Shown piece by piece: positions 1-64,000 of a stretch of 64,000 nucleotides of DNA. The stretch spans positions 62,001 to 126,000 of the forward strand of contig NZ_LN999831.1 in assembly GCF_900048045.1 (NCBI RefSeq), read 5' to 3'. This stretch comes from Candidatus Mikella endobia (lineage in GTDB: Bacteria; Pseudomonadota; Gammaproteobacteria; Enterobacterales; Enterobacteriaceae). Under the pieces are notes generated by a model, which saw only the letters and a program-made list of their open reading frames with translations, ran no database searches and had not been told where the DNA came from. Positions within the stretch are counted from its first letter, which is position 1. Each line of letters starts with the position of its first letter. The translations under genes were made by a program, and so were the position numbers.

Positions 1-84
1 ACGCCCGTTTTTATTTGCCATACGAATTCTAAAACCATGGGTACGATTACGTTTTAATACTGACGGTTGGAAAGTGCGTTTCAT
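1..84 (-). CDS. rpmH: 50S ribosomal protein L34, 3' part outside the window
   Basis: The first 28 codons of L34 are read on the minus strand from an ATG at 82-84. They begin [14 protein letters not shown] and match the E. coli protein almost residue for residue; the family is about 46 residues, so roughly 18 C-terminal residues lie beyond the window edge. L34 is a small basic protein of the large subunit. In E. coli rpmH is divergent from dnaA-dnaN; here it is divergent directly from dnaN, which shows that dnaA has gone from between them. Confidence 0.93.
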
Positions 85-448
85 AGCGATCTCTACCTAA
101 ATTTATATAAAATATAAATAATTATCGACAACTAAATTCTATTTATAGAATAGAATTATTCTAATAACTATATAATATTAAGTCAATTTACATGTATATC
201 TTAGCATACCCCATTTTATTATAAATAAATAACCAAATCACCATAGCTAACAATTAAATAGATTATTATTTTCTCAAATAAATTTGATACTCAAGATAAT
301 ACTACAAACATGAAGAAATTTTCAATTAATACTATTAGTAGTACTTTTCAAAGCATTGCTAATAGCTCTAAACAATGAATACTTTTAGTAAACAGCATAC
401 TACGGTACTATATGTTTGTAGAAAAAACTTAGCCGTTGGAAAAAAACT
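85..448. other. rpmH-dnaN intergenic region; dnaA absent
   Basis: This 364-base gap holds no open frame and no recognisable DnaA fragment, although dnaA sits here in most gammaproteobacteria. It must carry the divergent promoters of rpmH and dnaN. One sequence close to a DnaA box (TTATCGACA at 122-130, one mismatch to TTATCCACA) occurs, but a single near match in AT-rich DNA means little. Whether any origin function remains cannot be told from the sequence. Confidence 0.6.
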
Positions 449-1579
449 ATGAAATTTATCATCAAACGTGAGCATTTGCTCAAGCCTCTGCAACAAGTAA
501 GCAACACATTGGGGGTTAAGCGTCCTATTTTTCCTATTTTAAATAACCTTCTATTACAGTTAATTAAAAATAGTTTGCTATTAACTGGTACTGATTTAGA
601 AATAGAAATAGTAGCTAAAGTCGTACTGAATAATTTTTATGAAACAAATATAGCTACCACTGTACCAGCACGTAAATTTTTTGATATTTGCCGAGGTCTA
701 CCAGCAGAATCAGAGATCGAAGTAACATTAGAAGGTAAAAGAATATTAATTTTATCTGGTCGTAGCCGTTATTTACTTTCTACACTACCTGCAATAGAGT
801 TTCCAACTTTAGATTATTTACAAAAAATTTTAGTACAATTTAATATTAAACAGTCAATTTTGAAACAATTAATTGAGTCAACTCAATTTTCTATGGCACA
901 TCAAGATGTACGTTATTACTTAAACGGTATGTTATTTGAAACTGAAGGAGATACATTACGTGCTGTGGCTACAGACGGTCACAGATTAGCCATGTGTGTA
1001 GTACCCGTAGTAATAGACAATATTTTGCCATTCCATTCTGTTATTATACCACGTAAAAGTATATTAGAGTTAGTACGCATACTAGATAGTAATAGTGATA
1101 AGCCAGTAAAAGTGCAAATTGGTAGTAATAATATCCGTCTCAGCTTCAGTAATTATAGGTTTACTTCAAAACTAATTAACGGTAGTTTTCCTGATTATCG
1201 TCGCGTATTTCCCAAAAATACTGATAAAAACATTGAAATAAACTGTGATGCTCTGAAAAAAGCTCTTACACGAGCAGCTATTCTCTCCAATGAGAGATTT
1301 TATGGTGTCAGGTTATATCTGAGTACTAACAAATTAAAAATTACTGCTAATAATCCTAAACAAGAAGAAGCAGAAGAGATTCTTGATGCTACCTATCATG
1401 GTAGTGAAGTAGAAATTTGTTTTAATGTTAATTATGTACTTGATGTGCTCAATGCTTTGAAAGGTGATATAGTACAAATATTACTCACAGATGGAATTTC
1501 TAGTATTCAAATGATAGATAATGCTGCTAATAATAACCAAGTATCTGCTATTTATATAATTATGCCGATACGGTTATAA
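449..1579 (+). CDS. dnaN: DNA polymerase III beta subunit (sliding clamp)
   Basis: This is the ring-shaped clamp that tethers the replicative polymerase and other clamp-binding proteins to DNA. The protein has 376 residues (E. coli 366) and starts MKFIIKREHLLKPLQQVSN, close to the E. coli N terminus. Three repeated clamp folds span the whole length; the segment ATDGHRLA and the C-terminal YIIMPIRL match the conserved hydrophobic-groove region where partners bind. The ATG follows the purine-rich TTGGAAAAAA. E. coli dnaN is cotranscribed with dnaA and recF; neither neighbour is present, so the gene must have its own promoter in the 364-base gap upstream. Confidence 0.96.
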   Translation: MKFIIKREHLLKPLQQVSNTLGVKRPIFPILNNLLLQLIKNSLLLTGTDLEIEIVAKVVLNNFYETNIATTVPARKFFDICRGLPAESEIEVTLEGKRILILSGRSRYLLSTLPAIEFPTLDYLQKILVQFNIKQSILKQLIESTQFSMAHQDVRYYLNGMLFETEGDTLRAVATDGHRLAMCVVPVVIDNILPFHSVIIPRKSILELVRILDSNSDKPVKVQIGSNNIRLSFSNYRFTSKLINGSFPDYRRVFPKNTDKNIEINCDALKKALTRAAILSNERFYGVRLYLSTNKLKITANNPKQEEAEEILDATYHGSEVEICFNVNYVLDVLNALKGDIVQILLTDGISSIQMIDNAANNNQVSAIYIIMPIRL

Positions 1580-1930
1580 CTATTGTCTATTAATAATAAA
1601 ATTTTCTAGTTTAGAAGTGGGTCAGGTTTGAAACCACCTGTTTGTTAACAGATAGTTAGGAAACATTAAATAATAAAAAATACCAGTATGGGTGAAAGTA
1701 CTCTTTCTGCGCCTCAGTAATCCAATGAGTATGCACTCAACATAAATTTGAAAAATTTCTATACTTTTTAGTATAATTTATTAGGTATATTTTACAAACG
1801 AAACTTTCTTATGGAGTATAGAGAATAGACATCGCACAATCTACTTGCTACTTACGGACAGAACAACATAGTTCCTTTTTATTATAGCTATAACTAACAT
1901 AGAAATGTTCTTAAATTTTACATAAGATGA
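1580..1930. other. Gene-free gap between the 3' ends of dnaN and fmt
   Basis: This is a convergent gap of 351 bases. There is no frame of useful length, and I could not align it with recF, which follows dnaN in E. coli. A few short inverted repeats occur near 1627-1655 (CAGGT/ACCTG and CTGTT/AACAG). They could help terminate dnaN transcription, but no clean U tract follows. Confidence 0.45.
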
Positions 1931-2887
1931 TTAAACAAGAACCATGCCGGGAATAAACCATTCACTACGTGAATTGAGTAATTCCTGTACTGACATTACT
2001 TTTTTACTATCAGGCTGCAGTTTAGTTAATGTTAGTATTCCATCACCAGTAGTAATATGGATGCCGTCTTTATCAACAGCAAAAATGGTTCCTGGTAAAA
2101 AATCACCAGCTGTCTGTAATTGCTTATTAACTCTAGCAGCCCATACTCTAATATAATGTCCAGAAATTATAAAATAACTTATAGGCCAAGGATTAAAAGC
2201 TCTAATACAGCGCTCAATCTGAATTGCTGATAAGCTCCAGTCTATTCTGGCTTCTTCTTTATTTATTTTAGAAGCATAGGAAATAAGTTCATTATTTTGT
2301 GGTTCAGCCGTAATGTTGCCAGAGATAAATAATTCTAAAGTGGTTAGCAGTGCATTAGACCCAATAATTGCTAATTTAGTAGATAATGAAGCGCTCGTAT
2401 CGTCAGGTTGTATAGGACATATAGTCCTATACAACACAGGACCAGTATCAATACCAGCATCCATCTTGATAATAGTTACGCCAGTTATCTGGTCACCAGA
2501 TAATAATGCTCTCTGAATAGGCGCTGCCCCGCGCCATCGCGGTAATAGTGACCCGTGTACATTAATACATCCTAATTTTGGAATATCTAAAATTGCTTTT
2601 GGTAGAATCATACTATAAGCTACTACAATTAGAATATCTGCATTTAACTCTGCTAGACAACGTTGAACTTCAAATGTTTGCAGTGAAAAAGGCTGAAATA
2701 CTGGCACATTATATTTTTCTGCTAACTGCTTAACTGGGCTTAGAGTAAATCTATTTCTCTGTCCAGCAGGACGATCTGGTTGAGTTAAAACACCGATTAA
2801 ATTATGTTTAGTATGCATTAGCGCATTTAAATGACACGCAGCAAAATAAGGTGTACCAGCAAAGATAATACGTAAAGAATAGAACAC
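1931..2887 (-). CDS. fmt: Methionyl-tRNA formyltransferase
   Basis: This enzyme transfers a formyl group from 10-formyltetrahydrofolate to the initiator Met-tRNA. The protein has 318 residues (E. coli 315) with the folate-binding segment TQPDRPAG, the catalytic block [20 protein letters not shown] (Asn and His) and the Asp in KMDAGIDTG, followed by the C-terminal tRNA-binding domain ending FIPGMVLV. The start is a GTG at 2885-2887; the residues after it ([12 protein letters not shown]) align with the E. coli N terminus, so no upstream start is needed. It lies 98 bases downstream of def on the same strand, the E. coli def-fmt arrangement. Confidence 0.95.
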
Positions 2888-2985
2888 AATAATTCCTAAA
2901 TTTATATTATTTTTCTATAAAAAAAATTAAATATCTATCAGCGCGCGCTAGTTTGATTAAAATCATACGCTGATGTTTTTAACGT

Positions 2986-3429
2986 CTACAAATAATCGAT
3001 AAACAATCTACCAATTAGGTGGTCTATTTCATGTTGGATGCAAATAGCAAGAAGAGCTTCAGCTTCTAAATTAAAAATTTTCCCGTTTCTATCTAAAGCC
3101 AACAATTTTATTTTTTCATATCGTGAAACAAAACCATTAAAACCTGGAATAGACAAACAACCTTCCTCAATTCCTATTCTTCCACTTGTTTTTAATATTT
3201 CTGGATTTATTAGTACTAAACTATGATCTCTATTTTTAGAGATATCAATCACAATTATCCTCTGATGAATATCAACTTGGGTAGCTGCTAGACCTATACC
3301 ATCTGTAGCATACATAGTTTCAAACATATCATCTACTATGTTTCTAATAGTGTCATTAATTTCAACAACTGGTTGAGCAATTTTTCGTAGTCGCCAGTCA
3401 GGGTAATGTAATACTTGCAGTAATGCCAT
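2986..3429 (-). CDS. def: Peptide deformylase, short C terminus
   Basis: This enzyme removes the N-formyl group from nascent proteins and so complements fmt downstream. All three catalytic motifs are present: GIGLAATQ (residues 44-51), EGCLS (89-93, metal ligand Cys91) and the metal-binding HEIDH (His133, Glu134, His137). At 147 residues it is about 20 shorter than E. coli Def (169). It stops just after RLFIDYL, so the C-terminal basic helix is missing. That helix lies outside the catalytic core, so activity is probably kept. The start [11 protein letters not shown] corresponds to the E. coli start. Confidence 0.94.
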
Positions 3430-3549
3430 AATAGTAGTCTAAATCTGTATATCAGTAAGTATTTCAAATTATAAACATTTATAAGTATAATTTACAATCT
3501 TCTTGAGTAAATTATCGAGTATTGTATCTAGTACAAATCAAATAACTAC

Positions 3550-3577
3550 TTGACATAAAAAAATCCTATATTAGAAT
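3550..3577 (+). promoter_or_regulatory. Sigma70-type promoter for tRNA-Glu
   Basis: A perfect -35 box TTGACA (3550-3555) is separated by 16 bases from TAGAAT (3572-3577), which matches the -10 consensus at five of six positions. The tRNA-Glu 5' end lies 55 bases beyond the -10 box, leaving a short leader. It is the best consensus promoter I noticed in the window and suits a lone stable-RNA gene that no longer belongs to an rRNA operon. Confidence 0.65.
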
Positions 3578-3632
3578 GAAATTCTATTCTTTAAAGAGAA
3601 AATATATCTAAATTAATTAGTATTTATCATTT

Positions 3633-3705
3633 GTCCCCTTCGTCTAGTGGCCTAGGACACTGCCCTTTCACGGCGGCAACAGGGGTTCGAACCCCCTAGG
3701 GGACG
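3633..3705 (+). tRNA. gltT: tRNA-Glu (anticodon TTC)
   Basis: The full cloverleaf is visible: acceptor arms GTCCCCT and AGGGGAC, anticodon loop CTTTCAC with TTC, and T loop GGTTCGAACC. The sequence is very close to E. coli tRNA-Glu. The discriminator base G3705 is followed by GAC, so CCA is not encoded. In E. coli this tRNA lies in rRNA spacers; here it stands alone between def and efp. Its wobble U34 is a classical substrate of MnmA and MnmG, both encoded in this window. The symbol is borrowed from one of several E. coli copies. Confidence 0.95.
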
Positions 3706-3768
3706 GACATGGACATTACATTATCTAAGTTAATTGATATAGTTTCGTTTGCATAACGAAATTACGAA

Positions 3769-4338
3769 CTATTTTACTCGAGATAGATATTCATTAGAAC
3801 GAGTATCTACTTTAATAAGTTCGCCAACCTTAACAAATAACGGTACTTTAACTATAGCTCCAGTAGTTAAAGTAGCTAGTTTACCACTAGTACCGATAGT
3901 ATTGCCTTTTATACTTGGATCAGTTTTTATAATTTTTAATTCTACAAATTTAGGCGGAGTTACAAGAATTACTTTATTATTCCACAAAGTAATAACACAC
4001 TCAGTTTGTTCTACCATCCATTTGATGTTGTTACCAATTACTTTAATATTAACTGCTAGTTGTTCAAAATTTAGGTTATTCATAAAATACCAAAATTTAC
4101 TATCATTATATAGATAAATAAAATTGATATCAATTACATCGGCAATTTCTACTAAGCTACCAGCTTTCAATACTTTTTCTATCAATTTTCCAGAAATTAA
4201 TTTCCGCAGACGAACTCTGTTAAAAGCTTGACCTTTTCCAGGATTTACGAATTTATTGTCAATAATTGAGCATGGCTCTCCATCAAACATAATTTTAATA
4301 CCGCAACGTAATTCTTTTGTACTATAATAATATGCCAT
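3769..4338 (-). CDS. efp: Elongation factor P
   Basis: EF-P relieves ribosome stalling at consecutive prolines. The protein has 189 residues (E. coli 188) in three beta-barrel domains. The modification loop reads PGKGQ with Lys35 at the tip, the residue beta-lysylated by EpmA/EpmB in E. coli and Lys34 there. Neither modification gene is in this window, so the state of this lysine is open. The C terminus [13 protein letters not shown] matches the family signature. The gene follows groL on the same strand across a 295-base gap with a terminator, so it is probably transcribed separately. Confidence 0.96.
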
Positions 4339-4548
4339 TGGTAGTTCTCTACTTTCAAACGTAAACTAATACGCCTTTTCTAGAAGAAAAGTTACCGAAA
4401 CTAAATAATTGGGATAAATTAATTCCTTTTCTATAATTCAACAATTTATGCTGCTACCCAGCAACGAGTTAGTAGGTAGTTACGCAATTGTCACTACTAA
4501 CCTAAAATAGGTAACTAAAAAAAGTTATTGCTTCTAATTTAACAGTAC

Positions 4549-4579
4549 AAAAACTAACCCCCCAACTTAGGGGGGTTAG
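4549..4579 (-). terminator. Rho-independent terminator of groS-groL
   Basis: On the minus strand a perfect 10-bp stem (CTAACCCCCC paired with GGGGGGTTAG, 4554-4563 and 4570-4579) with a six-base loop is followed by TTTTT. It lies 55 bases beyond the groL stop codon. It is one of very few GC-rich stems in the window, fitting for an abundantly transcribed operon. Confidence 0.85.
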
Positions 4580-4633
4580 CATAACCAATGATAATCTAAT
4601 ATATTTTATATAGATGATTACATCATTTAATAA

Positions 4634-6307
<1,674 letters not shown>

Positions 6308-6324
6308 TTACTCATGAATTAGAA

Positions 6325-6618
6325 TTAGTCTTCAACAATAGCTAAAATATCGCTTTCTGACATAATTAATACTTCATCATTGTCGATTTTTTCTACCTTC
6401 ACGCTATATCCGTCGTTGAAAATCACGATGTCGCCAACCTTTACGTCCAGCGCCTTTACTTCGCCGTTTTCCAGAATACGACCCCGACCTACAGCAAGTA
6501 CTTTACCTCTGGTAGACTTCCCTGCTGCAGAACCGGTTAGCACTATGCCACCAGCAGATTTAGCTTCAATTTCTTTACGCTTGACAATAACGCGATCATG
6601 TAATGGACGAATTTTCAT
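6325..6618 (-). CDS. groS: Co-chaperonin GroES (10 kDa)
   Basis: This is the heptameric lid of GroEL. The protein has 97 residues, equal to E. coli, beginning [14 protein letters not shown] and containing the mobile-loop segment [14 protein letters not shown] that contacts GroEL. The frame remains open further upstream to a methionine 20 codons earlier, but the ATG at 6616-6618 aligns with the family start and is preceded by a good ribosome-binding site (AAGGGGAGCT). It lies first in the groS-groL operon. Confidence 0.97.
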
Positions 6619-6708
6619 TAATAGCTCCCCTTTAAGAAAGTCTGTCTCATCAATTTTTATGAGATGAATGCCAGACACGATGTTATGTCTGACCTCATAC
6701 TAATTATA

Positions 6709-6734
6709 ATGGGGTCGTTCAATTAGGCTTCAAG
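6709..6734 (-). promoter_or_regulatory. Sigma32-type heat-shock promoter of groS-groL
   Basis: On the minus strand CCCCCTTGAAG supplies the -35 element CTTGAA (6729-6734). Fourteen bases later comes CCCCAT (6709-6714), followed by TAT. Both boxes and their spacing match the E. coli groE heat-shock promoter. The stretch is conspicuously GC-rich against its surroundings, suggesting it is under selection. Whether rpoH is still encoded elsewhere in this genome cannot be seen here. Confidence 0.85.
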
Positions 6735-6739
6735 GGGGA

Positions 6740-7784
6740 AAAAATTTTTTCTCATTCAAGCGATCGAAATTTATCCATAGCATTTATTATTTTTAAAAAT
6801 TTTCTTCAAAAAAATAATTTTTTAGGTATTGCTCTTTATCTAGAGCGTATTGCAAAACATTAAAAAAAAATTTTTAATGCTATTAAAGTAACTGTTAATT
6901 AGCAATTAAATATACTTTAAAATTAATACAGTATATTTATAATTACTAAAAATTATCATCAAGTTACTAGAAACATAAAAAATAATACTTATTTCAGATA
7001 AGCAACTTTGACTCAATATTAGTTTTAGCTTTTATCTACAGTAAGCAGTTCTCATTTATTAAATAAAAAATTTTTTAGTATTTGTTATTTGAAGATATTT
7101 ATCAAACAGAAAAAATTTCATATATATTTTTAAAGTATTGCAGAAAGCAGATATTATACAAAAAGTGTCAGTGTAGAAAATTATAGTAGAGGAACGTTTA
7201 TTTTTTATAAGCTAAAACTATTACAATTACAGTATTAAAAATTAATAATTATAAAACGAAGAATAATAGTTAGTTTCTTATCTGAAGAATCAGAATAGGT
7301 TCTATGAAAATTATTAAAGTTATAAACAGCGCTAATAAATAAACTATAAATCTTAATTGGAATCTAAATATAATTTTTGTATTTTTTGTTTCATAATCCA
7401 GAACGGATAAGGGTAAATTGCCACTATCAAAGTAGCAACCAACTATCACTTTTTTTCAGAAGAAAACAAACGTAAGCTAAGCTAGTACAAAAATTACTTA
7501 ACATAATTATGGGAATTTATTTTCTAGATAATTTTTACGTATAAGTGATGATAATAAAAATGTTTCTCTTTTAGAAGAAATATAAAAAGCAAACAATAAA
7601 TAACAGCAAACTTGTTAGAAGAACAGCAATATGATAAACAATTATAATTGTTAGTAAGTACGAGAAATTTATTATTAAATAGAAAAACTGATCTAATTTA
7701 TTAGTTTTATTACTAAATATTTACAATTGCCGCATAAGAATAATATTTAAAAATAGTCTTAGGGGCTAAAGGAAACCGATAATT
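6740..7784. other. 1 kb gene-free gap upstream of mutL
   Basis: No frame of useful length and no recognisable protein fragment was found on either strand. In E. coli amiB and tsaE precede mutL, and I could not align this DNA with either. The sequence is AT-rich with many stops, as expected of long-decayed genes. A hairpin at 6858-6879 (CATTAAAAA with TTTTTAATG) is followed on the minus strand by TTTT and may be a fossil terminator. The mutL promoter must lie at the right end. Confidence 0.5.
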
Positions 7785-9629
7785 ATGTCAATTAAAGTGC
7801 TACCACCACATATTGCTAATCAAATTGCAGCCGGAGAATTAGTTTATCGACCGTCGTCGGTAGTAAAAGAAATTATTGAAAATAGTCTTGATGCTGGAGC
7901 TACAAAAATTATCATTCAGATCTATCGCGGAGGTACGAAATGTATTCGTATCAGAGATAATGGAAGCGGTATAGCTAAAGATGAACTAACGATAGCGCTA
8001 CAACGCTATTCAACCAGCAAAATAACCAATATGAAAGATATTGAAAACATCACCAGCATGGGATTTCGCGGGGAGGCACTAAATAGTGTCAGCTCTGTAT
8101 CACGTTTAACACTAACTTCACGTACTACCTCACAGAACGAAGCTTGGCAAGTATATTCTGAAGGAAGTGAATTTGCAGTAACATTGAAACCAGTATCTCA
8201 TCCAGTAGGAACAACAATAGAAGTATTAGATTTATTTTATAATATGCCAGTACGTCGTAAATTTATGCAGAATGAAAGAATAGAATTTACATATATTGAT
8301 GAAATTATTCGTAGGATTGCACTAACAAGATGTGACGTAACATTTATTTTACAGCATAATGGTCAAATAGTACGTCAATACTTAGCTATTAGTCATCAAA
8401 GTCAACATCAGCGCAGAATGATTAAACTGTGTGGTACAGCATTTATTGAAAACTCATTAGAAATAGATTGGCAACATAGTAATATAGCTATTAAAGGATG
8501 GATCACTAATACAACAGATAAAAATATACATATGCAGTATATTTATGTAAATAATAGAATCCTATTCTATCATCAATTAATTAACAACGCTATCCTACAA
8601 GCTTATCAGGAAAAATTTACTAGTACGCAACATTTGAATTTTGTATTGTTTCTAGAGATAAATCCTAATCAAATAGATATTAATATCCACCCGAATAAAA
8701 ATCAAATACTCTTTTATCCAAGAAGGCTCATACATGACTTTATCTACCAAGCAGTTGTTATTGCTTTACAGAATAAAAACTTACCTTTAAGAGAAAAAAT
8801 TAAAAATATCAATACGCGCCCTGCAGCTGGTGAGAATTATTTTTCTAATCCTGATAATAAAAATCATAATTTGTCTAATAAATCAACAATAATACCACAA
8901 GCATCGCAAAAAGAACAACGTTCTATTTTAGAACAGCAACTACATTTAAGAAATTGTATAACTTTAGTTGAAGAAAACAAATCTGGTAACGTTTGTAATA
9001 CTAAAATTAAAGTGCCCACCACTATAGCTAAACCAGATATAATCTCTAGTACTAATTATAGTTTTGGCCGTATATTAACTTTAATAGCACCCTGTTATTT
9101 ACTAATAGAATCAAATAAAAACAACCTAGCGTTGCTATCCCTATCTGTTACAAATAAATGTTTAATAGAGTACAAACTAAAAACTGGTATTATAGATGAT
9201 ACGCTACGCTCTCAACCATTATTTCTTCCTTTAAGTATTAATTTATGCAATGAAGAAATAAAATTGCTTAAATATTATCAGTTGGTATTGAAAAAAATAG
9301 GTATTTTATTAGAAATAGATCATAATAAAGCTATACTTAAAGCAATACCTTTACTATTAAAAAAACATTTTCAAAAAATGTTTCCAAAATTATTAGTTTA
9401 TTTGCGCAAGAAAAAAGTAACAGTTAAACATCAACAAATTATAATTTGGATAGTGAAAAACTTGCCTAATGAATCAGTAGTATGGAGCTATTACCAAGCA
9501 ATACAATTGCTTGCAGATATAGAATTACTTTGGCCACAGTGGATAAAAAATACTCTATATCAAATTAGATTTCCATTAAATTTTGAACCAATAATTCAAG
9601 CTATAAATAAACAAATAAATAATGAATAA
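7785..9629 (+). CDS. mutL: DNA mismatch repair protein MutL
   Basis: MutL is an ATP-dependent matchmaker that links MutS to downstream repair factors. The protein has 614 residues (E. coli 615). The N-terminal GHKL ATPase carries all motifs: catalytic Glu29 and Asn33 in [13 protein letters not shown], then DNGSGI, and GFRGEAL forming the ATP lid. A weakly conserved Asn/Lys-rich linker (about 350-420) leads to the C-terminal dimerisation domain. No endonuclease motif DQHA(X)2E(X)4E is present, as in E. coli. The stop overlaps the start of miaA by eight bases. MutS and MutH are not in this window. Confidence 0.95.
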
Positions 9630-10551
9630 GCTAAATCCTCAGGCGATTTTTTTAATGGGACCTACAGCTTCTGGAAAGACTAAATTAGTAATAACACTAT
9701 ATAAACATCTTCCAGTAGAGATTATTAGCGTTGATTCTGCATTAATATATCGTGGAATGAATATCGGAACAGCTAAACCTAATATAAAAGAAATGGCGTT
9801 AGTACCACATCGTCTAATAGATATCCGCGATCCTGTAGATTCTTATTCAGTAGCAAATTTTCGATATGATGCTCTTAAGGAAATGAAAAAAATTACTGAA
9901 TCAGGTCGGATACCGTTACTAGTAGGTGGAACTATGCTCTATTTTAAAGCGTTACTAGAAGGATTATCTTTACTGCCTCAGGCAAATACTGAAGTACGTT
10001 ATTACATTACAAATATAGCAAAAATAGTCAGTTGGAATACATTGTATTGGCATTTAAAAAACATCGATACGCTTGCTGCAAATCGTATTCATCCCCATGA
10101 TCTACAAAGATTATCTCGAGCACTAGAAATTTTTCTTCTTACAGGTAACTCACTTACAGAACTAATAAAACCACAAAGTGAAGTATTAAATTATCGAGTA
10201 CATTCATTCGCTATGTTACCATTTGACCGTGAATTATTGTATCTGCGTATTGCAAAAAGATTTTATCTGATGTTAGCTACTGGTTTTGAGAATGAAGTAA
10301 GTACACTTTTTGCTAGAGGTGATCTTCATAAGGAAATGTCATCTATTCGATGTGTTGGATATCGTCAGATGTGGTCATATATTTCTAATGAAATCAGTTA
10401 TGATGATATGGTTTTTCGCGGTATTTGTGCTACACGGCAGCTGGCCAAGCGCCAAATAACATGGATCCGTAGATGGACTAATCTTCATGTTTTAGATAGC
10501 AATAATCCTGATTATGTGCTTAACAAAATATTAAAAATTATCAGTAGATAA
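9622..10551 (+). CDS. miaA: tRNA dimethylallyltransferase
   Basis: MiaA adds a dimethylallyl group to A37 of tRNAs that read codons starting with U. The protein has 309 residues (E. coli 316) with the P-loop GPTASGKT (13-20), the substrate-contact segment [18 protein letters not shown] and the C-terminal [14 protein letters not shown]. The start overlaps the end of mutL by eight bases, so translation is probably coupled, as in the E. coli mutL-miaA-hfq operon. Whether the thiolating partner MiaB remains is not visible here. Confidence 0.95.
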
Positions 10552-10629
10552 GACTTTTTATTATTTTGTATCATAATAATTTTACATAGATATTTTCTAT
10601 TTACATAGATCTTTTAAGGAAAACAGAGA

Positions 10630-10923
10630 ATGGTTAATAGGCAATCTTTGCAAGATTCTTTTTTGAAAGCATTGTGTCGGGAACACGTACTAGTTTCTGT
10701 TTATTTAGTGAATGGAATTAAATTACAAGGTAAGATTGAATTTTTCGATAAGTTTGTCATTTTATTAAAAAATGCAGTAGTTAGCCAAATGATTTATAAA
10801 CACGCTATTTCTACTATCGTACCGTTAAATTCCGTGTTTGATTATAATAATTTACTTAGTGATTATTCTGATAGTAATTATTATGTTAGTACTTCTACTA
10901 CTAAAAGTGATCAAATTAAATAA
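10630..10923 (+). CDS. hfq: RNA chaperone Hfq, altered rim and one-residue insertion
   Basis: Hfq is an Sm-like hexamer that pairs small RNAs with mRNAs. The protein has 97 residues (E. coli 102) and keeps Gln8, the Sm1 core [11 protein letters not shown] and the proximal-face YKH motif (56-58). Two changes stand out. The arginine patch of the lateral rim, RRER in E. coli, reads CREH here (16-19). The segment KNTVSQM has become KNAVVSQM, one residue longer, just before YKH. The acidic C-terminal tail is replaced by a Ser/Asn/Tyr-rich one. It lies 78 bases after miaA and is probably in the same operon. RNA binding may be weakened. Confidence 0.93.
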
Positions 10924-10962
10924 TTTATTTTATGTAACTTGTTAGATATTTAGTTAAGAATA

Positions 10963-10985
10963 TGAGAATACATTTCTCAATTTTT
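10963..10985 (+). terminator. Probable weak terminator after hfq
   Basis: Forty bases past the hfq stop a 6-bp stem (TGAGAA, loop TACAT, TTCTCA) is followed by ATTTTT. The stem is short and AT-rich, so efficiency would be low, but position and U tract fit termination of mutL-miaA-hfq. Confidence 0.45.
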
Positions 10986-12029
10986 ATCTATTCTATCTTT
11001 AAAAAAGAGAATTGTAGCTATTATATATATTTTTTAGTCTATTTATTTTTGTTGGTAACTTAATATTAAAAAATATTTACTTAAAATATAGTTTATAAAA
11101 TCGAGCTTATAGTATGGAATTATCAGATTTATAAAAAAATAACAATCATAAAAGCAAAATTAACTAGTATACTTGATATTGATAAGTTATTTCATAAAAT
11201 TTAATATAAAATATGCGTAATTATTTTAGGTATTAGTTACTTCTATACTTTACCAGAAATAGAACAGAGCGTAGTTCTCTGTTTATGTAAATTTTTTCCT
11301 ATACTAAACTGGAAACTTATAGATATTGTAATTGTTATTAATGTGGATCTGTACACTGACATTTGATTAGATGAGAATTTGATACGTGTTGAAATGAACG
11401 TCTCGTGTTTTTGATCTCCAAAATGATTAGAGAGCTTTAGCACTCTACGTGGTATGGTATATAGATAATTATTAAAGGTCGTACTGTGAGATATAAATTC
11501 TGTTAAAAGTAAATATTCAGCTCAATAATATTAGGATTACTCTTCTTGATGTTAATTTTTAGAATTTTATTCTTCAGAAAGAATTCAAGTTAGTTTTTTA
11601 CGATGCTATCGTAACGCAAGAAATAAAAAAATAATATTTTAAGCAAAAACGTATACTAATGAAGTATAACTAAATGCTAATTTCCAAGCATACCTTATTT
11701 AAGAAATATGTGCCTATAAAATTCGTACCATTTGAAAAGTATAAGGGAAAGTACAAAATTTTGCAAAAATATTGCTGGAATATAAAGAAGTACGAGAAAT
11801 TATACTAAAAATTTTTTAGATAAAAATTAAACTCTATAGCAAATATTAAGCTCTAATTATTTATGGTAAAGTAAATACAGAAAGTATAAAGCTATATGTT
11901 AAAATATGTAATATCCTGTATTCTATGGGTGCTTGTGCGCTCATGAAAATAGCTGCAAGAGTAAGAAGAATGTTATTCTTCTAAGTTTAGAAAGCAATTC
12001 TTTAAAATTAATGAATAAATTTGATATTG
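10986..12029. other. Decay zone where hflX-hflK-hflC-purA would lie
   Basis: E. coli has hflX, hflK, hflC, yjeT, purA, nsrR and rnr between hfq and rlmB. Here about 1 kb remains before the recognisable rnr remnant, with no usable frame and no fragment I could assign confidently. A stretch near 11.9-12.0 kb may be an upstream part of rnr, but the resemblance is too faint to call. The DNA looks like an advanced stage of erosion. Confidence 0.5.
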
Positions 12030-12700
12030 CTTGAGCTAATCAGTGCGCTACATCTGTCTATTTTCCTTCGCAAGTAATACCTTTCGCTATCTAATGGATT
12101 ATGTTCATTAAATACGCCAGTATACAGGTTATATGTATGTGTGATATGATCTGCTCAAGGAGATCTTTCTTCTTATAAATTTTATGAAGCTATGATGAAT
12201 TCCCATGCACGATTAACTTATCACCAAATATATTACTAAAATCAATGAAACAAGCAATTTATAATCCTGAAAATAGTGGTAATTTATGATTAGCGCTGCT
12301 GTTCATTTTATCTCTACTATTCATCGTTCTTCAAATATTATACTACACAGAGCTATCAAATATATTCTCTAAAAAATAACAACAACGTTTACTATACTAA
12401 AAAATATAGACTCAACAATGCTTAAGCTTAGACAGCAAGGTTCTATGACGAAGCTACCAGTAATATTATTAATTGGTTAAAATGCGACTTTATGCAAGAT
12501 CATATTAATGAAGTATTTAGTGGTAACGAATTTGATTGTACGCCTTAATGTCTAGTGTATATATTATCAAATGATTATTATTGATGGATCGGGTTTGGTA
12601 GGTAAATTCGTATGGATCTCGAGATGCTGTAAAAATTAGTGTGTGTAGGTAGTATATAGAACGATTAATTTCTAATAGAAGTAATCTTCTATAGAGCAAA
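12030..12700 (+). pseudogene. rnr: Ribonuclease R pseudogene
   Basis: Conceptual translation across several frames gives clear pieces of the RNase R catalytic and S1 regions in the right order. TSVYFPSQVIP lies near 12053-12085, LSNGLCSLN then SSYKFYEAMMNSHARLTY lie near 12090-12220, and MKQAIYNPEN near 12245-12275. LHRAIKYIL lies near 12342-12370, DEAT and then NWLKCDFM near 12448-12495. Frameshifts, in-frame stops and an internal deletion between the second and third pieces rule out a working enzyme. It sits directly upstream of rlmB, exactly where rnr lies in E. coli. RNase R degrades structured RNA and helps in trans-translation and rRNA quality control. Confidence 0.88.
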
Positions 12701-12927
12701 TATAATATATAACACACAGAAGAATAAGCATGATAGAATAATCAATTGGAAATTAATAAAAATTATTGAATGTTTAAAGCAACATTCAATTATATAATTT
12801 TATAATAAAATTTCGTTATAACAATAAAAAACCCAACATAGAAATGTTTTCTTTCCTATATGGAAACTTGGGAATAGATAATAAATCTATTAGAGAAAAT
12901 TAAATTCAAATATCTATAAAAATTTTT

Positions 12928-13668
12928 ATGATAAGAATTATTTACGGTATTCATACTATACAAGCTATCCTCAAACGGAATCCACAGCGTTTTCTAGATA
13001 TATATTTATTAAAAAATCATAAAAATCATCGATTACATCAGTTAATACAGCAATTAGATAAAAACGGTATTGTTATCAAGATAGCTAGTCGCCAATGGAT
13101 GGACAAAAAAACTGATGGTGCGGTACATCAAGGTATTATAGCACGTGTATATACTACTGAAATACAATTTCAAGAGAATGATCTTTTAGTTATATTAGCA
13201 CAACAAACTACTCCGTTGCTGCTTATTTTAGATGGAGTTATTGATCCGCATAATCTTGGGGCATGTCTACGCTGTGCTGATGCTGCAGGAGTACATGCTG
13301 TAATAGTACCCAAAAAACGTACAGCTCCGTTGAATGCTACTGCTCAAAAAGTAGCCAGCGGGGCTGCAGAAACTGTTCCCTTAATTCGAGTAACTAATCT
13401 GGCACGTACTTTACGTTTGCTAAAAATGCATAATCTATGGATCATTGGTACTGATAATGAAGTAGATCATGATCTATATCAGAGTAAATTAACTAAACCT
13501 TTAGCGCTGATTATGGGGGGAGAAAATAAAGGTATGCGTAGCCTAACTCGTAAATATTGTGATGAAATTATCAGTATACCCATGGCTGGTACTGTTTTTT
13601 CTCTCAATGTATCAGTTGCAGCTGGTATATGCTTATTTGAAGCTGTAAGGCAGCGAAATAGAAAATAA
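12928..13668 (+). CDS. rlmB: 23S rRNA 2'-O-ribose methyltransferase (Gm2251)
   Basis: This SPOUT-class enzyme methylates the ribose of G2251 in the peptidyl-transferase P loop of 23S rRNA. The protein has 246 residues (E. coli 243). The N-terminal RNA-binding domain begins [15 protein letters not shown]. The SpoU domain holds [15 protein letters not shown], the AdoMet-site loops IMGGENKGM and [23 protein letters not shown], and so forms the deep trefoil knot. The upstream partner rnr has decayed, so the promoter must lie within about 230 bases upstream. Confidence 0.95.
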
Positions 13669-14069
13669 TTAATATTTATTATTAAATTTGCTAAATTAGT
13701 TAGCACCAAATTTAGTTAGTTAACTAACTAATAACATTTGTAATATTTTAAAAACTTTAAAAGTAACATGAATATTTTTAATTATCTTATTAAAAATTTT
13801 TCATTCTACTATTCAATATATTTGTAATCAGAACTTAGCATATAAAAAGTTAATCTACAGAATATACTCGACTCCAGTTACTTATTTATTAGATACTTCT
13901 AGTAAAGAAATATATTCACAGTTGCCAAAAAATATTTTTTTATAATTTTCATTAATATACAATGACATTAGCTAATAAATATTATTTTAACTTTACTTTA
14001 AGTAAATGATATTTTATCATATTTATTATTTAATAATTAAAATAATATCTTACCTATTGTAAGAATTAT
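13669..14069. other. Gap between rlmB and mnmA
   Basis: These 401 bases hold no gene-like frame. A perfect 20-base palindrome lies 44 bases after the rlmB stop and is listed separately. The right end must contain the mnmA promoter and leader. Confidence 0.45.
13712..13731. repeat. Perfect 20-base palindrome after rlmB
   Basis: The left half TTAGTTAGTT is followed directly by its reverse complement AACTAACTAA, with no spacer. The same TTAGTTAG unit occurs once more just upstream near 13695, giving a short direct repeat. No U tract follows, so it is not a standard terminator. It resembles other palindromes in this window at 21569, 25362 and 45459. Confidence 0.6.
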
Positions 14070-15173
14070 ATGTCAAATAAAAGTAAACAAAAAGTAATTG
14101 TAGGTTTATCCGGCGGAGTAGATTCTTCTGTTTCAGTTTGGTTATTACAACAACAAGGCTATCTGGTAGAAGGCCTATTTATGAAAAATTGGGAAGAAGA
14201 TGATAATGATAAATATTGTAATGTAGCAAATGATCTTATTGATACCCAGATTATCTGTGATAATTTAGGTATTATATTGCATACTGTAAATTTTGCTGCT
14301 GAATATTGGGATAAAGTTTTCTTGAAATTTATTTCCGAATATCAAAATTTCAGAACTCCTAATCCAGATATATTGTGTAATAAAGAAATTAAGTTTAAAA
14401 CATTTTTAGAATTTGCTACTGAAGATTTAGGAGCTGATTTCATTGCTACAGGCCATTATGTACGTCGATATGACGATCTCAATGGTAAAATAAAGCTACT
14501 TCGTGGTATAGATAAAAATAAAGACCAGAGTTATTTTTTATATACATTAAATTATACACAGCTTTCACGTTGTTTATTTCCTGTAGGAGAACTAGTAAAA
14601 CCAGAAGTACGGCGTCTCGCCTCTAAACTTCGTCTAGTAACAGCTACAAAAAAAGACTCTACTGGTATCTGTTTTATAGGAAAACGAAAATTTCGCCAGT
14701 TTTTAGAACGTTATTTACCACCAGTACCGCAGGGTGCTATTGTTTCTGTTGAAGGTCAACAAGTAGGTTATCATCAAGGTCTTATGTATTATACTCTAGG
14801 TCAGCGTAAAGGATTAGGCATTGGTGGAATAAATAAAGGCAATGAATCTCCATGGTATGTTGTGGATAAAGATATTAAAAATAATAAGCTTATTGTCGCT
14901 CAAGGACACCAGCATCCGAGACTAATGTCTACTAATTTTGTTACTAATCAGTTACATTGGGTAGATCAAAAACCGCTTACAGAAACACTTTATTGTACAG
15001 TTAAAACTCGTTATCGTCAACCGGATATCGATTGTATTATCAAACCTTTATCTAACTGTAGTTTACAAGTTATTTTAAAGCATCCAATAGCTGCTGTTAC
15101 TCCAGGTCAATCTGCTGTTTTTTATTTAGAAGAATGTTGTTTAGGTGGGGGTATAATTGAATCTTCTACTTAA
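14070..15173 (+). CDS. mnmA: tRNA-specific 2-thiouridylase
   Basis: MnmA activates and thiolates C2 of wobble U34 in the Glu, Gln and Lys tRNAs, using sulfur delivered by the Tus relay. The protein has 367 residues (E. coli 368). The PP-loop ATP-binding motif is SGGVDSS (14-20). The two catalytic cysteines lie in [12 protein letters not shown] (about 102) and [10 protein letters not shown] (about 199). The C-terminal beta-barrel ends in AVFYLEE, typical of the family. TusA, B, C and D are encoded at the right end of the window and MnmG at 19.5 kb, so the route to mnm5s2U looks largely intact. Confidence 0.96.
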
Positions 15174-15303
15174 TAAGTAAGAAAAATAATTAGTATTTAG
15201 TAATCAAAAATAATAACATTAATTCATAACACTTATAAAAGTACCTTAAAAATAAGGATTATAGTACTAGCAGTGAGTAAGTATTTGTTAATAGATAATA
15301 TCC

Positions 15304-17355
15304 ATGAATACTGATAACATTTTCAATGTAAATCAATTGCATGAAGGTCAACTAATAGTGCATATGGAACACGGAGTAGGTCGCTATGATGGGATGACTA
15401 TAATTGAAACTAGGGGTATTAAAGCAGAATATGTGATTCTAACATATGCTGATAATGATAAACTTTACGTTCCAGTATATTCATTACATCTTATTAGCAA
15501 CTATGATGGTTGTATTGATAATGTGCCATTGCATAAACTAGGTAGCGATGTTTGGAAACGAGTACGAAAAAAAGCAGTTGATAAAGTACGAGATGTAGCA
15601 TCAGAGCTTCTTGATATTTATGCTCAACGTACTATTAAAAATGGTTTTTCTTTTTCTTATAATAAAAAAAAATATCAATTATTCTGCAAACAATTTCCAT
15701 TTGAACTTACTAGTGATCAATGTAAAGTTATTAATGAAGTTTTGAGTGATATGTGTAAACCTATTGCCATGGATCGTTTAATTTGTGGTGATGTTGGCTT
15801 TGGTAAAACCGAGATAGCAATGCGCGCTGCATTTTTAGCCATTGAAAATCACAAACAAGTTGCTGTATTAGTACCTACTACGCTGCTAGCACAACAACAT
15901 TTTGACAATTTTATAGAAAGATTTGCAAATTTTCCAGTACATATTGAAATGATTTCTCGTTTTCGCAGCACCAAAAATAGAAATCAAGTATTAGATCATA
16001 CAGCTCAAGGTAAAGTAAATATTTTAATTGGTACCCATATACTACTACAAAATAAAGTAAAATGGCATAATTTAGGATTACTCATTCTTGATGAAGAACA
16101 TCGATTTGGAGTACTTCATAAAGAGCACATAAAATCAATTTATTCTAATATTGATATTTTAACTTTAACAGCTACTCCTATTCCTCGCACATTAAATATG
16201 GCTATGAGCGGCATACGCAATTTATCTATTATATCTAAACCTCCAGCAAAGAGATTAAGGATTAAAACTTTTTTATGTGAATATAATGCGCTATTAGTAC
16301 GTAAAGCTATTCTACGAGAAGTGCAGCGTGGAGGACAAGTTTATTATCTATATAATAATGTAAAAAATATTGAAAAAACTGCTAGAAGATTAGCAAATTT
16401 GGTTCCAGAAGCACGTATTAATATTGGTCATGGCAAACTTAAAGATCGAGATTTAGAAAAAGTGATGAATGATTTTTATCATCAGCGTTTTAATGTACTA
16501 GTATGTACTACTATTATAGAAACAGGTATTCATATAGCTAACGCTAATACAATTATTATAGAACAAGCGAATCAATTCGGATTAGCACAACTTCATCAAT
16601 TGCGTGGCCGTGTGGGTCGTTCGCATCATCAAGCATACGCTTATTTGTTAACCTCGTCACCTAAAGAACTACTAAGCAATGATATACATAAGCGTCTTGA
16701 AGCAATATCTTCACTAGAAGAATTAGGGGCTGGATTTACGTTAGCAAAGCATGATTTAGAAATTAGAGGTTCCGGAGAACTATTAGGATCAAATCAAAGT
16801 GGACAAATGAAAACTATAGGTTTCACTTTATATACTAAGCTTTTAAAAAATGCTATAGAAGCTATTAAGTATGGAAGTGAACTTTCTCTTGAAAAGATTA
16901 CTTCTATTACCGATATTGAGTTACATCTTCCAGCTATCTTACCAGAAGAGTATATTCCTGATGTTAATACTCGTTTATCTTTCTATAAACGTCTTGCTAG
17001 TGTTGAAAATTATTGTGAAATAGAAATTTTAAAAAAAGAACTTATTAGCCGTTTTGGTGTCATGCCTAATGAAGCACATTATTTACTAATGATAACAGTT
17101 ATTAGACAACGTGCTCAAAATTTAGGTATACAACGTATTGAGGGTAGTAATAAAGGAGGAGCTATAAATTTTAGTAATAATCATTATATTGATCATACCT
17201 ATATTATTAACCTTCTGAAACAAGAACCTAAAATTTATCGTTTCGATGGTCAAAATAAGTTAAAATTTATATGTGATTTGTCTAACTTTAGAACAAGATT
17301 ACAATATATAGCTGATCTATTAGAAAAATTTCAACAGCATACAATAAAGAATTAA
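15304..17355 (+). CDS. mfd: Transcription-repair coupling factor lacking its N-terminal third
   Basis: This is a 683-residue form of Mfd (E. coli 1148). It begins at the RNA-polymerase-interacting CarD-like domain (EGQLIVHMEHGVGRYDGM, 14-31). It then keeps the RecG-like translocase with Walker A GDVGFGKT (162-169), the DEEH box, TATPIPRTL and QLRGRVGRS, and a C-terminal domain. The roughly 470 residues that form the UvrB-like and UvrA-binding domains are absent, and only 130 bases separate the ATG from mnmA, so no hidden exon-like piece remains. It could still bind and push stalled RNA polymerase but should not recruit UvrA. Shortened Mfd proteins also occur in Buchnera. Confidence 0.93.
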   Translation: MNTDNIFNVNQLHEGQLIVHMEHGVGRYDGMTIIETRGIKAEYVILTYADNDKLYVPVYSLHLISNYDGCIDNVPLHKLGSDVWKRVRKKAVDKVRDVASELLDIYAQRTIKNGFSFSYNKKKYQLFCKQFPFELTSDQCKVINEVLSDMCKPIAMDRLICGDVGFGKTEIAMRAAFLAIENHKQVAVLVPTTLLAQQHFDNFIERFANFPVHIEMISRFRSTKNRNQVLDHTAQGKVNILIGTHILLQNKVKWHNLGLLILDEEHRFGVLHKEHIKSIYSNIDILTLTATPIPRTLNMAMSGIRNLSIISKPPAKRLRIKTFLCEYNALLVRKAILREVQRGGQVYYLYNNVKNIEKTARRLANLVPEARINIGHGKLKDRDLEKVMNDFYHQRFNVLVCTTIIETGIHIANANTIIIEQANQFGLAQLHQLRGRVGRSHHQAYAYLLTSSPKELLSNDIHKRLEAISSLEELGAGFTLAKHDLEIRGSGELLGSNQSGQMKTIGFTLYTKLLKNAIEAIKYGSELSLEKITSITDIELHLPAILPEEYIPDVNTRLSFYKRLASVENYCEIEILKKELISRFGVMPNEAHYLLMITVIRQRAQNLGIQRIEGSNKGGAINFSNNHYIDHTYIINLLKQEPKIYRFDGQNKLKFICDLSNFRTRLQYIADLLEKFQQHTIKN

Positions 17356-17594
17356 AAGTAACAGATAAATGTATATTTAATAAGAATCTATTTCTATAGA
17401 TAAAAGTAAATTTCTAGGGTTCTGACAAAAGTATCTTTTGTATACAGTATTTCAGAATTTAATATTTAATAGAATTGTTAGAATTATTTTTCATAACGTA
17501 AACATGCATGCTATATTTAATATTATTAATTGTTCTCTTATTTTTATATATAACTTGTTGAAAATTCTTTTTTAAGATATTATATAAAATAAAT

Positions 17595-18422
17595 TCACTT
17601 AATTTCAAATTTATTATTTGATTTAGTATCAAGGTTAAGGTAAAATTGCATATCTAAATGAAATAAACGACAAAAATTATTAGTAGTAATTGTAGCTAAA
17701 TTTATTAATGAAATGCCTTTTATTTTAGCTATACATTCTGCTATATTAAACACATAAGCTGGCTGATTTTCTTTACCACGATAAGGTACTGGTGTTAAAT
17801 ATGGGGAATCTGTTTCTAATAATAATTTATCTATAGGTACATAACGTACAGTTTCGCGCAATGCTTCAGCATTTCTGAATGTAACTATTCCAGAAAAAGA
17901 AATATAAAAACCTATATCCAATAATTTTTTAGCTGTTTTGCAATCTGCATTAAAACAATGAAGTACACCTCCACATTCACTAACTTTTTCATTACATAGA
18001 ATAGCAATAATATCTTCTGTAGCGCAGCGGTTATGTACAATAACTGGCTTATTTAATATTCGTCCCAAACGAATGTGTTCTTGAAAAACCTCTTGTTGCT
18101 GCGCTTTATTATTCTGTTGGTAATAGTAATCTAAACCTGTTTCACCTAACGCTATTACGCTTTTATCTGAAGCTAATCGATACATTTCTGCAAAATTATA
18201 AGGTTCATTGATATTTAATGGATGAATTCCGCAAGAAAATAACACATCATTGCGACAACCTATCATGGATTTCATCTCATAAAATTTTGATATAGTCGTA
18301 CATACCGCTAGAATCAATTTCACATCATGCAATCGTGCTTTGTTGACTACATCAGCTATATTACTGTGTAATGTTTTATAATTTAATTGATCAAGATGAC
18401 AATGAGAATCTATTAAAAACAT
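17595..18422 (-). CDS. ycfH: TatD-family metal-dependent hydrolase (YcfH)
   Basis: The protein has 275 residues (E. coli YcfH 265) of the TatD/amidohydrolase barrel type. Metal-binding signatures are visible: DSHCHLD at the N terminus, ALGETGLDYYY in the middle, PVIVHNR, LHCFN and ETDSPYLTPVPYRGK near the end. Members are Mg-dependent deoxyribonucleases or hydrolases with poorly defined cellular roles. The gene follows holB by 29 bases, as in E. coli, and is probably cotranscribed with it. The last 15 or so residues form an Asn/Lys-rich tail not typical of the family. Confidence 0.92.
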   Translation of the reverse strand: MFLIDSHCHLDQLNYKTLHSNIADVVNKARLHDVKLILAVCTTISKFYEMKSMIGCRNDVLFSCGIHPLNINEPYNFAEMYRLASDKSVIALGETGLDYYYQQNNKAQQQEVFQEHIRLGRILNKPVIVHNRCATEDIIAILCNEKVSECGGVLHCFNADCKTAKKLLDIGFYISFSGIVTFRNAEALRETVRYVPIDKLLLETDSPYLTPVPYRGKENQPAYVFNIAECIAKIKGISLINLATITTNNFCRLFHLDMQFYLNLDTKSNNKFEIK

Positions 18423-18451
18423 AATTTAACTCTTTAAAATTAATTTTTAGC

Positions 18452-19453
18452 TTAAAATGAATAATTATAATTGTCTATAATACCATGTTCCCAATTAAGC
18501 AAGTAATTAGTTAGCAATATTTCTCGATTAATACCACTTATTTCTTGCAATTGACGTATACAATATAATCCCTGTTGCCACTGTGAGTGCAATACAAGAA
18601 TTGAATATCGTTCTGTTAGTGATTTTACTAAGAATGTATTATCGTAATTAACTAAAAATTCTTTTTCGCCTCCATTATATGGCCATTTTAATGCATCACT
18701 TAAAAAACTAAGCAACCAATATAACGGTTCGTTATCCTCTTTATTTAAAGAGGGCAATAGTAATAAGAATTCATTTTTAGTATAAGCTTTTTGTAATGCG
18801 GTACATAAAGTTAACCTTTCTTGCCATCTTTTAGGTTGTAATAATGCTTCTGCTGCAAGTATAGCACCGTGACATAATCGCAGCGCAGTATGGACAGAAA
18901 TAAGATCATCATAACCAGCTTGCTTTAACCAATAGAGACCGATCATTTCTTCTGGAGCTCTTAGCGACCAAAATAAACATCTGCTTTTAAGTGTTGGTAA
19001 TAACCGTAATATTTGTTGGCATCCTAGTAAAAAATAAGTATCTTCTGGGGGCTCTTCAATAGTTTTTAATAATGTAGTAGCTGCTGATATAGTTAAAAAA
19101 TCGCTATTTGGTATCCATACTATTTTAAATCCTCCCTGATGAGCATATTCATATACTCGGTCAATAATAGTATTAATACTGTTTATTCCTATTATTTTAC
19201 TATCTTTTTCTATTTCAATTTGATAAAAATCAGGATGATTTCCTGATTTCATCAGTTTGCAGCTGGGGCAAATACCACAGCTTTTAATATCATTCGGATG
19301 CTGACACATAATCCAGCGAATAATGGCATAACATAATGATAACTCTCCATTACCTTGCTGACTATGAAGTAACAAAGCATGATGTCGACGATTTTTCTGA
19401 TAACAATTTATAATCTGTCTATAGGGTAAATTTAACCATGGATACCATTTCAT
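18452..19453 (-). CDS. holB: DNA polymerase III delta-prime subunit
   Basis: This is the stator of the clamp-loader complex that opens the DnaN ring. The protein has 333 residues (E. coli 334) and starts MKWYPWLNLPYRQI. The zinc module has Cys50, Cys59, Cys62 and Cys65, and the AAA+ sensor region reads TLLKTIEEPPEDTYFLL. As in E. coli, the Walker A position is degenerate (HSQQGNGE), in line with the subunit's lack of ATPase activity. The C terminus INREILLTNYLL matches the collar domain. It leads a holB-ycfH pair. Confidence 0.94.
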   Translation of the reverse strand: MKWYPWLNLPYRQIINCYQKNRRHHALLLHSQQGNGELSLCYAIIRWIMCQHPNDIKSCGICPSCKLMKSGNHPDFYQIEIEKDSKIIGINSINTIIDRVYEYAHQGGFKIVWIPNSDFLTISAATTLLKTIEEPPEDTYFLLGCQQILRLLPTLKSRCLFWSLRAPEEMIGLYWLKQAGYDDLISVHTALRLCHGAILAAEALLQPKRWQERLTLCTALQKAYTKNEFLLLLPSLNKEDNEPLYWLLSFLSDALKWPYNGGEKEFLVNYDNTFLVKSLTERYSILVLHSQWQQGLYCIRQLQEISGINREILLTNYLLNWEHGIIDNYNYSF

Positions 19454-19532
19454 TAGTTTCTGTGTAAATTATTAATGATTGCGAGTAATTATAAATTCCA
19501 TAAAAATATTACTGAATTTAAATAATTCTACT

Positions 19533-21437
19533 TTATTCAAATAAATTATTTTGATGAATAAAACCTTGTTTTTTTAACCATATCAATAATATTGATATAG
19601 ATGCCGATGTAATACCTGAAATACGTGAAGCTTGACCGATAGAGCTGGGTTTATGATCATTTAGTTTATCTATTGCTTCGTTAGAAAGTCCCGAAATAAC
19701 GCGGAAATTTATATTTTGAGGAATTAAAAGATTTTCATTACGTATTTTACGTAAAATATCATCTTGTTGACGAGCTATATATCCTTGATATTTTATTTGA
19801 ATTTCAATTTGTTCTGCAATTTTGTTATCTGTTACAGGAGGACTAAACCAATCTAAATGTGTAAGATTACAATAATTTATCTCTGGTCTACGGAGAAGTT
19901 CTTCTCCATTAGATTCACGTATCAATGGTGATTTAAGCAATAAATTAAGCTTCTCTATTCCTTTGCTATAAGGATTAATCCATATATTACGTAAACGTTG
20001 CCGTTCTTGTTCAAGAATTTCTTGCTTAACACAAAAACTAGCCCAACGCACATCATCTACCATTTTTAATTTACGTCCAATTTCTGTAAGACGAATATCA
20101 GCGTTATCTTCCCTCAATAAGAGTCTATATTCAGCACGCGATGTAAACATCCTATAGGGTTCTTTAGTGCCCAAAGTGCATAAATCATCCACTAATACAC
20201 CTAAATATGCTTGATCTCGTCGTGGTGACCATTCTTCTTTATCTGTAACTAAACGTGCTGCATTTAATCCCGCAAGCATACCTTGAGCTGCTGCTTCTTC
20301 ATATCCTGTAGTACCATTGATTTGACCAGCTAAAAATAATCTTTCTATTAGTTTACTTTCTAACGTTAATTTTAAATCTCTTGGATCAAAAAAATCATAT
20401 TCAATAGCATATCCGGGACGGATAATATATGCTTTTTCTAAACCTCGTATAGAATTTACAATTTTTAATTGTACATCAAATGGTAAACTTGTAGATATGC
20501 CATTAGGATAAATTTCTGTACTAGTAAGTCCTTCTGGTTCTAGAAAAATTTGATGAGCATTACGCTCTGCAAAGCGTATAATTTTATCTTCAATAGAAGG
20601 ACAATAACGCGGTCCTACAGAATTAATAATCCCAGTATACATAGGACTATGATTTAAATTATTACGAATAATATCATGAGTATTTTCGTTAGTATAAGTA
20701 ATATAACAAGGAATCTGTTGCGGATGTTTGTTAGCTGATCCTAAAAAAGAAAAAAAAGGTAAAGGCTGATCTCCATGTTGTACTGTAAGCTGTGAAAAAT
20801 TAATACTACGAGCATCTATGCGTGGTGGAGTGCCTGTTTTCAAACGATTTACTCGTAACGGAAGTTTACGTAGATTTGATGATAAAGAAATAGATTGGAG
20901 ATCCTCTCCCGCTCTGCCACCACTGTAATTATTCATTCCAATATGAATTTTTCCATTAAGGAATGTACCTACTGTTAGTACAACAGCATGTGCCATTAAT
21001 TTTATTTTTGTTTGCGTTACTACACCAATAATTCTATTAACATTGATCAGAAGATCTTCTACAGATTGTTGGAATATAGTTAAATTAGGTTGTTTTTCTA
21101 AAGCGCATCGTATAGCTTGACGGTACAGAATTCGATCTGCTTGAGCTCTAGTAGCTCTAACAGCAGGTCCTTTACTAGAATTTAAGATTCTGAATTGAAT
21201 CCCTGCCTGATCGATTGCTTGTGCCATTAAACCACCCATAGCATCAATCTCTTTAACTAGATGTCCTTTTCCAATACCACCTATCGACGGATTACAGGAC
21301 ATTTGTCCTAAAGTATCAATATTTTGCGTTAATAATAAAGTTTTGCATCCTATCCTTGCAGAAGCCATTGCTGCTTCAGTACCTGCATGACCACCACCAA
21401 TAACGATTACGTCAAATTTATCAGGATAACAAAACAT
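19533..21437 (-). CDS. mnmG: tRNA uridine-5-carboxymethylaminomethyl modification enzyme MnmG
   Basis: With MnmE, this FAD enzyme builds the cmnm5 group on C5 of wobble U34. The protein has 634 residues (E. coli 629). The dinucleotide-binding motif is [15 protein letters not shown]. The conserved cysteine block is [18 protein letters not shown], and [13 protein letters not shown] and [15 protein letters not shown] mark the FAD and C-terminal tRNA-binding parts. I chose the ATG at 21435-21437, which aligns with the family start; a TTG two codons earlier is in frame. In E. coli mnmG lies near oriC, but not here. MnmE is not in the window. Confidence 0.95.
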
Positions 21438-21568
21438 AATCAAAATACCTCAATTTTAAAATAATAACGTCATTTGAAAAAAAATTCTTTTAATTTTTAT
21501 ATTTAAGAATAATCCAATACTAGAAAAAATGCTAATAATTAATTTTTAATAGAGAAAAATATTCTTTA

Positions 21569-21599
21569 ATTAGTTAATTTTAACTTAAAATTAACTAAT
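21569..21599. repeat. Near-perfect palindrome, 15-bp arms with a one-base centre
   Basis: The left arm ATTAGTTAATTTTAA (21569-21583) and right arm TTAAAATTAACTAAT (21585-21599) are exact reverse complements around a single C. It lies 70 bases beyond the rluC stop, between rluC and mnmG. A smaller inverted repeat (TTCTTCT/AGAAGAA, 21626-21641) lies closer to rluC. Neither has a U tract in the direction of rluC transcription. Confidence 0.65.
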
Positions 21600-21668
21600 C
21601 TATAAAATAGAATAATACAGTGCTCTTCTTCTAAAGAAGAAAATGAAAAATTTAAGTTTATCTAATAA

Positions 21669-22646
21669 TTACTTCTCTTCTTTAAGATATTTATAATTAG
21701 CACGTAAATACAGTAAACACTGATGCAAATTAGTATCTAATGGAGCTTCTATACGCAATATTTCACCGTTACCTGGATGAATAAATTGCAGTGCCGTTGC
21801 ATGTAAAAATAAACGATGTAAACCACAAATTTTTTTTAATTGTTGATCGAATATACTATCCCCATATCGTCTATCTAACGCAATAGGATGGCCTGCATAT
21901 TGAGCATGTACCCTAATTTGATGGGTGCGTCCTGTTATTGGACTAGCTAATACTAATGTGGCACATTGAAATTGTTCTTTTACTTGAAAACTAGTTTCTG
22001 ATGGTTTACCATTGTTAGTAACTATAACTATACGCTCTTTGTTAGCCTGAGTATTTTTTAATAGCGGTTCTGCAATCTTTTTCAGGTGTAACTGCCACTG
22101 ACCGCGCACTAGTGCTAAATAATATTTTTGCATATTTTTAGTACGTAATTGCTCATGTAGTATACGTAAAGCAGAACGTTTTTTAGCTACTAAAAGTACT
22201 CCAGAAGTTTCTCTATCTAATCGGTGAACTAATTCTAAAAAATGCTCTGAGGGGCGCAGAAGACGTAAACTTTCAATAACACCAAAATTTATATTACTGC
22301 CACCATGTACAGCAATGCCAGTGGGCTTATTTAAAACCAGCAGATAATCATCTTCATAGATTATAGCATCATTTAATGCAGCCATTTTATTCAATTTTTT
22401 GGAAATAGAGAGGGAATTTTTCTTTAATAACATAATTGGAGGAATGCGTACTTGATCATTATTTTTTATTTTATATGTATGTTTTATTCTTTTTTTATTT
22501 ACTCGTACTTCACCTTTACGCACTATGCGATAAATCATACTTTGGGGCATTCCTTTAAGATACTTATGTAAAAAATTATCTATTCTCTGACCAGCTTCAT
22601 CTGCTGAAATAGTGATAAAATGTACAAATTTATTTTGTATATTCAT
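21669..22646 (-). CDS. rluC: 23S rRNA pseudouridine synthase RluC
   Basis: RluC makes pseudouridine at positions 955, 2504 and 2580 of E. coli 23S rRNA. The protein has 325 residues (E. coli 319). An N-terminal S4-type RNA-binding domain (GQRIDNFLHKYLKGMP through KGEVRVN) precedes the catalytic domain with HRLDRETSG, where Asp144 is the nucleophile, and GRTHQIRVHAQYAGHPI. It is divergent from rne across a 344-base gap, the same arrangement as in E. coli. Confidence 0.95.
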   Translation of the reverse strand: MNIQNKFVHFITISADEAGQRIDNFLHKYLKGMPQSMIYRIVRKGEVRVNKKRIKHTYKIKNNDQVRIPPIMLLKKNSLSISKKLNKMAALNDAIIYEDDYLLVLNKPTGIAVHGGSNINFGVIESLRLLRPSEHFLELVHRLDRETSGVLLVAKKRSALRILHEQLRTKNMQKYYLALVRGQWQLHLKKIAEPLLKNTQANKERIVIVTNNGKPSETSFQVKEQFQCATLVLASPITGRTHQIRVHAQYAGHPIALDRRYGDSIFDQQLKKICGLHRLFLHATALQFIHPGNGEILRIEAPLDTNLHQCLLYLRANYKYLKEEK

Positions 22647-22990
22647 AATTTAAAATTATTAATTCTTTTTTTAGTTATTATGTTTCTCTAAACAATAGAT
22701 AAATATAGGAAAACCATTTCCATAAATATTAAAATTATTATCAATAAATAAAATCGTCTGAATATATATTAGTAGTGGAATAATACATTTATTTTCAATA
22801 AATTTGCTAAAAATAAATTATCAATTTAATTATGAATTTTTCATTTATTTATTCTAAATACAATTATTACATAAAATTAGATGTAATAGTTAAAAGAAGA
22901 TTTCTCTGGCTGCTGAAGAATCTATTTTAACAATAATAATTATTATTTTTTCTTGCAACTTTAATGTTAATATATAGAAAAGAGTATACA
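22647..22990. other. Divergent control region between rluC and rne
   Basis: This 344-base AT-rich gap must hold both promoters and the rne leader. E. coli RNase E controls its own mRNA through structured leader elements in the equivalent gap. I could not recognise those elements here, and no open frame is present. Confidence 0.45.
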
Positions 22991-25063
22991 ATGAAAAGAA
23001 TGTTAATTAATGCCAATCAAAAGGAAGAATTGCGTATAGCTCTAGTAGATGGACAAAGACTGTATGACCTAAATATTGAGAGCACCGGGCATGAACAGAA
23101 AAAAGCAAATATATATAAAGGTAAAATTATCCGCATTGAACCAAGTTTAGAGGCAGTATTTGTTGATTATGGTGCAGAACGCCATGGTTTTCTTCCTCTA
23201 AAAGAGATTTCTTGTGAATATTTTTCTTCTTATTATTATTCATCTGAAAAATATAATATTAAGGATTTATTACAGGAAGGTCAGGAAATTATCGTACAAA
23301 TAGATAAAGAAGAAAGAGGTAATAAAGGAGCAGCGCTAACTACTTTTATAAATCTAGCAGGTAGTTATTTAGTGCTGATGCCTAATAATCCCCGAGCTGG
23401 AGGTATTTCGCGCCATATTGAAGGTGAAAATCGTATTGAATTAAAAGCTACTTTATCTTCTTTAGAGCTCCCAGAAGGGATGGGTCTTATTGTACGTACT
23501 GCTGGATTAGGAAAATCTGCTGATACTTTACAGTTAGATTTAATATCTTGTCTTAAACATTGGCAAACTATAAAAAAGGTAGCTAAAGAAAGACCCGCTC
23601 CTTTTTTGATTCATCAAGAAAGTAATGTGATTGTTCGTGCTTTTCGTGATTATTTAAGATCTGATATTAGTGAAATTTTAATAGATAATTCTCAAATTAT
23701 GGAATTAGCAATAGAGCATATTATATCTCTTGGTCGTCAATCTATTCTTGATAAAATTAAATTATATAGCGGAGAAATTCCTTTATTTAGTTATTATCAA
23801 ATTGAATCGCAGATTGAATCTGCATTTCAGCATAAAGTACGATTGCCTTCTGGAGGTTCTATTGTTATAGATACTACAGAAGCATTGACTGCCATTGATA
23901 TTAACTCATCACGTTCAACACGTGGAGTAGATATTGAAGAAACAGCTTTGAATACTAATCTGGAAGCAGCTGATGAAATTGCTCGTCAATTGAGATTACG
24001 TGACTTAGGGGGTTTAATTGTTATTGATTTTATCGATATGGCTCCTATGAACCATCAGCGAACAGTAGAAAATTCTCTTCGAGAATTAGTTCGTCAGGAT
24101 CGTGCTCGTATTCAAATAGGACGTATTTCTCGTTTCGGTCTGTTAGAACTTTCTCGTCAACGACTGAGTACATCATTAGGTGAATCAAGTCATCATGTTT
24201 GTCCCAGGTGCGAAGGTACTGGGACTATTCGTGATACTGAATCTCTTTCTCTTTCTATATTACGTTTAATTGAAGAAGAAGCATTAAAAGAAAATACACA
24301 AGAAGTACGTGCTATAGTACCTGTTTCCATTGCATCCTATTTATTAAACGAAAAACGCGGAGCACTCAACGCTATTGAGAAACTTCAGGGTGGTATGCGA
24401 GCTATTATCATCCCCAGCGATAAAATTAAAACTCCACATTATACGGTTTCTAGGATACGTAAAGGAGAAGAAGTACCTTCTTTAAATTATTTAATTCCGC
24501 ATTTATATGAAGAAAATATTCTCCATGAAGAATCAGCTAGAATATATAATAAAAAAGAGCAGTCGACACTAACGTCTTTTGTAATGCCTGATTTACCTGA
24601 GTGGAATCAGAACATTGTGAAAAATATTAAAGATTATCTAGACACTTCTTCTTTTAAGAAAGCATCTATTTCTAATAGCTTTTTTAGACGTATAATTACT
24701 AAATTGAAATCTATTATTTATACTTTTTTACTACCACAGCGAAAACCTAACCCTGCTGAACTATTAATAGTAGAAACTTCAGTAGTTAAAAGAGAAACTC
24801 AGTGTCGTCGTCAAACACAACAATATCAACGTGGTAATCGTCGTCATAATAAAAAAATTTATAATAAAAATTATGAATTAACAGATGTAGAGAATAATAA
24901 TTCTCAAGCTCATAAAGCTAGGACTATTAGTAGTTCCGAAGAGATAACTAAGAATTATCCGCCGTCTAAAATAAAGACGGCGGATAATAATACTGATCAC
25001 ATTAGCAATAACAATATTATTAATGAATATTCCAGTAATTTATTTTGCAGATCACTTATTTAA
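22991..25063 (+). CDS. rne: Ribonuclease E, catalytic half with short degenerate tail
   Basis: RNase E is the main endonuclease for mRNA decay and for tRNA and rRNA processing. The protein has 690 residues (E. coli 1061). The first ~530 align well: S1 domain, 5'-sensor/RNase H-like region, metal-binding aspartates in [14 protein letters not shown] and VIDFIDM, and the zinc link CPRCEGTG near residue 404. The remaining ~160 residues are Asn/Lys/Ser-rich and do not resemble the E. coli scaffold that binds RhlB, enolase and PNPase. I chose the ATG at 22991 ([10 protein letters not shown]), preceded by AAAAGAG, over an in-frame ATG nine codons earlier. A GC-rich inverted repeat lies within its last codons. 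Confidence 0.95.
24954..24988 (+). repeat. Strong GC-rich hairpin inside the rne 3' end
   Basis: A 14-bp perfect stem (ATTATCCGCCGTCT at 24954-24967, complement at 24975-24988) closes a seven-base A-rich loop. It lies within the last 40 codons of the frame. GC-rich perfect stems are rare in this AT-rich window. There is no U tract on either side, so it is not a complete intrinsic terminator. It may be the stem of an old terminator now read through by the frame, or an mRNA-stabilising structure. Confidence 0.7.
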
Positions 25064-25492
25064 AATTTGTATTTATGAAATTAGATAATGGGGTTCTAAT
25101 AATAGTAAACAACAGTTTCAGTTTTTCATCTAAATGGCTAAAATATGTTAGGGGTCTAGAATTTATTTCTCAATTATTGATTATAATTACTACTAATATT
25201 TTTAGGTAACCTTCATTAAATTTTTATTTAGTTGCTTACTAGAAATTTTCTAATCAAAATTAGATATAAAAAATAATGTAGGGATTCTTATTATTTTTAA
25301 TAATTTTAGATATTATAAAAAATGTAGTAGTATTACTACTAGTAATAGTAAAAATTAACAATAGTAGATAATTATCTACTACATACAGAATTTTCTAATT
25401 ATTAGAAACAATATTTTCTTTTTAGATTTTAGTTATTAAAATTATAAATCAAATTATTTATATTAATCATATTTTTTGGATAAAATAAAAAA
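25064..25492. other. Gap between rne and polA with two palindromes
   Basis: These 429 bases contain no gene-like frame. Two inverted repeats are obvious. One is TAGTAGTA, a central T, then TACTACTA (25325-25341). The other is a perfect 20-base palindrome with half TAGTAGATAA (25362-25381). They share the TAGTAG motif. The polA promoter and leader must lie to the right. Confidence 0.5.
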
Positions 25493-26392
25493 TTGTTAAT
25501 ATTAATTGATGGTTCTTATTATCTTTATCGTGCCTATAAAGCTCTTCCGCTGTTAACTAATAGTTTAGGTGAACCTACGGGGGGAATTTATGGCGTCATA
25601 AATATGCTTAAAAGTATATTATTACAATATAATTTTAAATATTTTGCTATAGTTTTTGACGCTCAAGGTAAAACATTTAGAAATAACTTATTTAAGTATT
25701 ATAAATCCCATAGATTACCTATGCCCCATGATTTATGTAATCAAATAATACCTATGTATAATATTATTAAAGCTATGGGATTACCATTGTTAGTTATTAG
25801 TGGTGTTGAGGCAGATGATGTTATTGGTACCTTAGCACTTACTGCAGCAAATGATGGTAGAAAAGTACTGATAATTACTGGTGATAAAGATCTAACTCAG
25901 TTAGTTTCTACTAATATTAAAATTATTAATACTATATCAAATACTATTCTGGGTCCTAAAGAAGTACAATTAAAGTTTGGTGTTCCACCCAATCTTATCA
26001 TAGATTATTTTACGTTAATAGGTGATAAATCAGATAATATTATGGGTGTACCTGGAATAGGAAAAAAAACTACATTAATTTTATTACATAAATTAGGAGG
26101 ATTAAAAAATATTTATCAACAGCTAGATAAAATTAAAAATATTAAATTTAGGAGTGCTAAAATTATAGAGACTAAGCTTAAACAATATCGTGAAATAATT
26201 TTTATTTCTTACCAATTAGTTAAAATTAAAACAAATGTAGCACTAAATTTATCTTATGACAAATTGACATTGAAAATACCTAATAAAAACATTTTAAAAC
26301 TATTGTTTCAGCATTATGAATTTAAATATTGGATTAAAAATATTGAACAAAATAAATTACTACAAAATATTAAAAATAAAATTCTTAAATAA
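25493..26392 (+). CDS. polA: DNA polymerase I reduced to its 5'-3' exonuclease domain
   Basis: Only the 5' nuclease (flap endonuclease) domain remains: 299 residues against 928 in E. coli PolA. Metal-binding motifs are visible in ILIDGSYYLYRAY, SGVEADDVIGT, ITGDKDLTQL and LIGDKSDNIMGVPGIGKKT, the last with the helix-hairpin-helix. The frame stops near the domain boundary, so proofreading and polymerase domains are lost; Buchnera is known to have the same reduction. It should still remove RNA primers. The only start in frame is TTG at 25493, right after an A6 run and an upstream in-frame stop. See findings for a possible slippage site. The convergent neighbour engB matches E. coli. Confidence 0.92.
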   Translation: MLILIDGSYYLYRAYKALPLLTNSLGEPTGGIYGVINMLKSILLQYNFKYFAIVFDAQGKTFRNNLFKYYKSHRLPMPHDLCNQIIPMYNIIKAMGLPLLVISGVEADDVIGTLALTAANDGRKVLIITGDKDLTQLVSTNIKIINTISNTILGPKEVQLKFGVPPNLIIDYFTLIGDKSDNIMGVPGIGKKTTLILLHKLGGLKNIYQQLDKIKNIKFRSAKIIETKLKQYREIIFISYQLVKIKTNVALNLSYDKLTLKIPNKNILKLLFQHYEFKYWIKNIEQNKLLQNIKNKILK

Positions 26393-26570
26393 TTGATAAT
26401 ATAAAAATATTAGAAACGTTAATTATTGTATAGCTATTTTAGAAATTTTTCATATAGTTATTTACTTAAATTAGCTACTAGTAATACTAATTTCTTTAAA
26501 GTTTGTAACTTATGTTAATAAGTTAACTTTTTAGTAATTTTATTAATAATAAATAATATTTTATTACAAT

Positions 26571-27185
26571 TTAATTATTTACAGAAAACCATATATTAAG
26601 TTGTTTTCTAAGTTTTTCAACTCCATATTTTTTTATTGATGAAAAAATTTCAATTTGTATATCACCTTTAAATAAAGTTGTTATTTGTTTACGTACTTTA
26701 TTTAATTGAGAATAACGTTCTTGGTAAGTTATTTTATCTGATTTAGTTAATAATATAAGAATAGGAAGATTTAAATATGTAGTCGCCAATTTAATTATTT
26801 TTTGATCAATATTTTTCATTGGATGACGAATATCCATGACTATTACTAATCCTTTAAGGATTTCACGTTCTTGCAAATATTCACTAATAGTATTTTGCAA
26901 TTGATATTTTATTTTTTTAGGAACTTTAGCATATCCATATCCTGGTAGATCTACTAAACGAAAATCAGGTTTAACTTCAAAAAAATTTATAACTTGAGTA
27001 CTTCCTGGTGTTTTACTTGTTTTAGCTAAGTTTTTATTATTAGTTAATATATTAATAGCACTAGATTTTCCAGAATTAGAATAGCCTGTAAATGCTATTT
27101 CAATACCTTTATTTACTGACAATAAATGAATATTTGATATACTAAATAAAAAATAAGTACTGAAATAATTAAAATCTTTTTTCAA
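26571..27185 (-). CDS. engB: Ribosome-biogenesis GTPase EngB (YihA)
   Basis: This small TRAFAC GTPase is needed for large-subunit assembly. The protein has 204 residues (E. coli 210). G1 is GYSNSGKSS (34-42), G3 is DLPGYGYAKVP and G4 is LTKSDK; SKTPGSTQ forms the switch I region. The best start is a TTG at 27183-27185 (TTG AAA AAA), since the following residues align with the E. coli N terminus and no ATG is available in frame upstream within the aligned part. It lies convergent to polA. Confidence 0.92.
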   Translation of the reverse strand: MKKDFNYFSTYFLFSISNIHLLSVNKGIEIAFTGYSNSGKSSAINILTNNKNLAKTSKTPGSTQVINFFEVKPDFRLVDLPGYGYAKVPKKIKYQLQNTISEYLQEREILKGLVIVMDIRHPMKNIDQKIIKLATTYLNLPILILLTKSDKITYQERYSQLNKVRKQITTLFKGDIQIEIFSSIKKYGVEKLRKQLNIWFSVNN

Positions 27186-27486
27186 AGATATTTTTTCTCT
27201 TAATAATTTTTAATAAAAATAATAAATAGCTATTATTTATAACAATAATTTTTTCATAAAAATATTTTAATATTTAATTTTTTAGCTATAATCTAAAATA
27301 AGATGTAATCTTATTACATCTCAGATCATTTGAAAATATAAATTTCTAATACAATACTAGAAATTAAAATAATAATCTATATAATTGTTATCTTAACAAG
27401 AATTACTACTTACTTAAAATTTTACTAATTCTTAAAATAAAATATAAAAAAATAACGAATTAGTTAATTATAACTGAGATTAATTT
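27186..27486. other. Divergent gap between engB and typA
   Basis: These 301 bases hold no gene. One hairpin (AGATGTAA, loop TCTTA, TTACATCT at 27301-27321) lies near the middle without an adjoining U tract, so its role is unclear. Promoters for both flanking genes must be here. Confidence 0.45.
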
Positions 27487-29295
27487 ATGATTAAAAAATT
27501 GCGTAATATTGCAATCATCGCACATGTTGATCATGGAAAAACTACTTTAGTTGATAAAATGTTACAACAATCTGGTACACTTAATGACCGTAGTTATACT
27601 ATTGAACGTGTTATGGATTCTAATGAATTAGAAAAAGAGCGTGGAATAACTATTTTTGCTAAAAATACTGCAATTAACTGGCACGATTATCGTATCAATA
27701 TTGTTGATACTCCAGGACATTCTGATTTTGGAGGTGAAGTAGAACGTGTTATGTCAATGGTTGACTCTGTATTATTATTAGTAGATGCTATAGATGGTCC
27801 TATGCCGCAAACACGTTTTGTAACAAAAAAAGCATTCTCACATAATTTAAAACCTATAGTAGTCATTAATAAAATTGATAGACCTGGATCTCGTCCTGAA
27901 TGGGTAATAAATCAAGTTTTTGATTTATTTGTTAACTTAGGTGCTACCGATGAACAATTAGATTTTCCTATAATATATACATCAGCGCTGAATGGTGTTG
28001 CTGGTTTAGAATATGATAACATGTATAATGATATGACTCCATTATTTGAATCTATAGTAAAATATGTAGATGCACCTAAAATTGAAACTAATGGTTTATT
28101 TCAAATGCAAATTTCTCAACTTGATTATAACAGTTATGTTGGTGTTATAGGTATCGGTCGTATAAAACGCGGATCTGTAAAAAAAAATCAACCAGTTATT
28201 ATCTTGGATAAAGATGGTAATCGACGCAATGGAAAAGTAGGTCAGATATTAAGTTATATGGGATTACAACGTATAGAAGTTCTTTTAGCAGAAGCAGGTG
28301 ATATTATAGCAATTACGGGATTAGGAAAATTAAATATTTCTGACACTATCTGTGATCCAGCTAAAATAGAAGCACTACCTCCTTTAATTATTGATGAACC
28401 TACAGTATCTATGTTTTTCGGAGTGAATACATCACCATTTTGCGGTAGAGAAGGAAAATATATTACATCTAGACAAATTTTAGATCGTTTGAATAAAGAA
28501 CTAGTACATAATGTAGCATTACGTGTAGAAGAATCAGATGATTCTGATACTTTTTGTGTTTCTGGACGCGGAGAGCTACATCTTTCAGTTCTTATTGAAA
28601 ATATGCGTAGAGAAGGATTTGAAATTGCCGTTTCTAGGCCCAAAGTAATTTTTCGTATGGTAAATGGTATTAAACAAGAACCATTTGAATTATTAACTGT
28701 AGACATAGAAGAACAGCATCAAGGTCAAGTTATGAAAGCTATAGGTATACGTAAAGGAGAAATCTGTGATATGTTTCCTGATAGTAAAGGACGTATTCGT
28801 TTAAATTATATAATTCCTAGTAGAGGATTATTAGGTTTTCGTACAGATTTTCTTACAATTACTTCTGGTACTGGTTTATTACACTCTACTTTCAGTCATT
28901 ATGATAATGTGCTTCCAGGAAAAATAGGTCACCGCCAATATGGCGTGTTGATTTCTAATGGTCAAGGTAAAACAGTAGCTTATGCTTTATATAGTTTGCA
29001 AGATAGAGGTCGTTTATTTTTAGGTCACGGTACTGAAGTTTATCAAGGACAAATTATTGGAATTCATAATAGATCTAATGATTTAACTGTAAATTGTTTA
29101 ATTAGTAAAAAACTAACTAATATACGTGCATCAGGTACAGATGAAGATACTCATTTAATACCAATCATTAAGATGTCTTTAGAACAAGCATTAGAATTTA
29201 TTAATGATGATGAATTGGTTGAAGTAACACCAAAATCTATACGTTTGCGTAAACGTTATTTAACGGAAACTGAACGTAAACGTGCCAATAGATAA
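27487..29295 (+). CDS. typA: Translational GTPase BipA/TypA
   Basis: BipA is an EF-G-like GTPase that assists ribosome assembly, especially under stress. The protein has 602 residues (E. coli 607). G1 is AHVDHGKTT (12-20), switch [11 protein letters not shown]3 [15 protein letters not shown], and G4 NKID. Domains II, III and V follow, and the BipA-specific C-terminal domain contains [11 protein letters not shown] and [18 protein letters not shown]. It is convergent with rplQ across about 110 bases. Confidence 0.95.
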
Positions 29296-29407
29296 AAAAT
29301 TTATTTTTAAATTCTCTTTTGTTAGTTAATGAATAAAATATTTAATCATCTTCATATCTATCTATCTAAAATAAATAAAGTAAATTTATATTTGATTATT
29401 AAAATGA

Positions 29408-29773
29408 TTATTTTTTAGTACGATTAATAAATTCTATATATGCCATAGGAGCTTTATCTCCTATACGAAACCCACATTTTAAAACTCTAGTATAACCCCC
29501 AGCACAATGTTTAAAACGAGGTCCAAGTTCATTAAATAATTTTTTTACAATTTTATTATCTAAAGTACGAGAAAATGCCAGACGCCTATTTGCAATACTA
29601 TCATTTTTAGCTAGTGTAATTAACGGTTCTACAAAACGACGCAACTCTTTAGCTTTAGGTAAAGTTGTCTTTATAATTTCATAAGAAACTAAAGAACTAA
29701 TCATATTACGAAACATAGCTTTAAGATGACTGCTATTTTTATTTAATTGACGACCAATTTTACGATGGTGCAT
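29408..29773 (-). CDS. rplQ: 50S ribosomal protein L17
   Basis: The protein has 121 residues (E. coli 127), with [16 protein letters not shown] at the start and [16 protein letters not shown] near the end; the acidic C-terminal tail of E. coli L17 is missing. It lies at the polypeptide exit side of the large subunit. It is the last gene of the alpha operon, 40 bases after rpoA. Confidence 0.96.
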
Positions 29774-29813
29774 AATTTATATTATTTCCTTTTATAATTT
29801 TATAGACAATTTA

Positions 29814-30800
29814 TTATTCATCAGCAATATTTATTGGAGGCCAGTTATTAATAGATTTTCCTAAAGATAATCCATGTATAGCCAACACGTCTTTAATTTC
29901 AGTAAGAGATTTTTTACCTAGATTAGGTGTTTTTAATAATTCTACTTCAGTACGTTGAACAAGATCACCTATATAATGAATAGCTTCTGCTTTCAAACAA
30001 TTAGCAGAACGTACTGTTAATTCTAAATCATCAACAGGACGTAACAAAATAGGATCAAATTCTGGTTTTTCTTCTTTAATTTCTGGATGACTGATATCAC
30101 GTAAGTCAACAAAAGCTTCTAATTGTTCTGCTAAAATCGTTGCTGAACTACGTATTGCTTCTTCTGGATCAAGAGTACCATTAGTTTCTATATCAATAAT
30201 TAATTTATCTAGATCAGTACGCTGTTTTACACGTGCTGCTTCTACATTATAAGAAATACGCTCTATAGGGCTATAACATGCATCTACCATCAGTAGTCCA
30301 ATAGGACGGTGTTCATATGAATTAATTCTAGTAGAAGCAGGAATATAACCTCGTCCCATTTCAATCTTTATTTGCATATTTATAGAAGTATTTTTATCAG
30401 TTAAATGACATAAAATATGTTTAGGTTTAATAATTTCTATATCTCTATTATAAGTAATATCAGCTGCTATTACTGGACCAATACCTGTTTTATTTAGAGT
30501 TAATAAAACATCATTTTTACCTTTAACTTTTACTGCTAAACCTTTTAAATTAAGCAAAATTTCTATTATATCTTCTTGGACACCTTCTTTACTACTATAT
30601 TCGTGTAATATACCATCAATTTTAACTTCAGTAACTGCATAACCAGGGATTGATGAAAGTAAAATACGACGTAATGCATTTCCTAAAGTATGACCAAAAC
30701 CACGTTCTAATGGCTCAAGTGTTACTTTAGCGTGTGTTGAACTTATTTGTTCGATATCTACTAATCTAGGTTTTAACAAATCTGTTATAGAACTCTGCAT
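29814..30800 (-). CDS. rpoA: RNA polymerase alpha subunit
   Basis: Alpha dimerises to start assembly of the core enzyme. The protein has 328 residues (E. coli 329). The N-terminal domain shows [16 protein letters not shown] and the C-terminal domain, which contacts UP elements and activators, shows [20 protein letters not shown] and [14 protein letters not shown]. The complete C-terminal domain suggests that some promoter-specific control may survive. Order rpsD-rpoA-rplQ is that of E. coli. Confidence 0.97.
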
Positions 30801-30825
30801 TATTATATCCTCTCTTTTAGATACC

Positions 30826-31446
30826 CTATTTAGAATAAAACTCTACTATAAGGTGTTCATTAATATCAGCAGATAAATCAGTACGTTCTGGATTTTTTTT
30901 AAATATACCTTCCATCTTAACAGGATTAATTTCAATCCAGGTAGGTTTTTCGCGTTGATTAGATAGTTCTAATGAAGCATGAATACGGGATTGTTTTTTA
31001 GCTTTTTCATGAACACTGATAATATCATTTTTAGTAACTTGGTAAGAAGCAATATTTATAATTTTACCGTTTACTAGAATTGCTTTATGACTAACTAATT
31101 GACGTGATTCAGCACGAGTAGCACCAAATCCAATACGATAAACAACATTATCAAGACGACTTTCTAGCAAAAAAAGCAGATTTTCACCAGTATTACCTTT
31201 TTTACGTACTGCTTTTTTATAGTAATTATGAAATTGACGTTCTAGTACACCGTAAATACGACGTACTTTTTGTTTTTCACGTAACTGTATACCATATTCA
31301 GATAAACGTAGTTTACGCGTGCCGTGCTGACCTGGTAGTTGTTCAATTTTGCACTTGGAATCAATTGCTTGAACACCAGATTTTAAGAATAAGTCTGTGT
31401 TCTCACGACGGCTAAGCTTAAGTTTAGGACCCAAATATCTTGCCAT
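30826..31446 (-). CDS. rpsD: 30S ribosomal protein S4
   Basis: The protein has 206 residues, equal to E. coli. It starts [20 protein letters not shown], contains the S4 RNA-binding fold ([22 protein letters not shown]) and ends in [10 protein letters not shown]4 is a primary 16S rRNA binder and, in E. coli, the translational repressor of the alpha operon. I could not verify the pseudoknot target upstream of rpsM. Confidence 0.97.
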
Positions 31447-31478
31447 TTTTTCTCCAATTTACCTAAAAATAAGCGCTA

Positions 31479-31862
31479 CTATACACGGCGCTTTTTAGGA
31501 GGACGACAACCGTTATGAGGAATTGGAGTAACATCAGTAATATTAGTGATGTTAAAACCAGCTGCATTTAAAGCACGAATAGTAGATTCACGACCTGGAC
31601 CTGGACCTTTAACCATAACTTCAAGATTCTTAATACCATATTCTTTTATAGCTTCAGTACAACGTTCTGCTGCAACTTGTGAAGCGAAAGGAGTAGATTT
31701 TCTAGAACCTCTAAAACCAGAACCACCTGATGTTGCCCAACCTAATGTATTCCCCTGACGATCAGTAATAGTTATTATAGTATTATTAAAAGACGCATAG
31801 ATATGTGCTACACCATCTAAAACTTGTTTTTTAATACGCTTACGTGTAGGTGTTTTATTCAT
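31479..31862 (-). CDS. rpsK: 30S ribosomal protein S11
   Basis: The protein has 127 residues (E. coli 129). The core reads [20 protein letters not shown] and [14 protein letters not shown], and it ends [10 protein letters not shown]11 shapes the platform of the small subunit near the mRNA exit. It lies between rpsM and rpsD in the alpha operon. Confidence 0.97.
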
Positions 31863-31892
31863 TATTTAATTACCTTTTAATAACTTAATTTT

Positions 31893-32246
31893 TCATTTAT
31901 TTACTTTACGAGTACCTTTACAAGTACGAGCATTAGTTTTAGTACGTTGACCATGAACTGGAAGTTTCCTACGGTGACGTAACCCTCGATAAGTATTAAG
32001 ATCTATAAGTCTCTTAATATTAAGAGTAACTTCACGACGTAGATCTCCTTCTACAACAAATTTAGAAACTGCGTCACGTAACTTTTCTAATTGATATTCA
32101 GATAAATTATTAATCTTGATATTTTCAGCAATACCTGTAGCAGCACAAATATGTTGTGAACAGGATTTTCCAATACCGTAAATTGAAGTTAGTGCAATAA
32201 CTGTATGTTTGTTATCAGGAATATTAATACCTGCTATACGTGTCAA
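31893..32246 (-). CDS. rpsM: 30S ribosomal protein S13
   Basis: The protein has 117 residues (E. coli 118), starting [19 protein letters not shown] and carrying the C-terminal basic [20 protein letters not shown] that reaches the tRNA sites. It is the first gene of the alpha operon. About 100 bases separate it from rpmJ, space for the alpha leader. Confidence 0.97.
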
Positions 32247-32343
32247 TCTATATGTTCTCCTTAAATATTAATTTATCTAATTAATGAGATTGTTTTAAAC
32301 AAATAACTAATTGAGTAATATTTATCTCTTGATAAGATATTAT

Positions 32344-32460
32344 TTATCTTTGACGTTGTTTATGTTTAGGATCAGCATTACAAATAACGCAAATAATACC
32401 ATTACGCTTAATTATTTTACATTTATGACATAATTTTTTGATTGAAGCACGAACTTTCAT
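32344..32460 (-). CDS. rpmJ: 50S ribosomal protein L36
   Basis: This short gene encodes 38 residues, equal to E. coli, beginning [15 protein letters not shown] and ending PKHKQRQR. The zinc ligands are all present: Cys11, Cys14, Cys27 and His33, so this is the zinc-binding form. It follows secY and precedes rpsM, the E. coli position at the end of the spc operon. Confidence 0.96.
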
Positions 32461-32541
32461 ATTACTCTCCGTAACTTCTTAAAGTTTACCATACTTTATA
32501 CCTACCATAAATACTAAAAATTAGTAATTATTTTTTACAAT

Positions 32542-33849
32542 TCATCTTTTAAAAAGAGATTTGTATTGAGTTGATATAATTAAAGTTTTTACTTGATTTA
32601 TAAAATCCATTATAACTATAACTACAATTAATAAAGATGTCCCATTTAAAGAAAATGAAACTTTCATGATGTAACGTATAAATTCAGATATTAAACATAT
32701 AAATGTTATATACATTGTATTAATTAATGTTAAACAATTTATTACTTTATCAAGATATCTTGCTGTTTGTTCTCCAGGACGAATACCAGGAATAAATGCT
32801 CCACTTTTCTTAATATAATCTGCTGTTTTTCTAGAATTTAAAATTAATCTGGTATAAAAACAACAAAAAAATACAATAGCAAATATATATATTAATATAT
32901 AAATTGGTTGACCAGGTTGTAAATAAAGTGAAATGGTTTGTAACCATTTATAATAAATATCGATTTTAAATCCAGATATAATTATTTTTATAAAAATAAT
33001 TATACTGGAAGCAAAAATTGCTGGAATCACTCCAACCATATTTATTTTTAATGGTAAATATGTATTATTTGTTAAATAAATATAACGTCCTTGTTGACTA
33101 TTGGTATAATTAATAATTATCCGACGTTGACCACGTTCAATAAATACAACAAAATATGTAATAAAAAAAATTTTAATTACAATTAAAAGTAAATATAAAA
33201 GATTTAAATTTCTTATTATAGTTTTTTTAATAATATTATTAATAACATTAGGTAAATCTGCTACAATACCTATAAATAGAAAAATAGATATTCCATTACC
33301 AATACCACGCTCAGTAATTTGTTCACTGAGCCACATAAGAAATATTGTTCCGCAAACTAAACTTACTATTGTAGTTAAATAAAAATAAATTCCTGGAATT
33401 ATTACTACACATTGTTTTTTAGGAATATTTAATAATCCAGTAATAATACTAATTGCTTGAATTATAGCTAATATTAATGTACAATAATATTTATATTTAA
33501 TAATTTTTTGGGGTTCATCTTTTACCTCTTTTTTACAAAAGTAAAAATAAGGATAAATTACAGTTAATAATTGTATTATAATAGATGAAGAAATATATGG
33601 CATAATTCCTAAAGTAAAAATAGAAGCATTATTAAATTTAGCTCTAGAAAATATATTAAACATTTCAAAAATAGTATCATGTTTTTTTTTTAAAACTGTT
33701 GTAAGTATAATATTATTTATTCCAGGAATAGGAATACAAGAACCAATACGAAAAATTATAATTGAATTTATAAGAAATAAAATTCTATATTTTAATTCAT
33801 TTATTACTTTTATAAGATATTTAAAACTTAATGCTTTATTTTTAACCAT
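32542..33849 (-). CDS. secY: Protein translocase subunit SecY
   Basis: SecY is the channel of the Sec translocon. The protein has 435 residues (E. coli 443) with ten predicted membrane segments. The plug-proximal RIGSCIPIPGIN lies in the first part, SEQITERGIGNGISI in TM4, and the ribosome/SecA-binding loop (GAFIPGIRPGEQTARYLDK) is well kept. Outside these loops the sequence has drifted strongly to Ile, Asn and Lys. Codons for residues near 54-57 include an uninterrupted A10 run (33682-33691), a possible slippage site. SecE is encoded at 56.8 kb; SecG is not in the window. Confidence 0.95.
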   Translation of the reverse strand: MVKNKALSFKYLIKVINELKYRILFLINSIIIFRIGSCIPIPGINNIILTTVLKKKHDTIFEMFNIFSRAKFNNASIFTLGIMPYISSSIIIQLLTVIYPYFYFCKKEVKDEPQKIIKYKYYCTLILAIIQAISIITGLLNIPKKQCVVIIPGIYFYLTTIVSLVCGTIFLMWLSEQITERGIGNGISIFLFIGIVADLPNVINNIIKKTIIRNLNLLYLLLIVIKIFFITYFVVFIERGQRRIIINYTNSQQGRYIYLTNNTYLPLKINMVGVIPAIFASSIIIFIKIIISGFKIDIYYKWLQTISLYLQPGQPIYILIYIFAIVFFCCFYTRLILNSRKTADYIKKSGAFIPGIRPGEQTARYLDKVINCLTLINTMYITFICLISEFIRYIMKVSFSLNGTSLLIVVIVIMDFINQVKTLIISTQYKSLFKR

Positions 33850-33858
33850 ATATATTAT

Positions 33859-34311
33859 TTATGTTATTTTTTCCTCAATTTTCCCACCTACAGCTTCTAT
33901 TGCATAACGTGCACCTTTACTGATACGAATATCAGTAGAAGTTATTATTGTAACTGCACGTTTAATTTTACCTGATAGTATAATTTTGGCAAATTTAGTT
34001 TTTATGTTAATAATTTTTGCTGTTTTTAACATTTGAAAATCAATTAAATTATTATTTAATAATTGTAAATCAGACAAACGTATTTCTTGTGTTAATATTG
34101 ATTTATATGAATTAAATCCAAATTTTGGTAATCTACGGTATAAAGGCATTTGACCTCCTTCAAATCCGCGACGTATATTACCTCCAGAACGAGATTTTTG
34201 ACCTTTATGACCTCTACCGCTAGTTTTTCCTAAACCAGAACCAATACCTCGTCCTAAACGTTTACATGCATGTTTAGAACCCTTAGCTGGAGAAAAAGTA
34301 TTTAAAAACAT
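33859..34311 (-). CDS. rplO: 50S ribosomal protein L15
   Basis: The protein has 150 residues (E. coli 144). The Gly/Lys-rich N-terminal extension ([19 protein letters not shown]) that threads into 23S rRNA is intact, followed by [18 protein letters not shown]. It follows rpmD by six bases and precedes secY by nine, as in the E. coli spc operon. Confidence 0.97.
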
Positions 34312-34317
34312 ATATAA

Positions 34318-34497
34318 CTATTCCTTAATTTTAACCATATAAGAAATTAAATTAATCATCCCTCGGATAGCAGGAGTATCCTCACATATTATAGTATGAC
34401 CAATATAACGCAAACCTAAACCAATTAAAGTTGCTTTATGTTTGGGTAAACAACCAATAGAACTACGAATTTGAATTATTTTAATTTTTTGTTTCAT
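34318..34497 (-). CDS. rpmD: 50S ribosomal protein L30
   Basis: The gene encodes 59 residues, equal to E. coli. It starts [16 protein letters not shown] and contains the family core [16 protein letters not shown] and [11 protein letters not shown]. The start at 34497 lies nine bases after the rpsE stop. L30 is absent from some bacteria, so its retention here is of mild note. Confidence 0.95.
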
Positions 34498-34506
34498 AAT
34501 AATAAA

Positions 34507-35007
34507 TTACTTCAAAATTTCTTTAATAGATTTACCACGTTTAGCAGCAATTATTTCAGGAGAATTCATCTTACTCAGAGCTTCAATAGTGGCACGAATA
34601 ACATTTATTGGATTAGTTGATCCATATGCTTTAGCTAATACATTATGAATTCCTGCAACTTCTAAAACAGCACGCATAGCACCTCCAGCTATAATACCAG
34701 TTCCTTGAAATGCTGGTTTCATAAAAACTAAAGATCCAGTATATATTCCTTTAATTGGATGTTGTAAAGTACCGCTTTTTATTACGATATGTATCATATT
34801 TTTACGTGCTTTTTCTATTGCTTTTTGTATTGCAGAAGGAACTTCTTTTGCTTTACCATAACCAAATCCAACTTTACCATTACCATTACCAACAACCATC
34901 ATTGCTGTAAAACTAAAAATACGACCCCCTTTTACTGTTTTAGATACTCTATTTACTGTAATTAATTTTTCTTGTAATATACTAACTTGTTTTTCAATAT
35001 GTATCAT
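34507..35007 (-). CDS. rpsE: 30S ribosomal protein S5
   Basis: The protein has 166 residues (E. coli 167). The double-stranded RNA-binding part ([19 protein letters not shown]) and the segment [18 protein letters not shown] are kept, as is [16 protein letters not shown]5 contributes to decoding accuracy and to mRNA unwinding at the ribosome entry. It lies between rplR and rpmD. Confidence 0.97.
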
Positions 35008-35021
35008 TTTATAAATTTACC

Positions 35022-35390
35022 TTAAAACTGAAGACCAGCTATACGAGCAGCATTTGCTAATGCTTGAACTCGACCATGATATTTAAAACCAGAACGATCA
35101 AAAGAAACATTCTTGATTCCTTTTTCTAAAGCTCGTATAGCGATAATTTTACCTATTTCTGAAGCTGCAGATTTATTACTAGTATTAATAATACCTAAAA
35201 AATTTAATCTATCTATGATATTTTTTTCTAAAGTAGAAGCAGCTACTAAAACTTTAGAATTATTAGGTTCAAAAATTTGTGCATAAATATGACGTGATGT
35301 ACGGTGTATAACTAAACGAATAGTTTTTAATTTTTTTATTTTACATCTGGTTGTTATAGAACGTCGAATCCTAGCTAATTTTTTATTCAT
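35022..35390 (-). CDS. rplR: 50S ribosomal protein L18
   Basis: The protein has 122 residues (E. coli 117). It shows [16 protein letters not shown] at the N-terminal side and [20 protein letters not shown] near the end. L18 binds 5S rRNA together with L5. Spacing to rplF and rpsE is 15-20 bases. Confidence 0.97.
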
Positions 35391-35408
35391 AATTATTACC
35401 TTTATATT

Positions 35409-35945
35409 TTACTTTTTTTTGGTCTCTTTAATACGTACAATTTCATCAGCATAACGAATACCTTTACCTTTATAAGGTTCAGGACGACGAAAATTACGTA
35501 AATCTGCAGCAACTTGACCAACAAGTTGTTTATTAGCTCCTTTAATAATAATTTCAGTTTGAATAGGACATTCTGCTGTAATACCTACAGGTAAATTATA
35601 ATTTATAAGATGAGAAAATCCTAAAGATAAATTAACTATATTATCTTTAATTGTTACACGATAACCTACACCTACTAATTGTAATTTTTTAATAAATCCA
35701 TGTGTTACACCAATTACCATTCCGTTTATTAACGCTCGTGTAGTGCCTGCTATTGCCCAGCTATTAGTATCTGTTTTTCTATTCGGAGCAAAAAATAATT
35801 GATTATTATCATACTGAACGTTAATATATTCATTAATAGTGCCAATTAACTCACCTTTATTACCTTTAATTAAAATATTTTTTCCTTGAAAGGTTATCTC
35901 TACTCCTGCAGGAATTTTTATAGGTGTTTTAGCAACACGAGACAT
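35409..35945 (-). CDS. rplF: 50S ribosomal protein L6
   Basis: The protein has 178 residues (E. coli 177), with two repeats of the L6 fold. Diagnostic pieces are [17 protein letters not shown] at the start and [16 protein letters not shown] near the end, the latter contacting the sarcin-ricin region where elongation factors bind. Confidence 0.97.
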
Positions 35946-35958
35946 TTTATCACCATTA

Positions 35959-36351
35959 TTATGCTATATAACAAATAATTTCACCACCAATACCTAATTT
36001 ACGCGCAGTACTATCAGTTATCATACCTAAAGAAGTAGAAATAATTGCTATACCCATACCTGACATTACTTTGGGTAAGGCATGTTTTTTCTTATAAACA
36101 CGACAACCTGGACGACTAATACGTTGTATATTTTCTAATACTGGTTTTCCATTAAAATATTTTAGTATAATTTTAATTATACTATTAGTATTACCTAATA
36201 TTTTATAATTTTGAATAAAACCTTCTTCTTTTAGTAAAGTAACAATTGCTACTTTAACTTTCGAATTAGGTATATAAACTATATCTTTATTAGCATTTTG
36301 ACCATTTCGAATGCTAGTTAGCATATCAGCAATTGGATCTTGCATGCTCAT
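35959..36351 (-). CDS. rpsH: 30S ribosomal protein S8
   Basis: The protein has 130 residues, equal to E. coli. It starts [18 protein letters not shown] and ends [11 protein letters not shown]. In E. coli S8 binds helix 21 of 16S rRNA and represses the spc operon at a mimic of that site near rplE. I could not confirm that mimic in this sequence. Confidence 0.97.
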
Positions 36352-36388
36352 TTATTTATAACTCCTATTATTTATCAATAGTAAATAA

Positions 36389-36694
36389 TTACCAACTAGC
36401 TTTTCTCAAACCTGGAATTTCCCCACGCATAGCAGCTTCACGTACTTTAATACGACTTAATCCAAATTTTCGTAAATAAGCGTGTGGACGTCCAGTTTGA
36501 CGACATCTATTACGTTTTCTAGATGGACTAGAATCTCTTGGTAAAGTTTGCAGTTTTATAACAGCATTCCAACGATCTTCATCAGTAACATTTATACTAG
36601 AAATAATAGTTTTCAGTTCAGTACGTTTTTTAAAAAATTTTTTAGATAATTTTATTCTTTTTATTTCTCGTGCTTTTATAGATTTTTTAGCCAT
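36389..36694 (-). CDS. rpsN: 30S ribosomal protein S14
   Basis: The protein has 101 residues, equal to E. coli. It is the long zinc-free form: the C-terminal block [19 protein letters not shown] lacks the CXXC pairs of the short type. It ends [11 protein letters not shown]. It abuts rplE with a one-base overlap (36694). Confidence 0.97.
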
Positions 36695-37242
36695 TATTTA
36701 CCTTCTTTACGAAAGGGGAAATTAAAAGCAGTTAATAGCTTACAACCTTCATTATCTGATTTTGCAGTAGTAGTAATAGTAATATCTAATCCACAAACAT
36801 GATCTGCTTTTTCATAATTTATTTCTGGAAAAATAATATGTTCATGTATTCCTATGCTATAATTTCCATGACCATCAAATGACTTAATAGATAAACCTCG
36901 AAAATCACGGATACGTGGAATAGCAATAAAAAGCAATCTTTCTAAGAATTCCCACATACGTTGTCCACGTAAAGTTACTTTACATCCAATAGGATATCCT
37001 TGACGGATTTTAAATCCAGCAATAGATTTACGTGCTTTAGTTATAATTGGTTTTTGACCTGAAATTAAAGTTAAATCTTCTTTAGCAGAATCTAATATTT
37101 TTTTATTTAAAATTGATTTTCCTACACCCATATTTAAAGTAATCTTATTAAATTGAGGAACTTGCATAATAGAATGATACTTAAAATCTTTCATTAATTG
37201 AACTACAACTTCATTTTTATAGTAATCGTATAATTTTGCCAT
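36694..37242 (-). CDS. rplE: 50S ribosomal protein L5
   Basis: The protein has 182 residues (E. coli 179). Key segments are [31 protein letters not shown] and [21 protein letters not shown]5 binds 5S rRNA with L18 and contacts S13 across the subunits. The gene overlaps the rpsN start by one base, suggesting coupled translation. Confidence 0.97.
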
Positions 37243-37256
37243 TAGTTTACTCTAAT

Positions 37257-37574
37257 TTAATTAATAATTTTACCATTAGATTTTAAAAATCTTACTTTTT
37301 TCTTATTATTTTCAATTTTAAATCCTATCCGATCTGCTTTATTTGTAATTACATTAAAAATTGCAATATTAGAAATATCTATTTTTGCTTCTTTTTGAAG
37401 AATACCACCTAATTTATTTAATGTAGGCATGGGTTTTTGATGTTTTTTAATTAAATTTATACCAGTAATAATACTTTTTCCATTAGAAAAAATAGTTTTT
37501 ACTTTACCTATTTTATTTTTATCTTTTCCTGCTAGAACAATTACTTCATCATTAACACATATTTTAGCTGCCAT
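37257..37574 (-). CDS. rplX: 50S ribosomal protein L24
   Basis: The protein has 105 residues (E. coli 104). The KOW-type fold begins [20 protein letters not shown]24 starts large-subunit assembly and lies at the exit tunnel. The C-terminal part is enriched in Asn and Lys compared with E. coli. Confidence 0.96.
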
Positions 37575-37621
37575 ATTATTTTTTATTCCTTATGAAATAT
37601 AAAAAATTATAATTTATAATT

Positions 37622-37993
37622 TTATAGTACTTCCGGTGCTAAAGAAATAATTTTCATAAATTTTTCAATACGTAATTCACGAGTTATAGGTCCAAAAATA
37701 CGTGTACCAATAGGTTGATCATTATTATTATTTAGTAAAACACAAGCATTACTATCAAATCGAATTACAGAATTATCAGAACGACGAATCCCTTTTTTAG
37801 TACGTACTATAACTGCTTTTAGAACATCACCTTTTTTAACTTTTCCACGAGGAATTGCTTCTTTAATAGCAATTTTAATTATATTTCCAATATTTGCATA
37901 TCTACGATGTGAACCACCTAATACTTTAATACACATTACACGACGTGCTCCAGAGTTATCAGCTACTGAAAGTATAGTTTGTTCTTGAATCAT
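37622..37993 (-). CDS. rplN: 50S ribosomal protein L14
   Basis: The protein has 123 residues, equal to E. coli. It begins [20 protein letters not shown] and ends [10 protein letters not shown], with [12 protein letters not shown] between. L14 forms part of the bridge to 16S rRNA. It heads the spc operon. The 112-base gap to rpsQ is where the spc promoter lies in E. coli. Confidence 0.97.
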
Positions 37994-38105
37994 ATGGATC
38001 CTCCATTATGATATAATTTTAATATTTTTACAAAAATTTTATTTTTATAAAAAATATTTTAAAAAATAATTTTTATTAATTAAAAATTAATGAAGATATA
38101 TATTA

Positions 38106-38357
38106 TTAAAAATATTTTTTAATAATACGAATTAATTTCCAAGATTTTAATTTAGAAAGAGGACGACATTCAGTTATTTCAACTATATCACCGATATTAC
38201 TCTCATTAGTTTCATCATGTACATGAAGTTTAGTAGTACGTTTAATAAATTTACCGTATTTTGGATGTTTTACTAAACGTTCTATTATTACAATAATAGA
38301 TTTTTCCATTTTATTGCTAACTACACAACCTTGTAAAGTACGTATTTTAGAATTCAT
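38106..38357 (-). CDS. rpsQ: 30S ribosomal protein S17
   Basis: The protein has 83 residues (E. coli 84). The family segments [16 protein letters not shown] and [19 protein letters not shown] are clear. It ends the S10 operon and touches rpmC with a one-base overlap. Confidence 0.97.
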
Positions 38358-38551
38358 TAAGTACCTTTTATTTTAGTGATTTCAGTTAATAATGTTTTAA
38401 TACGGGCAATATTATATCGTACTTTTTTAAAAAGATGATATTTATGTAATTTTCCATTAGAAGCTTGCATACGTAAATAAAATTGTTCTCTGAATAAAGA
38501 AGATAATTTTTTATTTAAAGTTTGAATATTTTCTTTATGTATATTCATCAT
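38357..38551 (-). CDS. rpmC: 50S ribosomal protein L29
   Basis: The protein has 64 residues (E. coli 63) forming a helical hairpin; [22 protein letters not shown] and [14 protein letters not shown] are recognisable. Two consecutive ATG codons (38549-38551 and 38546-38548) overlap the rplP stop as ATGATGA, so either may start translation, and coupling to rplP is likely. L29 lies at the tunnel exit beside L23. Confidence 0.94.
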
Positions 38552-38967
38552 ATATATGATATTACCTTTTTATTTATAAATATAGTTTTGATTGGTAGTT
38601 TTGCTGATGCTAACTTGAATGCTTCATAGGCTAATGTTTCTGAAATACCATCTATTTCATATAATATCTTCCCAGGTTGAATTAAAGCAACCCAATATTC
38701 TACATTTCCTTTACCTTTTCCCATACGTACTTCAAGCGGTTTTTTAGTAATAGGTTTATCAGGAAAAATACGAATCCATACTTTACCTTGATGCTTAATT
38801 TCGTGTGTTATAGCACGACGTGCTGCTTCAATTTGAGAAGAAGTTAAACGACCACGTTCAATAGATTTTAAACCAAAAGTACCGAATTTAATATCCGTAC
38901 TTACTGCTAGTCCCCGATTACGACCTTTATGCATTTTACGGAATTTTGTACGCTTTGGTTGTAGCAT
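38548..38967 (-). CDS. rplP: 50S ribosomal protein L16
   Basis: The protein has 139 residues (E. coli 136). I start it at the ATG 38965-38967 ([19 protein letters not shown]), which matches E. coli exactly and has AGGAG nine bases upstream; a TTG one codon earlier is less likely. The start shares its first base with the rpsC stop (TGATG). Core pieces are [20 protein letters not shown] and [15 protein letters not shown]16 helps tRNAs settle in the A site. Confidence 0.96.
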
Positions 38968-39731
38968 CAAAAGTTCTCCTTACTTTTACTTATATTAGTT
39001 TTATTTACAACAATACTACTTTTATTTTTTTGTTTTTTAATATTAGATTGCTGTTTTTTAAGTTTAATATTTTGTTTTGAAGGTTCATTATTAATATTAG
39101 TACTTCCTAAAATTTCACCTTTAAAAATCCATACTTTTAATCCTATGACACCATAAACTGTATATGCTTCAGAAGTATTATAATCGATATCTGCACGCAA
39201 CGTATGTAGGGGTACACGACCCTCTCTATACCATTCAGTACGTGCTATTTCAGCTCCTCCTAAACGTCCACTAACTTCAATTTTAATTCCTTTAGCTCCG
39301 CTACGTATAGCACTTTGAACAGCACGTTTCATAGCTCTTCGAAAAAGAATACGACGTTCAAGTTGCGAAGCAATATTTTCAGCAACTAATTTAGCGTCTA
39401 GTTCAGGTTTACGAATTTCAACAATATTAATTTTTGCTGGTAATTGTGCTATATTAGATATAGTTTTACGTAATTTTTCAAGATCTTCTCCTTTTTTTCC
39501 TATTACTATACCTGGACGAGCTGTATGTATTGTAATGCAAATATTATTTGTTGGACGATCTATTATTATACGAGAAATTGAAGATTTTGATAGTTCTTTA
39601 ATTAAGAATTGACGAATTTTAAAATCGTTATCTATATTATTAGCAAATTCTTTTTTATTTGCATACCAAATAGAATTCCATGGTTTAATAATACCTAAAC
39701 GAATTCCATTAGGATTTACTTTATGACCCAT
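38967..39731 (-). CDS. rpsC: 30S ribosomal protein S3 with long Lys/Asn tail
   Basis: The protein has 254 residues (E. coli 233). The N-terminal KH domain includes [17 protein letters not shown], and the C-terminal domain [20 protein letters not shown] and [16 protein letters not shown]. After residue ~215 the sequence turns into a repetitive Lys/Asn/Ser/Gln tail about 20 residues longer than that of E. coli. S3 helps unwind mRNA entering the ribosome. Coupled to rplP by a TGATG overlap. Confidence 0.96.
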
Positions 39732-39759
39732 TATTTATAATCTCCAAAATTTTTATCGA

Positions 39760-40092
39760 TTATACAGATATAATTATCGTAATATGATTTGTACGCTTTA
39801 ATATACGGTCTGCACGACCTTTAGCTCTGGGCATAATACGTTTAATACTTGGACCAGTATCAACAAAAATTTTTGAAATTTTAAAGTTATTAATTTCATC
39901 TGCACCATCATTGTGTTCAGCATTAGCAATAGCAGATTTTAGTATTTTTTTGATTATATTAGCAGCTTTCTTTTTAGAAAAAGTTAACTCTTTCATAGCT
40001 TGTAAAACTTTTTTACCACGAATTTGATTAGCTACTAATCTAACTTTTTGAGCAGAAGAACTAGCATAGCGATATCTAGCAATAGTTTTCAT
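39760..40092 (-). CDS. rplV: 50S ribosomal protein L22
   Basis: The protein has 110 residues, equal to E. coli. It shows [18 protein letters not shown] at the N-terminal side. The tunnel-lining loop reads [20 protein letters not shown], near the site where macrolides and regulatory nascent chains act in other bacteria. Confidence 0.97.
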
Positions 40093-40108
40093 CTATTGGT
40101 TCCTAAAT

Positions 40109-40387
40109 TTAGCATTTTTTAGTAGTTTTGTCGACTGCATGCCCACGATAAGTACGTGTGGGAGCAAATTCTCCTAATTTGTGACCAACCATTTCATCTA
40201 TAACAAAAACAGGAATATGCTGTCTTCCATTATGAATAGCAATAGTTAAACCTATCATTGCTGGAAATATTGTTGAACGACGTGACCAAGTACGAATAGG
40301 TTTTTTGTCATTTGTTTCAATGGCTTTCTCTATTTTTTTTAATAAATGTAAGTCAATAAATGGACCTTTTTTAAGAGAACGGGGCAT
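40109..40387 (-). CDS. rpsS: 30S ribosomal protein S19
   Basis: The protein has 92 residues, equal to E. coli, starting [16 protein letters not shown] and carrying [18 protein letters not shown]19 forms the head of the small subunit with S13. It sits between rplB and rplV in the S10 operon. Confidence 0.97.
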
Positions 40388-40403
40388 AATTTATCCTCTA
40401 ATA

Positions 40404-41222
40404 TTATTTACGATGACATACAATAAATTTATCAGTACGTTTATTACTGCGAGTTTTTTTACCTTTAGTATGAAGACCCCATGGAGATACAGGATGTTTA
40501 CCAAAATTACGTCCTTCACCACCACCGTGCGGATGGTCAATGGGATTCATTGCTGTACCTCTAACAGTAGAACGTATACCTAACCATCTTTTAGCACCAG
40601 CTTTACCTAACAAACGTAACATATGTTCTGCATTATCTATTTCACCTAAAGTAGCACGACATTCAGAATTAATCTTACGTATTTCACCAGAACGTAAACG
40701 TAAAGTAACATGATTCTTATCACGAGCTATTATTTGAATAGAAGTACCAGCAGAACGTGCTAATTGACCACCTTTGTTTAGTTTCATTTCTACATTATGT
40801 ACAATAGAACCAATGGGGATATTTTTCATAGGAAGAGCATTACCTATTTTAATTGCTGCATCAACACCAGATTCAATTTTATCACCAATATTTAATCCTT
40901 TGGGTGCAAGTATATAACGACGTTCACCATCTTTATATTTAACTAAGATAATATTCGCAGATCTGTTAGGATCATATTCAAATCGTTCTATTGTTGCTTG
41001 AATACCATCTTTATTACGTTTAAAATCTATTAAACGATATTTTTTTTTATGACCCCCACCAATATGTCGCATAGTGATACGACCATTATTATTACGTCCC
41101 CCTGATTTAGGAAGAGATGTTAATAATTTAGAATAAGGTTTCCCTTTGTGAATATTAGAATTTATTATTTTAAAAACATGGCGACGACCTGGAGATGTGG
41201 GTTTACACTTAACAAGTGACAT
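40404..41222 (-). CDS. rplB: 50S ribosomal protein L2
   Basis: The protein has 272 residues (E. coli 273). The segment [19 protein letters not shown], which carries the conserved histidine implicated in peptidyl-transferase function, is intact, as is [19 protein letters not shown]. The codons for HKKKY contain an A9 run (41040-41048). L2 is one of the most conserved ribosomal proteins. Confidence 0.97.
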
Positions 41223-41246
41223 TATTATGATTCCTTATCATACTCA

Positions 41247-41555
41247 CTAAAATAATTCTGATTTTCCAATAGATTCTATTTTTTGATCTTGTTTTAAAAG
41301 TATATAAGCTTTTTTCCAATTACTACGATAACCCATATATTGTTTGTGACGTTTACGTTTTCCTTTAACTATAAGTGTATGTATTTTATGTACTTTTACT
41401 TTAAAAATTTTTTGTATAGCAGATTTAATTTCTATTTTATTACTATTTTTAGTTACATTAAAAACAATAGTGTTATATTTTTTTATTGATGTAGATACTT
41501 TTTCAGAAATATGTGGAGTACGTAATAATTTTAATAAATATTCTTCACAAATCAT
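41247..41555 (-). CDS. rplW: 50S ribosomal protein L23
   Basis: The protein has 102 residues (E. coli 100). It begins [18 protein letters not shown] and contains [24 protein letters not shown]23 is the docking site for trigger factor and the signal recognition particle at the tunnel exit. The start overlaps the rplD stop by four bases (ATGA). Confidence 0.96.
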
Positions 41556-42160
41556 ACCAACATATCCTCAATTTGTTTAATAGCATTAACTGTTATAATT
41601 ACCTTTTCAAAAGAAATAAGATTAATTGGGTTAATACTTTTAGTATTACTTACTTTTACTTTATAAAGATTACGTGCAGCAAAAAATAAATTTATTTCTA
41701 AATTATCTGTAATTATTAAAACATCATTTAAGAAAAATTCTTGTAATTTTTGTACTAATAATTTTGTTTTAGGTGCTTGTATAGAAAAATATTCAACAAT
41801 AATTAAACGATTTTGGCGTATCAATTCTGATATAATACTTTTTATAGCTCCGCGATACATTTTTTTATTGATTTTTTTACTATAATCTTGCGGTTTAGCT
41901 GCAAAAGTAACACCACCAGAACGCCAAATAGGACTTTTAACGCTACCTGAACGTGCTCTACCTGTTCCTTTTTGCCGCCAAGGTTTTTTACCCGAACCAA
42001 TAACTTCTGCACGATTTTTCTGACAACAAGTTCCCTGACGAGCTTCTGCAGCATAAGCTACAAGAACTTGATGAATTAATGCTTTATTAAAAGTACATCC
42101 AAATATTTTTTCAGAAACAGTTAATGTTTTATTTAATGTATTTTTTAGTATTAATTCCAT
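41552..42160 (-). CDS. rplD: 50S ribosomal protein L4
   Basis: The protein has 202 residues (E. coli 201). The tunnel loop is preserved as [19 protein letters not shown], followed by [19 protein letters not shown]. In E. coli L4 also represses its own operon by acting on the S10 leader; whether that operates here is not visible. Confidence 0.96.
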
Positions 42161-42176
42161 TCATATATCCTCGCTA

Positions 42177-42806
42177 TTATGCTTTAATAGCTGGTTTAAT
42201 TATCAATTTATTACCAATTACTCCAGGAACCGCACCTTTTATTAATAATAAATTGCGTTTTATATCAATACGTATTATTTCTAGATTTTGAATTGTAACT
42301 CTTTCATTACCTAGATGTCCTGACATTTTTTTTCCTTTGAATACTTTCCCTGGAGTTTGATTTTGACCTATAGAACCTGGAGCGCGATGAGATAATGAAT
42401 TACCATGGCTAGAATCTTGAGTATGAAAATTCCAACGTTTTACAGTACCAGAAAATCCTTTACCTTTAGAAGTACCAATAATATCAACTTTTTTTACATT
42501 AACGAATATTTCTAGAGAAATATTTTGACCAACAGTAATTCCTTCAATATTTTCCATGTTAAATTCCCATAGACCACATCCTACTTTAACACCTGCTTTG
42601 GCAAAATGTCCGGCTTCAGGTTTAATTATTTTATTAATTTTTTTAACACCAGAAGTAATTTGTATAGCATTATATCCATCATTTTTAATATTTTTAATCT
42701 GTATTATACGGTTTTCTTTAATTTCAATAACTGTTATTGGAATAGAAATCCCTTCTTTCGTAAAAATACGAGTCATGCCTACTTTACTTCCTATTAAACC
42801 TTTCAT
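42177..42806 (-). CDS. rplC: 50S ribosomal protein L3
   Basis: The protein has 209 residues, equal to E. coli. Key parts are [19 protein letters not shown] at the start and [19 protein letters not shown] in the loop reaching toward the peptidyl-transferase centre. The glutamine in GQNQTP, methylated by PrmB in E. coli, is present. L3 initiates large-subunit assembly. Confidence 0.97.
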
Positions 42807-42837
42807 TATTTAAATCTCTTTATTTTCAACAATTTAA

Positions 42838-43170
<333 letters not shown>

Positions 43171-43356
43171 TTATTTATAATTTATGAATATAAAATTACT
43201 TTATTATTATTTAATATATAATATAATTTTGTTCATGTTTTATCCCTTTATTTGGGATGTTATTTGTAGGTTTTAATTAATATTTTATATATAATATATT
43301 TAATATATAAATTTTAATTAATATAATTTTTTAAATTAAAATTAAAACTCCATGTT

Positions 43357-43386
43357 AAAAAATATCTCTCTGTTATACAGAGAGAT
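43357..43386 (-). terminator. Rho-independent terminator of tuf
   Basis: On the minus strand a perfect 9-bp stem (ATCTCTCTG with CAGAGAGAT, 43364-43372 and 43378-43386) with a five-base loop is followed by ATTTTTT. It lies 18 bases past the tuf stop. On the opposite strand a T7 run also follows the stem, so it could work both ways. Confidence 0.85.
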
Positions 43387-43404
43387 TTTTTTATAATATA
43401 TTAT

Positions 43405-44592
43405 TTATTCAAAAATTTTAGTAACAATTCCTGCACCAATAGTATGACCACCTTCACGAATAGCAAAACGTAAACCATTATCCATAGCAATAGGAGATAA
43501 TAAATTAACAATCATCTTAATATTATCACCCGGCATAACCATTTCAATATTTTCTGGTAATTCTATGATACCAGTTACATCAGTAGTACGAAAATAAAAT
43601 TGGGGACGATATCCTTTAAAAAAAGGTGTATGACGTCCGCCTTCTTCTTTATTTAAAATATAAACTTCTGATTCAAATTTTGTATATGGTTTAATTGATC
43701 CTATTTTTGCTAAAACTTGACCTCGTTCTACATCTTCACGTTTAGTACCTCTGAGTAATATTCCTACATTATCCCCAGCACGTCCTTCATCTAATAATTT
43801 ACGAAACATTTCAACACCAGTACAAATAGTTTTAGTAGTATTTTTAATTCCTACTATTTCTATTTCATCACTCACTTTAATTATACCTCTTTCTATACGA
43901 CCAGTTACTACTGTACCACGTCCAGAAATAGAAAATACATCTTCAATTGGTAATAAGAATGGTTGATCAATATTTCGCTTAGGTTCAGGAATGTATGTAT
44001 CTAGTGTTTTTGCTAATTCAATAATTTTTGGTGTCCATATTTCATCATTCTCTTCTAGTGCTTTTAATGCGGAACCTCGAATAATAGGTGTATTTTCTCC
44101 AGGAAAATCGTACTGTGATAATAATTCACGTACTTCCATTTCTACAAGTTCTAATAATTCTGCATCATTAACTAAATCACATTTATTCATGAATACTATT
44201 ATATAAGGTACACCTACTTGACGAGCCAAAAGTATATGCTCTCTAGTCTGCGGCATAGGACCATCAGTAGCTGCAACTACTAAAATGGCACCATCCATTT
44301 GAGCAGCTCCAGTAATCATATTTTTTACATAATCAGCATGTCCTGGACAATCTACATGTGCATAATGACGATTTAAAGTATCATATTCAACATGTGAAGC
44401 ATTTATAGTAATACCTCGAAGTTTTTCTTCGGGGGTATTATCAATTTGTTCACAAGCACGTGCATTGCCACCATAAGTTTTAGCTAAAACAGTGGTAATA
44501 GCAGCAGTTAAAGTTGTTTTTCCATGATCGACATGTCCAATAGTACCTATATTAACGTGCGGTTTTGTACGTTGAAATTTTTCTTTAGACAC
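43405..44592 (-). CDS. tufB: Elongation factor Tu
   Basis: EF-Tu carries aminoacyl-tRNA to the ribosome. The protein has 395 residues (E. coli 394). G1 is GHVDHGKT (19-26), G3 [12 protein letters not shown] and G4 NKCD. The start is GTG at 44590-44592, as in E. coli tuf genes. It is cotranscribed behind four tRNA genes in the E. coli thrU-tyrU-glyT-thrT-tufB order, hence the symbol. In E. coli secE follows tufB; here rpsJ follows. A decayed second copy remains at 57.2-58.2 kb, so this is the only working tuf in the window. Confidence 0.97.
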
Positions 44593-44691
44593 AAATATAT
44601 TCCTCTAGTATAATGTACCTATGTATATATATATTTATATATGCCATATTAATAAGTTCAAAGCAACTCTAAGTATAGACAAAATAAATGA

Positions 44692-44764
44692 TGCTGATAG
44701 GCAGATTTGAACTGCCGACCTCACCCTTACCAAGGGTGTGCTCTACCAACTAAGCTATATCAGC
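44692..44764 (-). tRNA. thrT: tRNA-Thr (anticodon GGT)
   Basis: The sequence GCTGATATAGCTTAGTTGGT begins a complete cloverleaf that differs from E. coli thrT at only a few positions; the anticodon loop is CTTGGTA. The 3' end after the discriminator A reads TCA rather than CCA, so the CCA end must be added after transcription. It is the last of the four tRNAs before tuf. Confidence 0.95.
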
Positions 44765-44772
44765 GTATTTGG

Positions 44773-44844
44773 AGCGAACAGTGGGAATCGAACCCACATC
44801 TTCAGCTTGGAAGGCTGAGGTAATAACCATTATACGATGCTCGC
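44773..44844 (-). tRNA. glyT: tRNA-Gly (anticodon TCC)
   Basis: A complete cloverleaf close to E. coli glyT, with anticodon loop CTTCCAA and T arm GTGGGTTCGATTCCCAC. The bases after the discriminator T are CCA (44770-44772), so here the 3' end is encoded. The wobble U34 of this tRNA is a MnmE/MnmG target in E. coli. Confidence 0.95.
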
Positions 44845-44909
44845 ATTTAGAAAATTTAAATTTTTTTAATATAATTTAAAATTTAAATTTATTATTTAAT
44901 AATATCTGG

Positions 44910-44991
44910 TGGTGGGGGAAGGATTCGAACCTTCGAAGTCTCTGACGGCAGATTTACAGTCTGCTCCCTTTAGCCACTCGGGAACCCCACC
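44910..44991 (-). tRNA. tyrU: tRNA-Tyr (anticodon GTA)
   Basis: A class II tRNA of 82 bases with a long variable arm; the anticodon loop is CTGTAAA and the acceptor arms are GGTGGGG and CCCCACC. It is nearly identical to E. coli tyrU. CCA is encoded (44907-44909). A37 with the neighbouring A36 makes it a MiaA substrate. Confidence 0.96.
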
Positions 44992-45000
44992 AAATTTGGG

Positions 45001-45073
45001 TGCCGGTAGAAGGAATCGAACCCTCAACCTACTGATTACAAATCAGTTACTCTACCAATTGAGTTATACCGGC
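45001..45073 (-). tRNA. thrU: tRNA-Thr (anticodon TGT)
   Basis: A complete cloverleaf with acceptor arms GCCGGTA and TACCGGC and anticodon loop TTTGTAA. The bases following the discriminator A are CCC, so a mature CCA is not exactly encoded. It is the first gene of the tRNA-tuf operon; the promoter must lie upstream in the AT-rich gap before rpoC. Confidence 0.95.
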
Positions 45074-45414
45074 TATTAATTAACACTATTTATTTTTAAT
45101 TTATAGTAAAAATAATTAAATATTTTAAATAATATTTAATAATTAAATGATAATATATCTTTTTTTAAATAAGAATCTCTATTTGAGAGATATCTAAAAA
45201 ATATAAATGTAAACAATTTTAAATATTGAAATAACTATTTTTATTAAAATATATTTTATAATTTTATTTATTAAAAATCTAGTTTTATTCAATATTTTTA
45301 AAAAATATTAATATCTTTTTCTTACAAAAAAGATTTTATTTATAATTATAAACTATATATTTTATTTAATTTAGTTTAAAACTAACAAATTAATTTTTTT
45401 ATTATATCAATAAT

Positions 45415-45435
45415 ATTCTTCTTATTAAGAAGAAT
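45415..45435. repeat. Inverted repeat, 10-bp arms with one-base centre
   Basis: The arms ATTCTTCTTA and TAAGAAGAAT are exact reverse complements around a single T. It lies about 155 bases beyond the rpoC stop codon, next to a larger palindrome of the same design. Confidence 0.65.
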
Positions 45436-45458
45436 TCATAAATAAATAATATTTACTA

Positions 45459-45487
45459 TTAAGTATTTTATACTATAAAATACTTAA
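45459..45487. repeat. Near-perfect palindrome, 14-bp arms with one-base centre
   Basis: The arms TTAAGTATTTTATA (45459-45472) and TATAAAATACTTAA (45474-45487) are exact reverse complements around a single C. It lies about 100 bases beyond the rpoC stop. Design and centre match the palindrome after rluC at 21569-21599. Confidence 0.65.
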
Positions 45488-45590
45488 AAATATATTTGGT
45501 ATAAAATATTTAAATAATTATTAATTTATTTCTTATTTTAAATTTATAATATATCTTAAACGATATACAATAAAAGTAGTAATTTACTTA

Positions 45591-48500
45591 TTAATCATTT
45601 GTAATACTAGATTTTAAAAGTTCTGCTAAATTAGCTTCAGCTTTATCTGTAGTAATAATAGGTGCTTTATTAGATATATTATTTTTTTTACAAGAATTAC
45701 GATTCTTATGATATTTATAACCAGTACCTGCTGGTATTAATCTTCCAACTATAACATTTTCTTTTAAACCACGTAATTCATCACATTTTCCTGCTACAGC
45801 AGCTTCTGTTAACACACGTGTAGTTTCTTGAAATGATGCTGCTGAGATAAAAGAATCTGTTGCAAGAGAAGCTTTAGTAATTCCTAGTAAATTAGGAATA
45901 TATTCTATTATTTTTTTGCCATTTTTTTCTAGTTGTCTATTAGCAATTTTAATATGAGAATATTCTACTTGTTCACCTTCTAAAAATTCTGGATGGTTAC
46001 TATTAGTAATAGTAACTTTACGTAACATTTGGCGAACAATAATCTCTATATGTTTATCATTTATTTTTACTCCTTGTAATCGATAAACTTCTTGAACTTC
46101 ATTTACAATATAACGAGTGACTTCATGTATACCCCGTAATCGTAAAATATCATGTGGAGATTCTGGACCATCAGAAATAACATCTCCTCGTTCTACATGT
46201 TCACCTTCAAATACATTAAGATGACGCCATTTGGGAATCATTTCTTCATAAGATTCATGATTTTCATCTAAAGGTAAAATAATAAGGCGACGTTTTCCTT
46301 TAGTTTCTTTACCGAAAGTAATTATACCACTTATTTCAGCTAAAATAGCAGGTTCTTTAGGACTACGAGCTTCAAATAAATCAGCTACACGAGGTAAACC
46401 CCCAGTAATATCTTTAATACCACTAGTTTCTTGTGGTAAACGTGCTAATGTATCACCACAAGTAATTTTAGCACCATCTACAAGATGGATAATAGTTTTC
46501 CCTGGTAAAAAATATTGTGCAGGAATATCTGTTCCTGGTAATAAAACATCTTGACCTTCAATATCAACTATATGTAATGCAGGACGTAAATCTTTACCAC
46601 TACTAGTACGTTCAGCAGTATCAAGAACTACTATAGAAGATAAACCTGTAAGTTCATCTGTTTGACGAATAATAGTTTGTCCTTCAATCATATCAGTAAA
46701 ACGAACAAAACCATTAACTTCAGTAATAATAGGCATAGTATGAGGATCCCAATTAGCAATAATTTCTCCACTAATTATTTCTGATAAATCCCCTTTTTCC
46801 ATAATAGCTCCATAAGGAACTTTATAACTTTCTTTAATTCTTCCAAATTTATCAATTAATTTTAGTTCAGTATTACGTGAAGTAATAACTAATTTACCAT
46901 TACAATTAAATACAAATTTTGCGTTATTTAAACGAATTATTCCTGTATTTTTTACTTGAATACTAGATTCTGCAGCAACACGAGAAGCAGCACCACCAAT
47001 ATGAAATGTACGCATAGTAAGTTGTGTTCCTGGTTCCCCTATAGATTGAGCTGCTATTACACCAATAGCTTCTCCTTCATTTACTAAATTTCCTCTAGAT
47101 AAATCACGACCATAACAATTAGCACAAACTCCAAAATCAGTATTACAAGTTACTACTGAACGTACTTTAATACTATCAACTGAATTATTTTCTAAAATAT
47201 CACAACATTGTTCATTCAATAATGTATTTCTTTCTAATAAAATATTTTTTGTACCTGGTTTAAAAATATTTTCTGCTGTAACACGTCCTAAGACTTTTTC
47301 TCGAAGTGGTTCTTTAACCTCTCCTCCTTCAATAACAGGAGTCATTAATATACCTGAAAAGGTACCGCAATCTTTTTCAGTTATTACAAGATCTTGTGCT
47401 ACATCAACTAAACGACGAGTTAAATATCCAGAATTAGCAGTTTTTAATGCAGTATCAGCTAATCCTTTACGTGCCCCATGTGTAGAAATAAAATATTGAA
47501 GTACATTTAAACCTTCACGAAAATTTGCAGTAATAGGAGTTTCAATAATCGAACCATCAGGTTTTGCCATCAACCCACGCATACCTGCTAATTGACGTAT
47601 TTGTACTGCAGAACCCCGAGCTCCAGAATCAGCCATCATAAAAATACTATTAAAAGATACTTGACTTTCTTTTGTACCATTGCTATTAATTACAATTTCA
47701 GTAGATATATTATCCATCATAGCTTTAGCAATACGTTCATTAGCTGCAGCCCATATATCAATAACTTTGTTATAACGTTCACCAGCAGTAACAAGACCTG
47801 ATTGAAATTGCTCTTGTATTTCTGCAACTTCTGTTTCTGCTTCATTTAAAATTTCTCTTTTATTTGTGGGAATTACCATATCATCTATACCAACTGAGGC
47901 TCCTGAACGAGCCGCATAATAAAATCCAGTATACATAATTTGATCTGCAAAAATAACAGTTTGCTTTAATCCTAATACCCTATAGCAAGTATTAAGCATT
48001 TTAGAAATTAATTTTTTACCTAATACTTGATTTATTAATGAAAAAGGTAATCCTTTAGGAATTATAAGCCATAAAATAGCACGTCCCACAGTAGTATTTA
48101 CTATATTAGTTTTTTCTATCCATTCATTATTATTGATTTTTTCATATTCAGTAATACGTACTTTAACTTTAGCGTGTAATTCTGCTATACCCAGACTATA
48201 AATATGTTCAGCTTCTTTAGGTCCAGTTAATATCATACCTTCGCCTTTAGCATTAATACGATCACGAGTCATATAGTATAAACCTAAAACTACATCTTGA
48301 GATGGAACAATAATAGGTTCTCCATTTGCAGGAGATAATATATTATTTGTAGACATCATTAATGTACGTGCTTCAATTTGTGCTTCTAATGTTAATGGAA
48401 CATGTACTGCCATTTGATCTCCATCAAAATCAGCATTATATGCTGCACATACTAGGGGGTGTAATTGAATTGCTTTACCTTCAATAAGTACTGGTTCAAA

Positions 48501-49808
48501 TGCTTGTATACCTAACCGATGTAATGTAGGTGCTCTATTTAACATTACTGGGTGTTCATGTATAATTTCATCTAAAATATCCCATACTATAGTTTCTTCA
48601 CGTTCAACCATTTTTTTTGCTGCTTTAATTGTTGTTGCAAAACCACGCAGTTCTAATTTTCCATAAATAAATGGTTTAAATAATTCTAATGCCATTTTTT
48701 TGGGTAAACCACATTGATGAAGACGTAAATATGGACCTACAGTGATAACCGAACGTCCTGAATAATCAACACGTTTACCTAATAAATTTTGTCTAAAACG
48801 ACCTTGTTTTCCTTTAATCATATCTGCCATTGATTTTAGGGGTCGTTTATTAGAACCAGTAATAGCACGTCCTCTACGACCATTATCTATTAATGCATCA
48901 ACAGCTTCTTGTAACATTCGTTTTTCATTACGTACAATAATATCAGGGGCAGATAAATCTAATAAACGTTTTAACCTATTATTACGATTAATTACACGAC
49001 GATATAGATCATTTAGATCTGAAGTAGCAAATCTACCACCTTCTAAAGGTACTAAAGGTCGTAAATCTGGTGGCAATACTGGCAATACTGTTAATATCAT
49101 CCATTCTGGTTTATTGCCTGATTCTATAAAAGATTCTAATAATTTTAAACGCTTAGTTAATTTTTTACGTTTAGTTTCAAAATTAGAATTTTCTAATTCT
49201 TCTCGTAAGTTATTACATTCATTTTTTAAATCCATATTTTTTAATATATTATAGATTGATTCAGCACCCATTTGTGCTTCAAATTCATCACCAAATTCTT
49301 CTAAAGCATCTAAATATTGATCTTCAGTTAAAATTTGTCTACATTCAAGATTAGTCATACCGCTATCAATTACAATATAAGACTCAAAATATAATACACG
49401 TTCTATGTCACGTAATGACATATCTAATAATAATCCAATACGAGAAGGTAAAGATTTTAAAAACCAAATATGTGCAATAGGTGCAGCTAATTCAATATGA
49501 CCCATACGTTCACGTCGAACTTTAGTTTGTGTTATTTCTACTCCACATTTTTCACAAATTATACCTTTATGTTTTAATCTTTTATACTTACCACATAAAC
49601 ATTCATAATCTTTTACAGGTCCAAAAATACGTGCACAAAATAAACCATCTCTCTCAGGTTTAAAAGTACGATAATTAATTGTTTCTGCTTTTTTTACTTC
49701 ACCAAAAGACCAAGAACGAATAATGTCTGGGGATGCTAATGAAATTTTGATTGTATCAAATTCTTCTATTTTATTGTTTGTTTTTAATGATATAAGTAAA
49801 TCTTTCAC
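45591..49808 (-). CDS. rpoC: RNA polymerase beta' subunit
   Basis: This is the largest core subunit, which carries the catalytic magnesium. The protein has 1405 residues (E. coli 1407). The N-terminal zinc finger has four cysteines ([13 protein letters not shown] then CEKCGV). The active site is [15 protein letters not shown], the trigger-loop/bridge region [19 protein letters not shown], and a second zinc site [13 protein letters not shown]. The start is GTG (49806-49808), as in E. coli. The usual lineage insertion in the trigger loop seems to be kept given the length. It follows rpoB by about 100 bases. Confidence 0.97.
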
Positions 49809-49912
49809 AAATCGGTTCCTATGGAAGTTAGAGACCTTTAAAAATATTAAAAATAATTTTTATTGAAATAATCTTTAAAAAATTAAAGAACCATATGTAT
49901 ATTATATACAAA

Positions 49913-52900
49913 TTATTTTTTTTCAAATTCAACATTTATACCTAAAGATTGAATTTCTTTTAATAAAACATTAAAAGATTCTGGCATACTTGGTTCCATT
50001 ATTTGATTCCCATCAATAATATTTTTATATATTTTAGTTCTACCATTAACATCATCTGATTTAATAGTAAGCATTTCTTGTAAAGAATAAGCTGCACCAT
50101 AAGCTTCTAAAGCCCATACTTCCATTTCTCCAAAACGTTGTCCACCAAATTGAGCTTTACCTCCTAATGGTTGTTGAGTAACTAAACTATATGAACCGGT
50201 AGAACGAGCATGCATTTTGTCATCAACTAAATGATTAAGTTTTAACATATACATATATCCTACAGTAACTGGACGTTCAAATTTTTCTCCTGTTCTGCCA
50301 TCAAATAAAGTTATTTGACCAGAGCTAGGTAACCCTCCAAGATTTAATAAATCTTTAATTTCTTGCTCTTTTGCACCATCAAAAACAGGTGTAGCAATTG
50401 GCATTCCTTTTTTTAAATTTTTTGCTAAAAGTAATATTTCTTCATTAGAAAATGAAGAAAAATTTATTTTTTGACGTAAATTATTACCTATATTATAAGC
50501 TTTTTGAAGAAATTCACGCAATTTATTAATATTTTCATGCTGATTTAACATATCAGTAATTTTATTACCAATACCTTTTGCTGCCATACCTAAATGTGTT
50601 TCTAAAATTTGCCCAATATTCATACGGGAAGGAACACCTAAAGGATTTAAAACTATATCTACAGGTACTCCATTTTCATCATAAGGCATATCTTCAATAG
50701 GATTAATTTTAGAAATGACACCTTTATTACCATGACGTCCTGCCATTTTATCACCAGGTTGAATTTGACGTTTTACTGCTAAAGATATTTTAATAACTTT
50801 TAATATACCTGGTGCTAAATTATCATTTATAATAATTTTATTTTTTTTAGTTTCTAATTTTTTTTGAAATTCAGAATTCAATTCTTGATATTGTTCAATT
50901 AATTTATCTAATTGATTTTTAATAGTTTTATCAGAAATATCTAATTCTAACCAATTTTTGGGTGTTAAATTATCTATTTTTGATTTTTCTATTCCATTTT
51001 CAAGAAGAAGATTACGAATACGTGCAAATAATCCTATTTCAAAAATTTGTAATTCTTCAGTAAGGTCTTTTTTAGCTTGTTGAAGTTGTATTTCTTCTAT
51101 TTCTAATGCACGTTTGTCTTTTTTTACTCCATCTCTAGTAAAAATTTGAACATCAATGACAATACCAGAAATCCCATTGGGAACACGTAATGATGAATCT
51201 TTTACATCAGAAGCTTTTTCACCAAAAATAGCTCGTAATAATTTTTCTTCTGGTGTTAATTGACTTTCACCTTTTGGTGTTACTTTACCTACTAAAATAT
51301 CACCATCACTGACTTCAGCACCAATATATACAATACCTGATTCATCTAATTTTGAAAGTGCAGCTTCTCCTACATTAGGAATATCAGCAGTAATTTCTTC
51401 AGAACCTAATTTAGTATCGCGAGATATACAAGTCATTTCTTGTATATGAATAGTAGTAAAACGATCTTCTTGTACTACACGTTCAGATATTAACATAGAA
51501 TCTTCAAAATTATAACCATTCCAAGGCATGAAAGCAATACGCATATTTTGACCTAGAGCTAGTTCACCTAAATCTGTAGATGGACCATCAGCTATTACAT
51601 CGCCTTTATCAACTAATTCATCTAAACAAACACAAGGTTTCTGATTAATGCAAGTATTTTGATTAGAACGGATAAATTTCGTTAAATTATAAATATCAAT
51701 ACCAGCTTCTCCTGAAACTGTTTCATCAGAATTAACATTTATAACAATACGAGATGCATCCACATATTGCACTTTACCACCTCTTTTGGCTAAAATAATA
51801 ACACCTGAATCAACAGCAACAATTCGCTCCATACCAGTACCAACTAATGGTTTCTCATTAATTAGAGTAGGTATTGCTTGACGTTGCATATTGGCACCCA
51901 TTAATGCACGATTAGCATCATTATGCTCTAAAAATGGAATAAGTGAAGCACCTACTGAAACTATTTGTTGAGTAGAAACATCCATATAATTAACTTGTTG
52001 TCTATGAAATAAACTTGATTCTCCTTTATAACGACACGTTATAAATTCATCTATAAAATAACCTTCTTTATTAAAATTAGTATTTGCTTGTGCAATAACA
52101 AAATTACCTTCTTCAATTGCTGAAAGATAATGTATTTCATCAGTAACAACACTATTTTGTACAAGACGATAAGGAGTTTCTAAAAAACCATATTCATTAG
52201 TCTGTGCATATACAGATAATGAATTTATTAAACCAATATTTGGTCCTTCTGGAGTTTCAATAGAACATACACGACCATAATGAGTGGGATGTACATCACG
52301 GACTTCAAAACCGGCACGTTCACGAGTAAGTCCCCCAGGACCTAATGCAGAAATACGTCTTTTATGTGTAATTTCTGAAAGAGGATTATTTTGATCCATA
52401 AATTGTGATAGTTGACTAGAACTAAAAAATTCTTTTACTGCTGCTGAAATTGGTTTAATATTAATAATGTCTTGTGGCATGAGAGTATCCATCTCTGCTA
52501 AAGAAAGACGTTCTTTTACTGTACGTTCGACACGTATTAATCCTACACGAAATTGATTCTCTGCCATTTCACCTACAGCACGAATTCTACGATTACCTAA
52601 ATGATCAATATCATCAATTTCACTTTTACCATTACGTATATCAATAAGTTTTTTAATAACATCAATAATATCTTTAGGATCTAAAATATTAGAACCTTCA
52701 CTTTCATTACGTAACAATGATGAATTAAATTTCATCCTACCTACCGCTGATAAATCATAACGTTCTTCTGAAAAAAATATATTATGAAATAAATTTTCAG
52801 CTGCTTCATGAGTAGGAGGTTCTCCAGGACGCATCATACGATATATTTCTAAAAGTGCGCTTAATCTATCGTTAGTTGGATCAATACGTAATGTTTCAGA

Positions 52901-53941
52901 AATATAAGCACCGTTATCTAAGTCATTTGTAAACAGTGTTTCAATAAATGTATGTCCTTTATTTATTAATTTATTAATTATATCAATTGTTAATTCTTGA
53001 TTAGCAGAAATGATAATATCATTCGTTTTTTCATCAAAATAATCTTTTGCTACTATTTTTCCTACTATATATTCTATAGGAACATTAATTTGTTTAATAT
53101 TATCTTTTTTTAAATGATCAATATGACGATTAGTGATTCGACGACCTTTTTCAACATAAATAATATTATTTTCTTTTATATCAAATAAAGCAGTTTCTCC
53201 ACGTAAACACTCAGGAATCAATTTCATTTGTAAATTTTTATCATTAAATTCATAAATTATTTTATTAAAAAATATATCTAAAATTTGATTTTTATCATAA
53301 TTTAATGCTCGTAAAAGAATAGTTACTGGTAATTTACGACGTCTATCAATACGAAAAAATAAATTATCTTTTAAGTCAAATTCAAAATCTAACCATGAAC
53401 CATGATAAGGAATAATACGAGCGTTATATAATATTTTTCCAGAAGAATGATTCTTACCTTTATCACTATCAAAAAATACTCCTGGACTCCGGTGTAATTG
53501 AGAAACAATAACACGTTCAGTACCATTAATAATAAAAGTACCATTATCTGTCATAAGAGGTATTTCACCCATATATACTTCTTGCTCTTTTATATTCTTT
53601 ATTGTAACTTCTGTTATTTCACGTTCATAAATAACAAGACGAAGTTTGACACGTAAAGGTGCAGAAAAAGTTATCCCTCTTATTTGACATTCTTTAATAT
53701 CAAACAGAGGATCTCCTAAACGATAACTAATATATTGTAGTTCAGAATTACCATTATAACTTTGTATAGGAAATACAGAACGAAATGCTGCTTCTAGACC
53801 ATATAAACCTTCTGAATCTTGCTCGATAAATTTCTGAAATGAATCTAGCTGAATAGAAAGAAGATAAGGAATCTCTAAAATTTGCGGACGTTTTCCAAAA
53901 TCTTTACGAATACGTTTTTTTTCAGTATAAGAGTAAACCAT
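49913..53941 (-). CDS. rpoB: RNA polymerase beta subunit
   Basis: The protein has 1342 residues, equal to E. coli. It begins [19 protein letters not shown]. The rifampicin-pocket region reads [30 protein letters not shown] in segments, without an obvious resistance change; the C-terminal [20 protein letters not shown] binds beta'. The promoter-distal gene rpoC follows. In the 106 bases upstream a small hairpin (AATAACA/TGTTATT) lies just before the ribosome-binding site GGAGG. E. coli has an attenuator and an RNase III site in this gap; the gap here is much shorter. Confidence 0.97.
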
Positions 53942-54047
53942 AGGGTTCCTCCATTTAATAACAACAATGTTATTGATTATAATTTTAAAAATATTTATTT
54001 AATATTCTAAAATAGATATTTAATGTTTGAAACTTTAATATGTTAAA

Positions 54048-54422
54048 TTATTTAATTTGAATAGAAGCTCCTATTTCTTCTAGTAAGTTTTTTAAATTTT
54101 CAGCATCATTTTTATTTAAACCTATTTTAATAGTAGTAGGTGCTGATTCAACTAAATCTTTTGATTCTTTTAATCCTAATCCAGTAGCTCCACGTACTGC
54201 TTTAATAACAGCAATTTTATTAGTACCAATTTCATTTAAAATTACATCAAATTCTGTTTTTTCTTCTATGTTTTCAGTTGATACTTTTTCTGTATTTGTT
54301 ATAGATGATGTAGTAGTAGAGGAAACTCCAAATTTTTTTTCCATCATAGATATTAATTCAACTACATCTATTACAGACATTTTAGCAACAGCATCAATAA
54401 TTTGATCTTTAGTTATAAACAT
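54048..54422 (-). CDS. rplL: 50S ribosomal protein L7/L12
   Basis: The protein has 124 residues (E. coli 121). The N-terminal dimerisation part reads [22 protein letters not shown] hinge rich in Ser and Thr ([11 protein letters not shown]) replaces the Ala-rich hinge of E. coli. The C-terminal factor-binding domain shows [20 protein letters not shown]. The stalk recruits EF-Tu and EF-G. Confidence 0.96.
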
Positions 54423-54509
54423 TTTTTAAATATTCCTAAACTGTTAAAATTATTTATGTATTTGTAAATATTTTCAATATATTAAAAAATATGTTAATTC
54501 AACATTAAA

Positions 54510-55007
54510 TTATACTTGTTTTTTATTATTATGCACTGCTATTAGTGTACGTAATAATTTACATATAGAAATTTCTTTTATAGTTGATATGAGAAACATT
54601 ACTGATTCTTCATAATTGGGCATATTTACTAAATTCTCAATTTGAGAAACTGGTATAATTTTTCCTTCAAAAGCTGCAGCTTTAATTTTAAGATTAGTAT
54701 TTTTTTTAGCAAAAAAAGTTAATAAACGAGCTGGTGCGTTAGGATTTTTATTAGAAAATGCAATAAGATTCGGACCAATAAATAGATCTTTTAAACATTC
54801 AAAAGAAGTATCATTAATTACATTTCGCATTAATGTATTACGAACTATATGTATTTGAACACCATATTCACGACCAAGTTTACGTATTTCAGTTATTTGA
54901 TTTACTGTAATTCCACTAAAATCTACAATAACAGCAGATATTGCATTCATAAGTATTGTTTTTAATTTATAAATAATATTTTTTTTATCTTGAATATTTA
55001 ATACCAT
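54510..55007 (-). CDS. rplJ: 50S ribosomal protein L10
   Basis: The protein has 165 residues, equal to E. coli, starting MVLNIQDKKNIIYKL and containing ADVS-like VIVDFSGITVNQITEIRKLG and FIGPNLIAFSN. It anchors L7/L12 dimers through its C-terminal helix. E. coli L10 also represses rplJL translation at a leader site; the 81-base gap upstream could hold a shortened version. Confidence 0.96.
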   Translation of the reverse strand: MVLNIQDKKNIIYKLKTILMNAISAVIVDFSGITVNQITEIRKLGREYGVQIHIVRNTLMRNVINDTSFECLKDLFIGPNLIAFSNKNPNAPARLLTFFAKKNTNLKIKAAAFEGKIIPVSQIENLVNMPNYEESVMFLISTIKEISICKLLRTLIAVHNNKKQV

Positions 55008-55088
55008 AGAAAAATATTCCTAATTTTAATTAAAATTAATTAAATAAATTTATTTACTAAATCAAAATTTCATATAGATAATTATTAT

Positions 55089-55787
55089 TTATTTAAATAA
55101 TGAATCTAAATTCACTAATATTCCTACTCCCATTGTAGTAGAAATACTAATTTGTTTAATATATTTACCTTTGATATAAATTGGTTTATCTTTTTTTAGT
55201 GCAGTAATTAATGCTTCTAAATTTTCTTTTAATTTATAAGAATCAAAATTTATTTTACCAATAGTAGTATGTACTATACCTTCTTTTTCAGTACGATACT
55301 GAATTTGACCTAATTTAATGTTTTTAACTGCTTCAGCAATATTTGTTGTAACAGTACCTAGTTTTGGGTTAGGCATTAAATTTCTAGGTACTAAAATTTT
55401 TCCTAACTCACTAACAATATGCATTGTATCTGGAGAAGCAATAATTATATCAAAATTAAAATTACCTTCTTTAATCTGAGAAGTTAACTTATTAATATCC
55501 ACTATATCTGCACCTGCAGATATAGCTTTTTGAACATTAACACCTTGAGTAAAAACTGCTACACGAATATTACGTCCCCTTCCGTGAGGAAGTATTACTG
55601 TACCATAAATATTTTTATCTGAGTTACGTGTATCTATATTAAGTTGAATAGCAACATCAACACTTTCAATAAAATTAGCTGTAGTTAATTCTTTTAATAA
55701 ACTTAAAGCAGAATTAATAGCATATTGTTGCTTACTAATAATTACTTTATCTTGTATAAAACGTATACGTTTGGTAAGCTTAATCAT
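55089..55787 (-). CDS. rplA: 50S ribosomal protein L1
   Basis: The protein has 232 residues (E. coli 234). It has the two-domain L1 fold with [34 protein letters not shown] and [20 protein letters not shown]1 forms the mobile stalk at the E site. The gene follows rplK by six bases, as in the E. coli L11 operon. Confidence 0.96.
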
Positions 55788-55793
55788 ATATTT

Positions 55794-56222
55794 TTAACTC
55801 TCTACTAATAATCCTATAGAATTTGCTGTACCTACTATAGAACGGGATATTGCTGCTATATCAGCACCAGTCATATCAGCGGCTTTTATTTTAGCTATTT
55901 CAAGAATTTGTGTAGTAGTAATTTTACCCACTTTATCTTTATTGGGTTTACTAGAACCAGTTGTTATTTCTGCTGCTTTTTTTAATAATATAGCTGCTGG
56001 AGAACTTTTAATAATAAAAGTAAAAGAACGATCAGAATATACAGTAATAATAACTGGAATAGGTAACCCTTTTTCAATACTATCTGTTTTAGCATTAAAA
56101 ACTTTACAAAATTCCATTATATTAATTCCATGCTGACCTAAAGATGGTCCTATTGGGGGACTGGGATTTGCCATACCTGCAGCAACTTGAAGTTTTACAT
56201 AGGCTTGTATTTTTTTCGCCAT
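55794..56222 (-). CDS. rplK: 50S ribosomal protein L11
   Basis: The protein has 142 residues, equal to E. coli. The N-terminal domain with [21 protein letters not shown] and the C-terminal RNA-binding domain are complete. L11 is the base of the factor-binding stalk and is needed for RelA activation; no relA is in this window. Confidence 0.97.
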
Positions 56223-56292
56223 ATATTTTTCCTTAAAAGTTACTTTTAATTAAAAATTACTTTTTTAATATTAGTAATTATTATTAATAATT

Positions 56293-56838
56293 TTAATTTT
56301 TTTCAACTTGATGAAAATCTAAATCAACTGAAGTAGCACGACCAAAAATAGAAACTGATACTTTTAAGCGATTTTTTTCATAGTCAACTTCTTCTACTAT
56401 ACAGTTAAAATCAGAGAATGGTCCATCTTTAACACGTATTAATTCACCAGGATAAAAAATAATTTTGGGTATTGGTTTATTACCAATTTTTTTTAATCTA
56501 TTAATTATTATGTCAATTTCTTTATTACTTATAGGTGCAGGATGATCTGAAGTTCCTCCAACAAACCCCATAACATGTGGTATATTACGTACTAAATACC
56601 AACTAGTATCATTCATTACCATTTGTATTAAAACATAACCAGGAAAAAATTTTCTTTCGCTTTTTCGTCGCTGACTACCACGAATTTCAATTATTTCTTC
56701 TTTAGGAATCAAAATATTTCCAAATAAATTTTCCATATTTTGAAGCTTGATATGTTCTCTGATAGAGAGAACTACACGTCCTTCAAAACCAGAAAACGTT
56801 TGAATAACATACCAACGTTTTTGGAACGATTGGGACAT
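56293..56838 (-). CDS. nusG: Transcription elongation/antitermination factor NusG
   Basis: NusG rides on RNA polymerase and links it to Rho or to ribosomal protein S10. The protein has 181 residues, equal to E. coli. The NGN domain ([31 protein letters not shown]) and the C-terminal KOW domain ([19 protein letters not shown]) are both complete. It follows secE by seven bases. Confidence 0.96.
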
Positions 56839-56845
56839 TTTATTA

Positions 56846-57043
56846 TTAAAACCTCAAACCTGTAATAAATGATATGATATAGATTATAATACTATCTAAT
56901 CCCCATAAAATAAATGATAATATAGTAGTAACTATAGTTACTATTAATGTCATTTGTAATGTTTCTTGACATTTAGGCCAAATTATCTGACGTAATTCAA
57001 TATATACTTTAAATATAAAAAAAATAATAGATTTATCTTTCAC
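56846..57043 (-). CDS. secE: Protein translocase subunit SecE, minimal single-membrane form
   Basis: This is an essential partner of SecY. The protein has 65 residues against 127 in E. coli: the first two membrane segments are absent. What remains is the essential part: an amphipathic helix [17 protein letters not shown] and one membrane helix ending [11 protein letters not shown], identical to the E. coli C terminus. Many bacteria outside the enterics have this short form naturally. The start is GTG at 57041-57043. Just upstream lies the tuf pseudogene, in the position tufB occupies relative to secE in E. coli. Confidence 0.93.
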
Positions 57044-57151
57044 AAATATAATTATATCATAATTAATAATAGTAACAATAAAAATTATTAATATAATATA
57101 TATATATGAAAAATATTAATTTTAAACTATATAATATATGAATATTTTAAT

Positions 57152-58246
57152 TTAATTAATAATTTTAATAATAATTCCTGCACTAATAGTATTACTACCT
57201 TTAAGTATATCAAAAAGTAAACCTATTATTTATAACAATAGTAGATTATAAATTAACAATCATCTTAATCTTATTATCATGCATAACTATTTTAATAGTG
57301 TCTGGGAATTTTATTATACTATTTATATCAATAGGATGAAAATCATATTCAGGACGATATTCTTTAAAAAAAAGGTGTATGATATCCGCTTTATTCTTTA
57401 TTTCAAAGATAAAATTCTGATTAAAATTTGATATATAATTTAATTGATCCTCGTTTTGCTAAAATTTAACCCCGTTCTACATCTTCACGTTTAGTATCTC
57501 AGAGTACCTATATGATCTCCAGCACATCTTTCATCTAATAATTTAGGAAATATTTCAACACCCGTATAAAAATTTTTAGTAGAATTTTTAATTTCTATTA
57601 TTTCTATTTCATCACTCACTTTAATTATATCTCTTTCTATACGACAAATTATTACTGTACCACGTCCATAAATAGAAAATATATCTTTAATGGATAATAA
57701 AAATAGTTTATTAATATTTAGTTTTGGATGTATCTAGTGTTTAGACTATTTTAATAATTTTGATGTCCATATTTCATTTTTTTTCTAGTGCTTTTAATGC
57801 ATAACCTAGAATAATAAGTGTATTCTCTCCAAGAAAATAGTATTGAGATAATAATTATCGTACTTTCATTTCTACCATTTAGAATAATTATGCATCATTA
57901 ATTCAATTATATTTATTCATGAATACACTACGAGCCAAAAGTATCTGAAGACCATCAATAAAATAGCACTATTTATTTGAGCAGCTACTGGAATCATATC
58001 AGCATATACTGGACAATCTACATGTGCAAAATGAAGATTTATAGTATGAATCCTATTCAACATGTGAAGTATTGATAATAATTTCTCGAAGTTTTTCTTC
58101 TTGAGCATTATAAATTTGTTCACAAATACGTTTTTTATCACCATATCTATTAGATAGCATAGCAAGCAGTGAAAAATTTTTCTATAGGATACATATCCAA
58201 TGATACCTATCATGAGGTTTTATACTTAAAAATTTTTCTTTATATA
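57152..58246 (-). pseudogene. tufA: Decayed second elongation factor Tu gene
   Basis: The whole stretch aligns base by base with the intact tuf at 43405-44592, from the region of the stop codon (57152) to that of the start (58246). Long shared segments include those coding for the domain II surface and for the [14 protein letters not shown] region. Many frameshifts, in-frame stops and deletions (about 90 bases net, one in the segment after NKCD) make it inactive, and the start codon is lost. It sits between fusA and secE. Its divergence is large, so decay is old, but it is still far more readable than the gaps at 6.7 and 11 kb. Confidence 0.93.
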
Positions 58247-58365
58247 TTCATCTATTTCTTTTAAATCTAAAACAATTAATAAAATTAATTTTCTATTCGA
58301 GAATAGAATCTAAAATTTATGAGATAATATCTATTTTATAATTGAATTTTTTTAATTTGAAAAAT

Positions 58366-60468
58366 TTATTTTTTTTTATTATTTATAATATCTTGAGCAA
58401 TATTATTTGGTGTTTCATTATATTTTAAAAATTCCATAGAATAAGAAGCACGGCCTTGAGTTTTTGAACGTAATTCAGTTGCATAACCAAACATTTCAGA
58501 TAAAGGAACTTGTGCATAAATAATTTTACCATTTACATGATCTTCTATACTTTCAATTACACCCCGACGACGATTTAAATCACCTATAACTTCTCCCATA
58601 TATTCTTGATTTGTTTCAATTTCTACTTTCATTATAGGTTCTAAAAGAACTGGTTTTGCTTTTAAAAAACCTTCTTTAAAAGCTAAAGAACTAGCTATTT
58701 TAAATGCCATTTCTGATGAATCAACTTCATGATATGAACCATCAAAAACTGCTACACGAACACCTACAATAGGGTAACCAGCTAAAATACCATTTTTTAA
58801 TTGTTCTTGAATACCTTTATCTATTGCTGGAATAAATTCTTTAGGTACTACACCACCAACTATTTCATTTAAAAATTCATAATTTTTTCCATTTGTTTCA
58901 ATTGGTTCAATACGTAACCATACATGACCAAACTGACCTTTACCTCCAGATTGACGAATAAATTTACCTTCTTGTTTTACAGTAGATCTAATTGTTTCAC
59001 GATATGCTACTTGGGGTTTACCAATATTAGCTTTGACATTAAATTCACGATGCATACGATCTACAAGTATTTCAAGATGTAATTCTCCCATACCAGCAAT
59101 TATAGTTTGTCCAGATTCTTCATCTGTCCAAACTTTAAAAGAAGGATCTTCTTGTTCTAAACGATATAAAGCTAACCCCATTTTTTCTTGATCTATTTTT
59201 GTTTTGGGTTCTACAGCAACAGAGATAACTGGTTCAGGAAATTTCATTTTTTCAAGAATAATTGGTATATATGGATCACATAAAGTATCTCCTGTAGTTA
59301 CATCTTTTAATCCTATAGCTGCAGCTATATCTCCAGCTCTTACTTCTTTAATTTCTTCACGTTTATTAGCGTGCATTTGTACAATACGGCCAAAACGTTC
59401 TTTTTTATTTTTTACTGAATTTAATACTATATCTCCAGAATTTATAACACCAGAATAAACACGAAAAAAGGTTAGATTACCAACAAATGGATCATTAGCA
59501 ATTTTAAACGCTAAAGCGGAAAAAGGTTCCTCATCACTAGAATAACGTTTCGTATGAGTTTTACTATCAAGAAGTACCCCATTAATAGCAGAAATATCAG
59601 TTGGAGCAGGTAAATATTCAATTACTGCATCAAGTAAAGCTTGTACACCTTTATTTTTAAAAGCAGAACCACAAGTAACTAAAATAATTTCATTATTTAG
59701 AACACGTTGACGTAAACCATTTTTAATTTCTATTTCAGTTAATTTTTTACCACTTAAGTATTTATCCATAAGATAATCAGATGCTTCTGCTGCAGATTCA
59801 ACTAAATGTTGATGCCATTGATTAGCTAATTCAAGTAAATTATTAGGAATATCTTCATATATAAAAGTTACACCTTGATCTTTTTCATTCCAATTTATTG
59901 CTTTCATTTTAATTAAATCTATAATACCAGTAAATTTTTCTTCAGCACCAATAGCTAATTGAATTGGAACAGGTAGAATATCTAAACGATTTTTTAATTG
60001 ATCAACTACTCTTAAATAATTAGCACCTACACGATCCATTTTATTAATAAATGCAATACGTGGTACTTTATATTTATTTGCTTGACGCCAAACGGTTTCT
60101 GATTGTGGTTGTACACCTCCTACAGCACAATAAATCATAATAACACCATCAAGTATACGCATTGAACGTTCAACTTCAATAGTAAAATCAACATGTCCTG
60201 GAGTATCTATAATATTAATACGATGTGAATCAAATTGTTTAGCCATTCCAGACCAAAAACAAGTTGTAGCAGCAGATGTTATGGTAATACCACGTTCTTG
60301 CTCTTGTACCATCCAATCCATTGTTGCTGCTCCATTATGAACCTCACCAATTTTATGGTTAACACCTGCATAAAATAAAATACGTTCTGTAGTAGTGGTT
60401 TTACCTGCATCAATATGAGCACTAATACCAATATTTCTATAAAGTGTAATGGGTGTTATACGAGCCAT
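58366..60468 (-). CDS. fusA: Elongation factor G
   Basis: EF-G drives translocation and, with RRF, ribosome recycling. The protein has 700 residues (E. coli 704). G1 is AHIDAGKTT, switch [16 protein letters not shown]3 DTPGHVDFT and G4 NKMD; domain IV shows [13 protein letters not shown] and the tip region. The last three codons before the stop are lysines encoded by an A9 run (58369-58377). It follows rpsG by 90 bases. The tuf gene that ended this str operon is now the pseudogene downstream. Confidence 0.97.
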
Positions 60469-60558
60469 TAAAATCCTTAATGATTATTATCAATTATTTA
60501 AAATTAATGATAAAAAATTTTTTATTAAAAATATAAATTTTGAGATGATATCTTTAAA

Positions 60559-61032
60559 TTACCAACGATAGTGAGCAAATGCTTTATTAGCATCTGCCAT
60601 ACGATGAACAGATTCACGTTTTTTTACAGCAGCACCTTTATTTTCAGTAGCATCAAAAAGTTCTTGTGCTAAACGTAAAGCCATAGATTTCTCATTACGT
60701 TTACGAGCAGCTTCAACAATCCAACGTATTGCTAAAGTATTACGACGAATAGGACGAACTTCTATTGGTATTTGATATGTAGAACCACCAACACGACGTG
60801 ATCTTACTTCAACAATTGGACGTACATTATTTATAGCTGTTTCAAAAGCTTCTAGTTGATTTTTTATTTTAGTTACTTGCGTTAAAATTTTTAATGCAGT
60901 ATAAACTATAGCTTCTGCATTAGCTTTTTTACCATCAATCATAATAATATTAATAAATTTTGCTAAAATTTCAGATCCAAAAATTAAATCTGGTACAATT
61001 TTTCGGGGACCAATTAAATGACGACGAGGCAT
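60559..61032 (-). CDS. rpsG: 30S ribosomal protein S7
   Basis: The protein has 157 residues (E. coli about 156-179 depending on strain). It begins [20 protein letters not shown] and contains [18 protein letters not shown] and [21 protein letters not shown]7 initiates folding of the 16S rRNA head domain and, in E. coli, represses the str operon. It follows rpsL by 59 bases. Confidence 0.97.
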
Positions 61033-61091
61033 ATTATCTCCTGATAAATATTTTATTTTTTAAATAAAATTAAATATAAAACTATTTATTA

Positions 61092-61466
61092 TTAATTTTT
61101 TATCTTTTTTACACCATATTTAGAACGTCCTTGTTTACGGTTTTTAACACCAGAACAATCAAGAGAACCCCGAATAGTATGATACCGTACACCGGGTAAA
61201 TCTTTTACTCGTCCTCCCCGAATTAAAATTACAGAATGTTCTTGAAGATTATGACCTTCACCACTAATATATGAAGTTACTTCAAAACCATTAGTTAATC
61301 GAACACGACAAACTTTCCTCATAGCAGAATTGGGTTTTTTAGGAGTAGTGGTATATACACGAGTACATACACCGCGTTTTTGCGGACAATTATTTAATGC
61401 TGGAACATTACTTTTAGTAATTTTTATAGAACGTGGTTTCCTTACTAATTGATTAATTGTTGTCAT
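61092..61466 (-). CDS. rpsL: 30S ribosomal protein S12
   Basis: The protein has 124 residues, equal to E. coli. The decoding loops [12 protein letters not shown] and [17 protein letters not shown] are intact, with no streptomycin-resistance change at the two usual lysines. It is the first gene of the str operon and lies downstream of tusB on the same strand, as in E. coli. Confidence 0.97.
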
Positions 61467-61550
61467 TTAATGAAATTCCTCAATTTTATTTATATATTTA
61501 AGATATTTACTGAATATTTTAAAATAAATAAAATTATTAAGTAATTTTAA

Positions 61551-61838
61551 TTACCATGTTATTTGTTGGAAATTATTTTCCGTTAATTTAACAAATTCTA
61601 TATAACTAATTATTTTAATTTTAGGAAAATAAAAAGGAAATATTCCTCGAGCTTCAATATCATTTTTTAATGCATATATTTTTAATGAATAAGCATTAAT
61701 AGCATTTAATGCTAATGAATTATTTAATCCAGCAATAACTCCATCAGATATTAATAATAATGTATCATTAATACTAGTAGTACGCAATATTGCTGCAAAA
61801 TCACATAAATAAGGAGAATAATTTAAAATATATAACAT
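61551..61838 (-). CDS. tusB: Sulfur relay protein TusB
   Basis: TusB is part of the TusBCD hexamer that passes persulfide sulfur from TusA towards TusE and MnmA. The protein has 95 residues, equal to E. coli, with the pattern MLYILNYSPYLCDFAAILR and LLISDGVIAGLN; IYALKNDIEARG matches the E. coli VYALNEDLIARG. It follows tusC by 26 bases and is third in tusD-tusC-tusB. Confidence 0.92.
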   Translation of the reverse strand: MLYILNYSPYLCDFAAILRTTSINDTLLLISDGVIAGLNNSLALNAINAYSLKIYALKNDIEARGIFPFYFPKIKIISYIEFVKLTENNFQQITW

Positions 61839-61864
61839 AATTTATAAAATTTTTTTTAAATATA

Positions 61865-62230
61865 TTAAAATTTTAAAATAATATTATATTTAGCTAAATA
61901 TTGATACCAATATTTAGGCATTAACCATTTAGATTCTAAAATCAATTCAATATTATTATTTATACCACGTTCTTGTGCTGAATGAGCACAAATATAAATT
62001 TGATTAATATCATAAATTGATAATATACCAAATGCAGGAATAAAATTCTTAGATAAAATTTTTGATGGTTGTTGCTGTAATAATAATAAAAATACTCCAT
62101 CAGAAATAAAAAATACACCAATATTATTAGAATATACTGAAGTTGCTAATAATAAATCTAGTCCTTCACGACTAGATTCATTTCCATATGGTCCATGACT
62201 AAAAATAAAAGCTATATTATTATTATTCAT
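61865..62230 (-). CDS. tusC: Sulfur relay protein TusC
   Basis: The protein has 121 residues (E. coli 119) of the DsrE/DsrF fold. It shows IAFIFSHGPYGNESSREGLD at the N terminus, VFFISDGVFLLL in the middle, and ends AKYNIILKF like E. coli's ANYDVILRF. It lies between tusD (six bases upstream) and tusB. Confidence 0.93.
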   Translation of the reverse strand: MNNNNIAFIFSHGPYGNESSREGLDLLLATSVYSNNIGVFFISDGVFLLLLQQQPSKILSKNFIPAFGILSIYDINQIYICAHSAQERGINNNIELILESKWLMPKYWYQYLAKYNIILKF

Positions 62231-62236
62231 AATTAA

Positions 62237-62638
62237 TTAAAATTGGATAAAACGATTACAGATAAATAATTCTTGTGCAAAAGAACCTAATCCAACTAAA
62301 TTAAAATCTGGTTGAATATTACCAGAAGAAGTATTTTTTATATTAAATAATTTTGTTTGTTCTGTATTAATAATTCCGCGTCGTATAGAAGCAGAAACAC
62401 AAATATTTAATTTTATTTTAAATTTTTGTGCCAGTTGACACCAAGCAAGTACTATATTAATTTCATCGCTAGCTGAAGTATGTAAACAATTAGCATTAGT
62501 TACTCCATCTTGATAAAAAAATATAGTATTTATATGATGATTACATTTTAATAATGTTTTAGCAAATTGTAATGCCGTTTTAGTTTGTTGTTTCCCATAA
62601 GCTGGACTATTTACCATCATACAATAATTTAGAATCAT
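62237..62638 (-). CDS. tusD: Sulfurtransferase TusD
   Basis: This is the sulfur-carrying subunit of TusBCD. The protein has 133 residues (E. coli 128). The active cysteine, Cys78 in E. coli, is Cys80 here in LNICVSASIRRG; other matches are SPAYGKQQTKTALQFAKTL and FFYQDGVTNAN. It is the first gene of tusDCB. Confidence 0.94.
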   Translation of the reverse strand: MILNYCMMVNSPAYGKQQTKTALQFAKTLLKCNHHINTIFFYQDGVTNANCLHTSASDEINIVLAWCQLAQKFKIKLNICVSASIRRGIINTEQTKLFNIKNTSSGNIQPDFNLVGLGSFAQELFICNRFIQF

Positions 62639-62882
62639 TTTAATATTTTATTTTATTAAATAGAATAATTTAATTAAAATTAAAATATTTTTTAAAAAAA
62701 TTCAATTATTTATTAATAAATATTATTTATATATTGTAATTTATAAAAATATATAATATTAATATATTTAATAATATTAATTACCATTAAAATTTAATAT
62801 TTTATATATTTCAAAAATTTTTGAAATAAAAATAAATTTTAATATTTTCTATCATAGATATTTATGATTAATTAATTTAATT

Positions 62883-63137
62883 ATGGTTAATATTTTTTCT
62901 TTTGCAGATAAACATTTAAATGTTTGTGGGTTATTTTGTCCAGAACCATTAATGATAATACGTAAAACTATACGTTTTATGATTAATGGAGAAACTTTAC
63001 TTATAATTACTGATGATATAGCTACTATTAGAGATATTCCTCTATTTTGTCATTTTATGACTCATACTCTTTTAGCAAAAGATATTAAATCTCTTCCTTA
63101 TCAATTTTTATTACAAAAAGGAAAAATTAAAATTTAA
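62883..63137 (+). CDS. tusA: Sulfur carrier protein TusA
   Basis: TusA takes sulfur from the IscS cysteine desulfurase and hands it to TusBCD. The protein has 84 residues (E. coli 81). The signature CPEP with the sulfur-bearing Cys19 is intact, followed by RKTIRFMINGETLLIITDDIAT and RDIPLFCHFM. It is divergent from tusD; in E. coli tusA lies far from tusDCB, so here the relay genes have been brought together. Confidence 0.95.
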   Translation: MVNIFSFADKHLNVCGLFCPEPLMIIRKTIRFMINGETLLIITDDIATIRDIPLFCHFMTHTLLAKDIKSLPYQFLLQKGKIKI

Positions 63138-63256
63138 ATAATATTATTATATTTAATATTTTTAAAAAATTTCTTAATTATTGACAATTTAAAGAAATAG
63201 ATAATAATCTACTAAGAATATATTAAATATAGTATTTATTAAATAATGGGGATTTT

Positions 63257-63574
63257 ATGTACGCAGTTTTCCAAACTGGTGGAAAACAACACCGAGTAAT
63301 TAAAAATCAAATTATTAAAATTGAAAAATTAAATATTTCAATAAATAATATTATTGAATTTACCAAAATTAGTATGATTAATGATAATAATCATCTTTAT
63401 GTAGGTCATCCTTTTATAGAAAATTGTAAAATTACAGCTCAAATAGTTGCTCATAAACAAAGTGATAAAATCAAAATTATTAAATTTAATCGTCGTAAAC
63501 ATTTTCGTAAACATATGGGTCATCGTCAATTATTTACTAGTATTAAAATCTTAGATATAATTATTAATTCTTAA
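63257..63574 (+). CDS. rplU: 50S ribosomal protein L21
   Basis: The protein has 105 residues (E. coli 103). It starts MYAVFQTGGKQHRVIKNQII and ends in the basic FNRRKHFRKHMGHRQLFTSI, which matches the family. It leads the rplU-rpmA pair and has GGGG upstream of its ATG. Confidence 0.96.
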   Translation: MYAVFQTGGKQHRVIKNQIIKIEKLNISINNIIEFTKISMINDNNHLYVGHPFIENCKITAQIVAHKQSDKIKIIKFNRRKHFRKHMGHRQLFTSIKILDIIINS

Positions 63575-63606
63575 AATAATCTTATCTTTTATAAGAGAAT
63601 AATTTT

Positions 63607-63861
63607 ATGGCACATAAAAAAGCTGGTGGGTCTACACGTAATGGACGTGATTCAGAAAGTAAACGTTTAGGAATTAAATGTTTTGGTGGTGAGACTGTAA
63701 ATGCTGGTAATATTATTGTTCGTCAACGTGGAACTCATTTTCATCCAGGAAAAAATGTAGGATACGGAAGAGATTATACTTTATTTGCTTTAATTTCAGG
63801 TAAAATTCAATTTCAAATAAAAGGCCGCAAAGGTCGTAAATTTGTTAATATAATTAATTAA
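63607..63861 (+). CDS. rpmA: 50S ribosomal protein L27
   Basis: The protein has 84 residues (E. coli 85). It begins [20 protein letters not shown], so the flexible N-terminal arm that reaches the peptidyl-transferase centre is present and needs no leader cleavage. It follows rplU by 32 bases. Confidence 0.97.
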
Positions 63862-63931
63862 TAATTAATTTTTAGACAAACATATAAATAAGTTATTTAT
63901 CTTCTTTTAAAATTTATAAAAAGAATTTTTA

Positions 63932-64000
63932 ATGAAATTTATTGATGAAGTAAAAATTTTAGTTACTGCAGGTAATGGTGGAAATGGTTGTATTAGTTTT
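63932..64000 (+). CDS. obgE: GTPase ObgE, 5' end only
   Basis: The first 23 codons are visible, MKFIDEVKILVTAGNGG and on to NGCISF, matching the start of the glycine-rich Obg fold. The rest lies beyond the window edge. Obg GTPases act in large-subunit assembly. In E. coli yhbE separates rpmA from obgE; here obgE follows rpmA by 70 bases, so yhbE is lost. Confidence 0.9.
   Translation, partial: MKFIDEVKILVTAGNGGNGCISF

Follow-up and report, generated by a model that had tools for sequence, protein, structure and literature searches.

A naturally truncated Mfd in Candidatus Mikella endobia, a probable derepressed translocase uncoupled from excision repair

Introduction

The Mfd protein of Escherichia coli (1148 amino acids; PDB: 2EYQ, 6X26) contains the D1a-D2-D1b module and domain D3, followed by the RNA polymerase-interacting domain (RID, or D4), a RecG-like motor (D5-D6) with its TRG motif, and D7, and it has UvrA as a partner. 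Residues R165, R181 and F185 of D2 are reported to bind UvrA, and residues E1045, D1048 and R1049 of D7 to hold D2 in a way that keeps the motor idle (PMC3025350). According to the same source, removal of D1a, D1b and D2 by engineering deregulates the ATPase and translocase activities, and the resulting protein displaces stalled complexes more quickly than the wild type does (PMC3025350; Manelyte, 2010). Mfd is also described as associating with the polymerase in the absence of damage (PMC5910403), and a case has been made that it accelerates resistance evolution (PMC6320318). The comparisons below, which bear on what Mfd does beyond repair, suggest that evolution has split its two halves several times.

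The gene described here encodes a protein of 683 amino acids in which the RID, motor, TRG motif and D7 follow one another as in E. coli Mfd, but which lacks D1a-D2-D1b and D3, for which no UvrA partner was found, and in which the marker residues E800, D876 and D1048 are changed. Like the engineered E. coli protein, it is without the UvrB homology module and keeps the RID and motor; unlike that protein it is natural and stably inherited, is also without D3, and has an altered D7 face. Truncated Mfds in other small genomes of the family share the cut and the lack of an intact uvrA, and differ in their independent origins and in that seven of them keep D3. RecG has a homologous motor but no RID. 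Vesicomyid clam symbionts that lack uvrB and uvrC are reported to keep Mfd at low dN/dS (PMC5310779), and so resemble the present case in retaining the protein after loss of excision repair, but theirs is full-length (1141–1146 amino acids) and uvrA is present. The smallest Sodalis-related genome is given as 0.35 Mb, with Mikella and Trabutinella placed in one cluster (PMC11032189). We found no description of a truncated Mfd in symbionts in the open-licence PMC literature, outside which most subscription journals lie. Short Buchnera Mfd entries exist in protein databases, and we take the Buchnera protein, presumably of 812 amino acids, to be among the truncated Mfds.

Results

An mfd gene reduced to domains D4–D7

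The window, the whole stretch of 64,000 bases that was analysed, covers bases 62001–126000 of a single-contig genome of 352,837 bases. Within it lies an open reading frame (Table 1) whose product aligns over residues 6–681 with residues 471–1147 of E. coli Mfd (phmmer), at 64% identity. Since the alignment pairs residue 6 with residue 471, the first residue corresponds to E. coli residue 466 and about 465 residues are absent, in agreement with a sequence-only reading of this DNA in which the frame began at the RID and about 470 N-terminal residues were missing. Domains D1a, D2, D1b and D3 are absent and D4–D7 are whole, with Pfam matches in the order CarD_TRCF_RID, DEAD, Helicase_C and TRCF. 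The TIGR00580 model scores 893.7 bits (curated cut-off 800), its match starting at model position 301 of 907. Judged by TIGR00580, the domain order and the motifs including R953, the protein is a member of the Mfd gene family by descent; the RID sets it apart from RecG, and Pfam reported no RecG-specific domain. An AlphaFold model built with a 72-row alignment has a pLDDT of 85, and in a Foldseek search with it the top match is E. coli Mfd; a single-sequence prediction (pLDDT 34) was set aside and the alignment-based model used.

Table 1. Features of the truncated mfd gene and of its presumed docking partner (window coordinates)
Feature	Position	Strand	Basis
mfd reduced to D4–D7	15304..17355	+	683 aa plus stop; ORF, profile, alignment
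RID (D4), residues 12–67	15337..15504	+	Pfam CarD_TRCF_RID, 63.8 bits
First motor lobe (D5), residues 136–298; motifs I, II, III unchanged	15709..16197	+	DEAD match
Second motor lobe (D6), residues 336–440; motif VI unchanged, motif V altered	16309..16623	+	Helicase_C match
D7, residues 540–631	16921..17196	+	TRCF domain match
Codon 334, Lys where full-length Mfds have E800	16303..16305	+	counted from phmmer alignment
Codon 410, His for D876, motif V	16531..16533	+	counted from phmmer alignment
Codon 582, Ser for D1048 (D7 residue holding D2)	17047..17049	+	counted from phmmer alignment
rpoB, presumed docking partner; I117-K118-E119 unchanged	49913..53941	-	

The ATG lies 3 codons after the previous in-frame stop, and an upstream ORF (14070–15173), presumably mnmA, ends 130 bases ahead of it. 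No N-terminal Mfd remnant was found in the 2.5 kb upstream of position 15304 by tblastn with the N-terminal half of Mfd as query. A whole-genome search with the Mfd model returned the 683-residue gene and two weak helicase-like genes and no N-terminal piece, and the UvrB model, which in other genomes does detect the UvrB-like region of a full-length Mfd, found no such piece anywhere in this one. The earlier suggestion that the UvrB-like and UvrA-binding domains are missing is thus borne out, D1a-D2-D1b falling outside the alignment, and the separate N-terminal gene that would have contradicted it was found neither in the genome nor upstream. AT-rich symbiont genomes are, as general knowledge, prone to homopolymer errors, and a frameshift or assembly error might in principle conceal an intact N-terminal half; with no N-terminal homology in the 2.5 kb upstream or elsewhere in the genome, and with the same cut in a sister genome, this explanation is scarcely credible.

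Excision-repair partners

The earlier reading had proposed a search for uvrA, uvrB and uvrC as a check. Over the whole genome, the best uvrA match has an E-value of 6.5e-9 and corresponds to no intact gene, the best uvrB match (3.1e-7) falls in the helicase part of the model and likewise represents no intact gene, and uvrC gives no match. Of what transcription-repair coupling requires, the D1a-D2-D1b module is missing here and no gene for UvrA, UvrB or UvrC was found. A role in repair by some other route, for instance UvrD-led or base excision, might draw on greA and rho, which are intact and score above their model cut-offs, and on the nearly whole uvrD of the sister genome; however, the UvrA-binding module is absent, no uvrA, uvrB or uvrC was found, and the uvrD of this genome is in pieces, so that we regard such a role as very improbable. 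The uvrD remnant (genome positions 252384–254311, minus strand, outside the window) is split into no fewer than four fragments lying in different frames, two of which contain stops; that of the sister genome has one stop.

Recurrent truncation among small genomes

We surveyed 125 genomes of at most 2.4 Mb, picked by eye from 392 genomes of the family, for Mfd. The other small genomes are probably those of insect symbionts, to judge by their size, base composition and family. Full-length Mfd was found in 29, a truncated protein in 43 (42 plus the clearly broken G031) and no Mfd core in 53. None of the 43 truncated-Mfd genomes has an intact uvrA, the strongest match being 6.5e-57; G063 and G077 keep uvrA remnants, and the others have matches of 3.7e-12 or weaker, or none. 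Likewise, searches of 40 of these genomes (all except G268, G380 and G409) turned up no intact uvrB or uvrC. Among the full-length Mfds of small genomes, 9 occur with uvrA and 20 without an intact uvrA. Of the 69 genomes that have an RpoB row, 41 carry a truncated Mfd and no uvrA, 19 a full-length Mfd and no uvrA, and 9 a full-length Mfd with uvrA (Fisher 1.2e-4, counted over tips with kinship ignored), and because of this split uvrA loss looks necessary, but not sufficient, for truncation. The reverse of the present genome is seen in G090 and G173, which have uvrA, uvrB and uvrC and no Mfd core.

The cuts cluster at two domain borders. In reference residues and taking the first start codon, 7 of the 42 truncated proteins start at 337–362 and keep D3, one starts at 425, and 32 start at 445–477, before the RID; in the remaining two, G395 and G228, the first start codon comes late (561 and 616), their frames being open from 466 and 469. 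We take the borders of D3 and D4 to lie near residues 350 and 470. In the class that keeps D3, the dN/dS of this domain is 0.57, 0.71 and 1.06 in three pairs. Clear N-terminal remnants were found in G077 and G063 among 22 genomes examined, with weak ones in G016 and G115 and none, or chance level, in the other 18. The mfd locus of G063, a 2.4 Mb genome, appears to be a truncation caught in progress (L061; G063:C1:1087549-1092441): a remnant of residues 43–408, 36% identical, is left in another frame, and residues 422–1145 are 71% identical.

Truncations were counted on RpoB trees of 70 genomes with 1000 bootstrap trees. If truncation is irreversible, 8–13 events are needed over the 1000 trees (11 in 686 of them), and with reversals at least 6 changes are required; these counts may be pushed up or down by long AT-rich branches, and the placement of Mikella's own genus is unsure. 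The truncations of G016, G063, G068, G077 and G115 are isolated in every one of the 1000 trees. These gene trees suggest that the same cut arose independently several times among the relatives.

Motor motifs and selection

In the 683-residue protein, motifs I (Walker A), II, III and VI are unchanged, as are T710, H842 and the TRG residue R953. In motif V (reference TTIIETGIDIP) a histidine replaces D876 and an alanine the proline two residues further, so the earlier statement that every helicase motif is intact holds for the former set and fails for motif V. The sister genome (G001; 298,471 bases), the only same-genus genome compared, carries an Mfd truncated at the same place with asparagine for D876. 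This aspartate is kept in all 20 full-length Mfds from uvrA-less genomes and in 33 of the 42 truncated proteins, the other 9 having a different residue. The altered motif V is the main doubt about how strong the motor of the 683-residue protein may be. Across the 42 truncated proteins, K634 and D729-E730-E731 are invariant, and the key residues of motifs I, III (one T to S apart) and VI, together with T710, H842 and R953, are kept in 40–42.

A dN/dS estimate for the remaining domains had also been proposed. Against the sister genome it is 0.160 for the core at dS 0.63 (Nei-Gojobori), with 0.165 for the RID, 0.143 for the motor and 0.195 for D7, and RpoB of the same pair gives 0.194; the remaining domains of the 683-residue protein are under purifying selection. 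Over 13 truncated pairs, some of which share genomes, core dN/dS ranges from 0.131 to 0.383. D7 reaches 0.80, and in the six other truncated pairs with RpoB values Mfd has 1.6–3.4 times the RpoB ratio, for which reason we consider the constraint on truncated Mfd to be real but weaker than that on RpoB. In the core, 263 sites are shared by at least 95% of a set of 39 full-length Mfds, and the 683-residue protein is altered at 19 of them. The set comprises 30 proteins from larger genomes, 21 of the family and covered by the uvrA search and 9 of other families, and 9 from small genomes counted as uvrA-bearing; among the latter, the uvrA match of G075 is partial and G104 gave none for uvrC.

These data bear on the idea that the gene is in decay, its least-constrained N-terminal half having been lost first and the rest dying slowly with little or no function. 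The absence of an Mfd core from 53 of the 125 small genomes, the broken gene of G031, the missing early start codons of G395 and G228, the altered motif V, the dN/dS above that of RpoB in six other pairs and the D7 values of up to 0.80 are what one would expect of such a gene. The open frame of 683 codons and its dN/dS, close to that of RpoB in the same pair, argue against decay, as do the cuts at domain borders and the persistence of the key catalytic residues in 42 truncated proteins, which arose independently at least 8 times; we think decay unlikely.

The polymerase docking side

Both partners of the docking interaction retain what it would require: the RID is present and RpoB residues I117-K118-E119, which we take to be the Mfd-binding motif, are unchanged. 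The same three residues are unchanged in 42 of 42 RpoBs from truncated-Mfd genomes (G031 included, G337 missing). At RID position 499 the 683-residue protein has isoleucine and the reference leucine; isoleucine is also found in 24 of the 42 truncated and 10 of the 20 uvrA-less full-length Mfds. Site conservation among the truncated proteins is 0.795 in the RID vs 0.908 in D5.

Decay of the D2–D7 contact

The residues of D7 that hold D2 have eroded in the truncated proteins. E1045, D1048 and R1049 are kept in 16, 3 and 5 of the 42 truncated proteins and in 19, 9 and 13 of the 20 uvrA-less full-length proteins. When the 263 conserved sites are ranked by loss in the truncated proteins, D1048 is second, R1049 ties for third and E1045 is 25th, and 0.16% of random draws of three charged conserved sites decay as badly. 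The top site is E800 in D6, a glutamate in 58 of 59 full-length proteins (aspartate in one); of the 43 truncated proteins 41 have lost it, G116 and G268 being the exceptions, and 29 have lysine. The E800 switch accompanies the cut in five lineages with a full-length relative, though AT pressure would readily turn GAA into AAA. Because E800 is lost even where D3 is kept, its partner probably lies in D1a-D2-D1b. The 683-residue protein itself has lysine at 800 and serine at 1048, and still has E1045 and R1049. The co-decaying residues E800, R804, E1045, D1048 and R1049 offer a testable map of the contact by which E. coli Mfd inhibits itself.

In the uvrA-less full-length Mfds, R165 and F185 are each kept in 6 of 20 and R181 in 19 of 20; the UvrA contact seems to relax before the D2–D7 clamp. 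The ratio of D2 to core divergence is 1.93 in this group, 1.39 in small uvrA-bearing genomes and 1.30 in larger genomes (p 0.003 and 2e-5, respectively, with kinship ignored), and for the whole N-terminal half relative to the core there is little difference (p 0.04 and 0.52).

Relation to RecG

RecG-type matches, defined as Mfd-model matches to the motor alone with E below 1e-90 rather than by a RecG model, and leaving out the split cases G249 and G075, were unexpectedly absent from all 43 truncated-Mfd genomes, the present one included. They occur in 14 of the 53 Mfd-less genomes and in 7 of the 20 uvrA-less genomes with full-length Mfd (Fisher 1.8e-4 and 1.4e-4, over tips with kinship ignored). 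Either one RecG-like motor suffices, with ungated Mfd covering for RecG, or both patterns follow general gene loss.

This distribution, together with the report that derepressed Mfd translocates without polymerase (PMC3025350), would fit a protein that has become a RecG substitute, its ungated motor working on DNA forks or R-loops with polymerase docking secondary. The RID is nevertheless kept and constrained in the comparison with the sister genome, and the RpoB docking residues are preserved throughout; moreover, the RecG-type calls do not come from a RecG model and the association ignores kinship. We judge a RecG substitute quite unlikely.

Discussion

The reading that we favour, and consider probable, is that the 683-residue protein is a working, derepressed, polymerase-displacing translocase uncoupled from repair and kept by selection on transcription. 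When RNA polymerase stalls, the RID would dock on its beta subunit, and the D5-D6 motor would move along the upstream DNA by ATP hydrolysis and push the polymerase forward or off. Because D1a-D2-D1b is gone, UvrA would not be recruited (the genome is without UvrA in any case), and because the D2–D7 clamp cannot form, the motor should be permanently derepressed. Deleting Mfd domains 1–3 reportedly (Murphy 2009 and Smith 2007, as cited) relieves autoinhibition. Once UvrABC had been lost, selection on the N-terminal half would have relaxed, allowing deletions up to the RID border, and selection would have retained the half that acts in transcription.

We prefer this explanation because it accounts for the domain map, the lack of uvrABC, the purifying selection, the conserved motor and docking residues, the recurrent cuts at domain borders, the decay of the D2–D7 contact and the structural model that matches E. 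coli Mfd, and because the engineered E. coli protein provides a precedent. Counted against it are the D876 change, the Mfd dN/dS above that of RpoB in six pairs, the broken gene of G031, the 53 of 125 genomes without an Mfd core, the lower conservation of the RID than of D5, and the retention of E1045 and R1049 here. We infer from these comparisons that the symbiont expresses the protein, and that there it is derepressed and displaces polymerase. The sequence-only proposal that excision repair cannot be recruited and that the transcription role is under selection is therefore supported, with polymerase displacement itself an expected property, and with reservations over motif V, the dN/dS of the other pairs and a role in DNA translocation only.

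A wider proposal can be put forward tentatively. Insect symbionts without excision repair may repeatedly have turned a gated Mfd into an always-on translocase acting on polymerase and DNA, with loss of E800, D1048 and R1049 as the signature; such a protein might cover for lost RecG and, here, UvrD, and genomes would keep RecG or an ungated Mfd, never both. If the shortened proteins work, polymerase displacement would by itself be reason enough to retain Mfd in some of the smallest genomes, and such proteins would provide natural ungated Mfds for biochemistry.

Elsewhere in the window, about 2 kb (10950–12900) between hfq-like and rlmB-like ORFs contain no ORF longer than 92 amino acids, and the stop-to-stop pieces there resemble an eroded RNase R gene.
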